Shown here piece after piece: positions 1 through 64,000 of a DNA stretch of 64,000 bases (position 1 is the first letter of the stretch; every line of letters begins with the position of its first letter). Under the pieces are notes generated by a model. It was not told where the DNA came from and ran no database searches. It worked only from the letters and a program-made list of their open reading frames with translations. A program made the position numbers and the translations under genes. Origin of the DNA: Flavisolibacter longurius (GTDB taxonomy: Bacteria; Bacteroidota; Bacteroidia; Chitinophagales; Chitinophagaceae); contig JABUMY010000004.1 of the NCBI GenBank assembly GCA_013327885.1, forward strand, positions 248,001 through 312,000, given 5' to 3'.

Positions 1-417
1 AAGCATCTCCTGGTCCCTCATCAGGTGAAATTTACCATGCGCATCGACAGTGCACTCGATGACCGCAATGCCTGGCTCTCCTCCATTGTCCAGGCAGTAG
101 TCGGAAAATCCTTTGAGCAGTTTACCGATGATGACGAATTGCTGCTGTTCGATAAATGCAAAGCCATAATTCTGGAACTTGATAGCCTCACCAATTTATC
201 AAAGGCAGCGATTAACGAACAGGAAGAAGACGTCTTAGGCGTCGAGTTTCACTCCTTTGTGGAGGGTATGAAAAAAGGGCTAGTGCGCCTACCCAAACAA
301 AAAGAAAAAGAAGTAGAAGCGGTAAAACAAAGTGTAAAAACCAAGCTTTCCAAAGACAAGGCCATCAACATGGCAGCCTTGGCAAAGCTTTTAAAAGAGA
401 TGATGAATTATGAATAA
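1..417 (+). CDS. Unidentified protein, C-terminal part (cut by window edge)
   Basis: The reading frame is open from the first base to the stop at 415-417, so this is the 3' part of a longer gene; the GTG at 25 need not be its start. The visible 138 codons are mostly charged helix-forming residues with a Lys-rich tail. I do not recognise the family. It overlaps the next gene by 8 bp, so the two are probably translationally coupled and this protein is likely part of the same sulfur-modification-like operon. In related clusters this place can be held by a large ATPase or a DNA-binding subunit, but nothing here shows that. Confidence 0.7.
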   Translation, partial: KHLLVPHQVKFTMRIDSALDDRNAWLSSIVQAVVGKSFEQFTDDDELLLFDKCKAIILELDSLTNLSKAAINEQEEDVLGVEFHSFVEGMKKGLVRLPKQKEKEVEAVKQSVKTKLSKDKAINMAALAKLLKEMMNYE

Positions 418-1516
418 GAAACTAAGGCATGTTTTGGGCATTTCCGGCGGAAAGGACAGTGCAGCCCTGGCCATTTATTTATTTCAAAAATATCCACAAT
501 TAGATATTGAATATTACACTTGCGATACAGGCAAGGAGTTAGACGAAACCTACCAACTTATTGACAACCTAGAAATATACCTCGGCAAAAAGATCAAGCG
601 GCTGGTAGGGGCACCCAATAGCCATATCGACCCATTCGATCATTTCCTAAAACTGTATGGCGGATATCTTCCTTCCTCCAATTCACGTTGGTGCACCCGT
701 AAACTAAAGTTGGAACCATTTGAAGCCTATGTAGGTGATGATCCGGTCGTATCCTATGTAGGAATCCGAGGGGACGAGGATAGAGTGGGCTATATCTCTC
801 GCAAGTCAAATATTCAATCCATTTTTCCATTCCGAAAGAATATTTGGAGTGAAGATGTTATCAATAAATTTTTGGCAAACATCAACCGGGATTTGGTAAT
901 AGCATTAACCGAAAAGGTCGACTTGGGCAGCAGAAGAGATGTACTGACCAATATTCTAACAAAATTGGTCGACACGTCCTTTAGCCAGTCAGCAAAACTG
1001 AATCGTTTGTTAGATGCTGGCACAAAAGAAACAAACTACTTAATATTCGAGTACTTAAAAACCACTGCTTACCCCTTAGCCCAAGAGCAATATTTCCCCT
1101 TATTGGAAAACGAAGATGTATTAGTTCGGGAGGATATTTTTCAAATATTGAGAGACAGTGGCGTAGGTGTTCCAGCCTATTACGAAAAGAAGGGGTTCGA
1201 AGTTGAAGGAAATAAAGGTCACTATGCTCGTAGTCGTTCTGGTTGTTTCTTTTGTTTTTTTCAGCAGAAAATTGAGTGGGTTTGGTTACATGAGCAGCAT
1301 CCAGAGAAATTTAGAAAAGCAATGGAATATGAAGATGAAAATGCCGGTTTTACATGGAATCAAAATGAGAGTTTAAAAGAATTAATGAAGCCTGACAGAA
1401 TTAAAAGAATTAAAGAAGACTACCTAAAAAGGAATAAAACACAAACCAAAACAACCTACTTGCTGGATATCCTAGATGACTCAGAAACAGAGGGATGTGC
1501 CACTTGTTTTATTTAA
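410..1516 (+). CDS. PAPS-reductase-family (DndC-like) sulfurtransferase
   Basis: The 368-residue protein has the PP-loop ATPase motif SGGKDS at residues 12-17, then RWCT at 93-96 and GIRGDE at 118-123, both usual in PAPS-reductase-like enzymes. Cys pairs lie at 279/282 (CFFC) and 363/366 (CATC at the C terminus). Together with Cys95 these could bind an Fe-S cluster, as in DndC, which activates sulfur chemistry for DNA phosphorothioation. Residues about 155-238 look like an insertion: the segment normally joining FPFR to the EDIFQIL...SGVGVP helix is much longer here. It overlaps the upstream gene by 8 bp. A metabolic CysH role is unlikely beside a DndD-like ATPase and helicase. The family is clear; the DNA-modification role is inferred from neighbours. 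Confidence 0.85.
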   Translation: MNKKLRHVLGISGGKDSAALAIYLFQKYPQLDIEYYTCDTGKELDETYQLIDNLEIYLGKKIKRLVGAPNSHIDPFDHFLKLYGGYLPSSNSRWCTRKLKLEPFEAYVGDDPVVSYVGIRGDEDRVGYISRKSNIQSIFPFRKNIWSEDVINKFLANINRDLVIALTEKVDLGSRRDVLTNILTKLVDTSFSQSAKLNRLLDAGTKETNYLIFEYLKTTAYPLAQEQYFPLLENEDVLVREDIFQILRDSGVGVPAYYEKKGFEVEGNKGHYARSRSGCFFCFFQQKIEWVWLHEQHPEKFRKAMEYEDENAGFTWNQNESLKELMKPDRIKRIKEDYLKRNKTQTKTTYLLDILDDSETEGCATCFI

Positions 1517-1523
1517 AGAACTT

Positions 1524-2624
1524 ATGAAGTATAAAATTACTAAGTGGACTATCAAAAAGCTCTACGAAACTTATAAGAAATCGCAACTGAACCTTAATCC
1601 ACCTTACCAGAGAAATTTTATTTGGACTATTGCTGATCAACAATATCTGATAGGATCTCTAAAAAAGAGAAACCCAATACCGAACTTTTTCTTGCTTGAA
1701 AAGCCTGAGGGGAAATATGAAATGGTAGATGGGCAACAGCGTTCGAGGACAATGATCAGCTATATTGATAAACAATTTGCAGATTTGGAGGGCAGTTTAT
1801 TTGACAAAAAGAAGCACGCACAATTCTTAAAATATGAATTTCCCGTAACAATTATTAGTGATACAGAAGGAGAGTCAATCGAAAAATTCTATGCAATCGT
1901 AAACAAGACAGGAGTCCACTTAAACAAACCAGAAGTAAGGAAAGCAGATTTTTATAACACGAACTATTTAAAATTAGTAAACGAAATTACTAACTCTAAA
2001 GATTTCAGTAAACTACACATATTTACTGATAAATCTCTCAAAAGAATGAACGACATTGAATATGTTGCTGAGTTAGTTATTTTAATCAAGGATGGGCATG
2101 TGGATAAGAAGGAAAATATGGATGAATATTTTAAGAACGATCTGTCGATAGATGAATGCAGTAACATCAAACGAAAGTTCTCCAATGTATTGGGCAAAAT
2201 AAATATGTTAAATCAAGTATATAGAATATCAAATTCTAGATATAAGCAAAAAAACGACTTCTACACTCTTTTTGATTTTATCCTTAATAACGACAATGTT
2301 GATTTAGCTACGTTACAATATTTTTATAAAATCTTAATTCTTATTGGTAAGGATATAAAACCAACTCAAGACAAATGTGAGCCACTTAGGGAATATGCTC
2401 GAAACTGTGTTACGCAATCAAATTCAAAATTGGCAAGAGAAAATCGTTTATACTTTTTCCAAAAACTTTTCTTAAATAAAAATTCAAAACCAAACGCAAT
2501 CCAATCAAATGTTTTGAGATTTTATGGACTCAAATCTGACGATCTAAAAACAATAGATGGATTTCATACAATTAGTCTGCAAAAGTTATCTGCACAAAAG
2601 CCAACCATAGAGTTTGAATTATGA
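1524..2624 (+). CDS. DUF262-domain protein (GmrS/SspE N-domain-like)
   Basis: I chose the ATG at 1524, 7 nt after the upstream stop, because an alternative start at 1476 would overlap the PAPS-reductase gene for 41 bp and add non-conserved residues. Residues 20-60 hold NPPYQRNFIW and residues about 75-80 hold VDGQQR, the DGQQR signature of the ParB/Srx-like DUF262 fold, which in SspE and GmrSD acts as an NTPase and DNA-modification sensor. The remaining 250 residues are AT-rich and helical. I see no HNH (DUF1524) nuclease motif, so unlike SspE or GmrSD it may need a partner effector. It overlaps the kinase gene by 4 bp (ATGA). Confidence 0.85.
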   Translation: MKYKITKWTIKKLYETYKKSQLNLNPPYQRNFIWTIADQQYLIGSLKKRNPIPNFFLLEKPEGKYEMVDGQQRSRTMISYIDKQFADLEGSLFDKKKHAQFLKYEFPVTIISDTEGESIEKFYAIVNKTGVHLNKPEVRKADFYNTNYLKLVNEITNSKDFSKLHIFTDKSLKRMNDIEYVAELVILIKDGHVDKKENMDEYFKNDLSIDECSNIKRKFSNVLGKINMLNQVYRISNSRYKQKNDFYTLFDFILNNDNVDLATLQYFYKILILIGKDIKPTQDKCEPLREYARNCVTQSNSKLARENRLYFFQKLFLNKNSKPNAIQSNVLRFYGLKSDDLKTIDGFHTISLQKLSAQKPTIEFEL

Positions 2625-3523
2625 TCAGATTTTACCAAGATAACATCAAATTGGATCGTGATCCTGAAGAAAACTATCTCCAAATAGATAACATTGATTT
2701 TCGGTTGGACTACTTATCGTCTTCTGAATCAAATAAAGGAGCAAGCTCAAATCTTTTTGTCCTCGTTGATCCTGAGGGTGAATATGATGATCGTGTAATC
2801 AAGATTTGTAAAACTCCATTAGAATATGGTAATAATAAAAGACATACCAGGTTCCGGAGAGAAATAAAAGCTTTTCGCTTAGCTAAGAATAAAAATTTGA
2901 CGAACGTAGTTGAGTTTTTCAGTTCAGGTGAAGTAGAAATCGATGGCTTAACCTTTTTATTTATAATTATGGAGAAGGCAGAAGAGGATCTTGCATCATA
3001 TTTAGAACGAAATAAATTCAGCTTCTCTGTAAATCAAAAGTTGGCATTCTGTGTAAATATTCTCAATGGTATAAAACAACTGCATTCGCTTAAAATTTAT
3101 CACCGTGACATTAAACACGATAACATCCTAAGGATAAATCACCAATTTAAGGTAGGCGATTTGGGTTTGGTCAGATTTCAAAATGAAGATTTTTCGATAG
3201 ATAAGGATAACGAGAAAGTAGGTCCTTTTGGCTGGTTGTCACCCGAAGCCACAAACAAAATGCTAACTTATAAAAAAAATATCGGATTCAAATATGATTG
3301 TGACATTAACTACAAATCAGATATATTTCAATTAGGTAAATTGTTTTGGTATATTTTTCAAGGCAACATTCCGGTAGGGCAGACAGCTCGGGAGGACTAT
3401 CGATTTGAAAACGATATTTATCAAATTCTTTCGCTTATGTTACAGTATGATAAACAAAGACGACCGTCTCTTAATGAATTGGAAGTTATGCTCGAACCAT
3501 TAATGATAAAATACGCTGTTTAA
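2621..3523 (+). CDS. Hanks-type Ser/Thr protein kinase
   Basis: The 300-residue soluble kinase has a VIKICK segment with the likely ATP-binding Lys61, a possible alpha-C Glu81, the catalytic loop HRDIKHDN at 161-168, and DLG at 180-182 in place of DFG. An SPEA motif follows (APE equivalent). All key catalytic residues are present, so it should be active. There is no transmembrane or PASTA region, so it acts in the cytoplasm. It starts inside the stop codon of the DUF262 gene (ATGA overlap), which suggests a functional pair. Kinases occur in other phage-defence systems (PglW, Stk2). The substrate is unknown. It ends the plus-strand operon and faces the minus-strand group. Confidence 0.9.
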   Translation: MIRFYQDNIKLDRDPEENYLQIDNIDFRLDYLSSSESNKGASSNLFVLVDPEGEYDDRVIKICKTPLEYGNNKRHTRFRREIKAFRLAKNKNLTNVVEFFSSGEVEIDGLTFLFIIMEKAEEDLASYLERNKFSFSVNQKLAFCVNILNGIKQLHSLKIYHRDIKHDNILRINHQFKVGDLGLVRFQNEDFSIDKDNEKVGPFGWLSPEATNKMLTYKKNIGFKYDCDINYKSDIFQLGKLFWYIFQGNIPVGQTAREDYRFENDIYQILSLMLQYDKQRRPSLNELEVMLEPLMIKYAV

Positions 3524-3617
3524 TTTTTTGTACCAATTAACTGACTCGTCTTCCAAATTGCTATTGATTGTTCCCCTTAAAAAAAGCAAGAATTTGGAAT
3601 AATAACTATTAAACAAT

Positions 3618-4268
3618 TTAAGACTCTTTTTTATTTTCAAATCTTTTTTTGACCTTAACTTCCTCTCTTGTTCCACGGATCTTATAATAAACTAGGTGAA
3701 GTATAGCCAACGTAGTTGATAAGACAATTAAATAAATTCCATTATAAATGTCACTGTTTTGAGATTGGAAATAGAAACATTTTTTGAAAATGTTTATTAA
3801 TAGCAGCGAAATGAAGATTGAATTGATTAAGGCTAATCCAGCCGCTTCCCAATAAAAGTGTCTAAATTTTTTATAGAATGGCGGAGAAGAAACACCAGCT
3901 TTGAAGTACATAAATTGCTCTAGATTTCTATCTTCAGAATTTTCCAAGAACCATTTCCGGTTTAGATTGAGGCTTTTTACGTATGCAATTATTAGTAACC
4001 TATGTTCAATAACCTTGAAGTATACCAAGCAACCTAACACACAAAGAATAAGTAAAAACATTAGTTGAGTTCCAGCAAGAGAGAATAATACTATTTTGTT
4101 TTCTTTATTATAAACTAATCCGTTGAAACTTATAACTGCTCCGATTAATACAAAATAGAAATTTATACTTCTTTCAACGGCTTGGTAATGCATGTCAAAA
4201 TGCGCATATAACTTTTCGTACTCTTTCAACATGAATTGAAATACTATACTGTCTTTGTTTATGCTCAT
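3618..4268 (-). CDS. Four-helix membrane protein, unknown
   Basis: I prefer the ATG at 4268; an in-frame TTG lies 15 nt upstream. The protein has about 216 residues: an N-terminal soluble helix (about 1-35), a first pair of hydrophobic segments (about 37-57 and 65-90), a polar middle (about 95-145) and a second pair (about 150-170 and 180-200), ending in a Lys-rich tail. I do not recognise the family. The architecture resembles small membrane effectors found in bacterial immune systems, but that is inference. It is AT-rich, lies between the two convergent defence operons and follows a 39-codon ORF by 7 nt. Confidence 0.7.
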   Translation of the reverse strand: MSINKDSIVFQFMLKEYEKLYAHFDMHYQAVERSINFYFVLIGAVISFNGLVYNKENKIVLFSLAGTQLMFLLILCVLGCLVYFKVIEHRLLIIAYVKSLNLNRKWFLENSEDRNLEQFMYFKAGVSSPPFYKKFRHFYWEAAGLALINSIFISLLLINIFKKCFYFQSQNSDIYNGIYLIVLSTTLAILHLVYYKIRGTREEVKVKKRFENKKES

Positions 4269-4275
4269 ATATTTA

Positions 4276-4395
4276 TTATTCAAGTGAACTAATTAATTGC
4301 TCCATTCTAAAACCTAACAGAAATTCAGAATAATAATTATCAAAAAAGCTTCGGATATATTCATCTACTTTCACCTCTTTTTTCTTAACCGCCAT
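4276..4395 (-). CDS. Possible 39-residue protein upstream of membrane gene
   Basis: An ATG at 4395 opens a frame of 39 codons to a TAA at 4276-4278, 7 nt before the membrane-protein start. It begins MAVKKKEVKVDEY and ends with the amphipathic stretch LLGFRMEQLISSLE. The spacing suggests co-translation with the membrane gene. It could be a small partner or antitoxin-like peptide, or the tail of a decayed gene. No strong ribosome-binding site is visible. No homology is claimed. Confidence 0.4.
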   Translation of the reverse strand: MAVKKKEVKVDEYIRSFFDNYYSEFLLGFRMEQLISSLE

Positions 4396-4610
4396 TTTAA
4401 TGGCTCAGCTTATCATTGTACATCTGTAATAGTGAACTTAAACAGTTTATAGAAATAAACAGATGTAAATAGCTTTTCAATTCATTCTTTATCGATCTAA
4501 TTTCTTCAATTTTGACTGCAGATTCAGATTACACCAGTTATAAAGTCTGAGAATAAGCCTTCCAAAGGCAATCCTTATAAACTCAAATCATTTTGATGAT
4601 TTAGGATAAA
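4396..4610. other. Non-coding gap between minus-strand gene groups
   Basis: AT-rich sequence with no convincing ORF or strong hairpin. It lies between the end of the Dnd-associated gene and the small ORF/membrane-gene pair and may hold the promoter of the latter. Confidence 0.5.
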
Positions 4611-5108
4611 TTATTCTTGTTCTAAAAAATCCAAAAAGCAATTCTCGTTATTTTCAAAAAACGCAGGGTCCTCTTCCATCTTTGACCGTATCTTATCAAA
4701 CCCTCCATTTGCATATTCTTCCATCAATCTCCTCAGGTTCAATATTTCCTTTTCCACCTCTTTATCTTCCATATCTTCCATTGCATTTAAGTCGATATCT
4801 GACTTCGTCAAAACGCACATAATTACGTAGTCGGCCACTTCTATTGGCTGCCAATTTTTAATCGGCATAAAATCGTCTTTTTGGGCCCCTTCAGGAAAAG
4901 GTAATCTGTAGTCGTTTTTTAGTCCAACTACAGTCGCATACATATAGATCTCATACATGGTAGAGAAATACTTCCCTTCTGCCCACTTGGCTTTTTCTGT
5001 TCCCGTTCCAGCGGCACCCCCCTGTTCTAATGTAAACTTCTTCATGAGTTCCCGGAAAGCAGTATTGTATTGCGGTTCCCGATCTTTCAATTTTTTGACA
5101 AACTCCAT
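4611..5108 (-). CDS. Dnd-associated-protein-4-like protein
   Basis: The 165-residue acidic soluble protein has an STMYEIYMYATVVGL segment (about 48-62), RLPFP after it, and EEYANGG near residues 130-136. This order resembles the family known as DNA phosphorothioation-associated protein 4, which accompanies dnd clusters; I make the match by eye, not by a search. Its start codon directly abuts the stop of the DndD-like gene (zero spacing), so it is the last gene of the operon helicase, small protein, DndD-like, this gene. The biochemical role of the family is not known to me. Confidence 0.6.
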   Translation of the reverse strand: MEFVKKLKDREPQYNTAFRELMKKFTLEQGGAAGTGTEKAKWAEGKYFSTMYEIYMYATVVGLKNDYRLPFPEGAQKDDFMPIKNWQPIEVADYVIMCVLTKSDIDLNAMEDMEDKEVEKEILNLRRLMEEYANGGFDKIRSKMEEDPAFFENNENCFLDFLEQE

Positions 5109-7295
5109 TTAATTCAGCAATTTGACGTTTGTTGATAAGGTGTTTCTGTTGACTCGCTCATCTTCAGTGATGGAAGGGGTGATCAGGTAAACCTTTCCTA
5201 ATTTAATTTCATCATTGGTGAGCAACTCTTTTCTGAGTTTTTCATTTCGATAGAACTCCTTGCTCATGATGATGCTTTGTTTATAAACCTGGCTTACGGT
5301 TCTGCAGAAGCCGATGGTATAATCTTCGCCAAAAACCGACATAGGCGCATCCGTGATCAAGGTGTAAAGATCGGTTGTACGTGTTCCTTGCCTTGCCGAT
5401 ATTATGGCCATGATAGTGGCCAGCTTAATCAAAATGATATTACCTGTATTCAATTGCACTAAAGGATTTCCAGTATTATCAGTCAGTTCAGGCATATAAT
5501 TACCATTCGAAAGTGCTTTCAGCCGGATAATACCCCTTGCGGATTTATTTCCCGATGTCATAGCACTGTAATGCTTATTGGCTTCTTCTTCAAGCATTTT
5601 GATCAACTGGCTAAACACCCGTTCGCGTGTGGATTGCGCTAAATCTTCAAAATCCTCCAGCACCTTTAATTTGTCAATCATCCAGGAAGGAATTTCGCCA
5701 GTCGCTAACCCCTTCAGTTCATCATTAACTTGTGCCAGTTTTATTTTATTGGTATCAATCTGTTGCTTCGTCTTCAACTCTTCTTCAGCAAAATATTTAG
5801 CCTTCTTTGTGTGCTCTGCATATTCGTTGATGATATTATCAGCGTCGGATAAGTTCAATGCAGCGGATGCTAGCAGGCTCTGTATATCTGAGTCTAGCCC
5901 TTGATACTTTTTATTGAGCTCTCTTTGCTTGCGTTTCAATTCCTGCGCATGACTCAACGTTTCATTGATATCTTCATCTGCATTCCTAATGACATGACTC
6001 ATGCCAAGACCGTTATGGTAAAGCCGTTTGAACTCGTCACTGAAATCATGCTTTGTTAAAGGGTCATCATCTTGATCTTTGATCTTTTCGTCCGGACGGT
6101 CTAATAATTCTTTGATTCTGTTCCAGGCTTCAGAGCCTTTTGGTGCCTCACGGTCGCAAACCCGGCAGCGCTCCTCTTTAAGCATTTGCTCCACATAAAT
6201 GGGCTCAGGAACATCGATAGGCAGTCTGGTTTGCAATTTCTTCATGACAGCCTTTTCCGCATCGATACGAGCCTTTACCTCCGCCATCTTCCTGAGCTTA
6301 TTGTTATTGTAGTTGGCGTACTGCTCACTATAGCTATTGAGCAGGTCTTCCGTTCCTTTCAGTAACCATTTGTTTTTAAATAATTTTTTATGAAATGCGA
6401 TTTGATCGTCAATGATGCGCTGATGTAAATCTTCTAACTGACGCTGCACATTCTTTTTTTCGCTTTCTAATTCTCTGATCTTTTTAGCATCCTGTATTTT
6501 ATACAGAAGCTTTTCAGCTTTATCCTCTGCGTTCGCATGGTTTTCCTTTTCTTTTTCATATTCCTGCGTTAAATAGCTAAGTCGTTCTTCCAGTTGTTTT
6601 TTCTTTTTCTCTAGGTCTTCACTTTTAACTTTATCTTTACTCGCCTTCTTTAGCTCCTTGTCATATTCAGATCTAGCTGTTTTTGCTGCCGCTTCTGCAA
6701 TTGATTTTAACTGATCGAATTGGCTGATATTCGAAAGCACATTGATAGCGCGGGTCAAAGTATCATGCTGATTAAAGTCGATAATCGACTCTACCTGCTC
6801 ACCTTGAAACCACATATAGGGCTTGATATTGTCAGGAAGTATGGTATTGAGTATGCGAGCCTTGTCATCTTCATCAGTAACCAAACTAGCATTCATAAAG
6901 CTCATGTCTTTTTTCCAAATCAATCGTTCACCGTCACTGCCTTCTTTCCATCCCTGCCCATTCTGCGTTAAACTATATTTCCTTTCAATAATATAGCTAT
7001 TGTCTCTATCCGGATTGTAAAAAGTGACTTTCACGGATGTAGTCAATTTATCCTCATTGCACTCGTTTTTCGCCTTATCAGAAACGATTTTACTTCTTAC
7101 TTCCTTTGTGTTCTGAAACTTTTTTTGCTCTGATACAAATACCTGATCATAAAGAGCCCAGTAAAAAGCATCAAACAATTTGGACTTTCCATATCCATTG
7201 TCACCGATAATAACATTCAAACCCTCACTGAAATCAAAAATGTTCTGCCCTTCATAACACATGAAATTTTGTATCTCGATTTTTTTGATAATCAT
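5109..7295 (-). CDS. DndD-like SMC/Rad50-type ATPase
   Basis: The 728-residue protein begins MIIKKIEIQNFMCYEGQN, the usual start of DndD/RecF/SbcC proteins. Walker A is GDNGYGKS at 31-38, a Q-loop-like WFQGEQ lies at 162-167, long coiled coils occupy about 200-300 and 400-560, and between them a CRVC motif (Cys377, Cys380) resembles a zinc hook. A Walker B-like LITDAP lies near residue 649. In Dnd systems DndD hydrolyses ATP and works with DndC in DNA sulfur modification. It sits 1 nt after the 70-residue gene and abuts the 165-residue gene. A recombination SbcC role is less likely because of length and neighbours. Confidence 0.85.
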   Translation of the reverse strand: MIIKKIEIQNFMCYEGQNIFDFSEGLNVIIGDNGYGKSKLFDAFYWALYDQVFVSEQKKFQNTKEVRSKIVSDKAKNECNEDKLTTSVKVTFYNPDRDNSYIIERKYSLTQNGQGWKEGSDGERLIWKKDMSFMNASLVTDEDDKARILNTILPDNIKPYMWFQGEQVESIIDFNQHDTLTRAINVLSNISQFDQLKSIAEAAAKTARSEYDKELKKASKDKVKSEDLEKKKKQLEERLSYLTQEYEKEKENHANAEDKAEKLLYKIQDAKKIRELESEKKNVQRQLEDLHQRIIDDQIAFHKKLFKNKWLLKGTEDLLNSYSEQYANYNNNKLRKMAEVKARIDAEKAVMKKLQTRLPIDVPEPIYVEQMLKEERCRVCDREAPKGSEAWNRIKELLDRPDEKIKDQDDDPLTKHDFSDEFKRLYHNGLGMSHVIRNADEDINETLSHAQELKRKQRELNKKYQGLDSDIQSLLASAALNLSDADNIINEYAEHTKKAKYFAEEELKTKQQIDTNKIKLAQVNDELKGLATGEIPSWMIDKLKVLEDFEDLAQSTRERVFSQLIKMLEEEANKHYSAMTSGNKSARGIIRLKALSNGNYMPELTDNTGNPLVQLNTGNIILIKLATIMAIISARQGTRTTDLYTLITDAPMSVFGEDYTIGFCRTVSQVYKQSIIMSKEFYRNEKLRKELLTNDEIKLGKVYLITPSITEDERVNRNTLSTNVKLLN

Positions 7296-7296
7296 A

Positions 7297-7509
7297 TCAT
7301 TTGTTTAAAAATGAATGAATTTTTCGACCAACCAGTTGCTCACTGTCTTCGTTGACAACTCCGTCAATCCCCAACTTAATGACTTCTACTAATTTGGAAC
7401 TCGACTTTTCCGAGAATCGAATTCTTGCAATTTGTTCGGGACTTAACCTTGTTTTTTCACCAAAACTTTCAGCGGCGGCAAAGGCCTTTAAAATTTCTTC
7501 TTTTGTCAT
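7297..7509 (-). CDS. Small defence-operon protein, unknown
   Basis: Seventy residues, helical and basic/acidic mixed, with the central stretch LSPEQIARIRFSEKSSSKLVEV. It overlaps the helicase stop by 4 bp (ATGA) and ends 1 nt before the DndD-like start, so it is certainly part of that operon. DNA-modification operons often carry such a small protein; I know no function. It is too short and of the wrong pattern to call DndE. Confidence 0.75.
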   Translation of the reverse strand: MTKEEILKAFAAAESFGEKTRLSPEQIARIRFSEKSSSKLVEVIKLGIDGVVNEDSEQLVGRKIHSFLNK

Positions 7510-9737
7510 ACAGTTTGTAGTTCACTTTGAATGGTATAAATGTTCAATCCGTAATGATTACAGACATCTTTGAAAACATCTTCTGTGTAATAGGGGTTGA
7601 TGGCTAGTGAAGCGAAATACATCACGCGTTGTAGTTCAGTTTTGATCATATTCCGCTCGGTCTGATAGGTGTCAGAACCTTGTTGCGAATATTGATAGTC
7701 AGGAACAACAACAAGATCATGGATCACTGCCTGATGTTTATCCGGGTGTCTACGCAAGATTCGCCCTCTTCTTTGTATGAACTGTCTTGGATTTCCAGTG
7801 CTGGAACAGAAGATCGCTTTTTCAGCTCTTGGTATATCAACGCCTTCGTCGAGACACTTCATAGAAGCAATCACCGCGATGTCGCCGCTTTGAAACTGCT
7901 TCAGAATTTCGTTTCGATTCGGCATTCCACTGATGAATTGATTAACGGTGATGCTTTCATTAATTCTTCCGATGGCTCTTGTGTATTGATTGATCAAATT
8001 GATCTCTTCGGCTTCGCCGGTATCATTTTCAAACACTTCTTCTGTTTTTCCTTCAGGAACATAAATAAAGGTGTACTGAAGGTTGCCGGTTTTATGGTAC
8101 TCCTCCTGAAGTATGGCTGTCATGCTTGCCAGTTTATTGGCAGCTTTATGAATAATTCGTTTTCTTTTGAGCAGAAGCCTTTCAACTACCTCATTTTTTG
8201 AAAAGCCATCTGCCTTTGCATTGTAAAACTTAGAAAGTGTCTTGGTAATTTCAACGTATTCCGTAAGTTCTTCATTTGTTAATGTCACAATATGCGGATA
8301 GTAATAGTATTTACACAGGATGCCTTCTTGAATAGCTCTGTCCATCGGAAATGAGAACGTATAAGGCTCCTGATCATGAAAAAACGCTTCCATCACGCTC
8401 GTGCCTTCAGGATCGTAGACTCTTTTAGGTGTGGCCGATAGACCAATCCGTTTTTCCAGCCGAATATGGTTTAGTTTTGCTAAAACATTTAGAGAGGCCA
8501 GGTTATGGCCTTCATCGGCTATAAAAATGGTATCAGGAGGAAGGTTCCTTAAAATGTTTTGGAATTTATCCTTCAAAAAGGTGGCATAGGTACTAATGAT
8601 AATAAAAGAGGTTGGAATTCTCTTAGCTGTGGACAAGCGAGTACCCACCTCTTCTTCCCATTCGTATTTTGAAGACACCTTGATAACTTCCTGAAAGTTG
8701 AAAGCATGTGCTTCTTTTTCCCACTGTTCAACCAAGGTTATTGTAGGCACTAAAATAAGCGCATGATACACTTTCTCTTTCGATCTTCGGTACTCGTTTA
8801 ATACACAGTTTAGTGAGGTGATGGTTTTCCCAGTTCCGGTTGCCATGGCAAAGATTCCTTTATATCCATTTTCTCGCCACCGCTGATAAGCAGTTTCTTG
8901 GTATTCTCTGGGTCCTTGGATGTAGGGGAATCGAGGTTCTTGTACAAATAGATCAATTTGCTTCTCAGCCCTCTCAATTATTTTTCGAAGCTTTTTATTA
9001 CTAGAAATATTTTTCTTTTTTTCAAGAAGATCTTTTTCCTGAATGAGCAATTCGTTTATGTCCTTGTTTCCAAATTCATTTTTAATAGCAATCTGCACAT
9101 CTGTTATATCAACCTGCTCCACAAAATCGGCGCAACCTGTATAAATACTTTCGAAATAGAGGTTTTGACTATCGATCCATTGATTGGACCGCCCATTCTC
9201 CCAGGAAATATAGGTATCGAGTTCTTCAAGGTTTTCAATAAGACCAAAGGCTGTAAAATTGCACGATGCTTTAAAGCCGACGGAATGATTACCGTCGGTA
9301 AATACACCGGACTTGTAATGAGCGATACCCTTACCTTTTTTGGGCCGGATGATCTTGATTTGTAGTTTTTGGTTTCCAATAAGCCAAGCCAAGCATTCAA
9401 AAAAATGTTTGCCATAAGAATCAAGGATGTTTTTCAGGCATTTGATATCGCTAAGATCATAAATGGAACCGCTCACCTTTTGAGCTTGGCCTTTTTTGAC
9501 GGCTTCTTTGTCTTCTTGCGAAAGAATATCGTTAACAACCATCCGCATAGTTCCTCCGGTGCTTAGGAATCGTGCAAAGCCGGGTGAAAGCACGCTAATG
9601 GCCGTAGAACTAAAATAACCTAGCAATAAATCGAAGGTTGCACTGTTGGATAAGGCGTCTAAATAAAATTCTAAGGGTTCATTGTCTCCGCCGGTACGAT
9701 AAGTGCCATCAATTGACCATTCAACATTTTTAAGCAT
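7506..9737 (-). CDS. PLD-like/superfamily 2 helicase, Dnd-type restriction subunit
   Basis: The 743-residue protein has a phospholipase-D-like N-terminal domain (LLLGYFSS at 38-44, half-motif HYK at 140-142 and GFKASCN at 154-160) followed by an SF2 helicase: Walker A MATGTGKT at 298-305, DEGH at 408-411, SATP at 434-437 and motif VI QRRGRILR at 655-662. Proteins of this form occur with dnd genes as the restriction component and also as stand-alone helicase/nucleases. It is the first gene of the minus-strand operon. The start MLKNVEW fits the family. The frame stays open 59 codons upstream to a TAG at 9915-9917 and that segment looks protein-like (see findings). Confidence 0.85.
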   Translation of the reverse strand: MLKNVEWSIDGTYRTGGDNEPLEFYLDALSNSATFDLLLGYFSSTAISVLSPGFARFLSTGGTMRMVVNDILSQEDKEAVKKGQAQKVSGSIYDLSDIKCLKNILDSYGKHFFECLAWLIGNQKLQIKIIRPKKGKGIAHYKSGVFTDGNHSVGFKASCNFTAFGLIENLEELDTYISWENGRSNQWIDSQNLYFESIYTGCADFVEQVDITDVQIAIKNEFGNKDINELLIQEKDLLEKKKNISSNKKLRKIIERAEKQIDLFVQEPRFPYIQGPREYQETAYQRWRENGYKGIFAMATGTGKTITSLNCVLNEYRRSKEKVYHALILVPTITLVEQWEKEAHAFNFQEVIKVSSKYEWEEEVGTRLSTAKRIPTSFIIISTYATFLKDKFQNILRNLPPDTIFIADEGHNLASLNVLAKLNHIRLEKRIGLSATPKRVYDPEGTSVMEAFFHDQEPYTFSFPMDRAIQEGILCKYYYYPHIVTLTNEELTEYVEITKTLSKFYNAKADGFSKNEVVERLLLKRKRIIHKAANKLASMTAILQEEYHKTGNLQYTFIYVPEGKTEEVFENDTGEAEEINLINQYTRAIGRINESITVNQFISGMPNRNEILKQFQSGDIAVIASMKCLDEGVDIPRAEKAIFCSSTGNPRQFIQRRGRILRRHPDKHQAVIHDLVVVPDYQYSQQGSDTYQTERNMIKTELQRVMYFASLAINPYYTEDVFKDVCNHYGLNIYTIQSELQTV

Positions 9738-10409
9738 ATAAGTAGCAATCAGCTTGGTGCTGCCAATATAGCAATTATTGAGTAATTCTTCAATTTTCTT
9801 CGGTGCGGGGTACCCGTTTTTACAAGCTGCAGACTTGCCAGCGGAAGAGACCCATAGAGCGGCTGACTTTAAGGCTTTTTGAAACCTGCTAATGTCGGAT
9901 CTTGTCCAAAAATGCTATGTAACTGCGACATCTTCTTTGAAGTGTTTTCGGAAATTTCATTTGCGATTTTTCAGAAGATATGGTTTGAGAACCACAAAAT
10001 ATAAGTAGTTTTCAAACACTGGAACGTTTGTAAATACTGATAGTTTTTATCGCTTTGGAACAAGACTGATGATCTTCCTATACATCTCATTGCTGCAGGT
10101 AAAAAAAGAGGCTGAATGATACCATTTTATCTTGCTCCTATATTTACCTAAAAGGAGAATGTCCTGTGAATAATTGAAATACAATGAATTCCAAAATTTG
10201 AAGTGGTTTAGGTCGCGATCGAACAGCCAACATGAAGATTTTCGGTCCTTTGCTCTGAAATTATGATCCCTGAATAGTTCAAGTCTTGTTAGAGCTTGAA
10301 CTGGGCTAAAGAGTTAGCTGTAATACAGTCTTTTACCAATTTACTACGCTTACATGTGACAAATGAGTGAAGATTTCTGGAGTATATCAAAGGAGATAAT
10401 TTGCCAACA
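9738..10409. other. Gap upstream of helicase gene, possible frameshifted ORF remnant
   Basis: On the minus strand an ATG at 9931 opens 20 codons ending at 9869-9871. The helicase frame is open from 9914 downward. The two frames could join at a run of five A around 9875-9879 (read on the minus strand) to give a longer protein-like segment. The rest (about 10000-10400) holds no supported gene. It must contain the helicase promoter. Confidence 0.35.
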
Positions 10410-10613
10410 TCATTTTGGCCTTTCCATTTGTGCAATGATGTTAGCCACTTCTTCTTCTGAGGCACGTAGCTTTTGCTGGCAATAATCAATAAGAAACGAG
10501 GCTCGTTTGACCTTTTCGGCCAGTACATCTACTGATACCGAATCTGATTCGATTTCTGCGGATATTTTCTTTAGTTCACTGAAAGCTTCTTCATAGCTCA
10601 AAGCTGTCTGCAT
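10410..10613 (-). CDS. xseB: Exonuclease VII small subunit
   Basis: The 67-residue protein starts MQTALSYEEAFSELKKI and contains the XseB pattern SYEEAFxELxxIxxxIE...LxExVxRAxxLIxxCxxKL. I take the ATG at 10613, which overlaps the end of xseA by 23 bp; an in-frame start farther upstream would lie deep within xseA. XseB coats the XseA helical stalk to form exonuclease VII, which degrades single-stranded DNA from both ends. Same operon as xseA. Confidence 0.85.
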   Translation of the reverse strand: MQTALSYEEAFSELKKISAEIESDSVSVDVLAEKVKRASFLIDYCQQKLRASEEEVANIIAQMERPK

Positions 10614-12069
10614 AGTTGTCTTTTTTATCGGTGATTGTGGTGGTAAGTTCTGTATCCTGAAGACGAATGGTAAGCTCATCACCTTTCTGCAGGGCTTTTC
10701 CTGCTGTGATGACTGCGCCCTGATGGTAGATCATGGCAAAGCCCTTTTTAAGCAAATTGACTGGGCTCATAAGCCGACAAACGATTTCAATGCGTTCTAT
10801 ACTGTGCCGCTGCTGCCCGTAATAATTCTTGACGCTTGTCTTTATGCTTTGTCTTGTGTGGTCCAGTTCACCCTTTTTCCGGGACAGTAGGAGCGTTGCG
10901 CCACTTGTGGTTTTACCAGCCATTTCCGAAAGCAGTAGCTTTTGCCTGTTTACTTTGGTTTTGGCTGCTGATAAGATTTGCTCCCTTAGGCCTTCCTGAC
11001 GCTTATGCTGCCTTGTCAGCAGCGCTCTTGCTTTGCTGCCGATCTGTGAGCGAAGCGAAAGCAGTCGTTCATTTTGCCTGCTAATGATCTGTTGGGATCG
11101 GATAATGATCCGCTTTTGCTCTGAAAGCAGCAGGGTTTCAAAGGCCAGATTATGCGCCAGGATAAACTCCGCAGCCTTGGTAGGCGTATTGGTCGATGTA
11201 TGCGCCAGCAGATCCACAAGGGACTGATTCTTTAAGTGGCCAATGCCCGTAATAACTGGTATCTGCAGTCGGGCAACGGCACTGCAAAGCTGAAACTGGT
11301 CAAAAAGCAGAAAATCGGTATCTGCCCCACCACCCCGGATGATCACCACAGCATCATAAGGCACTTTGGTGGCGCAGATTTCGTCTATCTTTTCTACTGC
11401 AGCTTCTGCATTGGCTTCGCCTTGTACAGCAGTATAATAGTAGTTCAGCGTAAAGGTGTAACCATGCCGATTGGTTAGCAGCGCATGACGAAAGTCCTGC
11501 AGGCCTGCAGAAGAAGAGGAGGAGAGCACTGCAATGCGCTGAATGACTGTTGCATGATTAAGACCGTGATTAGCGGACCGGAACCGTTCTCCGTCTAAAC
11601 GGATAAAGGAGGCACATTCCCTAAGCAGCCGCTGGATGGTGGCCTGCCTATGCAGCTCCAGTTGTCCGATGGTAAAGGAAGGATCAATGTCCAAGATCAC
11701 TAGCTTTAGCCCATAGGAGGGGTGAAAGTCTACCTGTACCCGCACGCAGACCTTTATCCCGGTTTTGAACTTCTGGCCCGTGACTTTTTCAAAATGGTGG
11801 ATACGCGTAGCGCCACTGCTCCAGGCCACTGCTGATACTTTGGCAAGGATGTTCTTGCCATCGTCGTCTTTTTGCACCAGGTCCAGAAAATGCCGGCTGT
11901 AGCCCGGCTGAAAGGTGTGGTTGGACACATCGGCAATCACCCAATTGCTGCTCCCTCCAAAGGCGTCTGCAATAGCCTCCGAGATTTGTTCGGTGAATTC
12001 AGAGAGTTGAAGGGGCTTGATGCCGGTGAGTGTCGTCACGATTTGAAAATAAGCTAACGAATTTAGCAA
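10591..12069 (-). CDS. xseA: Exonuclease VII large subunit
   Basis: The 492-residue protein has an N-terminal OB-fold region (about 1-110), the catalytic core with VVIIRGGGADTDF (about 237-249) and VITGIGH (about 267-273), a long coiled region (about 300-440) and a C-terminal tail. The sequence after GIGH (LKNQSLVDLLAHTSTNTPTKAAEF) keeps the family pattern. It pairs with xseB. Its place within the putative integrative element, between the defence genes and a nuclease-like gene, suggests an accessory copy rather than the housekeeping one, but that cannot be settled here. Confidence 0.9.
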   Translation of the reverse strand: MLNSLAYFQIVTTLTGIKPLQLSEFTEQISEAIADAFGGSSNWVIADVSNHTFQPGYSRHFLDLVQKDDDGKNILAKVSAVAWSSGATRIHHFEKVTGQKFKTGIKVCVRVQVDFHPSYGLKLVILDIDPSFTIGQLELHRQATIQRLLRECASFIRLDGERFRSANHGLNHATVIQRIAVLSSSSSAGLQDFRHALLTNRHGYTFTLNYYYTAVQGEANAEAAVEKIDEICATKVPYDAVVIIRGGGADTDFLLFDQFQLCSAVARLQIPVITGIGHLKNQSLVDLLAHTSTNTPTKAAEFILAHNLAFETLLLSEQKRIIIRSQQIISRQNERLLSLRSQIGSKARALLTRQHKRQEGLREQILSAAKTKVNRQKLLLSEMAGKTTSGATLLLSRKKGELDHTRQSIKTSVKNYYGQQRHSIERIEIVCRLMSPVNLLKKGFAMIYHQGAVITAGKALQKGDELTIRLQDTELTTTITDKKDNYADSFEL

Positions 12070-12747
12070 AATAGCAGCGATTAATGAAAACAGTGTACCG
12101 GGTATAGCTACAAAAAGCCCGATTCTTTCCGGGAAATTCTACTAAACTCCCGGATTAGGCTTTTTCGGTTCGTACAAGAAAACAAACCGGGCTTTTTCCC
12201 GATTTAAGGAAAAGACCAAAGCATGCTTTTTGTCCTCATTTTGCTTTGTAGCCTCCTTTTTCCGGGAAACAATAAGAAGCAAGCTATGTGAGGTATACTT
12301 CCAAGCCCGAGTCCATCCGGTTCTTCTATCAGCATGGGGGAGAAACAATCCGGTTCCTGCGTAAAATAAAGACGATAGAACCCAACGTACAATTGCAACC
12401 AATGCTACCATGTCGGGACACCGGACTATATCCCGATCGGGCTATCTATTAAGGACTGGAAAAAGATCGCAAATGTTGAGGGTGTACAATGATCCCTCGT
12501 ATCGGACTACTTGACCCCGCAGCACCAGTCGCATCCTAGGGTTAGCTTTGGGGTGATCGTGGGGGCCTACCAGCACCCGGTGTTTGCCTGTAACTTCCCG
12601 GTCGGGGCTGGATTTGTGCCATCAGGCCTTCTTCGGGAAGTTGGGTTCCATAACCCGGGAAAATCCCGATAAACAGTGCATTTGATTTTTCCGTTTTTTT
12701 GTGGCGCTTTGATCCAAGGCGTTATACCAAAACACGAAAAAACCTGC
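12070..12747. other. CCGG-rich gap between xseA and nuclease-like gene
   Basis: No supported gene. The sequence is unusually rich in CCGGG, CCCGG and TCCCGA words, unlike the flanks. Promoters of the divergent genes xseA (minus) and the nuclease-like gene (plus) should lie here. Confidence 0.5.
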
Positions 12748-13959
12748 ATGAGAACACGACCGCTGCTGCTGCTCTTCTTTTTATTTTTTGCAGTATTACT
12801 GGCAAAAGCCCAGAACCCTAAAATCTTTGAAACATTGGTTCAGGATTGGAATAACCTGCACAATAACCGGGAAGTGGCCCTGTTGCGGGATCTCTATGCC
12901 CCGGGTGTGCTATTCTACGGCCGCACCCTTACCCGGGAAACGTGTTACAAACGAAAAAAAGCCTTTTTAAAATCTGACTTTACCCAAGAAATCATCTCAC
13001 CCGTTACCATCACCTATTATTCTTCCGGTACCATCAAATGTGATTTTCGCAAAAGAACCGTCTCCAGGGGTGTCGTCAAAGAGCACGATTGTTATTTACT
13101 GGTTAGAAAAAATGAGGAAAACGACTTTTACCAAATAACCGGGGAAAGTGAGCTGGAAATTGATCGAAAACTCAATGTAACCTTTGACCTGGGAGAAATC
13201 GTAGAAAGCCCGGGAAGTGGCTCCGGTACAGTTTACATCGCTGGACTGGTAATCGCGGTCTTCATCCTTCTTTTTTGGCTTCGGCAGCGGCGCAGAAAGT
13301 CTCGGGAAAATACCGGTTATGAAGGGCTGGATAGCCTGGTATCTCCGGTCACGGAAGAAATCTTCGAACGTCCCGGTTTCGCACCGGTGGGGGATCTGGT
13401 GCAGGTGCCGGCACCAAGGGTGGTTGCAGCAGCACCGGTAGGGCAAGGGTTACAGGCAGCACAAAGCCCGGTTACTGCCACCCAGGAAGTCTCGGAAGAA
13501 ATCTCCGCAAAAGAAAAGGGCGACGCCTTTGAACGCTATGTTGTTTCCCGGTTTTGCCGGGAGTATTTTGAGCTCCTGGAATGGCGAAGCGATAAATACC
13601 ACGAGGGTGTCTATGCGACTTCCAGCAGGCTGCCCGATCTGGAATATCAATTCAAGACCGGTTATTACAATTTCCGCATCGCTTCCGAATGCAAATGGTG
13701 GGCAGCGTTCAGTAAAGGCCGGATTGAATGGGCAAAAAGCTACCAATTAATAACATACAGACAATACGAAAGTGAACGGGGTATTCCCGTATTTGTGATC
13801 ATTGGTATCGGTGGGGAGCCCGATAGCCCCGGTGCGGTCTATGTAGTTCCGCTGCGCGAAATCCGCTCTCATGTGCTGTCCGAATACGAGCTTAAAAAAT
13901 ACTACAGGCATAAAACCGGGAATTTCTTCTTAAACCCGGAAGCCATGGTTTTAGAATAA
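12748..13959 (+). CDS. Membrane-anchored PD-(D/E)XK-like protein with NTF2-like domain
   Basis: I chose the ATG at 12748 (403 residues) because it begins a clear signal peptide, MRTRPLLLL...LAKAQ. Residues about 25-150 look like an NTF2/SnoaL-type domain (WNNLHNNREVALLRDLYAP). A transmembrane helix follows at about 160-182, then a Pro/Val-rich linker (about 195-250). The C-terminal domain has EKGDAFERYVV, LPDLEYQF and ASECKWW, matching the E...D...ExK pattern of restriction-type nuclease folds; a VFVIIGIG strand follows. It is probably anchored in the inner membrane with the nuclease-like domain in the cytoplasm. No partner gene is adjacent. Function is inferred only from motifs. Confidence 0.7.
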   Translation: MRTRPLLLLFFLFFAVLLAKAQNPKIFETLVQDWNNLHNNREVALLRDLYAPGVLFYGRTLTRETCYKRKKAFLKSDFTQEIISPVTITYYSSGTIKCDFRKRTVSRGVVKEHDCYLLVRKNEENDFYQITGESELEIDRKLNVTFDLGEIVESPGSGSGTVYIAGLVIAVFILLFWLRQRRRKSRENTGYEGLDSLVSPVTEEIFERPGFAPVGDLVQVPAPRVVAAAPVGQGLQAAQSPVTATQEVSEEISAKEKGDAFERYVVSRFCREYFELLEWRSDKYHEGVYATSSRLPDLEYQFKTGYYNFRIASECKWWAAFSKGRIEWAKSYQLITYRQYESERGIPVFVIIGIGGEPDSPGAVYVVPLREIRSHVLSEYELKKYYRHKTGNFFLNPEAMVLE

Positions 13960-13964
13960 ATAAG

Positions 13965-14010
13965 GCTTTCTGTGAAAACGTTGTAACAGCAAAATAGCTA
14001 TACAGAAAGC
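13965..14010. terminator. Weak inverted repeat after nuclease-like gene
   Basis: GCTTTCTGT at 13965-13973 pairs with ACAGAAAGC at 14002-14010 around a 28-nt loop just after the stop codon. No T-run follows, so terminator function is uncertain. Confidence 0.3.
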
Positions 14011-15328
14011 ATCTGTACTTTATCAAGGTTGGTCGGGAAAATCCCGGAAAATGCGCAACCCGAGGTCCTTGGCAGTTTTATCAGTAACAGGCATAAACGC
14101 CTCGTATAATGCCGGAAGCGAAAACCGGGAAAAGCCCGATTTCCCCGGTATCAGAAATGCATGAAAATATTAGCTCTGTGGTTATCTGTTTGACCAATGG
14201 TCTTTCCGGATGCCGAATCCAATTTATGCAAAATGATAAAACCGGTAAAAGCCCGGTGTGACCCGGGAATTAGCAATAATATTGATCCATTTAGAACTGC
14301 CGGTTTGATGCACCGGAAATGGTAGGCGTTCACCGATGTAATTATCTGGATAGCTATGTATTTGCCCAGGCAGTTTTTTTACTTCGTGCAGATAAACTAC
14401 CGGTCCTGCGAGATAAGTCCTTAAACTAAGAACCGAGATAAAGAAGACATGTACCCGGATTTTTCCGATTTTCCGCGTCTTGTCCAGGTGGTTGAGTAGA
14501 CATTTCGAAATAAGATATTCCTTGCGATGCATTGTCGATACTTTAGAAATGCCCGACATTTATTGGGCAGTCCACTAAAAATTAACAGACGGACTGCGCA
14601 TCTTTTACCGGTCTGTCAGCCATCTGCTTTCGGGCCACACCGTTATTCCATCCAGGATACAAAGCTGCAGAGAAGCCGCATTGCTAACCGCACAGCAAAC
14701 CATTGTTTCCCAGTAAAACTTGCGTCTTTGCCTGGTTCTGCACCCACTTCATCCAAAAGAGAATTTTTGCAAATTAGGAAATCGAAACACCGGTAATAAT
14801 GCGCAAAATACCAGACGCTGCCAACAAAAACACCGATTAGAAGAGGGGACATAACCTTGATGTCCACAGTGCAGTCTTTGATTGTCCTATTGAGCGTTAT
14901 TACGTGCCTTTGCATGTTAACACGTGAATTGATCGGGAAGTTGGTCCCGCCGCCCATAAGCTGTGCATTGGTCGCAAAAGCGTCGGCACAAATTCATTCC
15001 GGATATAAAATCATGTACTGGACAATAATTCCGAACATTTCCCGGCTTGCATGCGAACAGGAGGTCATTACGAGCGGTTAAAAAGGAGCAAAATATTTGT
15101 TTCGAAAGCATTGTAAGTCGTCGGAAAGACCAGAAAAACATGGTAAATCACCAATCAGCCAAGCGCTTTATTAATGCGGTCAATTTCTTGTGCCAATGCG
15201 TATTTTGAAGATCATTCTGCTCATTTTCCGGGCAATAAGGGGGATTTTATAAGAATAAAGTAAACCGTGTATGAACTGGATTTATCGAACGAAATTTGAG
15301 TAAAATCCCTCCATTAACATCCGATGTA
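14011..15328. other. Long stretch without a supported gene
   Basis: Several short frames of 60-110 codons overlap on both strands, but none shows a recognisable domain or convincing start. The part up to about 14600 shares the CCGG-rich composition of the preceding gene; the rest is more AT-rich. It may be decayed coding DNA of the element. Confidence 0.5.
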
Positions 15329-15847
15329 TTACCGCCATCCTCGAATCTGGTCAAAAGACTTTTCAAAATAACCGTCATTTTTGCCTTCTACAAATTGAGT
15401 AAATAACCAGTATGCCTGCGCTATATTGGATTTAATCCTATTGAGAGAGTTATTTTGCTCATAAAAGCTAACATTAAAGTTCAGTTCCTTCAACTCTTTG
15501 ATGTTATTATATGCTGTCTTCACAAGAAACAAGTATTCTTTTTCGTCATCAAATTTTAAGTTTGCAAAACCAGCATAGGCTAGCATAATTTCCTTTACAG
15601 TATCCAGTCTGTATTCAATTTGTTCTTTAAAAAATTTTGCTTCAAACCCATAAGATTTTTGAAGCCAATCATGGGTTTCATTTAGTTTTTCTCTAACCGT
15701 CTTAAAATTAGTTTTAGTCTTTGGAATATATAGCCGTCCGAATTTAGAAAGCCTTTCGCATTGATTAACCATTGGAAATTCCGCTTTGGAGCCAACTGCA
15801 CAAAAAAACAAAATAATTTTCAACAAAGAAGGAGGCTTGTGCACCAA
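15329..15847 (-). CDS. Hypothetical protein with possible signal peptide
   Basis: The 172-residue frame has AT-rich codon use like the neighbouring accessory genes. Its N terminus (MVHKPPSLLKIILFFCAVGS) could be a signal peptide, after which it is mostly helical, with a Glu/Lys-rich middle. I recognise no domain. A start at Met26 (NQCERL follows it) is possible if the signal is not real. Confidence 0.55.
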   Translation of the reverse strand: MVHKPPSLLKIILFFCAVGSKAEFPMVNQCERLSKFGRLYIPKTKTNFKTVREKLNETHDWLQKSYGFEAKFFKEQIEYRLDTVKEIMLAYAGFANLKFDDEKEYLFLVKTAYNNIKELKELNFNVSFYEQNNSLNRIKSNIAQAYWLFTQFVEGKNDGYFEKSFDQIRGWR

Positions 15848-16260
15848 ATGAACTTAATGGTTGATACCCGAATAGAGGCAACCAAATTTTCATCATATTT
15901 TTTTGTTATCATATTAGAATCGAGTATTAATTTTCAGAACAAGTATGATGATTGTTTAAAAATGTGGAGTGAACGTTCGGGGCAATGAAATGCGGCTGCT
16001 AGATTAGTTTGAAAAAGTTCACTATTTATCGTTAATTCGGGGTAAGTGTCAGTAACGGACAATTACAACAGAAGTCTTATCAGCAAATACTCTCCCAGAA
16101 CTGTATATTTTCATGCCTATCGTTAAAGCCAGTTGAATCTTTTATCTTTTTGATAGGGTTGATTAGTACATCTTTGGCCGCAGTAATTCTTTTTATTCAA
16201 ACAAGCTGGTCCAACTTTCTAACTTAAAACTTTTAAGTCTTTCATTTTTGTAACAACTTT
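15848..16260. other. Gap without a supported gene
   Basis: AT-rich; a short plus-strand frame over 15761-15988 overlaps the preceding gene and has no features of a real gene. Nothing else seen. Confidence 0.5.
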
Positions 16261-16692
16261 TTATTGTGCTTTTCCAAAGTTTTCCATCCATTTTAAAATT
16301 CCTTCGAAGTCAATCGGTTCGGATTTTTGAGATAACAAGAATTCAAGAGTGTAACTAACAACTTCACAAGCCTCACAAGCAAGTTCCCACTCAAATCGGT
16401 TTTTCTTGCTCACCCGGCTCTCAAACATTTGGATTTGTTGTTCAAGTGCATAAACAATGGGCAAATGACTTTTCAGGTTGGACTTGTTACCTCTACCGGT
16501 TGAGTAAATCTGTATGGCAATAATTGCCTGTTCTAACTCAACATCATTCCCCGGGCAGTCGCTGGTTTTTATAAATTGGGTATATTCTGGAAACTGGTCC
16601 TTACATACACGTACGGCTAAATTTAAACTTTGATCAAAGGGAAGATGATTCAGATATACTTTGAAACCTTCTGCGAATTTCTTTTTTCTCAT
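16261..16692 (-). CDS. DUF416-like protein (short paralogue)
   Basis: I prefer the ATG at 16692 (MRKKKFAEGF, 143 residues). It shares with the next gene the DUF416/YjaG arrangement: FDQSLNLAVRVCKDQFPEY near the N terminus, then a DVELEQAIIAI segment, and ACEACEVVSYTLEFLL near the C terminus, matching the CAKEACQALANTLDFML of the longer paralogue. The function of DUF416 is unknown. The C-terminal 30 residues of the longer protein are missing here. Confidence 0.65.
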   Translation of the reverse strand: MRKKKFAEGFKVYLNHLPFDQSLNLAVRVCKDQFPEYTQFIKTSDCPGNDVELEQAIIAIQIYSTGRGNKSNLKSHLPIVYALEQQIQMFESRVSKKNRFEWELACEACEVVSYTLEFLLSQKSEPIDFEGILKWMENFGKAQ

Positions 16693-16952
16693 ATTGAATA
16701 TTTGTTTAGTTAATAATAATGACACTTTATAAGGATATTGGATTTTCTAATAGGGTAGAAGTTGTGGTAAACAGGTTGTTGTGCGATACCGGTTAAAGGC
16801 GTCTGACTTGAAAGCCTTATCGGCAGGATGCCTTATACAAAATCTTGTGGATCGAAGCCTGTCAAATCTTGCAGGCAACCTGCGTATAATTCACAATCAA
16901 ACGCTGATTGCTATCAACCGATAAGGGTAGTTTACATATGGTACAGCATAGG

Positions 16953-17483
16953 TTAAGCCGACCATCCGGCTTTGTTAAGCAGGAAACTCCTGGCGTCCAC
17001 AACCACGGGATGCTGGTCCCGTTCTTCTTCGGATAAAATATCGTTTTTCCCTGCCTTGTTATAGGCGCTCATTAGCATGCTTGTTACTGCGCGTCGAATT
17101 TGATCTGGGTTGCCAGCCAGCATAAAGTCCAAGGTGTTAGCGAGTGCTTGACAGGCTTCCTTTGCGCAATTAACCAAAGTTGGGTCTTCGAGATCATCTT
17201 CAAATTCTTCAATAAATTCTTCAATTCTGTCTGCCTGCGTTTCAACAATGTTATGGTAAGCTGCTATCACTTTACGATCGGGTAATTCGTTTGCACCCCG
17301 TTCTGCGGCAAGAATGGCATCCAATAAAAGCTTCGGATCACCGTTACAATCATGATCTTCCATAAAATAAGCGTAATCAAAATAGAGCCTCTTGCTGATG
17401 TTTATTCCCAGTAGCAATTTTTCTTCATAAGTAAGGCTTTGCAATTGTGGATTGAATGTTTCTAAGATTTGCATAATGTTCAT
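16953..17483 (-). CDS. DUF416-family (YjaG-like) protein
   Basis: The 176-residue acidic protein has the YjaG-like order: LLLGINISKRLYFDYAYF (24-41), GDPKLLLDAILAAERG (48-63), KEACQALANTLDF (108-120) and a C-terminal EEERDQHPVVVDARSFL, comparable to the EELKENPAVEQE segment of YjaG. Cytoplasmic, function unknown. A shorter paralogue lies 260 bp downstream on the same strand, which suggests a tandem duplication and divergence. A start at Met4 is also possible. Confidence 0.75.
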   Translation of the reverse strand: MNIMQILETFNPQLQSLTYEEKLLLGINISKRLYFDYAYFMEDHDCNGDPKLLLDAILAAERGANELPDRKVIAAYHNIVETQADRIEEFIEEFEDDLEDPTLVNCAKEACQALANTLDFMLAGNPDQIRRAVTSMLMSAYNKAGKNDILSEEERDQHPVVVDARSFLLNKAGWSA

Positions 17484-17627
17484 GGTATTGTATTTTGTTT
17501 TTGTAAAAAAATGATAGACTTGGTTTTGTGATCGGATTGGGAGCTGAGAGCACAGTTTGATGCCAGACAGTGTTCCTGTTTTTTTCAGGTTTTGAACTGT
17601 GCTCTTATCGCAGGGCGATCTTACTCG

Positions 17628-17981
17628 TTACTGCTGCCAGGAAAAGAGTTCCGGGAAATGCATGCCTTCCAGCATCAGTCGATAATCATCCAGGAGATTA
17701 ATCTTTACCACGCCTTTATCGATGTGAAGAATCGCATGACCAGGTTCCCCTTTTGGTTTGGTGTTGTCATAGACAATCACCATGGTAAACTGGCCAGCGC
17801 GCTTCTTAAAAAGGCGAAGAAGACTTTTGAGCATCTGCGGCGGGTCAGTGGTAAACTTGTCACCCCGGTAGGTAAATTGGTTCTTCGCGTTGTCTCCTTT
17901 CACATAGGCTTGCCTGATGCGGACGAACATATCAAAGCGGCATCTGGGCCGACTGAGTTCAATTGAAATATTTTTATTCAT
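17628..17981 (-). CDS. Hypothetical mobile-element protein
   Basis: The 117-residue basic protein begins MNKNISIELSRPRCRFDMFVRIRQAYV and ends FPELFSWQQ. No domain is recognised. It lies between the DUF416 pair and the putative origin in the replication/integration end of the element, which suggests an element-maintenance role, by position only. Confidence 0.6.
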   Translation of the reverse strand: MNKNISIELSRPRCRFDMFVRIRQAYVKGDNAKNQFTYRGDKFTTDPPQMLKSLLRLFKKRAGQFTMVIVYDNTKPKGEPGHAILHIDKGVVKINLLDDYRLMLEGMHFPELFSWQQ

Positions 17982-18024
17982 GATTGTTCTTTTTATAGGG
18001 TTGGTATTTGATTAGCAAATAAGG

Positions 18025-18205
18025 TTATTCACAATTGAAAGCTTGGTGCCTTAGGTTATCCACCGTTTTCGCGCAAAAGCGCTGTTATCCACAGCCAACC
18101 ATGACAGTATTTTAAGATATGAGCTGGCAGTATATAGATTCTATATAGACTTTATATAGAACAGTGTATTCTGTATAATCTATCCTATAAGGATAACTAT
18201 ACACA
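18025..18205. other. Putative replication origin of the element
   Basis: Three DnaA-box-like nonamers in the same orientation lie at 18025-18033 (TTATTCACA), 18056-18064 (TTATCCACC) and 18085-18093 (TTATCCACA, the canonical box), 31 and 29 bp apart. Then comes a very AT-rich segment with TATATAGA at 18131-18138, 18142-18149 and 18153-18160, exactly 11 bp apart (one helical turn), and a small palindrome TATCCTATAAGGATA at 18181-18195. It sits next to the 3' end of a winged-helix gene. This is what an origin with DnaA boxes, iterons and an unwinding element looks like. Alternatively the repeats are an operator. Confidence 0.5.
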
Positions 18206-18253
18206 GTGCTGTTTGTGCGATTTTTTGACACCTGGCTTCTCTTCTCTTCCGAG

Positions 18254-19168
18254 TTATGGCGGTTTAAAGACCTGCTGGCCGCTTTTGGTGTTGTAATTCT
18301 TGATGGGAACAATGTCGTCACAAAAGGCCTGGAAGGTTACTTTCTTTGCCTCGTTGTAGCGCACATGGGCAGACTGGTTGTGATTGCGCACATGACTGCT
18401 GACGGTCTTTGTTTTTTGCACCAGGGCAAGGCCTTGTTCCAGCAATTTTGCTTTGATGCGGCTGATGGTGGTCGCACCCGTGCCATACTGCCTTGCCATG
18501 CCGTGGGTGCTGCGGTTGACATCCGCCCGGTTTTCCCGCAGGAAAGCAAGCTTTGGTAGTTTTTGGTTCTGAAACTGCGTCAGGTATTCACTGTGAAACA
18601 AAGCGGCAATGAAAAGCGGATCCCGGTCGATGATTCCCTTGCCATGCCCCTTTCGATTTAGATGCTCCTGGAGCCATTCCAGGGCCTCTTGATCGGCTTT
18701 TACCTTCTGGACGAAGCGAAATGCTTGGCGGCGCTTGTTGGCCTCTATATCGGCTAAAAAGATCCAGTAGAAGGGCTGCTTTAATTTGGTGATGTCGCCT
18801 GCAAAGTAAAACCTGTGGCCACTGCCCCTGCCATAGTGAAGCCCCAGCAAAGCATAAATCTCTTTTTCGGACCGTAGTTGAATGCTGCTTTCCTTCCAGA
18901 TGATCCATTCTTCTTTGTGTAAAACAGTTGCCCACCGCTTAAACGTGTTGAGCGAAAGGCCACATGCAGCTGCCAGCCCTTTTGCGTTACAACGACCAGG
19001 CTCAATGACACCAATTGGGCCTGCGTAGTGCTGCAAAAAGGCATAGACATGTAACAGGCGGACGCGGTGGTTGGTCGCTTTTTTGTTTTTGATGGCATAC
19101 CCTGCGCAGGCCCAGGCGGCAAGCACATATGTGACATACGGCCGGTTGGTGTCCTCTTGTAACTCCAT
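18254..19168 (-). CDS. Winged-helix DNA-binding protein, possible replication initiator
   Basis: I use the ATG at 19168 (MELQEDTNRP, 304 residues); an earlier in-frame start is at 19189. A helix-turn-helix-like segment, CNAKGLAAACGLSLNTFKRWATVL, shows at about residues 60-83, and a second HTH-like segment, RQYGTGATTISRIKAKLLEQ, near 230-250. The C terminus is basic. The gene lies directly upstream of the putative origin, so replication or regulation of the element is plausible. I do not recognise a named Rep family. Confidence 0.65.
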   Translation of the reverse strand: MELQEDTNRPYVTYVLAAWACAGYAIKNKKATNHRVRLLHVYAFLQHYAGPIGVIEPGRCNAKGLAAACGLSLNTFKRWATVLHKEEWIIWKESSIQLRSEKEIYALLGLHYGRGSGHRFYFAGDITKLKQPFYWIFLADIEANKRRQAFRFVQKVKADQEALEWLQEHLNRKGHGKGIIDRDPLFIAALFHSEYLTQFQNQKLPKLAFLRENRADVNRSTHGMARQYGTGATTISRIKAKLLEQGLALVQKTKTVSSHVRNHNQSAHVRYNEAKKVTFQAFCDDIVPIKNYNTKSGQQVFKPP

Positions 19169-19207
19169 CTTGGACGCTTTTGAGACCAATTCAAAAAGGG
19201 GGATTGG

Positions 19208-19480
19208 TTAGTCTTTTTGAATGTTTCGTTCCAACAGTTGCAGCACAGAGTCCACGTCTATGAACTTGCGGTTTCCAATACGGCTGACGACAAGGTCCCC
19301 ACTCTTTTCCAGCGCACCCATTTGCGTATCGCCGTAATCAAGGAATTCCATTACCTCTTTGCGGGGACGCCATTTATAGCTAATTGGCGGAGTTTTAAGA
19401 AATTCTTCTAAAAGCTTTTTTCTTTGTGCCTCTTCCCTGAGAAGCATCTCATTCAGTTTTATTTCTGCTGGCATTACCAT
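19208..19480 (-). CDS. Excisionase-like HTH protein
   Basis: About 90 residues from the ATG at 19480. The C-terminal half (RPRKEVMEFLDYGDTQMGALEKSGDL, then RKFIDVDSVLQLLE) is the MerR/excisionase-type winged helix seen in small proteins beside Bacteroidota integrases. It probably helps excision or controls the element genes. It lies 12 nt after the 295-residue hypothetical gene and 39 nt before the winged-helix gene, so all three are likely one operon. Confidence 0.7.
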   Translation of the reverse strand: MVMPAEIKLNEMLLREEAQRKKLLEEFLKTPPISYKWRPRKEVMEFLDYGDTQMGALEKSGDLVVSRIGNRKFIDVDSVLQLLERNIQKD

Positions 19481-19502
19481 CGGATTTGATGGCAAATTGA
19501 TC

Positions 19503-20390
19503 TTATTCTATGTCAACGCTGGAACCAGAAAATGACGAAACGCCTCGAATTGCATTGCGCACCCACTTGGCTTTATACCAAGCGAAGGTCTTTCCATAAT
19601 AATGTTCAGTATTATCAATATCATCTTGGCTTAGGTGCGGAGTTTTTTCAGGCATTAACAAACGGAATAAATCGAAAAATTTTGCATGAAATTCATCTGT
19701 AGTCTCTGTGGGTTGGCAAATTTCAATAATCAGCCGGAGAAGGAAAGCCTCAATATTTCTACCAGCTACTTGATGTTTCACAAATTTTTCTACATCCTTT
19801 TTACCTAAGTATTGCTCGAGGTTGTCCAGCATCTCGTGCAAGCGCTGTTTATGGGGATCCTTGACTTTTCTAGGCGTACCGCCATGATATTTACGCTGGT
19901 CATAAATATTGTTGAGACTACGTTTAAAATCTGGTACGTATGAATAATTCAAATCCTTGACTACAGTTTTCAAGTTTTCATTAATTGCGTGATTTAGTTT
20001 AGCATGTGCATAAGCGTACACTATCCCAATGGCAGCACTCTTTTGAAAGAAGAAAGTGTTGGTATTTGCGATTTTGTCAAGTTGATCGGTTATATCATCT
20101 AATGGTATGAATCGAATTAGAACTTCTTCGGACAGTCCTAGCTCCCGTAGCTTTTGTATGATTAGTTCTTCTGGAAAGAACATTACCTTATGGGCAATAA
20201 CTTTTATATAATAAAATCGATTTGCTGGATGGGTTTGATCAAACATTGCCCAATTGAATCCAAATAGAATACCGGATGCTTTTAATGCTGCTTCAAATAA
20301 ATGTTTGATATAAAGCAGGTAATCATGCTCATCACGTTGTTGTGCCTGCAGGAGCTGCTTTTGAAAAATTTCAGATTCTGATTTTCTCAT
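19503..20390 (-). CDS. Hypothetical protein of the integration module
   Basis: I prefer the ATG at 20390 (MRKSESEIFQKQ, 295 residues). It is soluble, helical and without recognised motifs; a basic middle (about residues 165-195) holds KYHGGTPRKVKDPHKQR. The place between the integrase and the excisionase-like gene suggests a role in the element, not shown by sequence. Confidence 0.65.
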   Translation of the reverse strand: MRKSESEIFQKQLLQAQQRDEHDYLLYIKHLFEAALKASGILFGFNWAMFDQTHPANRFYYIKVIAHKVMFFPEELIIQKLRELGLSEEVLIRFIPLDDITDQLDKIANTNTFFFQKSAAIGIVYAYAHAKLNHAINENLKTVVKDLNYSYVPDFKRSLNNIYDQRKYHGGTPRKVKDPHKQRLHEMLDNLEQYLGKKDVEKFVKHQVAGRNIEAFLLRLIIEICQPTETTDEFHAKFFDLFRLLMPEKTPHLSQDDIDNTEHYYGKTFAWYKAKWVRNAIRGVSSFSGSSVDIE

Positions 20391-20552
20391 GATTTTTTGA
20401 TTTAGACATTTAGGTTTATTAAAACCCAAATATCTAAATCAAAATTCAATTATTGAAAAAAATATAATCGTAACTAATTGATATTCATTGCAGTAAAGCA
20501 GTAAAGCAGTAATGCAGTATTTACGTATAGAATGGCTGCACGCTCACAAAAG

Positions 20553-21794
20553 CTACAATTGTTCATCAGAATATTTTTGGAGCTTTTCTTTGGCGCGGAT
20601 TAACTTTTCTTCGGTGATTTGGTAATACACGTTGTCAATATCGCCGGACCGGTTATGGCCCATCATGCGTTTGATCACCGCCATTTCTGCAATGCCGGCT
20701 TCGCCCAACAACTGGCGAAAGGTATGTCTACCGGTATGGCTTTTAAGCTCGAAGGGCAGTTCGATCATGTTGGACAGGATCTTTAGCTGCACGTTGACCT
20801 TTTGGTTAGAACGTTGCGGCAATACACGGTTGAGGATTATGTTTTCTGGTTCTTTTCGGTACTTGTCAATAATGTTTTTGGCGTGTGTGATGAGAACCAC
20901 TTCTGTGAGAATATCAGTTTTTTCCCTGGACAAATAAATTTTTACTTCACCGTCACGAAGGCTGACCAGGTTTGAATTGGAGAGGTTATGCGCATCTTCG
21001 TAAGCGAGACCCGTAAAACAGGAAAATAGGAACAGATCACGGTAGGGGCTAAGACGGGGAAATTTATTGAGGTCAAGGTGAAACAGGGCATGCAACTGAG
21101 AAGTGGTGAGACGGGGCTTTTGCGGGGAGCGGTTTTTAAGCTTCACCATTTTGAAGGGGTTTTTGTCCAACAGCCCTTCGTCCACTGCCCGGTCAAAGAT
21201 GGTTCGGAACTTTTTTATATTCCCCAGTGCGGATACTTCTGTCATGCCGCGCTTGAAAGCGTCACCGGTTTCGCAGAGCAGGTAATCTTTGAATTGCATG
21301 GCAAGAGACGCGCTGAGGTCTTGCACCAGCAAGTGTTGTTTTTTGTACTTCAGCAGAAAGGCTTTTAGGTGGCGTATTGCTTTTTGGTAACATTTTTTTG
21401 TACTCTCTGCAATGTTTGCGTTGTTCAATATGCTGGTCGCATAATACTGATCCACGAAAGCAATGAGCGTAGATTGGCTTTGCTTTTTTGGACCCAGGAG
21501 AAGATCACGTATGCTTAGGGCCGTGAATGCGTGCATGTTTTTTCGGTTGTTGCCCAGGAAATCATCAAAGTCAGCCTGTACATCGTTAATGAACTTGTTG
21601 GCCTTGTGGTTTTTGGCACGAAGACGCATGGTACCCTCGTCCCATAGTGGAAGGTCTTTCTCCTGGAGATCAGCCTCGTAAAGCCGTCCTTCTGCTTTTT
21701 TGCCGTGCAGCAGAACACGTAGATAGATAGGCGTAATGCCGGATTTTCGGCTTTTCTTTTGCTTGTTAACATAGAACCAGAGCGAAGCTTTCAT
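20553..21794 (-). CDS. Tyrosine recombinase (integrase)
   Basis: The start is the ATG at 21794 (MKASLWFYVNKQ, 413 residues), typical of Bacteroidota integrases with an N-terminal arm-binding domain (about 1-85), a SAM-like core-binding domain (about 95-200) and a catalytic domain. The catalytic HTGRHTFR, MGHNR and the nucleophile region NVYYQI are present. The usual first Arg position reads TGLAYEDA, lacking Arg as in IntDOT-like enzymes. It sits 160 bp from the 3' end of a tRNA gene and is transcribed away from it, the classic arrangement for an element integrated in a tRNA. Confidence 0.95.
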   Translation of the reverse strand: MKASLWFYVNKQKKSRKSGITPIYLRVLLHGKKAEGRLYEADLQEKDLPLWDEGTMRLRAKNHKANKFINDVQADFDDFLGNNRKNMHAFTALSIRDLLLGPKKQSQSTLIAFVDQYYATSILNNANIAESTKKCYQKAIRHLKAFLLKYKKQHLLVQDLSASLAMQFKDYLLCETGDAFKRGMTEVSALGNIKKFRTIFDRAVDEGLLDKNPFKMVKLKNRSPQKPRLTTSQLHALFHLDLNKFPRLSPYRDLFLFSCFTGLAYEDAHNLSNSNLVSLRDGEVKIYLSREKTDILTEVVLITHAKNIIDKYRKEPENIILNRVLPQRSNQKVNVQLKILSNMIELPFELKSHTGRHTFRQLLGEAGIAEMAVIKRMMGHNRSGDIDNVYYQITEEKLIRAKEKLQKYSDEQL

Positions 21795-21897
21795 AATTCG
21801 TAAGTTTTTGAATTGGTGAACAATTTGGAATTTTTGGTGAAAAACGGGTGAACCAAAAACTGACGAAAAGCGGGGAGTACCGGGGATGGAAATGAAA

Positions 21898-21932
21898 AAT
21901 CCCTTGCTATCACTGCTGATTTGCAAGGGATT
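21898..21932 (-). terminator. Intrinsic terminator after tRNA
   Basis: AATCCCTTGC (21898-21907) pairs with GCAAGGGATT (21923-21932), a perfect 10-bp stem with a 15-nt loop. On the minus strand it is followed by ATTTTTC. It lies 24 nt beyond the tRNA 3' end. Confidence 0.75.
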
Positions 21933-21955
21933 GACTGATTTTGAAACAACTACTG

Positions 21956-22029
21956 TGGATCCTGAGGGACTTGAACCCCCGGCCCTCTGATTATGAGTCA
22001 GACGCTCTAACCAACTGAGCTAAGGATCC
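21956..22029 (-). tRNA. tRNA with CAU anticodon (Met or Ile2)
   Basis: On the minus strand the acceptor arm begins GGATCCT and closes with AGGATCC plus discriminator A. The D-arm (TTAGCTCAGTTGGTTAGAGC), the anticodon loop CTCATAA and the T-arm GGGTTCAAGTCCC are all present. CCA is not encoded. A CAU anticodon can belong to elongator Met or to lysidine-modified Ile2; I cannot separate them by eye. Its 3' end is the likely attachment site of the element to the left. Confidence 0.95.
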
Positions 22030-22051
22030 GGCGCCGATTTTTTACGGAGGG

Positions 22052-22059
22052 CAAAAATA
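22052..22059 (-). promoter_or_regulatory. -7 promoter element of the tRNA gene
   Basis: The minus strand reads TATTTTTG, matching the Bacteroidota -7 consensus TAnnTTTG, 22 nt upstream of the tRNA 5' end. No clear TTG box is seen. Confidence 0.55.
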
Positions 22060-22072
22060 GGGAAAACTGCTA

Positions 22073-22309
22073 TCACTCCTTCACTTCTTCAAAATCGATA
22101 TAATCGCCAAGGGGCTCCCTTTTGCGGGGTTGCGTAGGCTTCTGCTGGGGCGGGTAGGCACCTGCCTGCTGCTCCTGCATTTTCTGTTGCATTTCACGAA
22201 AGCTTTTTTTCACCTGTCTTGTGGTTCTGTAAACCGGTAGGATGAAATTCACCACCAGTTTATACAGGACATAAAGTAAAAAGGCATAAAAAAGAAAACT
22301 TAAAATCAT
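22073..22309 (-). CDS. DUF4834-like small membrane protein
   Basis: The ATG at 22309 gives 78 residues: one transmembrane helix (MILSFLFYAFLLYVLYKLVV), a basic amphipathic stretch, a Gln-rich linker (QQKMQEQQ) and the C-terminal motif GDYIDFEEV. This layout is that of the Bacteroidota DUF4834 family. It is an inner-membrane protein of unknown function, divergent from rimP. Confidence 0.7.
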   Translation of the reverse strand: MILSFLFYAFLLYVLYKLVVNFILPVYRTTRQVKKSFREMQQKMQEQQAGAYPPQQKPTQPRKREPLGDYIDFEEVKE

Positions 22310-22348
22310 AGGTTTCAAAGGTACAATCATCGTTCCAGCCAATTTGGA

Positions 22349-22381
22349 TTTGGAATGTATTTAACGTTTAGCTTACCTTTG
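22349..22381 (+). promoter_or_regulatory. Promoter of rimP-nusA-infB
   Basis: TTTG at 22349-22352 and TACCTTTG at 22374-22381 match the Bacteroidota -33/-7 consensus with a 21-nt spacer. Transcription would start near 22388. Confidence 0.6.
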
Positions 22382-22400
22382 CCGTGGCAAAAGAAAATCA

Positions 22401-22432
22401 GAAGGGAACGAAAGACGTTCCCTTCTTCTTTT
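22401..22432 (+). promoter_or_regulatory. Leader hairpin with T-run ahead of rimP
   Basis: GAAGGGAACG (22401-22410) pairs perfectly with CGTTCCCTTC (22416-22425) around AAAGA, followed by TTCTTTT. It lies between the promoter and the rimP start at 22438. It can act as an attenuator or a 5' stability element, as no gene ends here. Confidence 0.6.
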
Positions 22433-22437
22433 AGGTT

Positions 22438-22908
22438 ATGCAAACAGAAACAATTATTGCGGCTTTAGAGCAGAAGATCAACGGGCTTTTAGAAGGGCAT
22501 CCTTCCCATTTTTTGGTAGAGATCCGCATTAAGCCCACCAACAATATAAAAGTGTTTATCGATGCGGATGAAGGCATGATGCTTTCCACCCTTATCGATT
22601 ACAACCGGAAGCTGTACAAGCAGATCGAAGAAAGCGGTATGTTCCCCGGCGATGACTTCTCCCTGGAAGTTTCCTCTCCCGGGCTGGATGAGCCATTGAA
22701 AAAGCAGCGCCAGTATAAGAAAAATGTTGGCCGCTATGTGCATCTTACCAAACAGGATGGTGCCGTATTGGAAGGAAAATTGCTGGAAGCAACCGAAGAC
22801 GGTATTGTGGTGGAAACCGAAGCCGGCAAAGGAAAAAAGAAAGAGATCAAACAGGAAACAGTACTATTTACCGATATAAAAACAACGAAAATTCAAGTAA
22901 AGTTCTAA
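22438..22908 (+). CDS. rimP: Ribosome maturation factor RimP
   Basis: The 156-residue protein has VEIRIKPTNNIKVFIDADEGM (about 24-44), LEVSSPGLDEPLKKQRQYKKNVGR (about 80-103, the conserved SPGLDxPL) and a C-terminal Sm-like domain. RimP assists 30S subunit assembly. It is followed by nusA and infB in the order typical of bacteria. Confidence 0.95.
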   Translation: MQTETIIAALEQKINGLLEGHPSHFLVEIRIKPTNNIKVFIDADEGMMLSTLIDYNRKLYKQIEESGMFPGDDFSLEVSSPGLDEPLKKQRQYKKNVGRYVHLTKQDGAVLEGKLLEATEDGIVVETEAGKGKKKEIKQETVLFTDIKTTKIQVKF

Positions 22909-22910
22909 CC

Positions 22911-22978
22911 GTGAGTAGTGAATGGTCAGTGGTGAGTTGGGTCGTTCCTCACTCACCATTCACCACTCATCACTCACC
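22911..22978. repeat. Inverted low-complexity repeat between rimP and nusA
   Basis: The left arm (22911-22936) repeats GTGAGT/GTGAATGG-type words; the right arm (22948-22978) is their complement (CTCACTCACCATTCACC...). The arms form an imperfect hairpin within an operon. Confidence 0.8.
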
Positions 22979-22990
22979 AAACAACAGACT

Positions 22991-24238
22991 ATGGCCAGTA
23001 TCAACCTCATAGAAGCATTCCAGGAGTTTAAGGATGCCGAAAACATTGACCGTCCCACACTCATGCGTGTGGTGGAAGACGTATTCAAAACCCTCATCCG
23101 CAAAAAGTACGGCAGCGATGAAACCTTCGACGTGATCGTGAACGCCGAAAAGGGTGACCTGGAGATCTTCCGTCGCCGCAATATTGTAGACGATGACGAT
23201 GTGTACAATACCCTGGAAGAAATTGAAGTGAGCGAAGCCCGGAAAATATCACCGGACTACGAGGTAGGCGAGGAACTCTATGAAGAAGTGAACCTGGAAG
23301 ATTTTGGCCGCAGGGCAATCCTGGCTGCCAAGCAGACCCTGGCCAGCCGCATCTCCGACCTGAAGAAAAACGTACTGGCCAAAAAGTACGGCGACCGTAT
23401 CGGCGAGATCATCTCCGCCGAGGTTTACCAGGTTTGGAAAAAAGAAATCCTGCTGCTCGACGAAGAGGGCAATGAGCTGATCCTTCCCAAAAGCGAACAG
23501 ATCCCACAGGACTATTTCAAGAAGGGGGAGAACATCCGCGCCGTGGTGAAGAAGGTAGATATGAAAAATAATACGCCGGTAATCATACTTTCCCGTACTT
23601 CGCCTGATTTTCTGGCAAAGCTTTTGGAAATAGAAGTGCCGGAGATTTTCGACGGCCTTATCGTGATCAAGAAGATCGTTCGCGAACCAGGGGAAAGAGC
23701 AAAAGTGGCGGTAGAGTCGTACGACGACCGCATTGACCCGGTTGGCGCCTGCGTGGGTATGAAAGGCAGCCGCATTCACGGCATTGTTCGTGAGCTGAAA
23801 AATGAGAATATTGACGTTATCAACTATACCAATAATATCCAGCTCCTGATACAACGTTCCTTAACGCCGGCCAAGATCACTACCATGGAATTGGATACGG
23901 AAGGCAGGCACGCCAGCGTGTACCTGCGTCCCGACCAGGTTTCCCTGGCGATTGGTCGCCGCGGCGTCAACATCAAGCTGGCCTGCGAATTGACAGGCTA
24001 CAACATTGATGTGTACCGCGATAATGAAGGCGAAGTGGAAGAGTTTGACATTGACCTGGAAGAGTTCAGCGATGAGATTGAAAGCTGGGTGATTGACGAG
24101 CTGAAGCGAATTGGTTGCGATACAGCCCGCAGCGTACTGGAACTGACAGCCGAAGAACTGGAGCGCCGCACCGATCTCGAAAAAGAAACCATCGCCGACG
24201 TACGCAAGGTACTGCAGGCGGAATTTGAAAAAGAATAG
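22991..24238 (+). CDS. nusA: Transcription termination/antitermination factor NusA
   Basis: The ATG at 22991 (MASINLIEAFQEFK, 415 residues) is chosen since the upstream frame runs through the repeat. An N-terminal RNAP-binding domain (about 1-130), S1 domain (about 135-205) and two KH domains follow, with VGACVGMKGSRI and IGRRGVNIKLA visible. The C-terminal part ends in a helix-hairpin-helix-like TARSVLELTAEEL. It modulates pausing and termination. Confidence 0.95.
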   Translation: MASINLIEAFQEFKDAENIDRPTLMRVVEDVFKTLIRKKYGSDETFDVIVNAEKGDLEIFRRRNIVDDDDVYNTLEEIEVSEARKISPDYEVGEELYEEVNLEDFGRRAILAAKQTLASRISDLKKNVLAKKYGDRIGEIISAEVYQVWKKEILLLDEEGNELILPKSEQIPQDYFKKGENIRAVVKKVDMKNNTPVIILSRTSPDFLAKLLEIEVPEIFDGLIVIKKIVREPGERAKVAVESYDDRIDPVGACVGMKGSRIHGIVRELKNENIDVINYTNNIQLLIQRSLTPAKITTMELDTEGRHASVYLRPDQVSLAIGRRGVNIKLACELTGYNIDVYRDNEGEVEEFDIDLEEFSDEIESWVIDELKRIGCDTARSVLELTAEELERRTDLEKETIADVRKVLQAEFEKE

Positions 24239-24422
24239 TTCGCGGGTTCACAAGTTTGCGGGTTCACGGGTTCGTGAGCCGCGCCTTCAGAACTTGCCAC
24301 TCGTGAAAAATAAAATAGAATAAAAAAACAGTTTGCAAATTGCAGTTCAATCGTTGCAGGCAGGGCGGAACCACTTTGGTGGCTAACCACGAAAACCTGT
24401 GAACAGGTGAACTTGTGAACTA
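24239..24422. repeat. Intergenic GTTCACGGGTTC-type repeat
   Basis: Words such as GGGTTCACAAGTTTGCGGG and GGGTTCACGGGTTCGTGAG fill 24239-24282; the complementary words CCTGTGAACAGGTGAAC and TTGTGAAC lie at 24394-24418, next to infB. This is an imperfect inverted pair in the nusA-infB gap. Confidence 0.75.
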
Positions 24423-24433
24423 CAAAAAATCGA

Positions 24434-27400
24434 ATGGCAGAAACGACAACAACACCAAGGTTAATGGCAGCCGCCAAGGAATTCAACATCGGGAAGGATA
24501 CCCTGGTTGATTTTTTGGTGGGCAAAGGGTTCAACAAAGACGACCTGAAACCTACTGCAAAGCTTTCCGAAGATATGTACCGGGCTTTGCAGAACGAGTT
24601 CCAGAGCGACAAAGTGGCCAAATTAAAGGCCGTGCAGATTGACCTGCCCAAAGGCGCCGTTGGTGAAGCAAAAAAGAAGCGGGACGAAGAAGAAGTACTG
24701 CGTTTCCGCAAGGAGGAAAAAAAGCCGGCGACAACGCCAGCAGCGCCTCCGGTGGAAGAGCCCCAGCCGGCTCCCGTTCAGGAAGCAGAACCTGCCCCCG
24801 AACCTGCGCCGGTAGAGCCTCCGGCACCGGAAGAAAAGCCCGAAGAAGTGCCGCAGCCGGTAGTGGAGCCCGAAGTGGCCAAGCCCGATGTGCCTGAATT
24901 TGAAGGGCCCAAAGTAATCGGCAAGGTTGACCTGTCGGCCATTGATTCCTCAACCCGTCCGAAAAAAGGCATCAAAAAAGCAAAAGAAGCAGAAGAGCCT
25001 GCAGAGCAACAACCCGTGCCTGCCCCGGCTCCTGAAGCTGTTACGGAAATACCGCAGGCAGAAGCGCCTGTGCAACCTGTGGAAGAGCTGCCGGCTCCCG
25101 TAGTGGAAGCGGTAGCCGAAACGACAGCGGTCAAACTGCCGGAAGAAAAAGAAGACGAACCTGTCATCGAAAACATCAAAGCGGAAAAATTGGAAGGCCC
25201 GAAGATATTAGGTAAGATAGAGTTGCCGGTTGACAGTGATACCCGTCCCAAGCAGGTGGATGAAAAGCGCAAACGCAAGCGCATTCCTATTGAGAAAAAA
25301 GGTCCGGCGACGACCGGCGGTGGCCAGCAAACAGGCACCAGCCAAGGCAGTACAGGCCAGGGCGGCGGCGGCCGTTTCACCCCGCAAAAGAACGTGGGTG
25401 GACAGCAAGGTGCCAGCCGCGGCCAGGGTGGCGGCGGACGCTTTTCGCCACAGCGCCGTGGCGACAACCGCGGACCCCGCGAAGACCGCCAGATCGACGA
25501 AAAAGAAATTCAACGGAAAATACAGGAAACGCAGGCCAAGCTTTCGGGCGGTGGCGGACGGGGTAACAAGCGTACCTCCAAGCGTCGCGACCGTAGGGCT
25601 GAAATGGCCGAAGGTGTGGATGGCGTTGACAACAAGCTGCAGGTAACCGAATTTATTTCGGTGAGCGAGTTGGCCAACCTTATGGACGTTTCGTTTGCCG
25701 AGGTGATCAGCAAGTGTATGAGCCTGGGTATTATGGTGTCTATCAACCAGCGCCTCGATGCGGAAGTAATTGAACTGGTAGCCTCCGAGTTTGGTTTCGA
25801 TGTGGAGTTCATCGACATGGAAAAGCAACTGGAGATGGAAGAAGACGAGGTGGAAGACGATGCAGACAGCCTGCAACCGCGTTCGCCCATCGTTACCATC
25901 ATGGGTCACGTTGACCACGGTAAAACTTCTTTGCTTGACTACATCCGGAAGGCCAACGTGGTAGCCGGTGAAGCGGGTGGTATCACCCAGCACATTGGTG
26001 CTTACCAGGTAAACCTGCCCAATGACAAAGACATCACTTTCCTGGATACGCCGGGTCACGAAGCGTTTACGGCCATGCGTGCCCGTGGTGCCAAGATCAC
26101 CGATATCGCGGTGATCGTGATCGCAGCCGATGATGCCATCATGCCACAAACCCGTGAGGCCATCTCCCACGCACAGGCTGCCAACGTACCGATGATCTTT
26201 GCCATTAACAAAATTGATAAGGACGGGGCCAACCCGGCCAAAATATACGAGCAACTGGCTGGTATGAACATCCTGGTAGAAGCCTGGGGTGGTAAGTTCC
26301 AAAGCCAGGAGCTTTCGGCTAAGCAAGGTCTGAACGTAGACCTGTTGCTCGAAAAGATCCTGCTGGAAGCCGAACTGCTGGAACTGAAAGCCAATCCCGA
26401 ACGGGAAGCTAACGGTTCTATCATTGAAGCAACCTTGGACAAAGGCCGCGGTTATGTGGCCACTATCCTGGTGCAGAACGGTACCCTGCGCAGTGGCGAC
26501 CTGGTGGTTTCGGGACAGCATTTTGGCCGTGTAAAAGCCATGATGAACGAACGGAACAAGCGTGTTGACGAAGCCGGTCCTTCTACACCTGTACTGATCC
26601 TTGGTTTGAACGGGGCGCCGCAAGCCGGTGAAACCTTCCGTGTGTATGCCGATGAAGGCGAGGCCAAAGAAATTGCCAACCGCCGTGCACAGATCTTGCG
26701 TGAGCAGGGCATGCGTGCCAAGAAGCACATTACGCTGGATGAGATCGGACGCCGTTTGGCACTTGGGAACTTTAAAGAACTCAAGGTTATCATCAAAGGT
26801 GACGTGGATGGTTCGGTAGAAGCGCTCAGTGACTCCTTGCAGAAACTTTCCACGCAGGAAATTTTGGTAAGCGTGATCCACAAAGGCGTGGGCCAGATCA
26901 ACGAAAGTGACGTAGTGTTGGCCGAAGCTTCGGACGCGATCGTGATCGGCTTTAACGTGCGTCCTTCGCTGCAGGCCAACCGCCTGGCGGAGAATGCCGG
27001 TATCGAGATCAAGACCTACTCCATCATCTACACCGTGATCGACGAGATCCGCAGTGCGATGGAAGGCATGTTGGAGCCGAAAGTGCAGGAAAAGATCATT
27101 GGTAACGTGGAGATCAAAGAGGTGTTCAAATTTGACAAGGCCACCGTTGCCGGTTGCCAGGTGATTGAAGGCCGCGTGAAGCGTGACAGCAAGATCCGCC
27201 TTATCCGCGACGGTATCGTGGTATACCCAACCGGTGAAGGACAAAGCGCCGAACTGGGATCGCTCAAGCGTTACAAGGATGATGCGAAAGAAGTGCTCGT
27301 GGGTATGGAGTGTGGTTTGACCATCAAGAACTACAGCGACATCAAAGTGGGCGACATCATCGAAGCGTACGAAGAAGAAGAAGTAAAACGGACGCTGTAA
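24434..27400 (+). CDS. infB: Translation initiation factor IF-2
   Basis: The 988-residue GTPase places initiator tRNA on the 30S subunit. Residues 1-60 form an IF2_N-like domain. A long Pro/Glu/Ala-rich then Gly/Arg/Gln-rich linker follows (about 95-390). A second IF2_N domain lies at about 405-465, and the G domain has GHVDHGKT (about 491-498), DTPGHEAF and NKIDKDG. Domains II-IV complete the C terminus. It is the last gene of the operon, ending before a repeat and terminator. Confidence 0.97.
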
Positions 27401-27436
27401 GCCCCCACCTAACCTCCCCCAACAGGGGAGGAATAG
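27401..27436. repeat. C-rich/G-rich inverted repeat after infB
   Basis: CCCCCACCTAACCTCCCC is followed by AGGGGAGGAATAGCC. This resembles the C-rich family of the 31-nt repeats at 45314 and 45518. Confidence 0.6.
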
Positions 27437-27477
27437 CCAAGGCACAGACCCTTGCTTTTGCACAATACATTTTAACG

Positions 27478-27512
27478 CCTCAGACATTCAAAATGTCTGA
27501 GGCTTTTTCTTT
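27478..27512 (+). terminator. Intrinsic terminator of the rimP operon
   Basis: CCTCAGACATT (27478-27488) pairs with AATGTCTGAGG (27492-27502), loop CAA, followed by CTTTTTCTTTTTT. A strong terminator 78 nt after infB. Confidence 0.9.
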
Positions 27513-27629
27513 TTTGTTACCAGCGATGGGAAAGCAATTCAGCCGTCGTGAAGTTTATGCTGAGCGAAGCCGAAGCATCGCACACGTCAGCGTTCAGAAC
27601 AGGTTTGTACAAGAAGAGTTCACGCAGAG

Positions 27630-27690
27630 GCGCGGCGTACGCGGAGTAAAAGCCTCAGCGCTCCCTGCGCCTCCGCGTGAAATCATATGT
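27630..27690. repeat. GC-rich hairpin repeat
   Basis: TTCACGCAGAGGCGCGG and later CTGCGCCTCCGCGTGAA form imperfect inverted arms. Just upstream (about 27555-27580) is a TATGCTGAGCGAAGCCGAAG-type element. Both are low-complexity intergenic repeat types. Confidence 0.65.
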
Positions 27691-27694
27691 TGAG

Positions 27695-29239
27695 TTAAAC
27701 AGGCTTTGTGCTCTGGCTATTTACGTTTAAAGGGCCAAAATATTTTCCCACATACGGCAGTCGTTGCAACTCCTTCCGTTCTACAAGCCCAATAAACCAG
27801 GCAAAAATGAAGAAGAGTACAGCGCCAAAGGCGCCGTTGAACCAGGCATTTAACCCAATCAGTCCAAATGCCGAATGAATGCCGTATAGCAGCACGCAAA
27901 TAACAATGTAGGCCACCAGTTTTTTCCAGGCGTAGGGCACACGGTACGACTTCTGCCCCCAGACATAAGAAACCACCATCATGCTTCCATAGCAGAAAAA
28001 CGTGGCCCAGGCGCAGGCATAATAACCGAAATAGGGGATAAAGATTGCGTTGATGCCAAGGGTAATGGCCGCACCGATAAGGGTGATCCAGGCACCGGCA
28101 ATGGTTTTGTTGGAAAGCTTGTACCAGATGGAAAGGTTGTAATAAATGCCCAGGAACATGTTGGCCAGCAGCAAAATTGGAACAATGCCCAGGCCCTGCC
28201 AGTAAACCGGGTTAGAGATAAAATACTTCCAGACATCGAGGAAAAGCACCACAGCAAGGAACATGAAGCAAACCGTGATGACAAAAAACTTCATGACCCG
28301 TGCATAGATGCGTTGCGGTTGCTGCCCCTGTGCCGCTGAAAAAAAGAAGGGCTCTGCCGCCATGCGAAAGGCTTGCACGGAAAGGGTTATCAGCATCGAG
28401 AGTTTGTAACAGGCGCTGTAGATGGCCACTTCCACCTTGGCCTCGCTTACATTGGCCACTGGTGCCAGTTTGTTGAGCATGATCCGGTCGAAGGTTTCAT
28501 TGATCATGCCTGCAAAGCCGGCAAGAATCAGCGGCGCCGAATAAACAATGATCTCTTTCCAAAGCTTTGCATTGAACTGCAGGCGAAAGGAGAAAAACTC
28601 TTTGGAGAGAAAGAGCAGCGTAAAAAAAGCTTGCAGCAGGTTGGCCAAAAGAATATAGCCAACCCCAAAGCTTTTGTCGTACCAAACACCAATAAAACCG
28701 TCCGGGTCTTTTTCCTGGATGGCCGGGCAAACCGATAGAAAAAAGATCGTTAGCCCGATATTGATCACAATGCCGGCAATGCGAATAGCGGCAAACTTGC
28801 GAGGCTTGCCTTCGTACCGCAGCTTGGCAAAAGCCAATGCTGCCAGGGCATCCAGCGCAATGATAAAAGCTGCCATGGTGAGGTATTCGGGCCGGTTGCC
28901 GATACCCAGCAGGTTGGCCAGCGGCTGCCTGAAAAAAAGCAGGATAGTGGTAAACAAAACCGTGCTGCCCAGGAGCGAAAGCGTCGCGGTGCTGTACACT
29001 TCTTTTTCGTCTTCCGCCGTTTTTGAAAAACGGAAATAGGCTGTTTCAAGTCCGTACGTAAACAGGATGTTCAGGAAAGGGATGGCCGCATAGATAAGGC
29101 TCATCTCACCATAAAACGTTTCCCGCAATACGCTGGCGTTGGTAAGATAGGGAGTAAGAAGGTAGTTTAAAAAGCGGGCAGCAATTGATGAAACACCATA
29201 CCACAACGTCTGACCTGCCAATTTCTTTATGCCGCTCAA
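27695..29239 (-). CDS. Polysaccharide flippase (Wzx/MATE-like)
   Basis: The 514-residue protein has about 14 hydrophobic segments, beginning MSGIKKLAGQTLWYGVSSIAARFLNYLLTPY, the usual start of oligosaccharide flippases. It should move lipid-linked sugars across the inner membrane for surface polysaccharide. No glycosyltransferase is adjacent, so the substrate is unknown. It is convergent with infB. Confidence 0.9.
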   Translation of the reverse strand: MSGIKKLAGQTLWYGVSSIAARFLNYLLTPYLTNASVLRETFYGEMSLIYAAIPFLNILFTYGLETAYFRFSKTAEDEKEVYSTATLSLLGSTVLFTTILLFFRQPLANLLGIGNRPEYLTMAAFIIALDALAALAFAKLRYEGKPRKFAAIRIAGIVINIGLTIFFLSVCPAIQEKDPDGFIGVWYDKSFGVGYILLANLLQAFFTLLFLSKEFFSFRLQFNAKLWKEIIVYSAPLILAGFAGMINETFDRIMLNKLAPVANVSEAKVEVAIYSACYKLSMLITLSVQAFRMAAEPFFFSAAQGQQPQRIYARVMKFFVITVCFMFLAVVLFLDVWKYFISNPVYWQGLGIVPILLLANMFLGIYYNLSIWYKLSNKTIAGAWITLIGAAITLGINAIFIPYFGYYACAWATFFCYGSMMVVSYVWGQKSYRVPYAWKKLVAYIVICVLLYGIHSAFGLIGLNAWFNGAFGAVLFFIFAWFIGLVERKELQRLPYVGKYFGPLNVNSQSTKPV

Positions 29240-29276
29240 TGAGAATGATTTTTTGTAAAGTGAACAAATTTATGGA

Positions 29277-29430
29277 ATAGCAAGTAGTGAGTAGTAAATA
29301 GCGAGTAGGGTTTTAGCACTGGAATCTGACCCTTTTCACTTTCTTCCTGAAAATGCAAGATGATAACTCTTGGTAAATCCGGCATTGAACAGCTACTTGC
29401 CACTTGCTATTCACTACTCACTATTCTCTC
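29277..29430. repeat. AGTAGTGAGTAG-type inverted repeat
   Basis: The left arm (29277-29310) reads ATAGCAAGTAGTGAGTAG...; the right arm (29392-29420) reads CTACTTGCCACTTGCTATTC... and continues as CACTACTCACTATTC. The right arm includes the stop codon of the cytochrome peroxidase gene. Confidence 0.8.
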
Positions 29431-30467
29431 CATTCCGGGTTGTTTAAAAAGGCCGAATCAGAAAGGGTGCGGATAAAGGCCACGATCTGGTCTTCTTCGG
29501 CATTGGTCAGTTGAATGCCGTTGGCGAGAAGCGGATCCAGCGTGGGGCCACCATTCACACCAAAGCGGTAGTGCTGCAGCATCATGCGGAAAAAACTCAG
29601 TCGCCCGTCGTGTGCATAATAAGACGTGAATTCGGCATTGCGCAGCGAAGGCACCCGGAATTTCAGGGAGTCGGAACGGTTGCCCGTCACCAGCATGCGA
29701 CCGTAATCTTTCAAAAACGGGTCTACTTCCAGGCCTATGTTGCGGTAGCTGAAATCGGTGAACAGCGGCTCGGTATGGCAGGTAGCGCATTTGGATTGAA
29801 ACACGGCATAGCCTGCTGCTTCCTGTGCCGTAAATTGGGCTTCGCCCCCTTTTACTTTGTCGTATTTAGACCCGGCCGAAACAAGGCTGAGCACATACTG
29901 GTCCAGGGCTTTGTAAATTCTTTCTTCGGTTACTTTTCCATCGCCAAAGGCATCGCGAAAAAGGACGCGGTAGTCTTCGTGGCGCAGCTTCTCAATCACC
30001 CTGCTCATACTTGCGCCCATTTCGGTAGGGCTTGTAAAATGCTGGCGGTACACGTCGTGCAGGCTTTTGGCGCTGCCGTCCTGGAAGAATTCTTTGTACC
30101 AGGCCATGTTAAAAATGCCCGGTGCGTTGCGCAGGGTGTGGGTATTGTTCACGCCATGGCTGCGGTCGTGCTCGTAGGTGGTAAACGCAGCCAGCGGCTG
30201 GTGACAGGAGCCGCAGGAAACATGCCCGTCAACGGAAAGGTGATGGTCAAAAAAAAGCCGCTTGCCCAAACGAAATCCTTCTTTTGTCAGCGGGTTGGCT
30301 GCAAAGTTGTAAACCGGTTGCGGGAAACCGTTAGGTATAGAAAAGGCGAGTGGCGTTGGATCGGCAATATCGAGTTTGCGACAGCTATCCAGCAGGAGCG
30401 AACTGCCAGCCACCAACAGAACAAGGACTATTATAACAAAGCGGGATTTCAACAGGATCGTTTGCAC
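29421..30467 (-). CDS. Di-heme cytochrome c peroxidase/MauG-like protein
   Basis: The 348-residue protein has an N-terminal hydrophobic segment with a lipobox-like LLDSC (residues about 25-29), then two heme c motifs, CGSCH (about 80-84) and CATCH (about 226-230). This is the bacterial CcpA/MauG family, acting in the periplasm on H2O2 or as an oxidase. The distance between hemes is normal. The end of the gene runs into an intergenic repeat. Confidence 0.9.
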   Translation of the reverse strand: MQTILLKSRFVIIVLVLLVAGSSLLLDSCRKLDIADPTPLAFSIPNGFPQPVYNFAANPLTKEGFRLGKRLFFDHHLSVDGHVSCGSCHQPLAAFTTYEHDRSHGVNNTHTLRNAPGIFNMAWYKEFFQDGSAKSLHDVYRQHFTSPTEMGASMSRVIEKLRHEDYRVLFRDAFGDGKVTEERIYKALDQYVLSLVSAGSKYDKVKGGEAQFTAQEAAGYAVFQSKCATCHTEPLFTDFSYRNIGLEVDPFLKDYGRMLVTGNRSDSLKFRVPSLRNAEFTSYYAHDGRLSFFRMMLQHYRFGVNGGPTLDPLLANGIQLTNAEEDQIVAFIRTLSDSAFLNNPEWRE

Positions 30468-30499
30468 TAATGTAAGCAGAGAAAGGGTCGCGGTACCTG

Positions 30500-30901
30500 T
30501 TAAAAATCACCGGGCCTGAATTTTTTTCTTCCCTGTTTTACCTCCGCTGTTCGTTTTTTAGATTCTACCCGCCTTTCCCTGGCGGCTTTAGGCACCCTTG
30601 TGGCAATGCGGGCTTTTTTGCGGTGCAGGGCCTGTTGCACCAATTCGTGCACTTTGCGGATCGCTTCTTCTTTGTTGGCCAATTGGGTGCGGTGTGTTTG
30701 GGCTTTCACCACCAGTTCGCCTTCGCTGTTGATGCGGTTGGAAAGCTTTTCGCGGAGGACCGTTTTTTGTTCATCGGTAAAAGTTGGTGAAGCATCAATG
30801 TTGAAATAGGCGATCACCGCCGTTTCTACCTTGTTCACGTTTTGCCCGCCTTTGCCGCCGCTGCGGGTGGTTTGTAGTTTTATTTCAGAAGTTAGATCCA
30901 T
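30500..30901 (-). CDS. arfB: Alternative ribosome-rescue aminoacyl-tRNA hydrolase ArfB
   Basis: The 133-residue protein has the release-factor motif GGKGGQNVNK (residues about 16-25) and the basic C-terminal tail (KKARIATRVPK...KKRTAEVKQGRKKFRPGDF) that enters the mRNA channel of stalled ribosomes. It frees nascent chains from ribosomes lacking a stop codon. Confidence 0.95.
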   Translation of the reverse strand: MDLTSEIKLQTTRSGGKGGQNVNKVETAVIAYFNIDASPTFTDEQKTVLREKLSNRINSEGELVVKAQTHRTQLANKEEAIRKVHELVQQALHRKKARIATRVPKAARERRVESKKRTAEVKQGRKKFRPGDF

Positions 30902-30961
30902 GGAAGGGCAAAAGTAAAACGGAAATCGGTGTGTGCTGGTGTTTTCGTCCTTGTGGAAATT

Positions 30962-30992
30962 GTTTGAATGCTTACACCGGATTGGCTACTTT
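30962..30992 (+). promoter_or_regulatory. Promoter of GldM-C-like gene
   Basis: TTTG (30962-30965), 20 nt, then TACTTTC; near the Bacteroidota consensus and about 25 nt ahead of the ATG at 31016. Confidence 0.5.
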
Positions 30993-31015
30993 CAGGCCAA
31001 TAAAATAAACTGCTT

Positions 31016-31987
31016 ATGAAATGGATCGCTAAAAGCTTTCTTTTTTTCCTGTTCGCTGTGATCGCATTGTTTTCGCATGCAGGCACAATAGAAAACAAGT
31101 TTAAAATCAAGGTTGTAAAGGATGACAGCCTTGGCATCGCAATTACACAGAATTCAACCTACCTCATGCCCGGGCAGATGTTCGAACTATCCATTTTTGC
31201 ACAGTGCAGCATGCCTTACAAAGTTAAAACGATTTCGATAGGAGGGCAAACGTATGAATGGAAAGAAGATCGTGTCTTTACATATGGATTCCCGGTCGCT
31301 TCAGTGGGCAACCATGAAATTCCAATCGATGTACAATTCGTCAATAAAAACGGGGAAACAAAAAATAAGGTTTACACTATATCCTTCACCGTTGGGCAAG
31401 CTAACGCTTCCATCGGTTTGGATAAAATGAATGTATTGTATACGGGTATAGATAACCCGGTCAGCATTGCCGCAACGGGCGGCGGCGACGACAAACTCAC
31501 TGTTTCCATTAAAGGTGGTGGTGGGATGATTTCAAAACTGGGTTCTGGCCGGTATAACATACGTGTCAAAACCATAACAGATGAATGCATTGTAACAGTG
31601 AGCGTTGACGGTAAAATTGCCGGCATGTCTTTGTTTCGTGTTCGGGAAGTTCCCGTTCCACTTAGTAAAGTTGGCACCATTGAATCAGGCGATTCTGTAA
31701 GTCGAAACACTTTTCTTGCACAAGGCGAAGTTGTAGCTGGAATGAAAGATTTTCCATTTGATTTGCGCCATACTGTGACAGGCTTTTTGCTTACTATTTA
31801 TCAGCAGAGAGATACTCCAAGAACCATAAACAATAGAGGAGCTTTATTTTCTGCTGAAGCAAAAAAAATGATGCAAGAGGCCTTAACACCAGGTGCTGTG
31901 GTAACCATAACCAATGTTTATGTAAAGGCACCCGATGGAAGAGCTCGAAAACTTTTACCGTTAGTTTATTTCATAAAAGCTGATTAA
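31016..31987 (+). CDS. Secreted GldM C-terminal-like protein
   Basis: The 323-residue protein starts with a signal peptide (MKWIAKSFLFFLFAVIALFSHA). Residues 125-325 contain LDKMNVLYTGIDNPVSIA, then FRVREVPVPLSKVG, both characteristic of the Ig-like domains of GldM, the gliding/type IX secretion motor shaft. The GldM membrane anchor and N-terminal domains are missing and no gldK/L/N is near. So it is not a full GldM, and may be an envelope protein that reuses the domain. Confidence 0.75.
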   Translation: MKWIAKSFLFFLFAVIALFSHAGTIENKFKIKVVKDDSLGIAITQNSTYLMPGQMFELSIFAQCSMPYKVKTISIGGQTYEWKEDRVFTYGFPVASVGNHEIPIDVQFVNKNGETKNKVYTISFTVGQANASIGLDKMNVLYTGIDNPVSIAATGGGDDKLTVSIKGGGGMISKLGSGRYNIRVKTITDECIVTVSVDGKIAGMSLFRVREVPVPLSKVGTIESGDSVSRNTFLAQGEVVAGMKDFPFDLRHTVTGFLLTIYQQRDTPRTINNRGALFSAEAKKMMQEALTPGAVVTITNVYVKAPDGRARKLLPLVYFIKAD

Positions 31988-32006
31988 CGGCTTTACTTTT
32001 GAGCGA

Positions 32007-32459
32007 ATGAGAGCCGTTATTCAACGTGTAAGTAAAGCAAGTGTAACTGTAGACGAAAAGATCACAGGTGAAATTAAAGCTGGCTTGCTGGTACTCTTTG
32101 GTATTGAAGATACCGATGGCGAAGAAGACATTCGCTGGTTGAGCGGAAAGATCGTGAACCTGCGCATCTTTAACGATGAAAATGGCGTAATGAATCGATC
32201 CGTTTTGGAAGTTGATGGCGAGATAATGTTGGTCAGCCAGTTTACCTTACATGCCTCAACAAAAAAGGGTAACCGACCCAGTTATATCCGGGCCAGTAAA
32301 CCTGATGTTGCTGTTCCGCTGTACGAAAAAATGGTTGCGCAGCTTCAAGCCGATCTTGGAAAAAATATCGCCACCGGCATTTTTGGCGCCGATATGAAAG
32401 TAGAATTGCTGAACGATGGCCCGGTAACGATCGTGATGGATACCAAAAACAAAGAGTAG
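32007..32459 (+). CDS. dtd: D-aminoacyl-tRNA deacylase
   Basis: The 150-residue protein begins MRAVIQRVSKASVTVD and has LVSQFTLHA (about 76-84) and GIFGADMKVELLNDGPVT (about 123-140), which hold the SQxT and NxGPxT active-site motifs. It removes D-amino acids from tRNA. It starts 19 nt after the GldM-like gene and may share its promoter. Confidence 0.97.
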   Translation: MRAVIQRVSKASVTVDEKITGEIKAGLLVLFGIEDTDGEEDIRWLSGKIVNLRIFNDENGVMNRSVLEVDGEIMLVSQFTLHASTKKGNRPSYIRASKPDVAVPLYEKMVAQLQADLGKNIATGIFGADMKVELLNDGPVTIVMDTKNKE

Positions 32460-32520
32460 CTAAACATCACTGCATCATAACAGCTATTCGACTCTCCTTC
32501 ACTAACCCCAGCCTTCAGGC

Positions 32521-33929
32521 CTATTGTGTGGACACATTTCTTTTGATTTCCCAGCCTGTCATGGCTGCTTTAAAGAATTTAATTCCTATCCATAGGGTTG
32601 TGATGCCTGGGTGTCGTTTGCTTTCATAGCCTTTCCATCCGCCCAATCTTGCAACCACCCACACATATCTTTTTAAGTCCTTTGTTTTGTAGGGATTTTT
32701 CTGCTTTTCGGTTTTGCCTTCCAGGTGCGGGATGTGGTACTCCAAAAAGTCCTGTTCTTCCTTTGCAAAGCAAGTGTCTGCACTTATTTCCGTTTCTGGC
32801 TCCGCATAAGCAAGCCTCATTAAAAACAGCTTGATGATCACCTCCATTATCAGCAAACACATTTTTCGTACCGATGAGGCGTATTCAAGTTCCGATGCTT
32901 CAATGTTATAGCCTTCTTTCTTCAGTATTTTAAAGACCTCCTCCACCATCCACCGCCAGCTATACCACTCTATACATGCCCTGGCCATTTGTAGATCTTC
33001 AACAGGCAGGGTGGTCAACAGCCGCCAGCATATTTTGTCTGCACCCGTATAACCGGTTTCTTTTGCTTCAATGAAACGAAGCTTTACCCGTGGGGCGATT
33101 GCCTTACCCGCTGTAGCGGGCTTCAGCATTTCGATTTCTTTATAACGTATCTGTAGTTGAGCGGTACGCTTTTTCCTGTTTTTACCAGCCGCCACAACGA
33201 GTGTATAGTGGCCCTCGGCCGGTGTGTGGGACAAACAGCTAAAGAGTTTGGTTTTATCGGCCAGTGTCCTGTTTTGGCCTGCTCTTACAAGCAAGTCTGT
33301 CCCACAGTCCGGCACCACTGCAAACTGCTCATAGATATCGCCTTCCCTGTCCTGGACGATTACAATGCCCCGGGTGACATCTTTCAAGGCCGCTTTTGTG
33401 TTCTGCGAGACTTCAATCCATTTGTAGGATTCCTTTTGTTCTATCGGCAGCGACTTATACTTCCGCTCATGCTTTGAGGTGGGTAGCAAGGGGCGGTTCC
33501 AAACTTTGATGTCGGCATACCCGTACGGAATACACGCTTGCGCATCTACGACAAGGCTGGGATGTAGCAAAAAGCCCAAACCCATCTGATGATTGGCATG
33601 TGTCGTACCAATATCGCCATCTTTTTTAATCCGGCCCTTGTGGGTGATCAGATTGATTTCTGAACTGTCCTGAAGACAAACAACATATTTGCCTTTGCAG
33701 GCAGCTTTGCAGTTGGCCGATAATTGGAAACAATATCGTCTTCACTTACCCGGCAGTTCTGTAAAAAACGGTAAAACCCTTTGGCATCCGCTTCATTCGC
33801 TGCAATCTGCCGAACACTATGAACGCTCTTGCTGAACAAGTCACCTAAAATCTTATTGCCCCGATACACCAAACGCAAATCATCTAAATCAGTGAAACCC
33901 CTTCTTTGCATCCGCAAAAAATAAAACAT
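32521..33929 (-). pseudogene. IS4-family transposase, frameshifted
   Basis: The N-terminal part (about 93 residues, from 33929) runs out of frame at about 33680-33700. The rest continues in another frame through CLQDSSEIN (first Asp), then VQDREGDIY (second Asp) and YSWRWMVEEVFKILKKEGY (catalytic Glu, the YREK-like region). One base is missing or added between the two parts, and no obvious slippery site is seen, so I call it inactive. Programmed frameshifting cannot be fully excluded. Confidence 0.85.
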
Positions 33930-33952
33930 TTAAAAATGTGTCCACACAATAG
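32521..33952. mobile_element. IS4-family insertion sequence (1432 bp)
   Basis: Perfect 19-bp terminal inverted repeats (CTATTGTGTGGACACATTT at 32521-32539 and its complement at 33934-33952). A 10-bp target duplication, GCCTTCAGGC, lies at 32511-32520 and 33953-33962. Size, target-site length and the DDE transposase place it in the IS4 family. The transposase stop codon lies inside the left inverted repeat. Confidence 0.92.
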
Positions 33953-34164
33953 GCCTTCAGGCTGGGGAAACTGCTGCGAGTAAAAGGGTATAGTGTATAG
34001 GCTTCAGCCTATTTCTTGCATACAGCCAGATAGGCTAAAGCCTATACAAGGTTCACCGTCATTAGATGCACTTTTCCCCAGCCTGAAGGCTGGGGTTAGC
34101 ATAGCATTTTTCCGGGTGCCAGGTGAGAAGAGTGACGTACAGGTGTGCTGTCATTGTTGTCAGG

Positions 34165-34641
34165 TCACCTGTTTCTTAGCGCCTTTGCAATAAACGCAAT
34201 CTGGCCAATGTGGTAAACATCATGCTGAATAATGCCGGCGAGTAATTTTCGAAAATTATAGTTTCGTTCTCCGACCATTTGATCCAGCATGGAGTCATCT
34301 GCTTTTTGTAATGCTTTCAGAAGTTCATCTTGCGTTTCCTCTAGCCGTTTTACACCTTCAGCCCATAACAAACGATTGGCGTGGTCTAATTCTCTCCAAT
34401 CTAATTCTTCAAAAGATTTCAGGTTTTGGTTGGGTGAAGGTTGCATACAGTGAATGGTAAATTCACGCCATGTAATCATATGCCATACTAATTCCAGAAT
34501 ACTGTGTTGCCCGTTCAACTTTTTCAAAGCAATGCTTTCATCCACTTCGCTTAAAAGAGCTTTCACGCTTCTGCCAAACCAGGGATCACCTTCGTAGGCA
34601 TCTTTCAATTGCTCACTGTAGAGATTTATTTCTTTTTGCAT
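34165..34641 (-). CDS. DinB-family protein
   Basis: About 158 residues from the ATG at 34641; another ATG is 6 nt earlier. The four-helix DinB fold shows by SILELVWHMITW (metal-binding His) and IIQHDVYHIGQIAF (second and third His). Members include thiol transferases and stress proteins; substrate unknown. A terminator-like hairpin lies upstream, separating it from carB. Confidence 0.85.
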   Translation of the reverse strand: MQKEINLYSEQLKDAYEGDPWFGRSVKALLSEVDESIALKKLNGQHSILELVWHMITWREFTIHCMQPSPNQNLKSFEELDWRELDHANRLLWAEGVKRLEETQDELLKALQKADDSMLDQMVGERNYNFRKLLAGIIQHDVYHIGQIAFIAKALRNR

Positions 34642-34652
34642 ATTCAAAACTA

Positions 34653-34695
34653 AAAAGCCGGAAAGAATTTCCCTGCAGAATTCTTTCCGGCTTTT
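34653..34695 (-). terminator. Terminator of carB
   Basis: A perfect 17-bp stem: AAAAGCCGGAAAGAATT (34653-34669) with AATTCTTTCCGGCTTTT (34679-34695). On the minus strand it ends with TTTTTAG, 16 nt after the carB stop. Confidence 0.9.
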
Positions 34696-34710
34696 ATGTA
34701 ATGATGAACC

Positions 34711-37533
34711 TTACTTACTTAAATACATGCTCCTGTCTTTATACAACTGGCGGAAGTAAGGGTCCCGCAGGTCTTTGATAAAGCGGATCGCTTCCCCTGT
34801 GCTTTTCATTTCAGGACCCAGTTCCTTGCTTACGTTCGGAAACTTGTTGAACGAGAACACGGGCTCTTTGATGGCAAAGCCATTCAGCTTTTTCTCAAAG
34901 GTGAAATCCGTCAGTTTGTTCTCATCCATCATGACACGGGTAGCAATGTTCAGGTAAGGAATACCGTAAGCCTTGGCAATAAACGGCGTGGTACGGGAAG
35001 CCCTTGGGTTGGCTTCGATCACGTACACTTTCCCGTCCTTGATGGCAAACTGTATGTTGATAAGGCCTTTGATGTTGAGTGCCCTGGCGATCTTCTCCGC
35101 ATAATATTCCATGGTGGTAACCGTAAGCGGTGGCAGGTTAAAGGCCGGCAATACGGCGTTGCTGTCGCCGCTATGGATACCCGCCGGCTCAATGTGTTCC
35201 ATCACACCCATTACATGAAAGTTCTCGCCGTCAAAGATGGCATCGATCTCCGCTTCCTGGCAGCGGTCAAGAAAATGGTCGATGAGGATCTTATTGCCAG
35301 GAATGTGTTTCAGCAGGGAGATCACTGCTTTTTCCACTTCGTCGTCGTTGATCACAATGCGCATGCGCTGTCCGCCCAGTACGTAGCTTGGCCGCACCAA
35401 AACGGGGTAGCCTACACGGTTGGCCACTTCAATGGCTTCGTCCACGTTAAAGGCCGTACCGTAATTTGGGTAAGGAATTTCCAGTTCTTTCAGCATATCG
35501 CTAAAGCGGCCGCGGTCTTCGGCAATGTCCATGTTGTCGTAAGAGGTGCCAATGATCTTGATGCCCCGCTCGTGCAGGCGTTCGGCCAGCTTCAGGGCCG
35601 TTTGTCCACCCAGTTGTACAATCACGCCTTCGGGTTTTTCATGCTCGATGATCTCCCAGAGGTGCTCCCAGAACACCGGCTCGAAATAAAGCTTGTCGGC
35701 AATGTCAAAATCAGTGGAAACCGTTTCGGGATTACAGTTCACCATAATGGCTTCGTAACCGCATTCCTTGATGGCCATAATGCCGTGCACACAGCAGTAG
35801 TCGAACTCAATGCCCTGGCCAATGCGGTTCGGACCCGAACCCAGCACGATGATCTTCTTTTTGTCAGTCACCTTACTTTCGGTGGTATGGCCTTCTTCAA
35901 ACGTGGAGTAGAAATAAGGCGTTTTGGCTTCAAATTCGGCGCTGCAGGTGTCCACCATTTTAAACACCCGTGTAATGCCTTCTGCTTTGCGCTTTTCGTA
36001 CACTTCGTCTTCGGTGGTATCGCCCAGGATGCGGGAGAGCTGCTCATCGCTGAAGCCATGCACTTTGGCCTTTTTCAGCAGGTCGAGGGGCAGGTCGGCA
36101 ATGCCGTATTTCTCCAACTCTTTTTCAATGTTCACGATTTTCTGGATCTCGTAAATAAACCAGCGGTCGATGCCGGTTGATTTGGCAATGGTGTTTACAC
36201 TCACACCCAGCATCAGGGCATCTTTCAACCGGAAGATGCGGTCCCATTTCGGAATTTTGATGTATTCCTGCACTTCCTCTGCCTTCATAGCGCTTTTGCC
36301 ATAATAGCCCAGGCCAATGGCGTTGTTCTCCAGGCTCTGACAGGCTTTCTGCACCGCTTCGGTAAAGCTGCGGCCAATGCCCATCACTTCACCAACACTT
36401 TTCATTTGCAAGCCCAGGGTATCATTGGCACCTTTGAATTTATCGAAGTTCCAGCGGGGAATTTTTACAATTACGTAGTCCAGCGCCGGCTCAAAATAAG
36501 CCGAGGTGGTTTGCACGATCGGGTTTTTCAGTTCGTCCAGCGTATAGCCAATGGCCAGCTTGGCGGCAATTTTGGCAATGGGATAACCCGTGGCTTTGGA
36601 TGCCAGCGCCGATGAGCGGCTTACCCTTGGATTGATCTCAATGGCAATGATTTCTTCCGTATCAGGATTGAGGGAGAATTGTACGTTACAGCCGCCGGCA
36701 AAATTGCCCAGGTCACGCATCATCATAATGGCGGTGTCCCGCATCAGTTGAAAGGCCGAATCACTCAGCGTCATGGCCGGTGCTACCGTAATGGAATCGC
36801 CGGTGTGCACACCCATCGGGTCAAAGTTTTCCACCGTACAAATGATCACTACGTTGTCGTTGGCATCACGCAGTAGTTCCAGCTCAAATTCCTTCCAGCC
36901 CAGCACCGCTTTTTCCACCAGAACCTCGTGGATAGGAGAGGCCTGCAAACCGTTTTGCAGCGCATCATCCAGTTCGCTGGGGTCGTGTACAAATCCGCCG
37001 CCGGTACCGCCGAGGGTAAACGAGGGTCGAATTACGAGCGGGAAACCGATCTGCTGCGCAAATTCCTTTCCTTCCAGAAACGAGTTGGCCGTGCGAGCCG
37101 GCGCCACGGGCACACCTAACTGGATCATCCACTGCCGGAACTTTTCGCGGTCTTCGGCCTTGTCAATGGCTTTGATATCCACCCCGATCAGCCGTACGCC
37201 GTATTGTTCCCAAATACCCAGGTCTTCGGCTTCTTTCGCCAGGTTGAGGGCTGTTTGGCCACCCATGGTTGGCAGCACGGCGTCGATCTTGTTTTCTTTC
37301 AGGATCTGCTCGATGCTTTCCACGTTCAGCGGCAGCAGGTATACGCGGTCGGCCATCATCGGGTCGGTCATGATGGTGGCAGGGTTGCTGTTGATCAGTA
37401 CCACTTTCACACCTTCTTCGCGAAGGCTGCGGGCCGCCTGCGTACCGGAATAGTCAAATTCGGCCGCCTGGCCAATAATGATGGGACCTGAACCAATAAT
37501 AAGGACCGTTTCAATGGAGTTGTCTTTCGGCAT
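34711..37533 (-). CDS. carB: Carbamoyl-phosphate synthase large subunit
   Basis: The 940-residue protein has two ATP-grasp halves, starting with LIIGSGPIIIGQAAEFDYSG and, about residue 565, VLGSGPNRIGQGIEFDYC. It makes carbamoyl phosphate from glutamine-derived ammonia, bicarbonate and 2 ATP for pyrimidines and arginine. Unlike the about 1070-residue E. coli enzyme, it ends after the second ATP-grasp domain, so it lacks the C-terminal regulatory MGS domain; this is common in Bacteroidota. carA is not adjacent. Confidence 0.97.
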   Translation of the reverse strand: MPKDNSIETVLIIGSGPIIIGQAAEFDYSGTQAARSLREEGVKVVLINSNPATIMTDPMMADRVYLLPLNVESIEQILKENKIDAVLPTMGGQTALNLAKEAEDLGIWEQYGVRLIGVDIKAIDKAEDREKFRQWMIQLGVPVAPARTANSFLEGKEFAQQIGFPLVIRPSFTLGGTGGGFVHDPSELDDALQNGLQASPIHEVLVEKAVLGWKEFELELLRDANDNVVIICTVENFDPMGVHTGDSITVAPAMTLSDSAFQLMRDTAIMMMRDLGNFAGGCNVQFSLNPDTEEIIAIEINPRVSRSSALASKATGYPIAKIAAKLAIGYTLDELKNPIVQTTSAYFEPALDYVIVKIPRWNFDKFKGANDTLGLQMKSVGEVMGIGRSFTEAVQKACQSLENNAIGLGYYGKSAMKAEEVQEYIKIPKWDRIFRLKDALMLGVSVNTIAKSTGIDRWFIYEIQKIVNIEKELEKYGIADLPLDLLKKAKVHGFSDEQLSRILGDTTEDEVYEKRKAEGITRVFKMVDTCSAEFEAKTPYFYSTFEEGHTTESKVTDKKKIIVLGSGPNRIGQGIEFDYCCVHGIMAIKECGYEAIMVNCNPETVSTDFDIADKLYFEPVFWEHLWEIIEHEKPEGVIVQLGGQTALKLAERLHERGIKIIGTSYDNMDIAEDRGRFSDMLKELEIPYPNYGTAFNVDEAIEVANRVGYPVLVRPSYVLGGQRMRIVINDDEVEKAVISLLKHIPGNKILIDHFLDRCQEAEIDAIFDGENFHVMGVMEHIEPAGIHSGDSNAVLPAFNLPPLTVTTMEYYAEKIARALNIKGLINIQFAIKDGKVYVIEANPRASRTTPFIAKAYGIPYLNIATRVMMDENKLTDFTFEKKLNGFAIKEPVFSFNKFPNVSKELGPEMKSTGEAIRFIKDLRDPYFRQLYKDRSMYLSK

Positions 37534-37545
37534 GTGCTTTATTAT

Positions 37546-37630
37546 ACGTTTACGTGTTTACAGGTTTACGGGTTCACAAGTTGGACTTCGCCGTTACAAA
37601 CTACCCGTTAACGAGAAAACCTGTGAACTG
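37546..37630. repeat. GTTTACGGGTTCAC-type inverted repeat in carB leader
   Basis: ACGTTTACGTGTTTACAGG and TTTACGGGTTCACAAG at 37546-37580 face complementary CCCGTTAACG and AACCTGTGAACTG at 37603-37630. It lies between the leader hairpins and the carB start. Confidence 0.7.
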
Positions 37631-37635
37631 TTTTT

Positions 37636-37666
37636 CCGGGCACAAAAAAACCGGGTTTATGCCCGG
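37636..37666 (-). promoter_or_regulatory. Alternative leader hairpins of carB (attenuator-like)
   Basis: On the minus strand CCGGG pairs with CCCGG and is followed by seven T, a terminator-like hairpin. The same 5' arm extended (CCGGGCA) can instead pair with TGCCCGG beyond the T-run (37636-37642). The two foldings exclude each other. It lies directly after a promoter-like site. Confidence 0.5.
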
Positions 37667-37670
37667 GGTG

Positions 37671-37678
37671 CAAAAGTA
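37671..37678 (-). promoter_or_regulatory. -7 promoter element of carB
   Basis: The minus strand reads TACTTTTG, a match to TAnnTTTG; the transcript would begin just at the leader hairpin. Confidence 0.5.
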
Positions 37679-37959
37679 GGCGAAATCTGGCTAGCGTACT
37701 TACATTTTTCTGATACAAAGGGCAGAAATAGAAGTAGAGGCAGGAGGAAACCCTTACCGGTGTTTAAAAAAGTTTTGTTCTATGGGGAAATGGATTAGTT
37801 TCGAATCTGTTTAAAACCAAAACAAAAAAGGACCAATTTAACGCCAATGCTGCAAAGAAAAGCATTTTGACAGAACTGCATTAGCCAACCTGCATCCGAT
37901 CAATTCCCCGAAAAAAAAAAAATTACAAAGGACTCAATATAATATCCTTAAGCGTTTTT

Positions 37960-38166
37960 TTGATTATAATATTCAAACAAAGCATTGAAGCAGCGTTCAA
38001 CATCCAAATTCCCTTCTGGGTTACAGCCATATTGTTAGGAATTGGCTTTCTGTTAATGGCCATCAACGTTTTTTGGGTGCAAAGGGCCAACAAGTCTTAC
38101 CAATTCTTTTTTGTTGCTTATACGCTCATTTTTGGGCTGCTGATCTTTTTTCAACTGAAACAATAA
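37960..38166 (+). CDS. Small membrane protein, unknown
   Basis: A 68-codon frame with two hydrophobic segments (IPFWVTAILLGIGFLLMAINVFW and FFFVAYTLIFGLLIFF) separated by a short basic loop. It has no recognised family. The start is uncertain: the TTG at 37960 is used, as no in-frame ATG lies before the first helix. A bidirectional terminator follows at once, supporting a real transcript. Confidence 0.6.
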   Translation: MIIIFKQSIEAAFNIQIPFWVTAILLGIGFLLMAINVFWVQRANKSYQFFFVAYTLIFGLLIFFQLKQ

Positions 38167-38180
38167 AACGAACTTATAAA

Positions 38181-38205
38181 AAAGGGCTGCGGTAAGCAGC
38201 CCTTT
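38181..38205. terminator. Bidirectional terminator
   Basis: AAAGGGCTGC pairs with GCAGCCCTTT around GGTAA, with A-runs before and T-runs after, so it serves the convergent genes on both sides. Confidence 0.9.
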
Positions 38206-38211
38206 TTTCGT

Positions 38212-38439
38212 TTACCCGCCGTAGGTCACATCGTTGGCTACGGTGCTAATATGCGCATCCGGCGAGGAGCCGTTGCGTCCAAACTTGTTTTTCAGGCCGT
38301 CCAGGTTTTCTGTCACGGTGCGTTTGCCCCTGTTCACCAAATCTTTCCGCTGCTCAGGGCTCATTTTAGAAACTTTGTACAATCCGTATGCTGCTGCCCC
38401 TGCCAGGAGCAGGGAACCAAGACTTGTTTTTCTTGCCAT
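38212..38439 (-). CDS. Small YtxH-like protein
   Basis: The 75-residue protein begins MARKTSLGSLLLAGAAAYGLYKVSKM: a Gly/Ala-rich single membrane helix followed by MSPEQRKDLVNRGKRTV, the helix pattern of YtxH-like envelope/stress proteins. It is similar in layout to the next gene and probably an ancient paralogue of it. Confidence 0.65.
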   Translation of the reverse strand: MARKTSLGSLLLAGAAAYGLYKVSKMSPEQRKDLVNRGKRTVTENLDGLKNKFGRNGSSPDAHISTVANDVTYGG

Positions 38440-38484
38440 AATAGTAGTTGTTTATCGTGATTAAAATATAGTTGCTGAATCCTC

Positions 38485-38847
38485 TTAGGTTGTTACCGGG
38501 TTTTCGGCCGGGCCGGCGGAACCGGGTGTGCCGGCTGCGGCAGGCTGTGTGCCAACCGTGCTTTCTGCATGCGATTTGCCACCGCTAAACAGGTTGTTGA
38601 AAAATTCTTCCACTTTGGGCATGTGCTCTTTAAAGGTGTCCGTGCCCTTGGATTTTAATTCATTAAAATATTCCATGGCTTTGTCTTCTGCCGATACTGC
38701 CTGGTCTTTCAGGTTATTGGCTTTTTCCTTGAGTGAGGCCGCCATTTTTTCTTTTTCCTCGTCAGACATGTTCATGTATTTGTAGGCACCGAAGGCAGCG
38801 GCGGCTCCTAACAAAAAAGTCGCCCATTGTTTATTATTAACACTCAT
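38485..38847 (-). CDS. YtxH-domain protein
   Basis: The 120-residue protein has an N-terminal hydrophobic segment (FLLGAAAAFGAYKYMNM), then a long charged helix (SDEEKEKMAASLKEKANNLKD) and an Ala/Gly/Pro/Thr-rich tail. YtxH-type proteins are often stress-induced; the exact role is unknown. It is followed 45 bp downstream by the smaller similar gene, likely co-transcribed. Confidence 0.7.
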   Translation of the reverse strand: MSVNNKQWATFLLGAAAAFGAYKYMNMSDEEKEKMAASLKEKANNLKDQAVSAEDKAMEYFNELKSKGTDTFKEHMPKVEEFFNNLFSGGKSHAESTVGTQPAAAGTPGSAGPAENPVTT

Positions 38848-38957
38848 AATTGAAATTTTTTTTGTTCAGTTGGTTTATCCCCTACCAATTTTGTGCCCAC
38901 TCTTTTTAAACAGGGTATGGAGATTGAACATCAACGGGTTTTGTAAATGCTGACAGG

Positions 38958-40628
38958 ATGATTAAATTTTTTCTCTCTTTCGTTTGCCTTTTCGCTCTCA
39001 TTTTTTCCGGAACTGCGCAAAACTATCCACAGGGGTATTTCCGTCATCCGCTGGCGATTAAGATGGAGCTGGTGGCCAATTTTGGCGAGATCCGCACCAA
39101 TCACTGGCACATGGGCCTTGATATTCGTACCCAGCAGCGGGAAAACCTGCCGGTGTATGCTGCTGCCGATGGCTATGTTTCGCGGGTGTTGGTGGAACCG
39201 GGCGGCTTTGGCCAGGCCATTTACATTACGCATCCCAATGGGTTTACCACCCTGTATGCACACATGAATGGCTTTTTCCCGGCCCTGCAGGAATATGTGC
39301 TGCAGCAGCAGTATGCCAAGGAAACCTGGCACATTAACCTGGCCCTTTCTCCCGGGCAGTTCCCGCTCAAGAAAGGCGATTATATTGGCCTGAGCGGCAA
39401 CACCGGCGGCTCGGCGGGCCCGCATGTGCATTTTGAGATCCGCGATACCAAAACCGAAAATGTGCTGAACCCGCTCCTTTTCAAATTCCCGATACCCGAT
39501 GCGGTGCCACCATCGGTAACCCGTCTTGCGCTGTACGACCGCAACAAGAGTACCTACATGCAGTCGCCGCAACTGCTGAACCTGGCCACCGTACGGAGCG
39601 GGGGACTGAAAGTGGGTTCGGATAAGATTAGCTTTGCCATTGGCGCCACGGACCGTTTCAGTGGTTCTAACAATCCCAACGGTGTTTACCGGGCAACGGT
39701 TACAGTTGATGGCGTGCCCGTTTCCTCATTTACGCATGATGATATCAGTTATCCTGATTCCCGTTATATCAATGCGCAGATCGACTACCCGCATGCGGCC
39801 CGTGGCGGTGCTTCTTTGCAACACCTGGCGCCACTGCCTGGTGCCACCCAAGTGGCGTACAACACCTACGGCGGCGATGGGGTTATTGACCTGCAGAACA
39901 ATGACCTCCACCAGGTGGTGATAGAAGTGCAGGACGCAGCCCTCAACACCACCCGCATTGCGTTTACCGTGCGGTATGATGCTTCGCTTGCAAAGCCTGT
40001 TGAGGATAATACCGCTGAAATGTTTTTGCCAAATGCGATCAATGTATTTGAGCGGGATGATTTCCAGCTTTTCACTACGGAGCGTACCATGTACGATGCC
40101 ATCAATGTAAGCTTTAACGCTTCCAACAATGGTGCGGCGGGCTCTGTGTCGCCGTTGTACAGCTTTTTGAGCAGCGCCATTCCTGCGCATGATTCGGTAA
40201 CGGTTCGCATCCGTCCTTCTGCCGACATCCCGGAAGAATGGCGTGACAAGGTTGTTATCAGGAATGTTGTGGGCTCCCGCACCTATGTGCAAAAGGCCAC
40301 CTGGCAACGGGGTTATCTTACCGCAAAGTTCCGCCAGTTTGGAACCTACCAGGCCTTTATCGACAGGCAGCCGCCCTCCATCAACGCGGCACCGGCCAAC
40401 CTTGCAGGCGTAAGACGGATCGTATTCACACCCACGGACAATTTCAACGTCATCAAACGTTTTCGTGCCGAAGTGAATGGGCAGTGGCTGCGCTTTACCA
40501 ATGACAAAGGCAAAACCTGGATCTATAGCTTTGACGATAAGTTTCCAAAAGGCGAAAGCCAGTTGAAAGTGACCGTGGAAGACGAAGCTGGCAATGTGAC
40601 GGAAAGGGTTTGGAATGTGCGGAGATAA
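38958..40628 (+). CDS. Secreted M23-family peptidase
   Basis: The 556-residue protein has a signal peptide (MIKFFLSFVCLFALIFSGTAQ). The LytM/M23 domain follows: HWHMGLDI (about 47-54, HxxxD zinc ligands) and GPHVHFEIRD (about 154-163, HxH). It is expected to cut peptidoglycan cross-links in the periplasm. The C-terminal 370 residues are beta-rich, with Ig-like repeats, and may direct surface binding or secretion. Confidence 0.9.
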   Translation: MIKFFLSFVCLFALIFSGTAQNYPQGYFRHPLAIKMELVANFGEIRTNHWHMGLDIRTQQRENLPVYAAADGYVSRVLVEPGGFGQAIYITHPNGFTTLYAHMNGFFPALQEYVLQQQYAKETWHINLALSPGQFPLKKGDYIGLSGNTGGSAGPHVHFEIRDTKTENVLNPLLFKFPIPDAVPPSVTRLALYDRNKSTYMQSPQLLNLATVRSGGLKVGSDKISFAIGATDRFSGSNNPNGVYRATVTVDGVPVSSFTHDDISYPDSRYINAQIDYPHAARGGASLQHLAPLPGATQVAYNTYGGDGVIDLQNNDLHQVVIEVQDAALNTTRIAFTVRYDASLAKPVEDNTAEMFLPNAINVFERDDFQLFTTERTMYDAINVSFNASNNGAAGSVSPLYSFLSSAIPAHDSVTVRIRPSADIPEEWRDKVVIRNVVGSRTYVQKATWQRGYLTAKFRQFGTYQAFIDRQPPSINAAPANLAGVRRIVFTPTDNFNVIKRFRAEVNGQWLRFTNDKGKTWIYSFDDKFPKGESQLKVTVEDEAGNVTERVWNVRR

Positions 40629-40690
40629 TAGGCTGATGTGCGAATATGCAGATATGCGGATATGCGGATGTGAACGAATAAGAGATAGGG
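40629..40690. repeat. ATATGCGGATGTG-type repeat after M23 gene
   Basis: Tandem variants of GATGTGCGAATATGCAGATA and GATATGCGGATATGCGG. The same words recur on both sides of the 41.2-kb gap. Confidence 0.75.
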
Positions 40691-40732
40691 AAAGGATGAC
40701 AAACTACTAACGACAAACCACAAACGATAAAA

Positions 40733-41197
40733 ATGGCTACACATTTACAGGAAGGACAAAAAGCACCGGCGTTCAGCGCCAAAGACCAGGATGGCAAGAC
40801 CATTTCGCTGGCCGATTTGATAGGCAAAAAAGTGGTTCTCTATTTTTATCCGGAAGACGATACGCCTACCTGCACGGTACAGGCCTGCAACCTGCGGGAT
40901 AACTATGCCTTGTTAAAGCAACATGGGTTCACCGTACTGGGCGTAAGCCCCGATGATGAAGCCAAACACCAGAAGTTCAGGGAGAAATTCAGCCTGCCGT
41001 TTTCGCTGCTGGCCGACCCACAGCAAAAGATCATTGAGAAATACGGTGTATGGGGCGAGAAGAATATGTATGGCCGCAAGTATATGGGGCTTCACCGCAC
41101 TACGTTCGTGATCGATGAAGAAGGCGTGATCAAAAAGATCTTTCTCCGCCCGAAAAACAAGGCGCATGCCGAGGAGATTGTGAAAGCAGCGGGTTGA
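40733..41197 (+). CDS. bcp: Thioredoxin-dependent peroxiredoxin (Bcp/PrxQ)
   Basis: The 154-residue protein has DDTPTCTVQACNLRD (about 43-57): the peroxidatic Cys and, five residues later, the resolving Cys typical of the Bcp/PrxQ class. It reduces H2O2 and organic peroxides in the cytoplasm. Confidence 0.95.
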   Translation: MATHLQEGQKAPAFSAKDQDGKTISLADLIGKKVVLYFYPEDDTPTCTVQACNLRDNYALLKQHGFTVLGVSPDDEAKHQKFREKFSLPFSLLADPQQKIIEKYGVWGEKNMYGRKYMGLHRTTFVIDEEGVIKKIFLRPKNKAHAEEIVKAAG

Positions 41198-41310
41198 TAT
41201 GCCGATGTGCGAATAGGAGGATATGCGGATATTGGAATCAAGAAATGCTTGTTAGATTTAACGTTCTCTCATCCGCATACTCGCACATCTACATATCAGC
41301 ACATCAGATC
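41198..41310. repeat. Inverted GATGTGCGAATA repeat, bcp-birA gap
   Basis: The left arm (41202-41232) GATATGCCGATGTGCGAATA... faces the right arm (41266-41310) CATCCGCATACTCGCACATC... The right arm supplies the birA stop codon. Confidence 0.75.
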
Positions 41311-42053
41311 ACCCATTCCAATTCACCCACGCCAAACCGTTCTTCCGTGGCATGCTCTACCACTAATTCTCCCAGGGAAGAAACATCTTTAATGATGGCA
41401 TCAAAAACACGGCTGCCGTGTTTGAGGCGTACGGTTTGGTTTAGCTTGTAAAGCTGGCTACGGTAAAGTTCTTTTACTTCCACAGGCAGCTTGTGCAGGA
41501 GATTATAAGCGTAGCTCAACTGTGCACAAAGCTCTTTTGCCAGGGCCACCGGGTCGTGGTCTCTGCCGGTAATTTGTTTTAGCGATACAGCCTTATTACC
41601 AAGGGTTTTAAATTCGGTTTGGTTGATGTTGATGCCAATGCCAACAATGGCGGCTTTCCATTCGCCTCCCTGCACAAGGTTCTCAATTAAAATGCCCCCT
41701 GCCTTTCTGTCACGCCAATAAAGGTCGTTGGGCCATTTAACTTTTGTTTCGGAACCTGCATACTGCGAAAAGAACCGGTGAACACCCAAAGCTGTTGCCA
41801 TGCTGAGCAAAAAGGCCTGTGAAAGTGCCAGCACCGGTGGCTGCAAAATCACGCTCAACGCAATGTTCTGACCTGGCTCTCCCTGCCAGTGGCGGTGGCG
41901 TTGGCCCTTGCCTTTTGTTTGGTGATGAGCAAACACAGCCGTTCCGCTTTGTGCCATACCCGCATGTGCCAATCCGGTGGCATAGTTGTTGGTACTTTCA
42001 ACCTGCGGCAGTTCCAAAAATGGTGTTCCAACGGAAAAAAAAGAAGAGTCCAA
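41304..42053 (-). CDS. birA: Biotin--[acetyl-CoA-carboxylase] ligase
   Basis: The 249-residue monofunctional BirA lacks the N-terminal DNA-binding domain. PQVESTNNYA (about 16-25), TKGKGQRHRHW (about 46-56, the biotinyl-AMP loop with GKGQRHRHW in place of GRGRRGRxW) and VKWPNDLYW (about 105-113) are all present. It attaches biotin to carboxylases. The C terminus is encoded by an intergenic repeat. Divergent from rsfS. Confidence 0.93.
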   Translation of the reverse strand: MDSSFFSVGTPFLELPQVESTNNYATGLAHAGMAQSGTAVFAHHQTKGKGQRHRHWQGEPGQNIALSVILQPPVLALSQAFLLSMATALGVHRFFSQYAGSETKVKWPNDLYWRDRKAGGILIENLVQGGEWKAAIVGIGININQTEFKTLGNKAVSLKQITGRDHDPVALAKELCAQLSYAYNLLHKLPVEVKELYRSQLYKLNQTVRLKHGSRVFDAIIKDVSSLGELVVEHATEERFGVGELEWVI

Positions 42054-42063
42054 AGGCGCTATT

Positions 42064-42098
42064 TTTGAGCAAAGAAAAGAGGTCTTTTCTTACCTTGG
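42064..42098 (+). promoter_or_regulatory. Possible promoter of rsfS
   Basis: TTTG (42064-42067), a 23-nt spacer, then TACCTTGG (42091-42098), near the consensus. Confidence 0.4.
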
Positions 42099-42135
42099 CA
42101 ACTGCACCAATTTTTTGACAAAAAAAAATAAGTAT

Positions 42136-42537
42136 TTGGAACAATTAGATGTATTGGCAACACGGAAGAAATCACCAGCCCGGTTAACGAAAGCATCCAA
42201 AATTTATAAATCCATCATCAGGGCAATACAGGAAAAAAAAGGTGAGAACATTGTTACGCTTGACCTGCGTAAGATACCCGAAGCCGTGGCCGACTTTTTT
42301 ATCATTTGCGAGGCCAGTAACCAGCCCCAGATCCGCGCCATTTCCGATGCGGTGGAAGAAGAGGTAAAGAAAAGCGCCGGCGAAATTCCCTACCGTCACG
42401 AAGGAAAGCAAAACCTGCAGTGGGTGCTGATCGATTACGTAAACATTGTGGTGCACATTATGACAACAGAGTCCCGTAAGTTTTACAAACTGGAAGAAAT
42501 GTGGAGCGATGCGCCGCGGGATGAACACAATTCCTAG
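42136..42537 (+). CDS. rsfS: Ribosomal silencing factor RsfS
   Basis: RsfS binds protein L14 and blocks subunit joining in stationary phase. IIRAIQEKKGENIVTLDLR, ADFFIICEASNQPQIRAISD and YVNIVVHIM fit the family. No in-frame ATG lies near the conserved part; I choose the TTG at 42136 (EQLDVLATRKK follows), with TTG at 42154 also possible. An earlier start near 41986 would overlap the birA coding start. It precedes ftsH. Confidence 0.85.
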   Translation: MEQLDVLATRKKSPARLTKASKIYKSIIRAIQEKKGENIVTLDLRKIPEAVADFFIICEASNQPQIRAISDAVEEEVKKSAGEIPYRHEGKQNLQWVLIDYVNIVVHIMTTESRKFYKLEEMWSDAPRDEHNS

Positions 42538-42622
42538 CGGGTTGTTTTGTTAAATCAGAACTTTGCACCGGCCAATTCCGCCAAAAAATCATTACTTGCA
42601 CAGTTTACAATAAAAGAAGGAA

Positions 42623-44695
42623 ATGTCACAAGAGCCATATAAGAACGATAAAAAAAGAGCCCTTCCAAAGTTCAACCGTCCTTCGGGAGACAGCGACAAC
42701 AACACGCCGCGCAAAGGCCCGCGCTTCAGTTTTTACTGGGTGTACGCCATCATTTTTGCGGTACTGATCGGTTTTCAACTGTTTGGTTCGTTCAATCCCA
42801 ACGCAACGCAGATCACGCAAAACCAGTTTGAGGACATGATCCGCCGCGGTGAGGTAGCGGAATACACCATTATCTCCAACCGCAACCTGGTAAAAGTTAC
42901 CCTCGATCAAAAGAACCTGAGCGATACCACCCGTGACCTGATTGCAAAAGGCGGCAATACCGGTACCGAACCGCCTGCTGCTACGTTTAAAATTGCATCG
43001 GTAGAATCGTTTACAGCCGACATGCGGGAGTTTTACAAGAACAACCCGCAGTACGAAAAAGTAACGGCAAAAGCGGAAGCCGAAAGCAACTGGTTTACGC
43101 CTATCCTGCAAACCATTCTGCCCTTCCTGCTGCTGATTGGTATCTGGATCCTGCTGATGCGGAAAATGAGTGGTGGTGCTACTGGTGGCGGTGGCCCTGG
43201 TGGTATATTCAACATCGGTAAATCAAAAGCTACGTTGTTTGACAAAGGCACAAGAGTGAACATTACGTTTGCCGATGTAGCCGGTCTGGATGAAGCCAAA
43301 GTGGAAGTGATGGAGATCGTTGATTTTCTCCGCAATCCAAAAAAATACACCGCACTGGGCGGTAAGATCCCGAAAGGAGCCCTCCTGGTAGGTCCTCCCG
43401 GTACCGGTAAAACCCTCCTGGCCAAGGCCATGGCAGGTGAAGCACAAGTACCTTTTTTTAGCCTAAGTGGTTCTGATTTTGTGGAAATGTTTGTGGGTGT
43501 AGGTGCCAGCCGTGTTCGCGACCTGTTCAAGCAGGCCCGCGAAAAAGCACCTTGTGTGATCTTTATCGATGAGATTGACGCCATTGGTCGTGCCCGTGGC
43601 AAGAACATGATGATGAGCAACGACGAAAGGGAAAGCACCCTGAACCAGTTACTCGTGGAAATGGATGGATTCGGTACCGATTCCGGCATCATTGTCCTGG
43701 CGGCCACCAACCGTCCCGATGTGCTGGATACGGCCCTGCTTCGTCCCGGCCGTTTCGATCGCCAGATCTCCATCGACAAGCCCGATGTAAAAGGCCGTGA
43801 AGCTATCTTTAAAGTACACCTGAAACCCATCAAGGTTTCGGAAAAGGTGGACATTCATCGCCTGGCCGAACAAACACCGGGTTTTGCCGGCGCCGACATT
43901 GCCAACGTTTGTAACGAAGCCGCTCTTATCGCTGCCCGTAAGAATAAGAACGCCGTTGACATGAGTGACTTCCAGGACGCGGTTGACCGTGTGATCGGTG
44001 GCCTGGAGAAAAAGAACAAGATCATTTCCCCTGAAGAGAAAAAGATCATTGCTTACCACGAAGCCGGTCACGCTATTTGCGGCTGGTTCCTGGAGCATGC
44101 TTATCCTTTGCTGAAAGTGACCATCGTACCCCGCGGTACGGCTGCACTGGGTTATGCGCAATACACGCCAAAAGAACAGTATCTCTATAATACCGACCAG
44201 TTGCAAGACCAGATCTGTATGACCCTGGGTGGCCGTGCTTCCGAAGAAATTTTCTTTGGCAAGATATCCACCGGTGCGCAGAATGACCTGCAGCAGATCA
44301 CCCGCATTGCTACGGCAATGGTTACCGTGTACGGTATGAGTGCAAAAGTGGGTAACATCAGTTATTACGACCCGCAGGCAGAGAACCAGTTCAGTAAGCC
44401 CTATTCAGAAGAAACGGCCAAGATGATTGATGAAGAGGTGCGCCGCATGATCGACGAATCGTATACACGAACGCTCAACCTGCTGCGGGAAAAGAAAATG
44501 GAAGTGGAAAAGCTGGCAGAAGCGTTACTGGAAAAAGAAGTGCTTTTCCAGAGTGATGTGGAAACCCTGATCGGGCCGCGTCCGTACGAAGAAAGAAAAC
44601 ATATTGAAAACGGTATCGACAGTCATTCAGAAGGTGGCATCAGCGAAGGTGTTCCGCCGTTTGACCCGAATGTTACCAATCAACTCCCAAGCTGA
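42623..44695 (+). CDS. ftsH: ATP-dependent zinc protease FtsH
   Basis: The 690-residue protein has two transmembrane segments (about 35-55 and 158-178) around a periplasmic domain, the AAA domain with GPPGTGKT (Walker A, about 253-260), DEIDAIGR and RPGRFDR, and the zinc-binding HEAGH (about 474-478). It degrades membrane and regulatory proteins. A short Gly-rich linker lies after the second helix. The tail ends NVTNQLPS. Confidence 0.97.
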
Positions 44696-44701
44696 TTGTA
44701 G

Positions 44702-45343
44702 ATGAGCAAAGGAAAGCAAAGCATTTTGCAAAAAATACGCATGGCGTTGGCAACACCAACGCCATTGCCTTTTCCGCAGGCCCAGGGCGGAGAGAACCCG
44801 GTGCAGCCACAGGCTCAGGATCTTGTTGTTGAATTTGCCGAACAATTTTCGGCCCTGCAGGGCAAGTTTGTTTTTTGCCTGGATAAGGAAGAACTGGAAC
44901 AAGGACTGGCAAAACTTTTTTACCAGCACCAGTGGACAAAGATCTATTGCACAGAAGAGGCCTTACACCCTTTTCTGCCGGCCAATAGTTTGTACAACGA
45001 CATTGCAAACTGCGAGGCGTCGGTAACCACTTGCGAGGCCCTGGTGGCACGCACTGGAAGCCTGCTGTTAAGTTCTGCGCAGCAAGGCCGCATTCCCAGC
45101 GTGTATGCGCCGGTGCATGTTTGTATCGCCTATACCTCGCAACTGGTGTACGATATTAAAGATGGCCTGCAACGCATGAAAGAAAAATACGGCGATGCCA
45201 TTCCCTCGATGATCACACTGGCTACAGGTCCAAGCCGCACGGCCGATATTGAAAAAACACTGGTGGTAGGCGTGCACGGGCCCAAGGAAGTGTACTGTTT
45301 TGTGGTGGATGATGGCCCCCTGTCCCCCGGTGGGGGAACTTAG
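44702..45343 (+). CDS. LUD-domain protein (LutC-like)
   Basis: The 213-residue protein carries the LUD fold: ANCEASVTTCEALVARTGSLLL (about 100-121) and ATGPSRTADIEKTLVVGVHGPKEV (about 178-201) match LutC-type lactate-utilisation proteins. lutA/lutB are not adjacent. It begins 6 nt after ftsH. The C-terminal residues GPLSPGGGT are encoded by one copy of a 31-nt inverted repeat. Confidence 0.85.
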   Translation: MSKGKQSILQKIRMALATPTPLPFPQAQGGENPVQPQAQDLVVEFAEQFSALQGKFVFCLDKEELEQGLAKLFYQHQWTKIYCTEEALHPFLPANSLYNDIANCEASVTTCEALVARTGSLLLSSAQQGRIPSVYAPVHVCIAYTSQLVYDIKDGLQRMKEKYGDAIPSMITLATGPSRTADIEKTLVVGVHGPKEVYCFVVDDGPLSPGGGT

Positions 45344-45344
45344 G
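45314..45344. repeat. 31-nt inverted repeat, copy 1
   Basis: GGCCCCCTGTCCCCC followed by GGTGGGGGAACTTAGG; the exact complement recurs at 45518-45548. It forms the end of the LUD gene. Confidence 0.9.
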
Positions 45345-45488
45345 CCAGTCAGTATCGCCTTCCTTCAACCTTCTTTTTAAATTACTTTTTGAAGGAGAAA
45401 CTGATTAGTACGCCTATCATTTGCTTTCTGAAATAATAGGAGACGTTTCAGGCTCTTATGAAATAACTTTCTTCTCTTGGTAAATAGC

Positions 45489-46331
45489 ATGACTGCGAAC
45501 AAAAAAGACAATGCGGACCTAAGTTCCCCCACCGGGGGACAGGGGGCCGTTCTTCCGCCCGGAAAAAAAATCTACTTTCTTTCCGATTTTCATTTAGGCG
45601 TGCCCAATGCTGCTGAAAGCCTCAAACGCGAAAAGCTCATCGTGAAGTTTCTAGAAGAAATTAAAAGCGATGCCTACGCCATCTTTATTGTTGGCGATAT
45701 GTTTGACTTTTGGTTTGAATACCGTAAAGTAGTGCCAAGAGGCTATGTGCGGTTGCTTGGCAAGCTGGCCGAAATCAGCGATGCCGGCATTCAGCTCCAT
45801 TTTTTTGTGGGCAACCACGACATGTGGATGAAAGATTATTTTCAGCAGGAACTAGGCATGCCGGTTTATTTCCATCCGAAAGAATTTACGTTTAACCATT
45901 ACCGTTTTTATATTGGGCATGGCGATGGCCTGGGGCCTGGCGACAAGGGCTACAAAGCCATGAAGAAAGTGTTTCGCAACCCCGTTTGCCAATGGCTATT
46001 TGGATTGCTCCCACCCGCCATCGGCATTGGTACAGCCAATTATTTCAGCCAGAAAAGCAAAGACGCACAAACGATCACAGAAGAAACGTTCCTGGGCGAA
46101 GAAAAAGAATGGCTCCTGATCTACAGCCGCGAACTGCTGCAAAAAGAGCCGTACAACTTTATTGTGTTTGGCCATAGACACTTGCCCATCGATTATCGTC
46201 TATCTACAGATAGCCGGTACATTAACCTGGGCGAATGGATCAATTTTCAAACCTATGCCGTGTTTGATGGCAAGGACCTTACGTTACAATCTTATACCGG
46301 CAAGGACGAAAAAATTTATCGCAAAGCGTGA
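45489..46331 (+). CDS. lpxH: UDP-2,3-diacylglucosamine diphosphatase (LpxH-like)
   Basis: The calcineurin-type phosphoesterase motifs are all there: DFHLG, GDMFDFWFE, GNHDMW, HGDG and GHRHLP. LpxH cleaves UDP-diacylglucosamine to lipid X in lipid A synthesis at the inner membrane. I choose the ATG at 45489. Residues about 11-20 (SSPTGGQGAV) are encoded by the second 31-nt repeat copy, so the N terminus was probably extended by the repeat. The gene overlaps the next start by 4 bp. Confidence 0.85.
   Translation: MTANKKDNADLSSPTGGQGAVLPPGKKIYFLSDFHLGVPNAAESLKREKLIVKFLEEIKSDAYAIFIVGDMFDFWFEYRKVVPRGYVRLLGKLAEISDAGIQLHFFVGNHDMWMKDYFQQELGMPVYFHPKEFTFNHYRFYIGHGDGLGPGDKGYKAMKKVFRNPVCQWLFGLLPPAIGIGTANYFSQKSKDAQTITEETFLGEEKEWLLIYSRELLQKEPYNFIVFGHRHLPIDYRLSTDSRYINLGEWINFQTYAVFDGKDLTLQSYTGKDEKIYRKA
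45518..45548. repeat. 31-nt inverted repeat, copy 2
   Basis: CCTAAGTTCCCCCACC followed by GGGGGACAGGGGGCC, an exact inverted copy of 45314-45344, 173 bp away, in the 5' part of lpxH. Confidence 0.9.
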
Positions 46332-47137
46332 AGCATTTCCTCACCATATTTTTTCTTTTTCTGACAACTGTTGCTTTTGCGCAGGCTGATTCTTCGTTTG
46401 TGTTGCTGCGCAGCTACCAGGGTGATGTGGTGAATGCGGCCATCGACAACCTGGATAATCTGTACGTGGTTTCTTCTACCGGCCAGGTAAAAAAGTTCAA
46501 CAACCGGGGCGATTCGGTTGCGGTGTTCAACGGCGTAAGGGCACACGGCAAACTGCACGCAGTGGATGTAACCAACCCACTAAAGCCTTTACTGTTTTAC
46601 AAAGATTTTTCCACGGTGGTGATTCTCGACCGCCTGCTTTCGGCCCGCAGCAGCCTTGACCTGCGACGGTACAATGTGCTGCAACCGGCAGCCATTGCGC
46701 TTTCCTACGACAACAACATTTGGGTATTTGACCAGTTTGACAACAAGTTGAAAAAGCTGGATGAAAGCGGCAATCTTTTGCTGCAAACAACAGATTTTCG
46801 GCAGTTGTTCAATCAAACCATTTTACCGCAGCGGATCATTAACGACAACGGTCTGCTGTACCTGGCCGACAGTACACAGGGTGTTTTTATTTTTGATAAT
46901 TACGGTACGTTCAAGCGAAAGATTCCCCTGCAAAACTGGCGTAGCGTGGATATCTGGAACGGCCAGTTGATCGGGTTGCGGGAAGATGGCATTGTGTTGT
47001 ACAACGCACTAACGTTGGCTGAAAAGGTGCGTCCTTATTCACCTTCTTTTCAACCCTACCTGCATAGTTTTACCCACCGCAACAAGCTGCTGACGTTCTC
47101 GGGCGATTCGCTCCGGATTTACCAGATAGGCAATTGA
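46328..47137 (+). CDS. Secreted beta-propeller-like protein
   Basis: The 269-residue protein has a signal peptide (MKHFLTIFFLFLTTVAFAQ), then several strand-rich repeats with DNLDNLYVVSSTGQVKKF, SYDNNIWVFDQFDNKLKKL and NGLLYLADSTQGVFIF, like NHL/6-bladed propellers. Function unknown. It starts inside the lpxH stop (ATGA-type overlap), suggesting an operon. Confidence 0.75.
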   Translation: MKHFLTIFFLFLTTVAFAQADSSFVLLRSYQGDVVNAAIDNLDNLYVVSSTGQVKKFNNRGDSVAVFNGVRAHGKLHAVDVTNPLKPLLFYKDFSTVVILDRLLSARSSLDLRRYNVLQPAAIALSYDNNIWVFDQFDNKLKKLDESGNLLLQTTDFRQLFNQTILPQRIINDNGLLYLADSTQGVFIFDNYGTFKRKIPLQNWRSVDIWNGQLIGLREDGIVLYNALTLAEKVRPYSPSFQPYLHSFTHRNKLLTFSGDSLRIYQIGN

Positions 47138-47173
47138 CGCGATTCCCTAATTTTATCGCAAATAGTGTTGGGA

Positions 47174-48262
47174 ATGGATCATATCATTTGGGGCAATACG
47201 GTTGAAAATTATCTCTGGACGTTTGGCGTTATTTTGTTTGTTCTCCTGCTGAACCGCTTTATATCAAAGCATTTTGCACGGCTGGTTTTTAAGCTTTTTC
47301 CCAAGCGGCTGAAAACCTACGATCCCCAAAAGTTCACCGACCTGATTGTATACCCGCTTGGTACCTTCCTGGTCATTACCGTTTCTATTGTTGCGTTTTA
47401 CCGGCTCAACTATCCTGCGGCCTTGCAGTTTACGTTGTATAAATACACGCTGCACGATGTGCTGCTGACCCTTGCCATTGCCGTACAGGTACTGGCCTTT
47501 ACCTGGCTGGTGCTGCGCATCATCGATTTTATTGCCAGCATCCTGGAGCAAAAGGCCAACGAAACACCCTCGCCGGGCGACAATCAATTGATCATTTTCT
47601 TTCGCGATTTTTTAAAGGTCATCATCATGGCCATTGGCATTTTGGTGATGCTCACACAGGCATTTGGCTACAACATTTCATCCCTGCTCACGGGCTTAAG
47701 TATTGTAGGCGCCGCACTGGCATTGGCTTTCCGCGAAAGCCTGGAGAACCTGATCGCTTCGTTTGTGATCTTTTTCGACCGCCCTTTCCAGGCCGGCGAT
47801 TTCATAAAAGTGCAGAATGTAGGTGGTGTGGTAGAAAGGGTGGGCCTGCGCAGCACAAGGGTTCGCACGGCTGATAAATCCTATGTTACAGTTCCGAACA
47901 AACAAATGGTGGACAGTATCCTGGACAATGTTTCCAAGCGATCGCAGCTCCGCGGCGCCATTGACCTGCATCTTCATTTACAAACACCAACGGCGAAGAT
48001 CAGCGAGCTACTCACCGAGATCCGGTCTTTTCTTTCTACCATTCCCGAGATACAAACACAAACCGTTTTGTTCAACGACATTCGCCTGCAGGCTTATGTT
48101 GTTTTTATTGAATTTTTTACGCCACCCATCCCCTGGCCGCAATTCACCGCCATCAAGGAGCGGATCAATTTTCACATCCTGCAAACGATGGAAAAGCTGG
48201 AAATAAAAGTTGCCGCCGAAGGAAAAGACCTTGCCTTTCCGCTTAGCAATACGCAGGCGTGA
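47174..48262 (+). CDS. MscS-family mechanosensitive channel
   Basis: Start at the ATG at 47174 (MDHIIWGN, 362 residues). Four or more membrane segments lead into the pore helix region GYNISSLLTGLSIVGAALALAF and the beta domain FVIFFDRPFQAGDFIKV, both typical of MscS. It releases osmolytes on hypo-osmotic shock. It is 36 nt downstream of the propeller gene. Confidence 0.93.
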   Translation: MDHIIWGNTVENYLWTFGVILFVLLLNRFISKHFARLVFKLFPKRLKTYDPQKFTDLIVYPLGTFLVITVSIVAFYRLNYPAALQFTLYKYTLHDVLLTLAIAVQVLAFTWLVLRIIDFIASILEQKANETPSPGDNQLIIFFRDFLKVIIMAIGILVMLTQAFGYNISSLLTGLSIVGAALALAFRESLENLIASFVIFFDRPFQAGDFIKVQNVGGVVERVGLRSTRVRTADKSYVTVPNKQMVDSILDNVSKRSQLRGAIDLHLHLQTPTAKISELLTEIRSFLSTIPEIQTQTVLFNDIRLQAYVVFIEFFTPPIPWPQFTAIKERINFHILQTMEKLEIKVAAEGKDLAFPLSNTQA

Positions 48263-48278
48263 GATCCTTTGGCAAGGG

Positions 48279-48520
48279 ATAATAAGCAATAGACAATAAG
48301 CAATAGGCAAGATGGACCGGCAGTACTGGCAATAGCTTCAGCGGCTGTCTTATCAACGTTCTATAAAGTGTGATGAATGGCTCTTTCGGGAATTTGAATT
48401 GTTCGTTGTTCTTTCTCTATTAACACGACATTGCTACGGCGTGAAAAGCTAACAGTAATCAGTACTTACTTCAAACCATTTTACTGCCTATTGCTTACTG
48501 CGTACTGCCTACTTTTTCTT
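48279..48520. repeat. AATAAGCAATAGGC-type inverted repeat
   Basis: AATAAGCAATAGACAATAAG (48290-48309 region) and, at 48482-48513, the complement-like CTGCCTATTGCTTACTGCG. It fills the gap between two convergent genes; nothing else is seen there. Confidence 0.75.
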
Positions 48521-48541
48521 GAAAAACGCAATCTTGAAAAA

Positions 48542-49063
48542 CTACTTCCCCGCGGCGATGATGTTGCCTACTTCTCTTTCGGGCATGCCCATACGTCCGT
48601 ACTCCACCACGCGGCCAATTTCTTTGCCGTTCTTCAGCACAATAATGGTGGGCACCAGCGTAACGTTGAAGGTTTCGGTGAGATTGAACAGGGACTTTTT
48701 ATCGCGGTCCACACCAATCATGGTAATGTGATTGGTCGGAATGCCGGCTGCATCGGCCGTGAGCAGGAAGTTCGGCATCAGGTGCTTGGTATCATCGCAC
48801 CAAGTACCGCCAAACACCAAAAAGCTTAGACTGTCTTTGGCAGCCGCATATTTTTTTACAACATCGGCATTGGGGGTAAAGCTTTTTTTAGCCTGGCTGT
48901 ACCAGCTAAATGCTGTATCGCCGGCCAGTTCTTTCAGGGTGAAAATGCCTTTCAGCACCTTGCTGTTGTTTTCTGCGTCTCGGCTGATCTCCAACGAAGA
49001 AGGCTGCCCCATTACGGCAAAAGAAGCTATCAGGGCTATTAAAATTGAAAAAAGTTTTTTCAT
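48542..49063 (-). CDS. Secreted thioredoxin-like protein with a single active-site Cys
   Basis: The 173-residue protein has a signal peptide (MKKLFSILIALIASFAVMGQ) and a thioredoxin fold with FGGTWCDDTKHLMPNF (about 83-98) and VTLVPTIIVLKNGKEIGR (about 134-151, cis-Pro). CxxC is reduced to CDDT, so it cannot act as a normal dithiol thioredoxin; a peroxide, thiol-monitoring or structural role is possible. Confidence 0.85.
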   Translation of the reverse strand: MKKLFSILIALIASFAVMGQPSSLEISRDAENNSKVLKGIFTLKELAGDTAFSWYSQAKKSFTPNADVVKKYAAAKDSLSFLVFGGTWCDDTKHLMPNFLLTADAAGIPTNHITMIGVDRDKKSLFNLTETFNVTLVPTIIVLKNGKEIGRVVEYGRMGMPEREVGNIIAAGK

Positions 49064-49312
49064 AGATGCTGTTATCCTTCAAATATAAATGGGAAAAAAA
49101 ACTCTGGTGTTAAAAAGAGATTAAACACGAATTTTTACGCGGATTACACGAATTGGAAACCTTTTGTACAATTCTTCTTTCTGCTGGTGCAGGCGTATGA
49201 ATGCAACGATACTACCAACATTCTGCATTTCGTTTCAGCCCCTTGTCAAAACCTTGAAAGGAAAGTCAACTTATAGTAAACAAATCCGTGTAATCCGCGA
49301 AGAAATCCGTGT

Positions 49313-49801
49313 TTAAAGGTTGGCTTTCAGCTCCAGCAAAAAGCCCCGGATCTTTTGCAGCGACTGGATCGTTTCGTGCTTGTCTTTTACCTTTTTGTTT
49401 TGTTTCAGGTAATCCTTGGCGCCTTCGATGGTGAACTTGCGCCGCCGCACCAGGTCGTGGATCAGCACCAGGTTTTTAATATCGGTAGGCTTGAAAAAAC
49501 GGTCGCCCTTGCGGTTCTTGCGGGGCTGCAGAATATCAAATTCTTTTTCCCAGTTACGGATCAGTGAAACGTTTACCTTGAACATAGTTGCCACTTCGCC
49601 AATGGAATAATAAGCTTTTTGAAAAAGCACCTCGTCTTCAGGAATCTCGATCGGTTCTTCGGGCTCCGTGTCTTTTAGCTTTTTGCGTCCGCGACCGGCT
49701 TTTGGTTTTGGCGGGGGCACAGGCTGGCCCGAAAGAAATTCTTTTGGCCCTTCTTCTTCCGGGAAAAAATCAAACAGTATTTGCGGTAATTCTTTTGCCA
49801 T
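49313..49801 (-). CDS. MerR-family transcriptional regulator
   Basis: Start at the ATG at 49801 (MAKELPQILFDFFPEEEG). After a Pro/Lys-rich low-complexity part (about 25-60), the winged-helix domain follows: YYSIGEVATMFKVNVSLIRNWEKEFDILQPRKNRKGDRFF, then an IEGAKDYLKQ segment. No ligand-binding domain is present. This short form is common in Bacteroidota; targets unknown. Confidence 0.9.
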   Translation of the reverse strand: MAKELPQILFDFFPEEEGPKEFLSGQPVPPPKPKAGRGRKKLKDTEPEEPIEIPEDEVLFQKAYYSIGEVATMFKVNVSLIRNWEKEFDILQPRKNRKGDRFFKPTDIKNLVLIHDLVRRRKFTIEGAKDYLKQNKKVKDKHETIQSLQKIRGFLLELKANL

Positions 49802-49805
49802 AGCC

Positions 49806-49978
49806 CGCGGCAAAGGTAAGGAACGTGAAACGTCAAATTGAGAGACCCGAAAACGTTTACAAGTTCACGGGTTTACTTGTTCACGAGTTGAACAGCCCAA
49901 ACAATCGTAAAAAAAATTGAAAAGAAAATTGCATTGCCGCTTCCCGTCTGACGTTTCACGTCTTTCGTCTCACATCCG
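49806..49978. repeat. Nested ACGTGAAACGTC / TTCACGGG repeats
   Basis: AACGTGAAACGTCAAATTGA (about 49814-49840) faces CGTCTGACGTTTCACGTC (49946-49963). Inside lie CGTTTACAAGTTCACGGG and GTTTACTTGTTCACGAG. Confidence 0.65.
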
Positions 49979-50335
49979 TCATTGCTTACTTGCCCACACT
50001 TCTGCGGTCAGTCCCAACTCACCGTTCTGCTCGGTGGGAAATACAATAGCCGGTTTGTTGTTGCTCAGGACAACTTTTGTATAGGCACCTTTCAGCGGTC
50101 CTGAGGTAAAAAAGACCCGTTGGGCCGCCACGCTGAATTTGTAGTCGCCAACGTCGTTGCTGCCACTCATTTTGTAGCGATTATCGTCGAGGATGATCAC
50201 ATCGCCTTTGTCCCACTTTTTAGTGGCATTCTTCAGCTTTGTTTCGTATTTGCCGGAGGAGATAGCGGTTACACTCTGTGCGTTTGCAACCACAGCCATG
50301 CAAGCGAAAACAACGATGAGTAAAAGAGGCTTCAT
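49979..50335 (-). CDS. Small secreted hypothetical protein
   Basis: The ATG at 50335 starts a signal peptide (MKPLLLIVVFACMAVVANAQ), giving 118 residues. The mature part (KYETKLKNATKKWDKGDVIILDDNRY) is beta-rich; no family recognised. It follows the amidase gene on the same strand after 70 nt. Confidence 0.7.
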   Translation of the reverse strand: MKPLLLIVVFACMAVVANAQSVTAISSGKYETKLKNATKKWDKGDVIILDDNRYKMSGSNDVGDYKFSVAAQRVFFTSGPLKGAYTKVVLSNNKPAIVFPTEQNGELGLTAEVWASKQ

Positions 50336-50404
50336 AGGCAAATTTTTGAGTACGGTTCTGTAAAATACACAATATTTTGAGAACAACAAGGGTGCCACTC
50401 TCCG

Positions 50405-51223
50405 TTACTCGTATTTGCGATAGAGCGAATACAGCACTTTACGGTCGGCTTCGGTCAACAAGGCGTTTTTGTCCTGCTGCAAATATTTGCGCTTAAAGGT
50501 TTGAATGGCAGCGCTGGTATCTTTTACATCGTAGCCAATGATGCGCATCGCCTGTATGGGGTTGAAGTCTTTGGGCACAACCAAATTGGTTGTATCGCTC
50601 CACCAAAGCCCATAACCGGCATCGGCCAGTTTTTTCCAGGGAAAATGCACATTGGGATCCACTTTTCTTGTAGGAGCAATGTCGGCATGGCCGATAAAGT
50701 TTGCGGTAGGAATGCCATAGGCTTTCTTCAGGTTGGCAAGCAATTGCAGCAGGCTGTTGATCTGCTCATCGCTAAATGGGTCGAAGCCGTTATTGTCGAT
50801 CTCAATGCCAATGGAGGAAGAGTTGAGGTCGGTTGTGTTTCCCCATTTTCCGGCCCCGCCATGCCATGCCCGCAGGTAATCGTTCAGCATATGGTGCATC
50901 GTACCGTCTTTGCAAAGAACATAGTGGGCACTGACCTGTGTGCGGGGAAGCGTGAATGTTTTCAGCGTTTGCTCGCAACTGTTTTGCGCCGTGTGATGGA
51001 TGACCACGAAGTTGGGCTTGCGCATGTTGAAATTGGTTGTGCCTACCCAGGAAGATACCACTTGCGGCATGGAATCGGCCGGCGGCGTTTGTGCCAGCAG
51101 TTTAGCGTATTGCTTTACCTGCTTTTTGTGTTGCTTGTTGGTAGCGGCATAAGGACCGCGGTTGCAGTTGTAGAAAACAACCATCAGAAACAGTGTGGAA
51201 AGAGAGAAAAAGACCGATCGCAT
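50405..51223 (-). CDS. N-acetylmuramoyl-L-alanine amidase (Amidase_2), lipoprotein-like
   Basis: The 272-residue protein has a hydrophobic start with a lipobox-like FYNC (about residues 17-20). The Amidase_2/AmpD fold shows zinc ligands in VVIHHTAQN (about 76-84) and FIGHADIAPTRKVDP (about 172-186), plus GIEIDNNG. It should cut peptidoglycan stem peptides, probably in recycling, at the outer-membrane inner face. Confidence 0.9.
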   Translation of the reverse strand: MRSVFFSLSTLFLMVVFYNCNRGPYAATNKQHKKQVKQYAKLLAQTPPADSMPQVVSSWVGTTNFNMRKPNFVVIHHTAQNSCEQTLKTFTLPRTQVSAHYVLCKDGTMHHMLNDYLRAWHGGAGKWGNTTDLNSSSIGIEIDNNGFDPFSDEQINSLLQLLANLKKAYGIPTANFIGHADIAPTRKVDPNVHFPWKKLADAGYGLWWSDTTNLVVPKDFNPIQAMRIIGYDVKDTSAAIQTFKRKYLQQDKNALLTEADRKVLYSLYRKYE

Positions 51224-51347
51224 AGTTGGGATTGTTGAAGCGACAAAGTACCAAAGTTATCCTTTGCATCCACAGAAAAAATAGAGCGCCGCACTGGTTT
51301 GGTTTTTGTTCTCCAGAAAGTCGAATTCTGAATAAAAATTGAATAAT

Positions 51348-51935
51348 ATGGCTAGAGATGTTAAAGGAAAAAAAGTAGCGGTTTTAACCGAAAACGGATT
51401 TGAAGAGGTAGAACTGACCAGCCCGGTAAATGCGTTGGAAAGCGCTGGCGTGGAAGTGCATGTGATCTCGCCGCAAAAAGACAAAGTAAAGGCATGGAAC
51501 CATGACCAGTGGGGAATAGACGTGCCGGTAGACAAGGTGCTGGACGAGGCTAACCCGGAAGACTACGACATGTTGCTTCTTCCCGGCGGTGTGATGAACC
51601 CCGATACCCTGCGCGGCAACAAAAAAGCGGTAGCTTTTGCACAGCATTTTTTGGAGCAGGGCAAACCCCTGGCCGCTATTTGCCACGGCCCGCAAACCCT
51701 GATTGAAACCGGCATGTTGGATGGAAGAACGATGACTTCTTACCCATCACTACAAACAGACCTGAAGAACGCCGGGGTAAACTGGGTAGATAAGGAAGTG
51801 GTGGTGGACAATGGACTTGTTACCTCCCGTAAGCCCGATGACCTGGATGCTTTCAACAGGAAAATGATCGAGGAGTTGGGCGAAGGGCAACACGCTACAA
51901 CAGGGCAATTCACGCATCATGATAAAAAGTTCTAA
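51348..51935 (+). CDS. DJ-1/PfpI-family glutamine-amidotransferase-like protein
   Basis: Start at the ATG at 51348 (MARDVKGKK, 195 residues). The nucleophile elbow AICHGPQTLIE (about 105-115) and LLLPGGVMNPD (about 77-87) identify the PfpI/YhbO class, linked with repair of glycated molecules and stress resistance. It ends just before a strong terminator. Confidence 0.9.
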   Translation: MARDVKGKKVAVLTENGFEEVELTSPVNALESAGVEVHVISPQKDKVKAWNHDQWGIDVPVDKVLDEANPEDYDMLLLPGGVMNPDTLRGNKKAVAFAQHFLEQGKPLAAICHGPQTLIETGMLDGRTMTSYPSLQTDLKNAGVNWVDKEVVVDNGLVTSRKPDDLDAFNRKMIEELGEGQHATTGQFTHHDKKF

Positions 51936-51940
51936 AAACA

Positions 51941-51972
51941 AAAAGGCCATCCGTTTGGGGCGGATGGCTTTT
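51941..51972 (+). terminator. Intrinsic terminator after PfpI-like gene
   Basis: AAAAGGCCATCCG (51941-51953) pairs with CGGATGGCTTTT (51961-51972) around TTTGGGG. Confidence 0.9.
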
Positions 51973-52030
51973 TGTCAACAACGAACAACGTGAAAATACT
52001 GACTAACCCATCTGCATTTTCTACCGGCAA

Positions 52031-52051
52031 AATACTAAATAATTTAGTATT
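52031..52051. promoter_or_regulatory. Palindrome ahead of glycosylase gene
   Basis: AATACTAAAT and ATTTAGTATT, 10-bp arms around one A, 26 nt before the start codon at 52077. It looks like a dimer-bound operator; the regulator is unknown. Confidence 0.55.
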
Positions 52052-52076
52052 GAGCGAAGATTTTTAATGTTGTACC

Positions 52077-52808
52077 ATGCCTGAAGGCCCTTCGCTTATT
52101 TTGTTCCGGGAAGACCTGCTCCGTTTTGTAGGGCAGGAGATTGTTACGGTTGGTGGCAGTTCAAAGATCGATCAGCAGCGGCTGGTGGGGAAAAAGATCA
52201 GAGCCATCAAAACCTGGGGAAAGCACATGCTTTGGTATTTTGATGATTTTACCATTCGCATTCATTTTCTCATGTTTGGTACCTACTACATCAATTCGGA
52301 AAAAGACAGGGTCCCGCGGCTTTCCCTCGAATTTGAAAAAGATTACCTGAACCTGTATGCCTGTGCGGTAAAGCTACTGGAGGGAAATCCTGATGAAGAT
52401 TATGATTGGGCGGCCGATGTGTTGTCGCCGCTTTGGGATGAAAAGGCCGCCCGCAAGAAAATAAAAAAGCAGCCGGAGGTGATGGTAACCGATGCCTTGC
52501 TTGACCAGGAAATATTTTCCGGCGTAGGCAACATCATAAAAAACGAAGTGCTGCACATAACAGAGCTGCATCCCGAAAGTAAAATGGGAAGTTTGCCGCC
52601 GCGCAAACTGACACAACTGATCCGGGAAGCCTCGGCCTATAGCTACCAATTTTTACAATGGAAACGCGAAGGGGTGCTGCGCAAAAACTGGGCGGTGCAC
52701 AAAAAGAAAACCTGTCCCCGAGACGGAACGCTCATTACAAAAGAATACCTGGGAACAACAGCCTGCCGTACGTTCTTTTGTCCTACCTGCCAGAAAAAGT
52801 ATACGTAA
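52077..52808 (+). CDS. Fpg/Nei-family DNA glycosylase
   Basis: The 243-residue protein begins MPEGPS, with catalytic Pro2 and Glu3. The H2TH domain has DQEIFSGVGNIIKNEVL (about 142-158), and the C-terminal zinc finger has CPRDG and CPTCQKKY. It excises oxidised bases. This shorter Nei-like form is frequent in Bacteroidota. Arg in the Fpg finger position is not identified with certainty. Confidence 0.88.
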   Translation: MPEGPSLILFREDLLRFVGQEIVTVGGSSKIDQQRLVGKKIRAIKTWGKHMLWYFDDFTIRIHFLMFGTYYINSEKDRVPRLSLEFEKDYLNLYACAVKLLEGNPDEDYDWAADVLSPLWDEKAARKKIKKQPEVMVTDALLDQEIFSGVGNIIKNEVLHITELHPESKMGSLPPRKLTQLIREASAYSYQFLQWKREGVLRKNWAVHKKKTCPRDGTLITKEYLGTTACRTFFCPTCQKKYT

Positions 52809-53028
52809 AACGGTTTCTTACAAATCCTGAAAACGCATCGGTTACCGTTGACTAACAGGCATGAATAGCCGTTTTTCGTTTTTTCTTGTCATTTGGCCAA
52901 ACACTGTTTACAATTCAGGCTTTCCAAACTACACAAGGATAAAATCTGCAGAAAACAAGGAAGCCGGGAAACTGAGATAGATCAGTTGCCGGTAAGTTGC
53001 GGAGAAGTAGTTTTGGAAAAAACGCTTT

Positions 53029-53454
53029 ATGTGTGCTTATAAACGAAAAACCTGGCGACAAAAGCTGGAAGATGGCCGGCAGCCGCATGTTGAAGTGGCC
53101 GGTAAGGCCTTTGCCGGCATTACACCGGGACAGAAAATGCTGATCCCGACACCAAAGCTGATAGATGCTTATATCCGCCAGATACCGGAAGGAAAAGCGG
53201 TGGACAGCCAAACGCTGCGCAAAGACCTGGCCCTCCAAAACGGCGCCGAGGTAACCTGCCCGCTGACAACCGGTATCTTTCTGCGCATAGTGGCCGAAGC
53301 CGCACAGGAAGCCTATGAAAAAGGAGAATCTGTAGACACCATCACCCCTTTCTGGCGGGTAATCACTGAAAAATCACCCATCGCAAAAAAGCTTACGTTC
53401 GGAACGCAGTTCTTAAAAGAACAACGCAAAAAAGAAGAAATAGGTCAGTGGTGA
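53029..53454 (+). CDS. Conserved hypothetical protein
   Basis: A 141-residue basic protein beginning MCAYKRKTWRQKL, with CPLTTGIFLRIVAEAAQEA and TPFWRVITEKSPIAKKL segments. The latter is vaguely like the alkyltransferase DNA-binding region (PWWRVI), but the PCHR motif is missing, so I do not assign MGMT. The final residues GQW and stop are encoded by a repeat. Confidence 0.7.
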   Translation: MCAYKRKTWRQKLEDGRQPHVEVAGKAFAGITPGQKMLIPTPKLIDAYIRQIPEGKAVDSQTLRKDLALQNGAEVTCPLTTGIFLRIVAEAAQEAYEKGESVDTITPFWRVITEKSPIAKKLTFGTQFLKEQRKKEEIGQW

Positions 53455-53680
53455 ATCGTCAGTGGTGAGTTCAGGCCGTTCTGCTTTGACATTACGACAC
53501 ATAAAAAAACATATAAGACAGGACTGATCAACTTTGCTCACCAATGAAAGGGTTGTATGGTTCGTGATGTGATGTCGCTCCCTGGGCCGGAAATTATTCG
53601 CACCAATACCTACCTAAAAAACGGCTTGCGTAAAAAGCGACCTAACTCACTATTCACTACTCATCATTCACCATCACACC
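53443..53680. repeat. GGTCAGTGGTGAATCG-type inverted repeat
   Basis: The left arm (53443-53469) GGTCAGTGGTGAATCGTCAG... and right arm (53645-53680) CTCACTATTCACTACTCATC... face each other. They include both gene stops (53029 gene and pheS). Similar words occur near 22.9 kb. Confidence 0.8.
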
Positions 53681-54705
53681 GCTCCTTTGAATTGCCGTAA
53701 GAATCGTATATCATTTTCGCTGAAGAGGCGAATGTCGTTGACATCGTACATGAGAAGGGCCGGTCGTTCAATGCCCATCCCAAAGGCAAAGCCCGTGTAT
53801 TTTTCAGGGTCGATGCCGCAATTCTCCAAAACGGCCGGGTGCACCATGCCGCAGCCCAGGATCTCCACCCAACCGGTTTGCTTGCAAATGCGGCAGCCTT
53901 TGCCACCACAGATAAAGCAGCTAATGTCCATTTCGGCACTCGGCTCGGTAAATGGAAAATAGGAGGGGCGGAAGCGCACTTTTACATCTTTACCAAACAT
54001 CTCCTTCACAAAAAAGTAAAGCGTTTGTTTCAGGTCGGCGAACGAAACGGCCTCGTCAATGTAAAGCCCTTCCACCTGGTGGAAAAAGCAGTGCGAACGG
54101 GCAGAGATGGTTTCGTTGCGGTATACACGGCCGGGGCAAATAATACGGATGGGCAGGTCGCCCCGTTTCATTTCCCGGATCTGGATATTGCTGGTATGGG
54201 TGCGCAGCAGCCAATCTGGGTTCTGGTGAATGTAAAACGTATCCTGCATGTCCCTGGCCGGGTGGTTTTCGGGAAGATTAAGTGCTGTAAAGTTGTGCCA
54301 GTCGTCCTCGATCTCGGGACCGTCGGCTACCGAAAAGCCCAGGCGCTGGAAGATGGAAACAATGCGGTTTCGCATCAGCGTTATCGGGTGCCGCGAGCCG
54401 ATCTCCACCGGGTCGCCGGGAAGCGACAGGTCGGTTTCATTGGCCGTCGCCTGGGCGCCGTCCGTTGCCAGTGCTTTTGCATTTTCGTATTTAGCTTCGG
54501 CAAAGCTCTTGAACTCGTTCATCAACTGTCCCGCTTCTTTTTTGCGCTCAACGGGCACATTCTTCATCTCCCCAAACAGGGATTTTAAAATTCCTTTTGT
54601 ACCCAGGAACTTTATGCGGTATTCTTCCAGTTGTTGCGGGTTGGCGATCTCGTATCCTTCGATTTCGCTGCGATACGATTCAATTTGCTGTAGCAATGCT
54701 TCCAT
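53674..54705 (-). CDS. pheS: Phenylalanine--tRNA ligase alpha subunit
   Basis: Start at the ATG at 54705 (MEALLQQIESYRSEI, 343 residues). A coiled N terminus, then the class II core: GSRHPITLMRNRI, HPARDMQDTFYI, LLRTHTSNIQIR and FAFGMGIERPALLMYDVNDIRLF. It charges tRNA-Phe with PheT, not adjacent. A CFICGGKGCRICKQTGW Cys-rich insert (four Cys) is usual in this phylum. Confidence 0.95.
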   Translation of the reverse strand: MEALLQQIESYRSEIEGYEIANPQQLEEYRIKFLGTKGILKSLFGEMKNVPVERKKEAGQLMNEFKSFAEAKYENAKALATDGAQATANETDLSLPGDPVEIGSRHPITLMRNRIVSIFQRLGFSVADGPEIEDDWHNFTALNLPENHPARDMQDTFYIHQNPDWLLRTHTSNIQIREMKRGDLPIRIICPGRVYRNETISARSHCFFHQVEGLYIDEAVSFADLKQTLYFFVKEMFGKDVKVRFRPSYFPFTEPSAEMDISCFICGGKGCRICKQTGWVEILGCGMVHPAVLENCGIDPEKYTGFAFGMGIERPALLMYDVNDIRLFSENDIRFLRQFKGAV

Positions 54706-55008
54706 GGCGGCAAAGATAGGGGAGATGAAATTCGGGAGCCGGCAGTTCATCGTTCAAAGTTTACGGCTCACGGTTTACCGTATACCGTTGTTTTTCGAAT
54801 GCCGTATCCCTATCCGCTCTTCGATCACCCTTGCCAGCCAACTACAAACTATAAACCCCAAACTCCAAACTCCAAACACAAAACCGCCTTCCTTTGTATG
54901 CCGATAATGCCCGTTGATACCTGCCATGCAGGGGTTGGTAAATTTTCATGCAACCTTTCCCCGCATTCGGGTTTCTTTACAGATATTGCATCACCAAAAA
55001 ATACATGC
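54706..55008. repeat. AACTCCAAACTCC and ACGGTTTACCG words, pheS-M16 gap
   Basis: Low-complexity words such as GTTTACGGCTCACGG (54757-54772) and CCCCAAACTCCAAACTCC (54856-54875). No gene or strong inverted pair is seen; the promoters of pheS and the M16 gene must lie here. Confidence 0.6.
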
Positions 55009-56343
55009 ATGAAGAAGTGGATACTCCTCTTTTCGGCCGGTGTGCTGCTGAGCACCGCATCCAGTGCGCAAGACCGGAAGATAGCCTTTGAGAAATACAC
55101 CCTGCCAAACGGCCTGAAAGTGATCCTGCACCAGGATAATTCGGCACCTGTAGTAGCCGTAACAACCCTCTACCATGTGGGATCGAAGAATGAAGACACG
55201 GCCCGTACCGGCTTTGCCCACTTTTTTGAGCACCTCCTGTTCGAAGGTTCGGAGAACATCAAGCGGGGCGAATTTATGAAGTACGTGAATGATGCCGGTG
55301 GCAACCTGAACGCCAATACCTCGCAGGACAGAACATTTTACTACGAATTGCTCCCCTCTAACCAGTTAAAGCTGGGTCTTTGGCTGGAAAGCGAACGTAT
55401 GGGCTTTGCCAAGATTGAGCAGGTAGGCGTAAACACACAGCGGGAAGTGGTAAAGGAAGAAAAGCGCCAGCGCATGGACAACCAGCCTTATGGCAGCATT
55501 CTTACCGAAACCCTCAAGCGTGCCTACAAAGTGCATCCCTACCGCTGGGCGCCCATCGGCAGCATGGACCACCTGAACGCCGCCAAGCTGGAAGAGTTCA
55601 TTGATTTTTACAAGACGTTTTATGTTCCCAATAACGCCGTGCTTTCCATTGCCGGTGATTTCAATATTGCCGAAACCAAAAAGCTGATCGAAGAATATTT
55701 TGGCCCCATCCCCAAAGGCACTAAGGCCATTCCACGGCCGGCCGTAACAGAGCCGGCACTGGGCGGCGAAGTTCGTGCTACCGTTGAAGACAACATTCAA
55801 CTGCCGGCCGTTATCCAGGCCTACCGGGCACCCAAGCAGGGCAGCGATGAATATTATGCGTTCAACATGCTGTCGTCTATTTTATCCGGTGGTCCTTCCA
55901 GCCGTATGAACAAGGTGTTGGTGGATCAAAAGCAACTAGCTGTACAGGCCATGTCGCTGCCCTTCTTTAATGAAGACGCCGGCCTTTTCATCAACCTTGC
56001 CATTGCCAACATGGGCATTAAGCCCGATGCACTGGAAGCCAGCATCGACAGCGTGGTGAACGACCTGAAGCTGAAGCTGGTATCGGAGGAAGAATTCCAG
56101 AAAGTAAAAAACCAGATTGAAACTGGTTTTGTTTCCAGCAACAGCACCATGGCGGGCATTGCCGAAAGCCTGGCCAACTACGAAGTGTATTTTGGCGATG
56201 CTAACCTTATTAACACAGAGCTGGCCCGTTACCAGAAAGTAACCCGCCAGGACCTGCTGAATGTTGCCAAAAAATACCTGAACAAAGACAACCGCGTTGT
56301 GCTGCATTATGTGCAGAAAGGCAAAGCCGGCGGTGCGTTTTAA
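55009..56343 (+). CDS. M16-family zinc peptidase, catalytic partner
   Basis: Start at the ATG at 55009 (MKKWILLFSAGVLLS, signal peptide). The 444-residue protein has the inverted zinc motif HFFEH (about 70-74). It has the two-domain M16 fold, LPNGLKVILHQDNSAP, and a downstream Glu. It is followed 27 nt later by a non-catalytic M16 homologue; together they likely form a periplasmic heterodimeric peptidase. Confidence 0.93.
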   Translation: MKKWILLFSAGVLLSTASSAQDRKIAFEKYTLPNGLKVILHQDNSAPVVAVTTLYHVGSKNEDTARTGFAHFFEHLLFEGSENIKRGEFMKYVNDAGGNLNANTSQDRTFYYELLPSNQLKLGLWLESERMGFAKIEQVGVNTQREVVKEEKRQRMDNQPYGSILTETLKRAYKVHPYRWAPIGSMDHLNAAKLEEFIDFYKTFYVPNNAVLSIAGDFNIAETKKLIEEYFGPIPKGTKAIPRPAVTEPALGGEVRATVEDNIQLPAVIQAYRAPKQGSDEYYAFNMLSSILSGGPSSRMNKVLVDQKQLAVQAMSLPFFNEDAGLFINLAIANMGIKPDALEASIDSVVNDLKLKLVSEEEFQKVKNQIETGFVSSNSTMAGIAESLANYEVYFGDANLINTELARYQKVTRQDLLNVAKKYLNKDNRVVLHYVQKGKAGGAF

Positions 56344-56370
56344 GTTAACCTGAACTACAAAAAATCAAAG

Positions 56371-58434
56371 ATGAAAAAGATCATTATAGCCTTTTTAGCC
56401 CTGGTGCCAACGGTGCTGCTGGCACAGATCGACAGGAGCAAAGCGCCAAAGCCGGGACCTGCGCCGGAAATTAAGATTGGCCAGCCCGCAACTTATACCT
56501 TGCCCAACGGCCTGAAAGTATTTGTGGTGCAAAACACCAAGCTTCCCCGGGTAGCGGCCACGCTAACGTTTAATATGGATGGCATTGTAGAAGGTGACAA
56601 GGCCGGCCTTACTTCTATGGGTGGGGAACTGCTGCGCCGTGGTACCACCAAAATGAACAAAGTGCAGTTGGACCAGGCCGTTGACATGCTTGGTGGCAAC
56701 CTCAATACATCGGCCACCAGTGCTTCGGCTTCTTCGCTGAAGCGGAATTTTACAAAGCTGTTGGCGCTGATGAGCGATGTGGTGCTGCGTCCTTCTTTCC
56801 CGGCAGCAGAGCTGGAAAAGATCCGCAAGCAAAGCTTGTCGGGACTACAGGCAGCCAAGGACAACCCTAATGCCATTGCGCAGAACGTGGTGAACCGCCT
56901 GACCTACGGTAAGGACCATCCTTATGGCGATATTGAAACCGAAGAAACCATCAGCAATGTAAAGCTGGAGGATATCAAGAAGTATTTCTCTACGTATTGG
57001 AAGCCAAACAATGCTTTCCTGGTTTTTGTAGGTGACATTACCCCCGCTGATGCGCAAAAATTGGCCACCCAGTATTTTGGAACCTGGCAGAAGGGAGAGG
57101 TTCCCAAGCCTACGTATGCAACACCGCAGCCGCCGGCAAAAACATACATTGCCCTGGTTGACCGTCCGTCAAGCGTACAGAGTGTGATCACGTTTGCAGC
57201 ACCTGTTCCGCTGAAGCCTGGTACGCCAGATGCGATCCCTGCATCGGTGATGAACAATATCCTCGGTGCCGGTTCTACCAGCCGCCTGTTCATGAACCTG
57301 CGGGAGAAATACGGCTTTACTTACGGCGCTTATTCCAGCCTGAGCCCCGACCGCCTGGTGGGTTCGTTCACAGCCAGTGCTTCGGTTCGTAATGAAAAAA
57401 CTGACAGTGCCATTGGCCAGTTCCTGCATGAATTTAACCGCATCCGCACCGAAGAACTGTCGGCAGACGAAGTGACCAATATGAAAAATTACCTCAGTGG
57501 CTCTTTTGCCCGTTCGCTGGAAAGCCCGGGAACCATTGCCAATTTTGCCCTGAACATTGCCCGCTACAACCTGCCTGCCGATTACTACCAGAATTACCTG
57601 AAGAACCTGGCCGCCACCACGCCGCAGTCGGTGCAGGGTGTTGCCACCAAGTATGTAATGCCCGGCAACATGCACGTTGTTGTGGTAGGCAATGCAAAGG
57701 AAATTGCTGAAGGATTATCGAAGTACGGCGAGGTGAAATACTTTAACGTGTATGGACAAGAAGCCGCCGCACCAACCGTAAAATCGGTGGATGCTTCTGT
57801 AACACCCGAAAGCATTTTGCAAAAAGCAGCCAGTGCCTATGGCGATGCCTCGGCTATTGCCGCTTTGAAAGATGTAACCATGACCGGTGCAGCCAACGTA
57901 CAAGGCATGACCATTAACGTGGTTACCAAGCAGGTGTTCCCTTCAGCTTACTCTGAAGAAGTAAGCATGCAGGGCCAGGTGCTGGAAAAAAAGCTGGCAA
58001 AAGACGGTAAGTTTATGGTTCAGGCGCAAGGCCAGCAAAAAGAAGCTGATGAAAAGCAAAAAGAGGAAATGATGGAAACCATGGCTTTTATCGGGGAGAA
58101 GTATATGCTGAATACAAAAGGCTATACGTTTGCGCTGAAAGGCATTGAACCGGTAGAAGGTAAAGATGCCTATGCCATTGCCATTAAAACCCCGGCCAAA
58201 AGAGAGTTCACCAACTATTATGATGTAGCCAGTGGACTGTTGGTAAAGAAAATAACCGAGCAGGAAACACCGCAAGGCAACATCACTGTAACCACTTTGA
58301 TCAGTGGCTACAAACCGATCAACGGAATCCAATTCCCGTCGAAAGTGGTAAATGACCTCGGTATGATGAAGATCGATGTAACGTTCACGGATGTGAAGAT
58401 CAACAGCGGACTAAAAGCCGAAGACATCAAGTAA
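56371..58434 (+). CDS. M16-family peptidase homologue, non-catalytic
   Basis: The 687-residue protein has a signal peptide (MKKIIIAFLALVPTVLLAQ). In place of HxxEH it has TSMGGELLRRG (about 81-91), so it cannot bind zinc. Two M16 halves (about 40-440) are kept. The C-terminal 250 residues form an extra beta domain (VTKQVFPSAYSEEVSMQGQV..., DPxxK-type strands). It probably binds substrate for the upstream catalytic subunit. Confidence 0.9.
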   Translation: MKKIIIAFLALVPTVLLAQIDRSKAPKPGPAPEIKIGQPATYTLPNGLKVFVVQNTKLPRVAATLTFNMDGIVEGDKAGLTSMGGELLRRGTTKMNKVQLDQAVDMLGGNLNTSATSASASSLKRNFTKLLALMSDVVLRPSFPAAELEKIRKQSLSGLQAAKDNPNAIAQNVVNRLTYGKDHPYGDIETEETISNVKLEDIKKYFSTYWKPNNAFLVFVGDITPADAQKLATQYFGTWQKGEVPKPTYATPQPPAKTYIALVDRPSSVQSVITFAAPVPLKPGTPDAIPASVMNNILGAGSTSRLFMNLREKYGFTYGAYSSLSPDRLVGSFTASASVRNEKTDSAIGQFLHEFNRIRTEELSADEVTNMKNYLSGSFARSLESPGTIANFALNIARYNLPADYYQNYLKNLAATTPQSVQGVATKYVMPGNMHVVVVGNAKEIAEGLSKYGEVKYFNVYGQEAAAPTVKSVDASVTPESILQKAASAYGDASAIAALKDVTMTGAANVQGMTINVVTKQVFPSAYSEEVSMQGQVLEKKLAKDGKFMVQAQGQQKEADEKQKEEMMETMAFIGEKYMLNTKGYTFALKGIEPVEGKDAYAIAIKTPAKREFTNYYDVASGLLVKKITEQETPQGNITVTTLISGYKPINGIQFPSKVVNDLGMMKIDVTFTDVKINSGLKAEDIK

Positions 58435-58460
58435 GCATTACCGTTAGTGATACAAAAGCT

Positions 58461-58490
58461 GCCATTGTTGAAAAGCAATGGCAACTTTTT
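58461..58490 (+). terminator. Terminator of the M16 operon
   Basis: GCCATTG (58461-58467) with CAATGGC (58476-58482), loop TTGAAAAG, followed by AACTTTTTTT. Confidence 0.85.
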
Positions 58491-58499
58491 TTGTGGCAA

Positions 58500-58592
58500 T
58501 ACACGTTTGATATTTGATGTTCGAGGTTTGAGGTTCGATGTTAAGTGTTTGCCGTTTCTCGTTTCTCGTTTGACGTTTTCCGTTTGCCATTT
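58500..58592. repeat. CGTTTCTCGTTTGACG-type low-complexity repeat
   Basis: GTTTGATATTTGATGTTCG, GAGGTTCGATG and CGTTTCTCGTTTCTCGTTTG fill the space between two terminators. No inverted partner is seen. Confidence 0.65.
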
Positions 58593-58603
58593 CACCAAAA
58601 GAA

Positions 58604-58632
58604 AAACCCTGGTCTTTTGCAGGCCAGGGTTT
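58604..58632 (-). terminator. Terminator of adk
   Basis: AAACCCTGG (58604-58612) with CCAGGGTTT (58624-58632); on the minus strand it is followed by a T-run. Confidence 0.8.
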
Positions 58633-58656
58633 TTTATAAAGAAGTAGAATCGCCGT

Positions 58657-59250
58657 TTAAGATTGTGCGGCTAACTCATTTTTTTTTTCGATGCTGCTGC
58701 TCAATTTTTGAAAAATGTCATCCACCGAACCTTCGCCGGGAATGCTTTCAAACTTGTTCTGCTCAGCGTAATAATCCGCCACCGGTTCGGTTTCGTTCTT
58801 ATACACCGAAAAACGTTTGCGGATCACCGCTTCATCGGTATCGTCGCTGCGGCCGGAGGTTTTGCCCCTTTCCAGCAGGCGCCGAACCAGCTCGTCTTCT
58901 GACACTTCCAGCGCCAGCACTTTGGTGATGCTGGTTTTTTTCAGTGCCAGTAACTTGTCCAGGGCTTCGGCCTGGGCAATGGTGCGGGGAAAACCATCAA
59001 ACAAAAAGCCTTTGGCATTGGGGTGTTTTACAAGGCAGGTATCAATCATGCCTATCACCACTTCGTCGGGCACCAGTTGGCCCTTGTCCATAAAGTTTTT
59101 GGCTTCCAGGCCCAGCGGTGTTTTTTCGCTGATCTCCTGGCGCAGGAGATTACCTGTTGATAAATGGATGAGTCCAAACTGCTCAACTATTTTTTCTGAC
59201 TGTGTGCCTTTGCCGCTGCCCGGAGGGCCGAATAGAATCAAATTAAACAT
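58657..59250 (-). CDS. adk: Adenylate kinase
   Basis: The 197-residue protein begins MFNLILFGPPGSGKGTQSEKI (P-loop). FDGFPRTIAQAEAL (about 85-98) and a shortened LID (RLLERGKTSGRSDDTDEAVIRKR) follow. It interconverts ATP, ADP and AMP. The LID lacks the zinc-finger Cys. Confidence 0.97.
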   Translation of the reverse strand: MFNLILFGPPGSGKGTQSEKIVEQFGLIHLSTGNLLRQEISEKTPLGLEAKNFMDKGQLVPDEVVIGMIDTCLVKHPNAKGFLFDGFPRTIAQAEALDKLLALKKTSITKVLALEVSEDELVRRLLERGKTSGRSDDTDEAVIRKRFSVYKNETEPVADYYAEQNKFESIPGEGSVDDIFQKLSSSIEKKNELAAQS

Positions 59251-59272
59251 GTTACGTACTAACCTTAGACGA

Positions 59273-59280
59273 CAAATATA
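59273..59280 (-). promoter_or_regulatory. -7 promoter element of adk
   Basis: The minus strand reads TATATTTG, a full TAnnTTTG match, 23 nt before the ATG. Confidence 0.6.
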
Positions 59281-59460
59281 GGGGAAAAGGGCTGAATAGC
59301 CGGCAGGTCACTGTTCGGAGTTGCCCCGCAATAGGCCCTTGTTTAGGGTTTGCAGGTAGCCATAAAACGCTGTGGCATTGAACTTTTTGCCACTGGCAAT
59401 GAACTTTCTTTTCACGTTTTCTTGTCAATCCAAACAGCCGGCTTCAACGTAACTTTAGGT

Positions 59461-60015
59461 ATGAAACGTTTTGCGCTGTTGCTACCCCTGGCTTTTTTCT
59501 TGCAGTTCTGCACCTATTCACAAACAACAAAAACAAATAGCATGGATTCGTTGAAAAAAAATAATCCTGTTTACTCTCATACCGATACAAGTAAAGTAAA
59601 CCTGAGCGAAGAAGAATGGAAAAAGGTATTGCCTGCAGATGTGTATTACATTGCCCGGCAAAAAGGCACTGAGCGGCCCTGGACCTCGCCATTTGAAACC
59701 TTAAAGGACAAAGGCACCTATTACTGCGCCGCTTGCGGCAATGCGCTTTTTGTAAGTGATACCAAGTTTGAAAGCGGCTGTGGCTGGCCCTCGTTTTACG
59801 AACCCATCAGCAAGGGCTCCATTATTTACCAGCCCGATAACAGCCACGGCATGGAACGGACCGAGGTGGTTTGCGGCCGTTGCAAATCGCACCTGGGTCA
59901 TGTGTTTGAAGATGGCCCCCCGCCAACCGGTTTGCGCTATTGCATCAACGGTGTGGTGCTGGACTTTAAAAAAGCACAGGAAGCGGAAAAAGCCTACAAA
60001 AAGTCGGAACCGTGA
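59461..60015 (+). CDS. msrB: Methionine-R-sulfoxide reductase B, lipoprotein-like
   Basis: Start at the ATG at 59461 ([17 protein letters not shown]; a lipobox-like LQFC, Cys17). The 184-residue MsrB domain has CAAC and CGRC zinc pairs, [12 protein letters not shown] and the catalytic RYCING. It repairs methionine R-sulfoxide, here exported to the periplasm. Confidence 0.95.
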
Positions 60016-60050
60016 TTGGTTGGATTTTTAGGATGAAGTGGATATAAAAA

Positions 60051-60085
60051 AAAGAGTCGTTCTACACAGAACGACTCTTTTTTTA
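60051..60085. terminator. Bidirectional terminator msrB/dusB
   Basis: AAAGAGTCGTTCT with AGAACGACTCTTT, loop ACACA, flanked by A and T runs; serves both convergent genes. Confidence 0.9.
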
Positions 60086-60136
60086 TAAGGAAATTGTCAA
60101 GCCATACAGGTTCTTCTTTACGGTACTTTCCGTTTC

Positions 60137-61192
60137 CTAATCTTTGTTCAGTTTACAAAAGCCCGGGCCCGCCATCATAGCGTCCATGTCAACCGTGCGG
60201 GGAATAAATTCAAACCCGCTGTATTGCTGTTCGATCTCGTCCAACACAGGATCAATTTCTTCGATGCCCGGAAGCGTTACCAGCTTCGCCCTGTATTCGC
60301 GGATGTTGGGAAGTCCGCGCAAATAGTTGCTGTAGTGGCGGCGCATTTCATAAATACCGGCTTTGGGGCCTTTCCACTCCACCGAACGATAAAGGTGCTG
60401 GCGAATAACAGCAACACGCTGCTGCACGGTGGGTGGTGGCAGGTGTTCCCCGGTTTTAATATAGTGCTTGATCTCGTTAAAGATCCAAGGATAGCCAATC
60501 GCGGCACGGCCGATCATAATACCATCCACACCATATCGGCTTTTGTATTCCACCGCTTTTTCCGGTGAATCAATATCGCCGTTGCCAAAAATGGGGATAT
60601 GAATGCGGGGATTGTTCTTTACCCTTGCGATGGGTTCCCAGTTGGCTACGCCTTTGTACAACTGGCAGCGGGTGCGGCCATGTATGGACAGCGCTTTGAT
60701 ACCCACATCCTGCAGGCGTTCCGCCACTTCTTCAATGTTGATGGTGGCATCGTCCCAGCCCAGCCGCGTTTTAACGGTTACCGGCAGCGACGTAGAGTTC
60801 ACCACCGCTTTGGTGAGCCGAACCATCAGGTCAATGTCTTTCAGCACGGCGGCACCGGCGCCTTTGGTTACCACTTTTTTTACCGGGCAGCCAAAGTTGA
60901 TGTCGAGCAGGTCGGGGTTCACCGTATCCACAATTTTGGCGCTGAGTGCCATGGCTTCTTCATCGCCGCCAAAGATCTGTATGCCCACGGGGCGTTCGTT
61001 GTCGAAGATGTCGAGCTTTTGCCGGCTTTTCATCGCATCGCGGATCAGGCCTTCGCTGCTGATGAATTCTGTGTACAGCAGGTCGGCGCCTTCTGCTTTG
61101 CAGACGGCCCTGAATGGCGGATCGCTTACATCTTCCATCGGTGCCAGCAGCAGCGGAAAAGAGGGAAGGGTTATGTTGTCAATTTTTACCAA
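60137..61192 (-). CDS. dusB: tRNA-dihydrouridine synthase
   Basis: The 351-residue FMN enzyme has LLAPMEDVSDPPFR (about 15-28), INFGCPVKKVVTKGAGAAVL (about 98-117, catalytic Cys), HGRTRCQLYKG (about 180-190) and FGNGDI. It reduces uridines of tRNA. It is divergent from the CPBP gene; the class (DusB) is by sequence style. Confidence 0.95.
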   Translation of the reverse strand: MVKIDNITLPSFPLLLAPMEDVSDPPFRAVCKAEGADLLYTEFISSEGLIRDAMKSRQKLDIFDNERPVGIQIFGGDEEAMALSAKIVDTVNPDLLDINFGCPVKKVVTKGAGAAVLKDIDLMVRLTKAVVNSTSLPVTVKTRLGWDDATINIEEVAERLQDVGIKALSIHGRTRCQLYKGVANWEPIARVKNNPRIHIPIFGNGDIDSPEKAVEYKSRYGVDGIMIGRAAIGYPWIFNEIKHYIKTGEHLPPPTVQQRVAVIRQHLYRSVEWKGPKAGIYEMRRHYSNYLRGLPNIREYRAKLVTLPGIEEIDPVLDEIEQQYSGFEFIPRTVDMDAMMAGPGFCKLNKD

Positions 61193-61253
61193 GGGAATGA
61201 TGATTGATGTTTACCGGCTTATCTTGCAGCCTTTCAGCTTTTCAGATCTCCCT

Positions 61254-61290
61254 CTAAACCTCACAGGTCTTTAAGACCTGTGAGGTTTAG
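61254..61290. repeat. 37-nt perfect palindrome between dusB and CPBP gene
   Basis: CTAAACCTCACAGGTCTT (61254-61271) and its exact complement (61273-61290) around one T. No T-run; it is in a divergent promoter region, so more likely a repeat or binding site than a terminator. Confidence 0.75.
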
Positions 61291-61342
61291 AAGGTGGTCC
61301 GGAGCATAAACCGCGAAATTAGCCTACAGAAAGGAAGTCACT

Positions 61343-62305
61343 ATGCAAACATATCTTAAAACAAGACCGGCCTGGACGCAACTGCTTCTTTTCCTTGGAT
61401 TGGCCTTTGGTCTTTTTACCATTGCGGTGATGATTGGGTCGGCCCTGCTTTCCAAAATGACCGGCATCAGCATGTTTGCACTCCAGGACGGTAAAAGCTT
61501 TGAGCAAACCAACCCCGGGCTGCTGACCTATATGCGGGGCATGATCCTGCTGCAGTTTCTTTTTCTTTTCACCATTCCTTCCTTGCTGTTTGCCTATTTT
61601 TCTGACCCAAAGCCGGGAGAATACCTCGGCCTGAAAGCACCGCACCATTCGCAGTACTGGATACTGGGTCTGTTGCTGATCATTGTCGCTTACCCTTTTG
61701 TTGAATACATCGGTTACCTCAATCACAAGATCCCTGTTGGCGAAAGCACGGCACGTTGGATGAAAGGCATGGAGGAAGAAGCCGGCCGGCAGATCCGGTT
61801 TATGCTCCGCGACCGTTCGGTGGGTGAGCTGATCAAAAACCTTGTTTTTATTGCGCTGTTTGCCGGTGTGGGTGAGGAGTTGTTCTTCCGCGGCATCATT
61901 CAGCGCATTTTTATTCGCATGACGCAAAATCCCTGGGTGGGCATTTTGCTGACAGCGGCTATTTTCTCGGGCATGCACTTCCAGTTTTACGGCTTTTTTC
62001 CGCGGTTCCTTTTGGGTATTTTGCTGGGCGCCATCTACTGGTACAGCGGCAGCATGTGGACGGCCATCCTGGCGCATTTTCTTTACGATGCCGTGATCAT
62101 CCTGGTGGTTTATTTCAACCCGCAACTGCTGGCCAATCCAGAAACCACCATCATACAGGGACAAACGCTGCAATTGCTGGCGGGTGCAGCGGTAAGCCTT
62201 GTACTCACCATTGTGCTGCTGCGCTACATGAAAAAGCGATCAGCAACGAGCTACCAGGAGGTGTACCGCGATGATTTCAGCAAACCGGACCAATTTAGTT
62301 TTTAG
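61343..62305 (+). CDS. CPBP-family intramembrane protease
   Basis: The 320-residue protein has about eight membrane helices. The glutamic protease motif EELFFRGIIQRIF (about 177-189; EExxxR), then SGMHFQFYGFFPRF (His), and a third AHFLYDAVI (His/Asp) are those of CPBP/CAAX proteases. Substrate unknown. It ends 2 nt before cdsA, so they form an operon. Confidence 0.92.
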   Translation: MQTYLKTRPAWTQLLLFLGLAFGLFTIAVMIGSALLSKMTGISMFALQDGKSFEQTNPGLLTYMRGMILLQFLFLFTIPSLLFAYFSDPKPGEYLGLKAPHHSQYWILGLLLIIVAYPFVEYIGYLNHKIPVGESTARWMKGMEEEAGRQIRFMLRDRSVGELIKNLVFIALFAGVGEELFFRGIIQRIFIRMTQNPWVGILLTAAIFSGMHFQFYGFFPRFLLGILLGAIYWYSGSMWTAILAHFLYDAVIILVVYFNPQLLANPETTIIQGQTLQLLAGAAVSLVLTIVLLRYMKKRSATSYQEVYRDDFSKPDQFSF

Positions 62306-62307
62306 CG

Positions 62308-63168
62308 ATGGCACTGAACGTACAAACCTTTAAGACCAGGGCTCTTACCGCTGTCATTTTTGTTGCGGTGATGATGGTGGGCCTGCTGTGGAACGAGACC
62401 GCTTTTTTCCTCCTGTTTTCGCTGGTGCATTTTGGTGCCTGGATTGAATACCAGAAACTGGTGGAAGGCTTTAATCCCGATTACAAAAAGATCAGCCCCT
62501 TACACCGCTACGGCATTATGCTGGCCGGCTGGTGCCTGCTGCTGGTGTTCACCAACAACCGCATCTGGTATAACCTTTCCGAAATTGGATTTTGGGCCGG
62601 GCTGGTTTTGGTGATCATCCTTCCGCTTGTAATTCTTTTTGAAGCCAAAGGCGCCCTGGTAAAGAACCTGGCGTATTCGGCATTTGGCGTTCTTTATATT
62701 TCGCTGGCCCTTGCCCTTTTGGTTGGCATCCGCATGCTCTATGGCGTGGAATCTGAAGGTCGCGGTGATTTTGGAAAATACATTGCGCTGACGCTCATCT
62801 TTTCCATCTGGATCAACGACACGATGGCCTATATCGTGGGTTCCTTCATCGGCAAAACGCCGTTCTCCAAGATATCACCCAAAAAAACCTGGGAAGGCAC
62901 CGTGGGTGGGGCTATTCTTTGCGTGGTGGTAATGGCGTTTATTGGCAAAGCGCTGGGACTGTCTTATGTGGATGCTGCGGTTATTGCCGCCCTGGCAGCC
63001 ATTGCCGGTACCTTTGGCGACCTGTTTGAAAGCAAGCTCAAACGCATGGCCGGCGTAAAAGACAGCGGCAGCTTTATGCCGGGTCATGGCGGCTTCCTGG
63101 ACCGCTTCGATTCCCTTTTATTTGCGTCTGTGGTTGTATGGATCTACATGGTGCTGGCGATGCAGTGA
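62308..63168 (+). CDS. cdsA: Phosphatidate cytidylyltransferase
   Basis: The 286-residue integral membrane protein has SPKKTWEGTVGG (about 190-201) and the CDP-alcohol signature GTFGDLFESKLKRMAGVKDSGSFMPGHGGFLDRFDS. It makes CDP-diacylglycerol for phospholipids. It is co-transcribed with the CPBP gene. Confidence 0.96.
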   Translation: MALNVQTFKTRALTAVIFVAVMMVGLLWNETAFFLLFSLVHFGAWIEYQKLVEGFNPDYKKISPLHRYGIMLAGWCLLLVFTNNRIWYNLSEIGFWAGLVLVIILPLVILFEAKGALVKNLAYSAFGVLYISLALALLVGIRMLYGVESEGRGDFGKYIALTLIFSIWINDTMAYIVGSFIGKTPFSKISPKKTWEGTVGGAILCVVVMAFIGKALGLSYVDAAVIAALAAIAGTFGDLFESKLKRMAGVKDSGSFMPGHGGFLDRFDSLLFASVVVWIYMVLAMQ

Positions 63169-63275
63169 GAAAAGCTGTGAGCTGTGAGCCATGAGCTTTG
63201 AGCTTTTGTTTTCGAATTACTAATAGTGAACCTTGCGCTGTAAGCTACCAACCCCAAACGCCAAACCCCAAACTC
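63169..63275. repeat. AGCTGTGAGCTGTGAGC and CCCCAAACGCC words, cdsA-amidase gap
   Basis: Two low-complexity types: AGCTGTGAGCTGTGAGCC (63173-63190) and CCAAACGCCAAACCCC (63255-63271). No gene. Confidence 0.65.
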
Positions 63276-64000
63276 TCATCGCATACTTTTCAACCAATCC
63301 TCTACACCCTTTACGATTTTCTTAGCCACCTCCTTGTGAAATTGCGGGTCCAGGATGCGCTGTTCGTCTTCCGCATTGCTCAGGAAGGCTACTTCCACCA
63401 GGCAATTGGGATATTCGGTAGGACCGCTCAGCGAAAAATTAAAGGCGCCAATGTTGCCGAAATTATGCAGGCCCAGTTCCAGCATTCGATCCAACACAGC
63501 TACCGACAACGGCCGGAAGCCAATGTGCCGGTAATAGGTGCTGGTGCCTTTGGCAGCCTTGTTGCCGGCAGAGTTGAGGTGGATGGAAAGCAACAGGTCA
63601 GGCGCTTCTTCGTTCAGCCGTTGCAGACGGTTCGCCATGGGGATATCGGTATCGTCGCAGCGGGTCATCACTACTTCAACACCTTTTTTGCAAAGTGCGG
63701 CTTCCAGCTCCTTGGCGATCTTCAGTGTGTAGTCTTTTTCCAGGACTTTTGAATTCAGACCCGAAGCACCGGTTTGGGCGCCGCCATGACCCGCATCTAC
63801 AGCAATTTTCAGGTGCTTGAGCTTCAGCTTTTCGGGCTGACGCTTCACCTTTACTACCAGCGCATTGCCGCGGTAAGTAATGGCGTGCCCCCAATGCTGC
63901 TTATTCTTGAGTTCAATGAATACCCGGAACACATCATCCTCGGTTTGCTCATACCACACATTCTTTATTTCCTTAACCGTTTTAAGCTGGGTGATCCAGT
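63276..64000 (-). CDS. N-acetylmuramoyl-L-alanine amidase (Amidase_3), N terminus cut
   Basis: The frame is open to the right window edge (no stop after the GTG at 63959), so the true start lies beyond 64000. The Amidase_3 core has IAVDAGHGGAQTGASG (zinc His), LLLSIHLNSA (zinc His) and the catalytic Glu in CLVEVAFLSN. It cleaves peptidoglycan amide bonds in the periplasm. The visible upstream part is a beta-rich domain as in AmiC-type proteins. Confidence 0.9.
   Translation of the reverse strand, partial: WITQLKTVKEIKNVWYEQTEDDVFRVFIELKNKQHWGHAITYRGNALVVKVKRQPEKLKLKHLKIAVDAGHGGAQTGASGLNSKVLEKDYTLKIAKELEAALCKKGVEVVMTRCDDTDIPMANRLQRLNEEAPDLLLSIHLNSAGNKAAKGTSTYYRHIGFRPLSVAVLDRMLELGLHNFGNIGAFNFSLSGPTEYPNCLVEVAFLSNAEDEQRILDPQFHKEVAKKIVKGVEDWLKSMR

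What the first reader, a model, noticed from the sequence alone, without database searches (positions are those of the whole stretch)
1..9737. DNA sulfur-modification-like defence system with DUF262 and kinase modules
Two convergent operons bring together a DndC-like PAPS-reductase protein, a DndD-like ATPase, a Dnd-associated-4-like protein and a PLD/SF2 helicase with a DUF262 protein and a Ser/Thr kinase. Known Dnd (DndBCDE, DptFGH) and Ssp (SspBCD-E) systems do not carry this combination as far as I know. DndB, DndE and a cysteine desulfurase are not seen in the window. This may be a variant sulfur-based or PAPS-chemistry restriction system with kinase signalling.
Basis: partly seen in the sequence, partly recalled or inferred. 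Interest (0 to 1): 0.85.

Follow-up and report, generated by a model that had tools for sequence, protein, structure and literature searches.

The report
Sulfur-marked DNA defence with kinase pair
This is a bacterial anti-virus locus that is predicted to put sulfur marks into its own DNA and that carries a widely conserved but apparently undescribed pair of genes, a mark-sensor-like protein and a protein kinase, which travels with such marking systems.

Summary
The genes are real, but the window cuts the locus. Upstream lie SspB and most of SspC, so the plus-strand operon is SspB-SspC-SspD (phosphorothioate, PT, modification), then a DUF262 protein and a Ser/Thr kinase. The minus-strand operon is a complete PbeABCD restriction module, published with Dnd; this genome has no DndC, and Pbe beside SspBCD recurs (7 of 21 SspD genomes).

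The new part is the DUF262-kinase pair. A scan with the DUF262, not conditioned on Ssp, gave 46 loci: 45 have the kinase (the other contig ends there), 42 have SspD or a piece of it. In 395 genomes of the phylum both occur only in the same three genomes, all with SspD. The pair accompanies different restriction modules (PbeABCD, a GHKL ATPase, others) and is itself exchanged among Ssp loci. DUF262 keeps the SspE-type NTPase motif and pocket motif but has no HNH nuclease; the kinase keeps all catalytic residues.

Most likely the pair is a DNA-mark-dependent NTPase switch that controls a kinase. The association is shown; PT sensing, the kinase's target, and effector or regulator role are inferred. 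New variant of a known kind.

The parts
1..417 (+). 3' end of sspC (whole gene L005:7193-10417, 1074 aa; sspB lies before it at L005:6274-7203, outside the window)
   Evidence: PADLOC SspC 1436.6 bits over 13-1049, SspB 360.4 bits, Pfam DUF4007 2.9e-75 for SspB; Walker A G49 G52 G54 K55 S56 in 53 of 53
410..1516 (+). sspD, PAPS-reductase-type sulfur transferase
   Evidence: PADLOC SspD 4.7e-93; SGGKDS kept in 59-60 of 61 and C95, C279, C282, C363, C366 in 61 of 61
1524..2624 (+). DUF262/ParB-like protein (366 aa from the likely start; ORF opens at 1476), no DUF1524 HNH match
   Evidence: Pfam GmrSD_N 2.6e-16 and nothing else at E<=0.1; DGQQR in 47 of 48, the miss being the frameshifted L040 piece; model pLDDT 90.3, residues 1-14 under 50
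2621..3523 (+). Ser/Thr protein kinase, 4-nt overlap with the DUF262 gene
   Evidence: Pfam Pkinase 5.1e-24; K61, E81, H161-R162-D163, K165, N168, D180, G182, P208, E209 invariant in 48 of 48 rows, one locus counted twice; overlap read
4611..5108 (-). pbeD (dnd_assoc_4; DndE cognate according to PMC10853773)
   Evidence: NCBIfam TIGR04062 8e-7, 29.3 bits, below its cut-off of 74.25
5109..7295 (-). pbeC, ABC-type ATPase with C377-x-x-C380
   Evidence: PADLOC PbeC 6e-32, best of 53 families; N33, G36, K37, C377, C380, D649 in 18 of 18
7297..7509 (-). small protein in the pbeB position (70 aa)
   Evidence: ORF overlapping pbeA by 4 nt; assigned by size and position only, phmmer found no relative in the 20 loci
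7506..9737 (-). pbeA, PLD (HxK) nuclease-like + ResIII + helicase
   Evidence: PADLOC PbeA 1058 bits; TIGR04095 416 bits, below its cut-off of 600; H140, K142, N160, E171 in 21 of 21, D148 in 20 of 21

Best explanation
A phosphorothioate-based defence locus in three parts. (1) SspB, SspC and SspD, with a cysteine desulfurase encoded elsewhere, place sulfur in the host's DNA backbone (inferred from homology). (2) PbeABCD attacks or blocks DNA that lacks the mark (inferred from published PbeABCD). (3) The DUF262 protein and the kinase form one unit: DUF262 is an SspE-like sensor whose NTPase cycle responds to marked or unmarked DNA, and, instead of a fused HNH nuclease, it controls the kinase, which then phosphorylates cell or defence proteins during infection. 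Shown: the pair is real, conserved with intact active-site residues, nearly always found with SspBCD, and found with several different restriction modules. Inferred: mark sensing, physical coupling of the two proteins, and the kinase's target.
For: Association: of 46 DUF262 loci 45 have the kinase and 42 have SspD or a piece of it. SspD-DUF262 gap under 150 nt in 36 of 43, DUF262-kinase gap under 150 nt in 47 of 48, each count holding one locus twice. In 395 genomes of the window's phylum the two subfamilies occur in the same 3 genomes and in none of the 374 without SspD (Fisher 1.3e-4). Coupled evolution: DUF262-kinase distance correlation r=0.86, second highest of 16 gene pairs tested. Different restriction modules: PbeC in 16, GHKL gene in 17, both in 0 of 48 unique loci (1.3e-4 if loci were independent); at least 8 Pbe/GHKL changes on the DUF262-kinase tree. 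Active sites: DGQQR, the SspE GTPase motif, in 47 of 48 and P-x-Y-Q, like the SspE pocket P61/Y63/Q64 (PMC13251355, passages), in 45 of 48; kinase catalytic residues in 48 of 48 rows. Distant pairs on two Asticcacaulis plasmids lie beside SspBCD, and one on a Pseudanabaena plasmid lies behind an FtsK-type gene with SspBCD about 10-17 kb away.
Against: The P-x-Y-Q and DGQQR motifs are not diagnostic: 3 of 5 DUF262 proteins not linked to Ssp have the tyrosine, and the 4 plasmid members beside Ssp or FtsK-type genes have F. No solved structure matched the model at E<=0.001; SspE ranks 16th (probability 0.28), behind ParB-type proteins and BrxU. The best PADLOC matches of the DUF262 are NsnA, PD-T4-2_A and a type II REase model, none named SspE. 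The pair is inherited partly apart from the core: own SspB, SspD, PbeA, PbeC, PbeD are closest to Pontibacter L071, own DUF262 and kinase to Niabella L058; DUF262-SspD r is 0.53 against 0.80 for SspD-SspC. On the tree the Pbe label is somewhat clustered (10 changes; 11 of 500 shuffles as low), the GHKL label is not. L083 and L086 have the pair with wide flanks and no Ssp. There are no expression, binding or PT data here.
Confidence: 0.45

Rival explanations
1. The pair regulates the restriction module or the SspBCD complex: the kinase phosphorylates PbeABCD, the GHKL ATPase, the FtsK-type set or SspB/C/D to license or hold back restriction, and is not an effector itself.
For: 36 of 48 unique loci show another known or candidate restriction module in view (16 Pbe, 17 GHKL, 2 PLD/GHKL, 1 FtsK-type). 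Phosphorylation by a phage kinase is reported to inactivate DndFGH (PMC12345140, passages).
Against: It accompanies several different modules, so one specific substrate among them is hard to picture; L100 (and L095, with only 3.5 kb visible behind the kinase) show SspBCD, the pair and SspA but no module I recognise.
Confidence: 0.3
2. An independent defence or toxin-antitoxin pair (kinase toxin, DUF262 guard) that settles in the slot behind sspD and does not read PT.
For: Pair and core are inherited partly separately; two apparent orphans, L083 and L086; DUF262-SspD correlation (0.53) is weaker than SspD-SspC (0.80).
Against: None of the 374 SspD-less genomes in the sample carries it; the linkage holds across phyla and on plasmids.
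Confidence: 0.2
3. PbeABCD is a neighbour by chance and not the restriction partner of this SspBCD.
For: The published partner is DndCD, and 320 of 553 PbeAC sets were reported without it (PMC6459918, passages).
Against: No DndC in the genome: of 4 PAPS-reductase places SspD is the only PT-type one. PbeA lies in the SspBCD neighbourhood in 7 of 21 SspD genomes and on the same strand as SspD in L060, L076, L082, L085, L088, L089, L093, L094, L098. SspD-PbeA distances correlate (r 0.70, n 16).
Confidence: 0.05

Closest known systems
SspABCD-SspE (PT-sensing Ssp system)
   Same: SspBCD core; a DUF262 protein with DGQQR and P-x-Y-Q-R next to it
   Different: No DUF1524 HNH match; a separate kinase gene follows; PbeABCD is also present
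DndCDEA-PbeABCD (archaeal PT system, PMC6459918)
   Same: PbeA-B-C-D module in the same order
   Different: The core is SspBCD, not Dnd; DUF262-kinase pair added
SspABCD-SspFGH (PMC8092258)
   Same: SspBCD core shared with a separate restriction module; DUF262-kinase pairs lie beside FtsK-type genes in L103 and L105
   Different: No FtsK-type gene among the locus proteins scanned; the passages I read describe the published system without DUF262 or kinase
IscS-DndBCDE-DndI (PMC11662687)
   Same: DUF262 NTPase reported as PT sensor
   Different: DndI is fused to an HNH nuclease; ours has no such match
Kinase-bearing defence systems (BREX/Pgl PglW, MADS Mad6, PD-T4-6)
   Same: A Ser/Thr kinase in a modification-based defence locus; the best PADLOC match of our kinase is a mad6 model (3.4e-29)
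   Different: Far below the curated NCBIfam cut-offs (Mad6 38.6 of 460, PglW 35.7 of 990 bits); the core here is PT, not methylation

Membership tests
Ssp PT-modification module | SspB (DUF4007), SspC ATPase, SspD in order | tested here: met
   motifs
Ssp PT-modification module | SspA cysteine desulfurase in the locus | tested here: not met
   None among the locus proteins scanned; 18 Aminotran_5 matches elsewhere in the genome. PMC8092258 used IscS with SspBCD (passages), so this is not required for function
Ssp PT-modification module | Phosphorothioate in genomic DNA | not testable with these tools
   Needs mass spectrometry
PbeABCD | PLD + ResIII + helicase PbeA; small PbeB; ABC ATPase PbeC with Cys hook; PbeD | tested here: met
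   PbeB by size and position only; TIGR04095 and TIGR04062 scores are below the NCBIfam cut-offs
PbeABCD | Pairing with DndCD | tested here: not met
   No DndC in the genome; SspBCD instead
SspE | DUF262 fused to DUF1524 HNH nuclease | tested here: not met
   Only a GmrSD_N match at E<=0.1; no second DUF262 ORF in any of the 46 scan loci
SspE | PT pocket P-x-Y-Q and DGQQR GTPase motif | tested here: inconclusive
   Present in 45 and 47 of 48, but the tyrosine is also in 3 of 5 DUF262 proteins not linked to Ssp
Dnd (DndABCDE) | DndC | tested here: not met
   TIGR03183 E 0.0034, 16.3 of 290.4 bits
SspFGH | FtsK-like SspH | tested here: not met
   No FtsK match among the locus proteins scanned; ORFs not scanned were not tested
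BREX/MADS kinase systems | PglW or Mad6 kinase over the curated cut-off | tested here: not met
   NCBIfam scores far below cut-off, although a PADLOC mad6 model is the kinase's best match there

The most novel reading that the evidence does not exclude
The DUF262-kinase pair is a DNA-mark-gated protein-kinase switch: a ParB-like NTPase reads the phosphorothioate state of DNA and turns it into protein phosphorylation, either shutting the infected cell down or licensing whichever restriction module is attached. This would be a third output of PT sensing besides nicking and replication block, shared by Ssp systems in many phyla.
Probability: 0.35. Interest if true: 0.88.

Novelty: new variant of a known kind. 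Interest (0 to 1): 0.7.

Why it matters
PMC8092258 (passages) reported that most sspBCD sets (2,211 of 2,678) had neither SspE nor SspFGH nearby and asked whether other partners exist. This locus and its relatives supply named candidates: PbeABCD beside SspBCD, a GHKL ATPase, and above all a DUF262-kinase pair found with several of these. If the pair reads PT, a DNA backbone mark would be shown to control protein phosphorylation in bacteria, and PT defence would have a signalling arm testable with a handful of genes in a laboratory E. coli.

Tried and rejected
Rejected: (a) the PAPS-like gene is an ordinary metabolic reductase. (b) A DndC/DndD hybrid. (c) DUF262 is SspE: no HNH match. (d) The tyrosine pocket as proof of PT sensing: the control failed. 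(e) The membrane-type protein 3618-4283 and the upstream PDDEXK_4, NucS-like and 113-aa genes as system parts: no relative in 46 loci at E<=1e-3. (f) An empty site in the same genus: the right-flank gene was found in 3 of 18 and the left-flank gene in 6 of 18 genus genomes, own included in both, so the island's borders stay unknown. (g) The pair on viral contigs: 33 stretches matched a pattern, none encoded a relative. (h) Wider HMM search: 68 of 395 genomes have some DUF262 match at 1e-15, but after the 3 members the score falls from 391.6 to 154 bits (only the best 5 first-look candidates per genome were scored).

Limits: the genome-contig scan used two peptide patterns, so members lacking both are missed; many hits are metagenome bins, and their taxon labels are the record titles. 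Two of the 42 SspD loci hold only a fragment (L072, L091). L081, L083, L086 and L099 have none in the stretch; L081 and L099 are cut by contig ends; no SspD was found in those four assemblies or in that of L072 (E<=1e-10). The phylum of the sample is not named by the tool; I take it as Bacteroidota in the GTDB sense, from the relatives. The tree is a quick one with 10 of 42 inner branches open. The kinase structure was not obtained.
Full report
1. What is there. The window is contig 44, 248001-312000, of a 5.7-Mb genome. Its first 9.7 kb hold two convergent operons. The plus-strand operon starts outside the window. With 20 kb fetched around the edge (L005; window base 1 = L005:10001) it reads sspB (L005:6274-7203), sspC (L005:7193-10417, its tail is window 1-417), sspD (window 410-1516), a DUF262 gene and a Ser/Thr kinase gene (2621-3523). 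PADLOC models give SspB 360, SspC 1437 and SspD 310 bits. The DUF262 ORF opens at 1476, but 45 of 49 aligned rows have M at the ATG of 1524, 41-46 of 49 have gaps at the earlier positions listed, and the model's first 14 residues have pLDDT under 50; so 1524, which begins 7 nt past the sspD stop, is the likely start. The DUF262 stop overlaps the kinase start by 4 nt. The minus-strand operon is pbeA (7506-9737), a 70-aa ORF in the pbeB position (7297-7509), pbeC (5109-7295) and pbeD (4611-5108). PMC6459918 and PMC10853773 (passages; outline) describe PbeA as PLD/HKD nuclease plus helicase, PbeB as a small protein, PbeC as a CxC-type ABC ATPase and PbeD as a DndE cognate.

2. Are the genes intact? 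In aligned relatives SspD keeps SGGKDS (59-60 of 61) and five cysteines (61 of 61), SspC its Walker A (53 of 53), PbeA H140, K142, N160, E171 (21 of 21; D148 20 of 21), PbeC N33, G36, K37 and both hook cysteines (18 of 18). The kinase keeps K61, E81, HRD, K165, N168, D180, G182 and PE in all 48 rows (one locus twice). DUF262 keeps DGQQR in 47 of 48, the exception being the frameshifted piece in L040. Of four PAPS-reductase places in the genome, two are strong matches on contig 8, one lies in an ORF on contig 7 that I read as GMP synthase, and one is SspD; none is DndC. There are 18 Aminotran_5 matches elsewhere.

3. SspBCD with PbeABCD. Of 395 genomes sampled from the phylum, 21 have SspD. In 7 of the 21 PbeA lies in the SspBCD neighbourhood: own, G296, G218, G324, G265, G167, G270. 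In L038 a cysteine-desulfurase-type gene (Aminotran_5) precedes pbeA; genes of similar length sit there in L043, L044 and L045 (not scanned). I found no paper stating this pairing. Of the 16 papers listed, only PMC8053081 holds both SspBCD and PbeABCD, and its passages name them as separate systems. Other searches: 20 of 34 listed; 20 of 23; 20 of 32; 1; 1; 15 of 46; 10 of 24. Most subscription papers are not in that library, and I read passages only. PMC7464106 (passages) counted strains with PT-modifying genes plus pbeA-D without separating ssp from dnd in what I saw, so the co-occurrence may lie in its data. A 2025 review (PMC12707154, passages) lists dndFGH/sspFGH, sspE and pbeABCD as the restriction branches.

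4. The DUF262-kinase pair. Among the 21 SspD genomes the pair follows sspD in own, G188 and G385; the G188 DUF262 gene is split by a frameshift. A scan of one genome per species (84,980 species) with the DUF262 alignment, not conditioned on Ssp, returned 46 loci whose record titles name Bacteroidota, Ignavibacteria, Nitrospirota, Aminicenantes, Elusimicrobia, Syntrophaceae, Brocadia and Sulfurospirillum. The kinase is in 45 of 46; the other contig (L072) ends right after DUF262. SspD or a piece is in 42 (two fragments), SspC in 38, SspB in 34, strong PbeA in 15 (its printed 17 includes two weak hits of 54 and 49 bits). Gaps are under 150 nt in 36 of 43 (SspD to DUF262) and 47 of 48 (DUF262 to kinase), with the L042/L067 locus counted twice; in L078 the kinase is 1157 nt away, and in six loci (L064, L075, L082, L085, L089, L094) the pair lies thousands of bases from sspD. 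HMM searches over the 395 genomes show both subfamilies to be discrete: DUF262 496, 476, 392 bits, then 154; kinase 387, 367, 358, then 92; the same three genomes, all with SspD (best 5 candidates per genome scored). None of the 374 SspD-less genomes has either (Fisher 1.3e-4). So 3 of the 21 SspD genomes carry the pair: it is an optional part of Ssp systems.

5. Different restriction modules. Clustering the neighbours of 49 loci (48 unique) gave PbeC in 16 and a roughly 820-aa GHKL-type ATPase (HATPase_c_3; two members scanned against PADLOC without a match) in 17 unique loci, never both (1.3e-4 if loci were independent). L064 and L087 carry a PLD/GHKL set; L103 has an AAA-type gene, an unscanned gene and a gene with a C-terminal FtsK domain, as in SspFGH. 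L075, L095, L097 and L100 show SspBCD and the pair without a module I recognise. On a quick tree of DUF262 plus kinase the Pbe/GHKL label changes at least 8 times; the Pbe label is somewhat clustered (11 of 500 shuffles as low), the GHKL label is not (120 of 500); own pairs with Niabella L058, which has the GHKL gene. Own SspB, SspD, PbeA, PbeC and PbeD are closest to Pontibacter L071 (54-69% identity; SspC has L071 second), while own DUF262 and kinase are 68% and 74% identical to L058. So the pair is itself exchanged among Ssp loci.

6. Further afield. tblastn against plasmids gave 23 records; I opened eight by hit. Two Asticcacaulis plasmids have DUF262-kinase beside SspBCD, a desulfurase and DndB. 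Pseudanabaena has FtsK-type gene, DUF262, kinase and desulfurase in a row, with SspB, SspC and an SspD split over two frames about 10-17 kb away on the same plasmid. Sphingopyxis has FtsK-type gene and DUF262 with an IS element where the kinase would be. The Rhizobium, Sulfurovum, Rhodococcus and Pseudoalteromonas stretches contain no match to the kinase or Ssp models. The four linked plasmid DUF262s score 149-183 bits against a four-sequence family model; four unlinked plasmid ones 81-113 and seven from SspD-less genomes 81-111. Viral contigs gave none.

7. Structure and mechanism. The DUF262 model (mean pLDDT 90.3) has an N-terminal alpha/beta part and a mostly helical C-terminal half, which carries invariant residues of its own (R255, Q258, N260, D261, F262; Y307, A308, C311, Q314, N316, R321, R324). 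Foldseek found nothing at E<=0.001; the top hits are ParB-type proteins and BrxU, SspE is 16th. By sequence, a profile finds only BrxU weakly (4e-4), and the kinase's nearest solved relatives are TTK/Mps1, then IRE1, StkP and PknB. Published work on SspE and DndI (PMC9646914, PMC13251355, PMC11662687; passages) reports that a tyrosine pocket senses PT, that DGQQR drives NTP hydrolysis, and that the SspE N-terminal domain holds its nuclease domain in check. Ours keeps P-x-Y-Q-R and DGQQR but has a helical half plus a separate kinase in place of the HNH nuclease. My reading is that the NTPase cycle controls the kinase. The motif alone proves nothing: 3 of 5 unlinked DUF262s have the tyrosine, and the four linked plasmid ones have phenylalanine.

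8. Verdict. The modification core and the restriction module are known kinds in a little-noted pairing; the DUF262-kinase pair is a conserved component for which I found no description. The association is strong, the function inferred. New variant of a known kind.

Noticed in passing
L101:12051-14609 (-), L040:7675-10098 (+) and relatives: A roughly 820-aa GHKL-type ATPase (HATPase_c_3, no PADLOC match for the two scanned) lies near SspBCD-DUF262-kinase in 17 of 48 unique loci and never together with PbeABCD; candidate undescribed PT effector.
   Followed up: partly
L064:5371-9788 (-), L087:14936-19262 (-): A third module beside the pair: PLD-like 318-aa protein, GHKL protein with partial MzaB similarity, and a 536-547-aa protein weakly like PbeA.
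   Followed up: partly
L103:10011-18518: Sulfurospirillum bin: SspBCD-DUF262-kinase followed by three genes, the last with an FtsK_SpoIIIE domain, in the manner of SspFGH.
   Followed up: partly
L106:7998-10456: Sphingopyxis plasmid: an FtsK-type gene, then a DUF262 gene with an IS1380-family transposase where the kinase is expected.
   Followed up: no
L111:5531-6356 (-), approximate: Pseudanabaena plasmid: an unannotated SspD split over two frames, with a PemK/MazF toxin gene between it and SspC.
   Followed up: no
window 410-1516, about residues 145-234: Two length forms of SspD: in 12 of 21 genomes the match runs nearly the whole length, in 9 it is in two pieces or lacks a middle stretch of about 90 residues.
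   Followed up: no
L005:3484-5693: Two predicted nuclease genes (PDDEXK_4, PADLOC PDC-S26; NucS_C with DUF7669, PADLOC PDC-S02) just upstream of sspB; no relative in the 46 related loci.
   Followed up: partly
window 3618-4283 (-): 221-aa membrane-type protein with sub-threshold 8xMP/DUF6463 similarity between the two operons; no relative in the 46 related loci.
   Followed up: partly
L005:103-3099: VIT-domain protein at the left border has a 91% identical copy at contig 19:24926-27931 of the same genome.
   Followed up: no
L083:2016-9562, L086: Two loci with the DUF262-kinase pair but no SspD in view or in the assembly; L083 has a strawberry-notch-type helicase gene nearby.
   Followed up: partly
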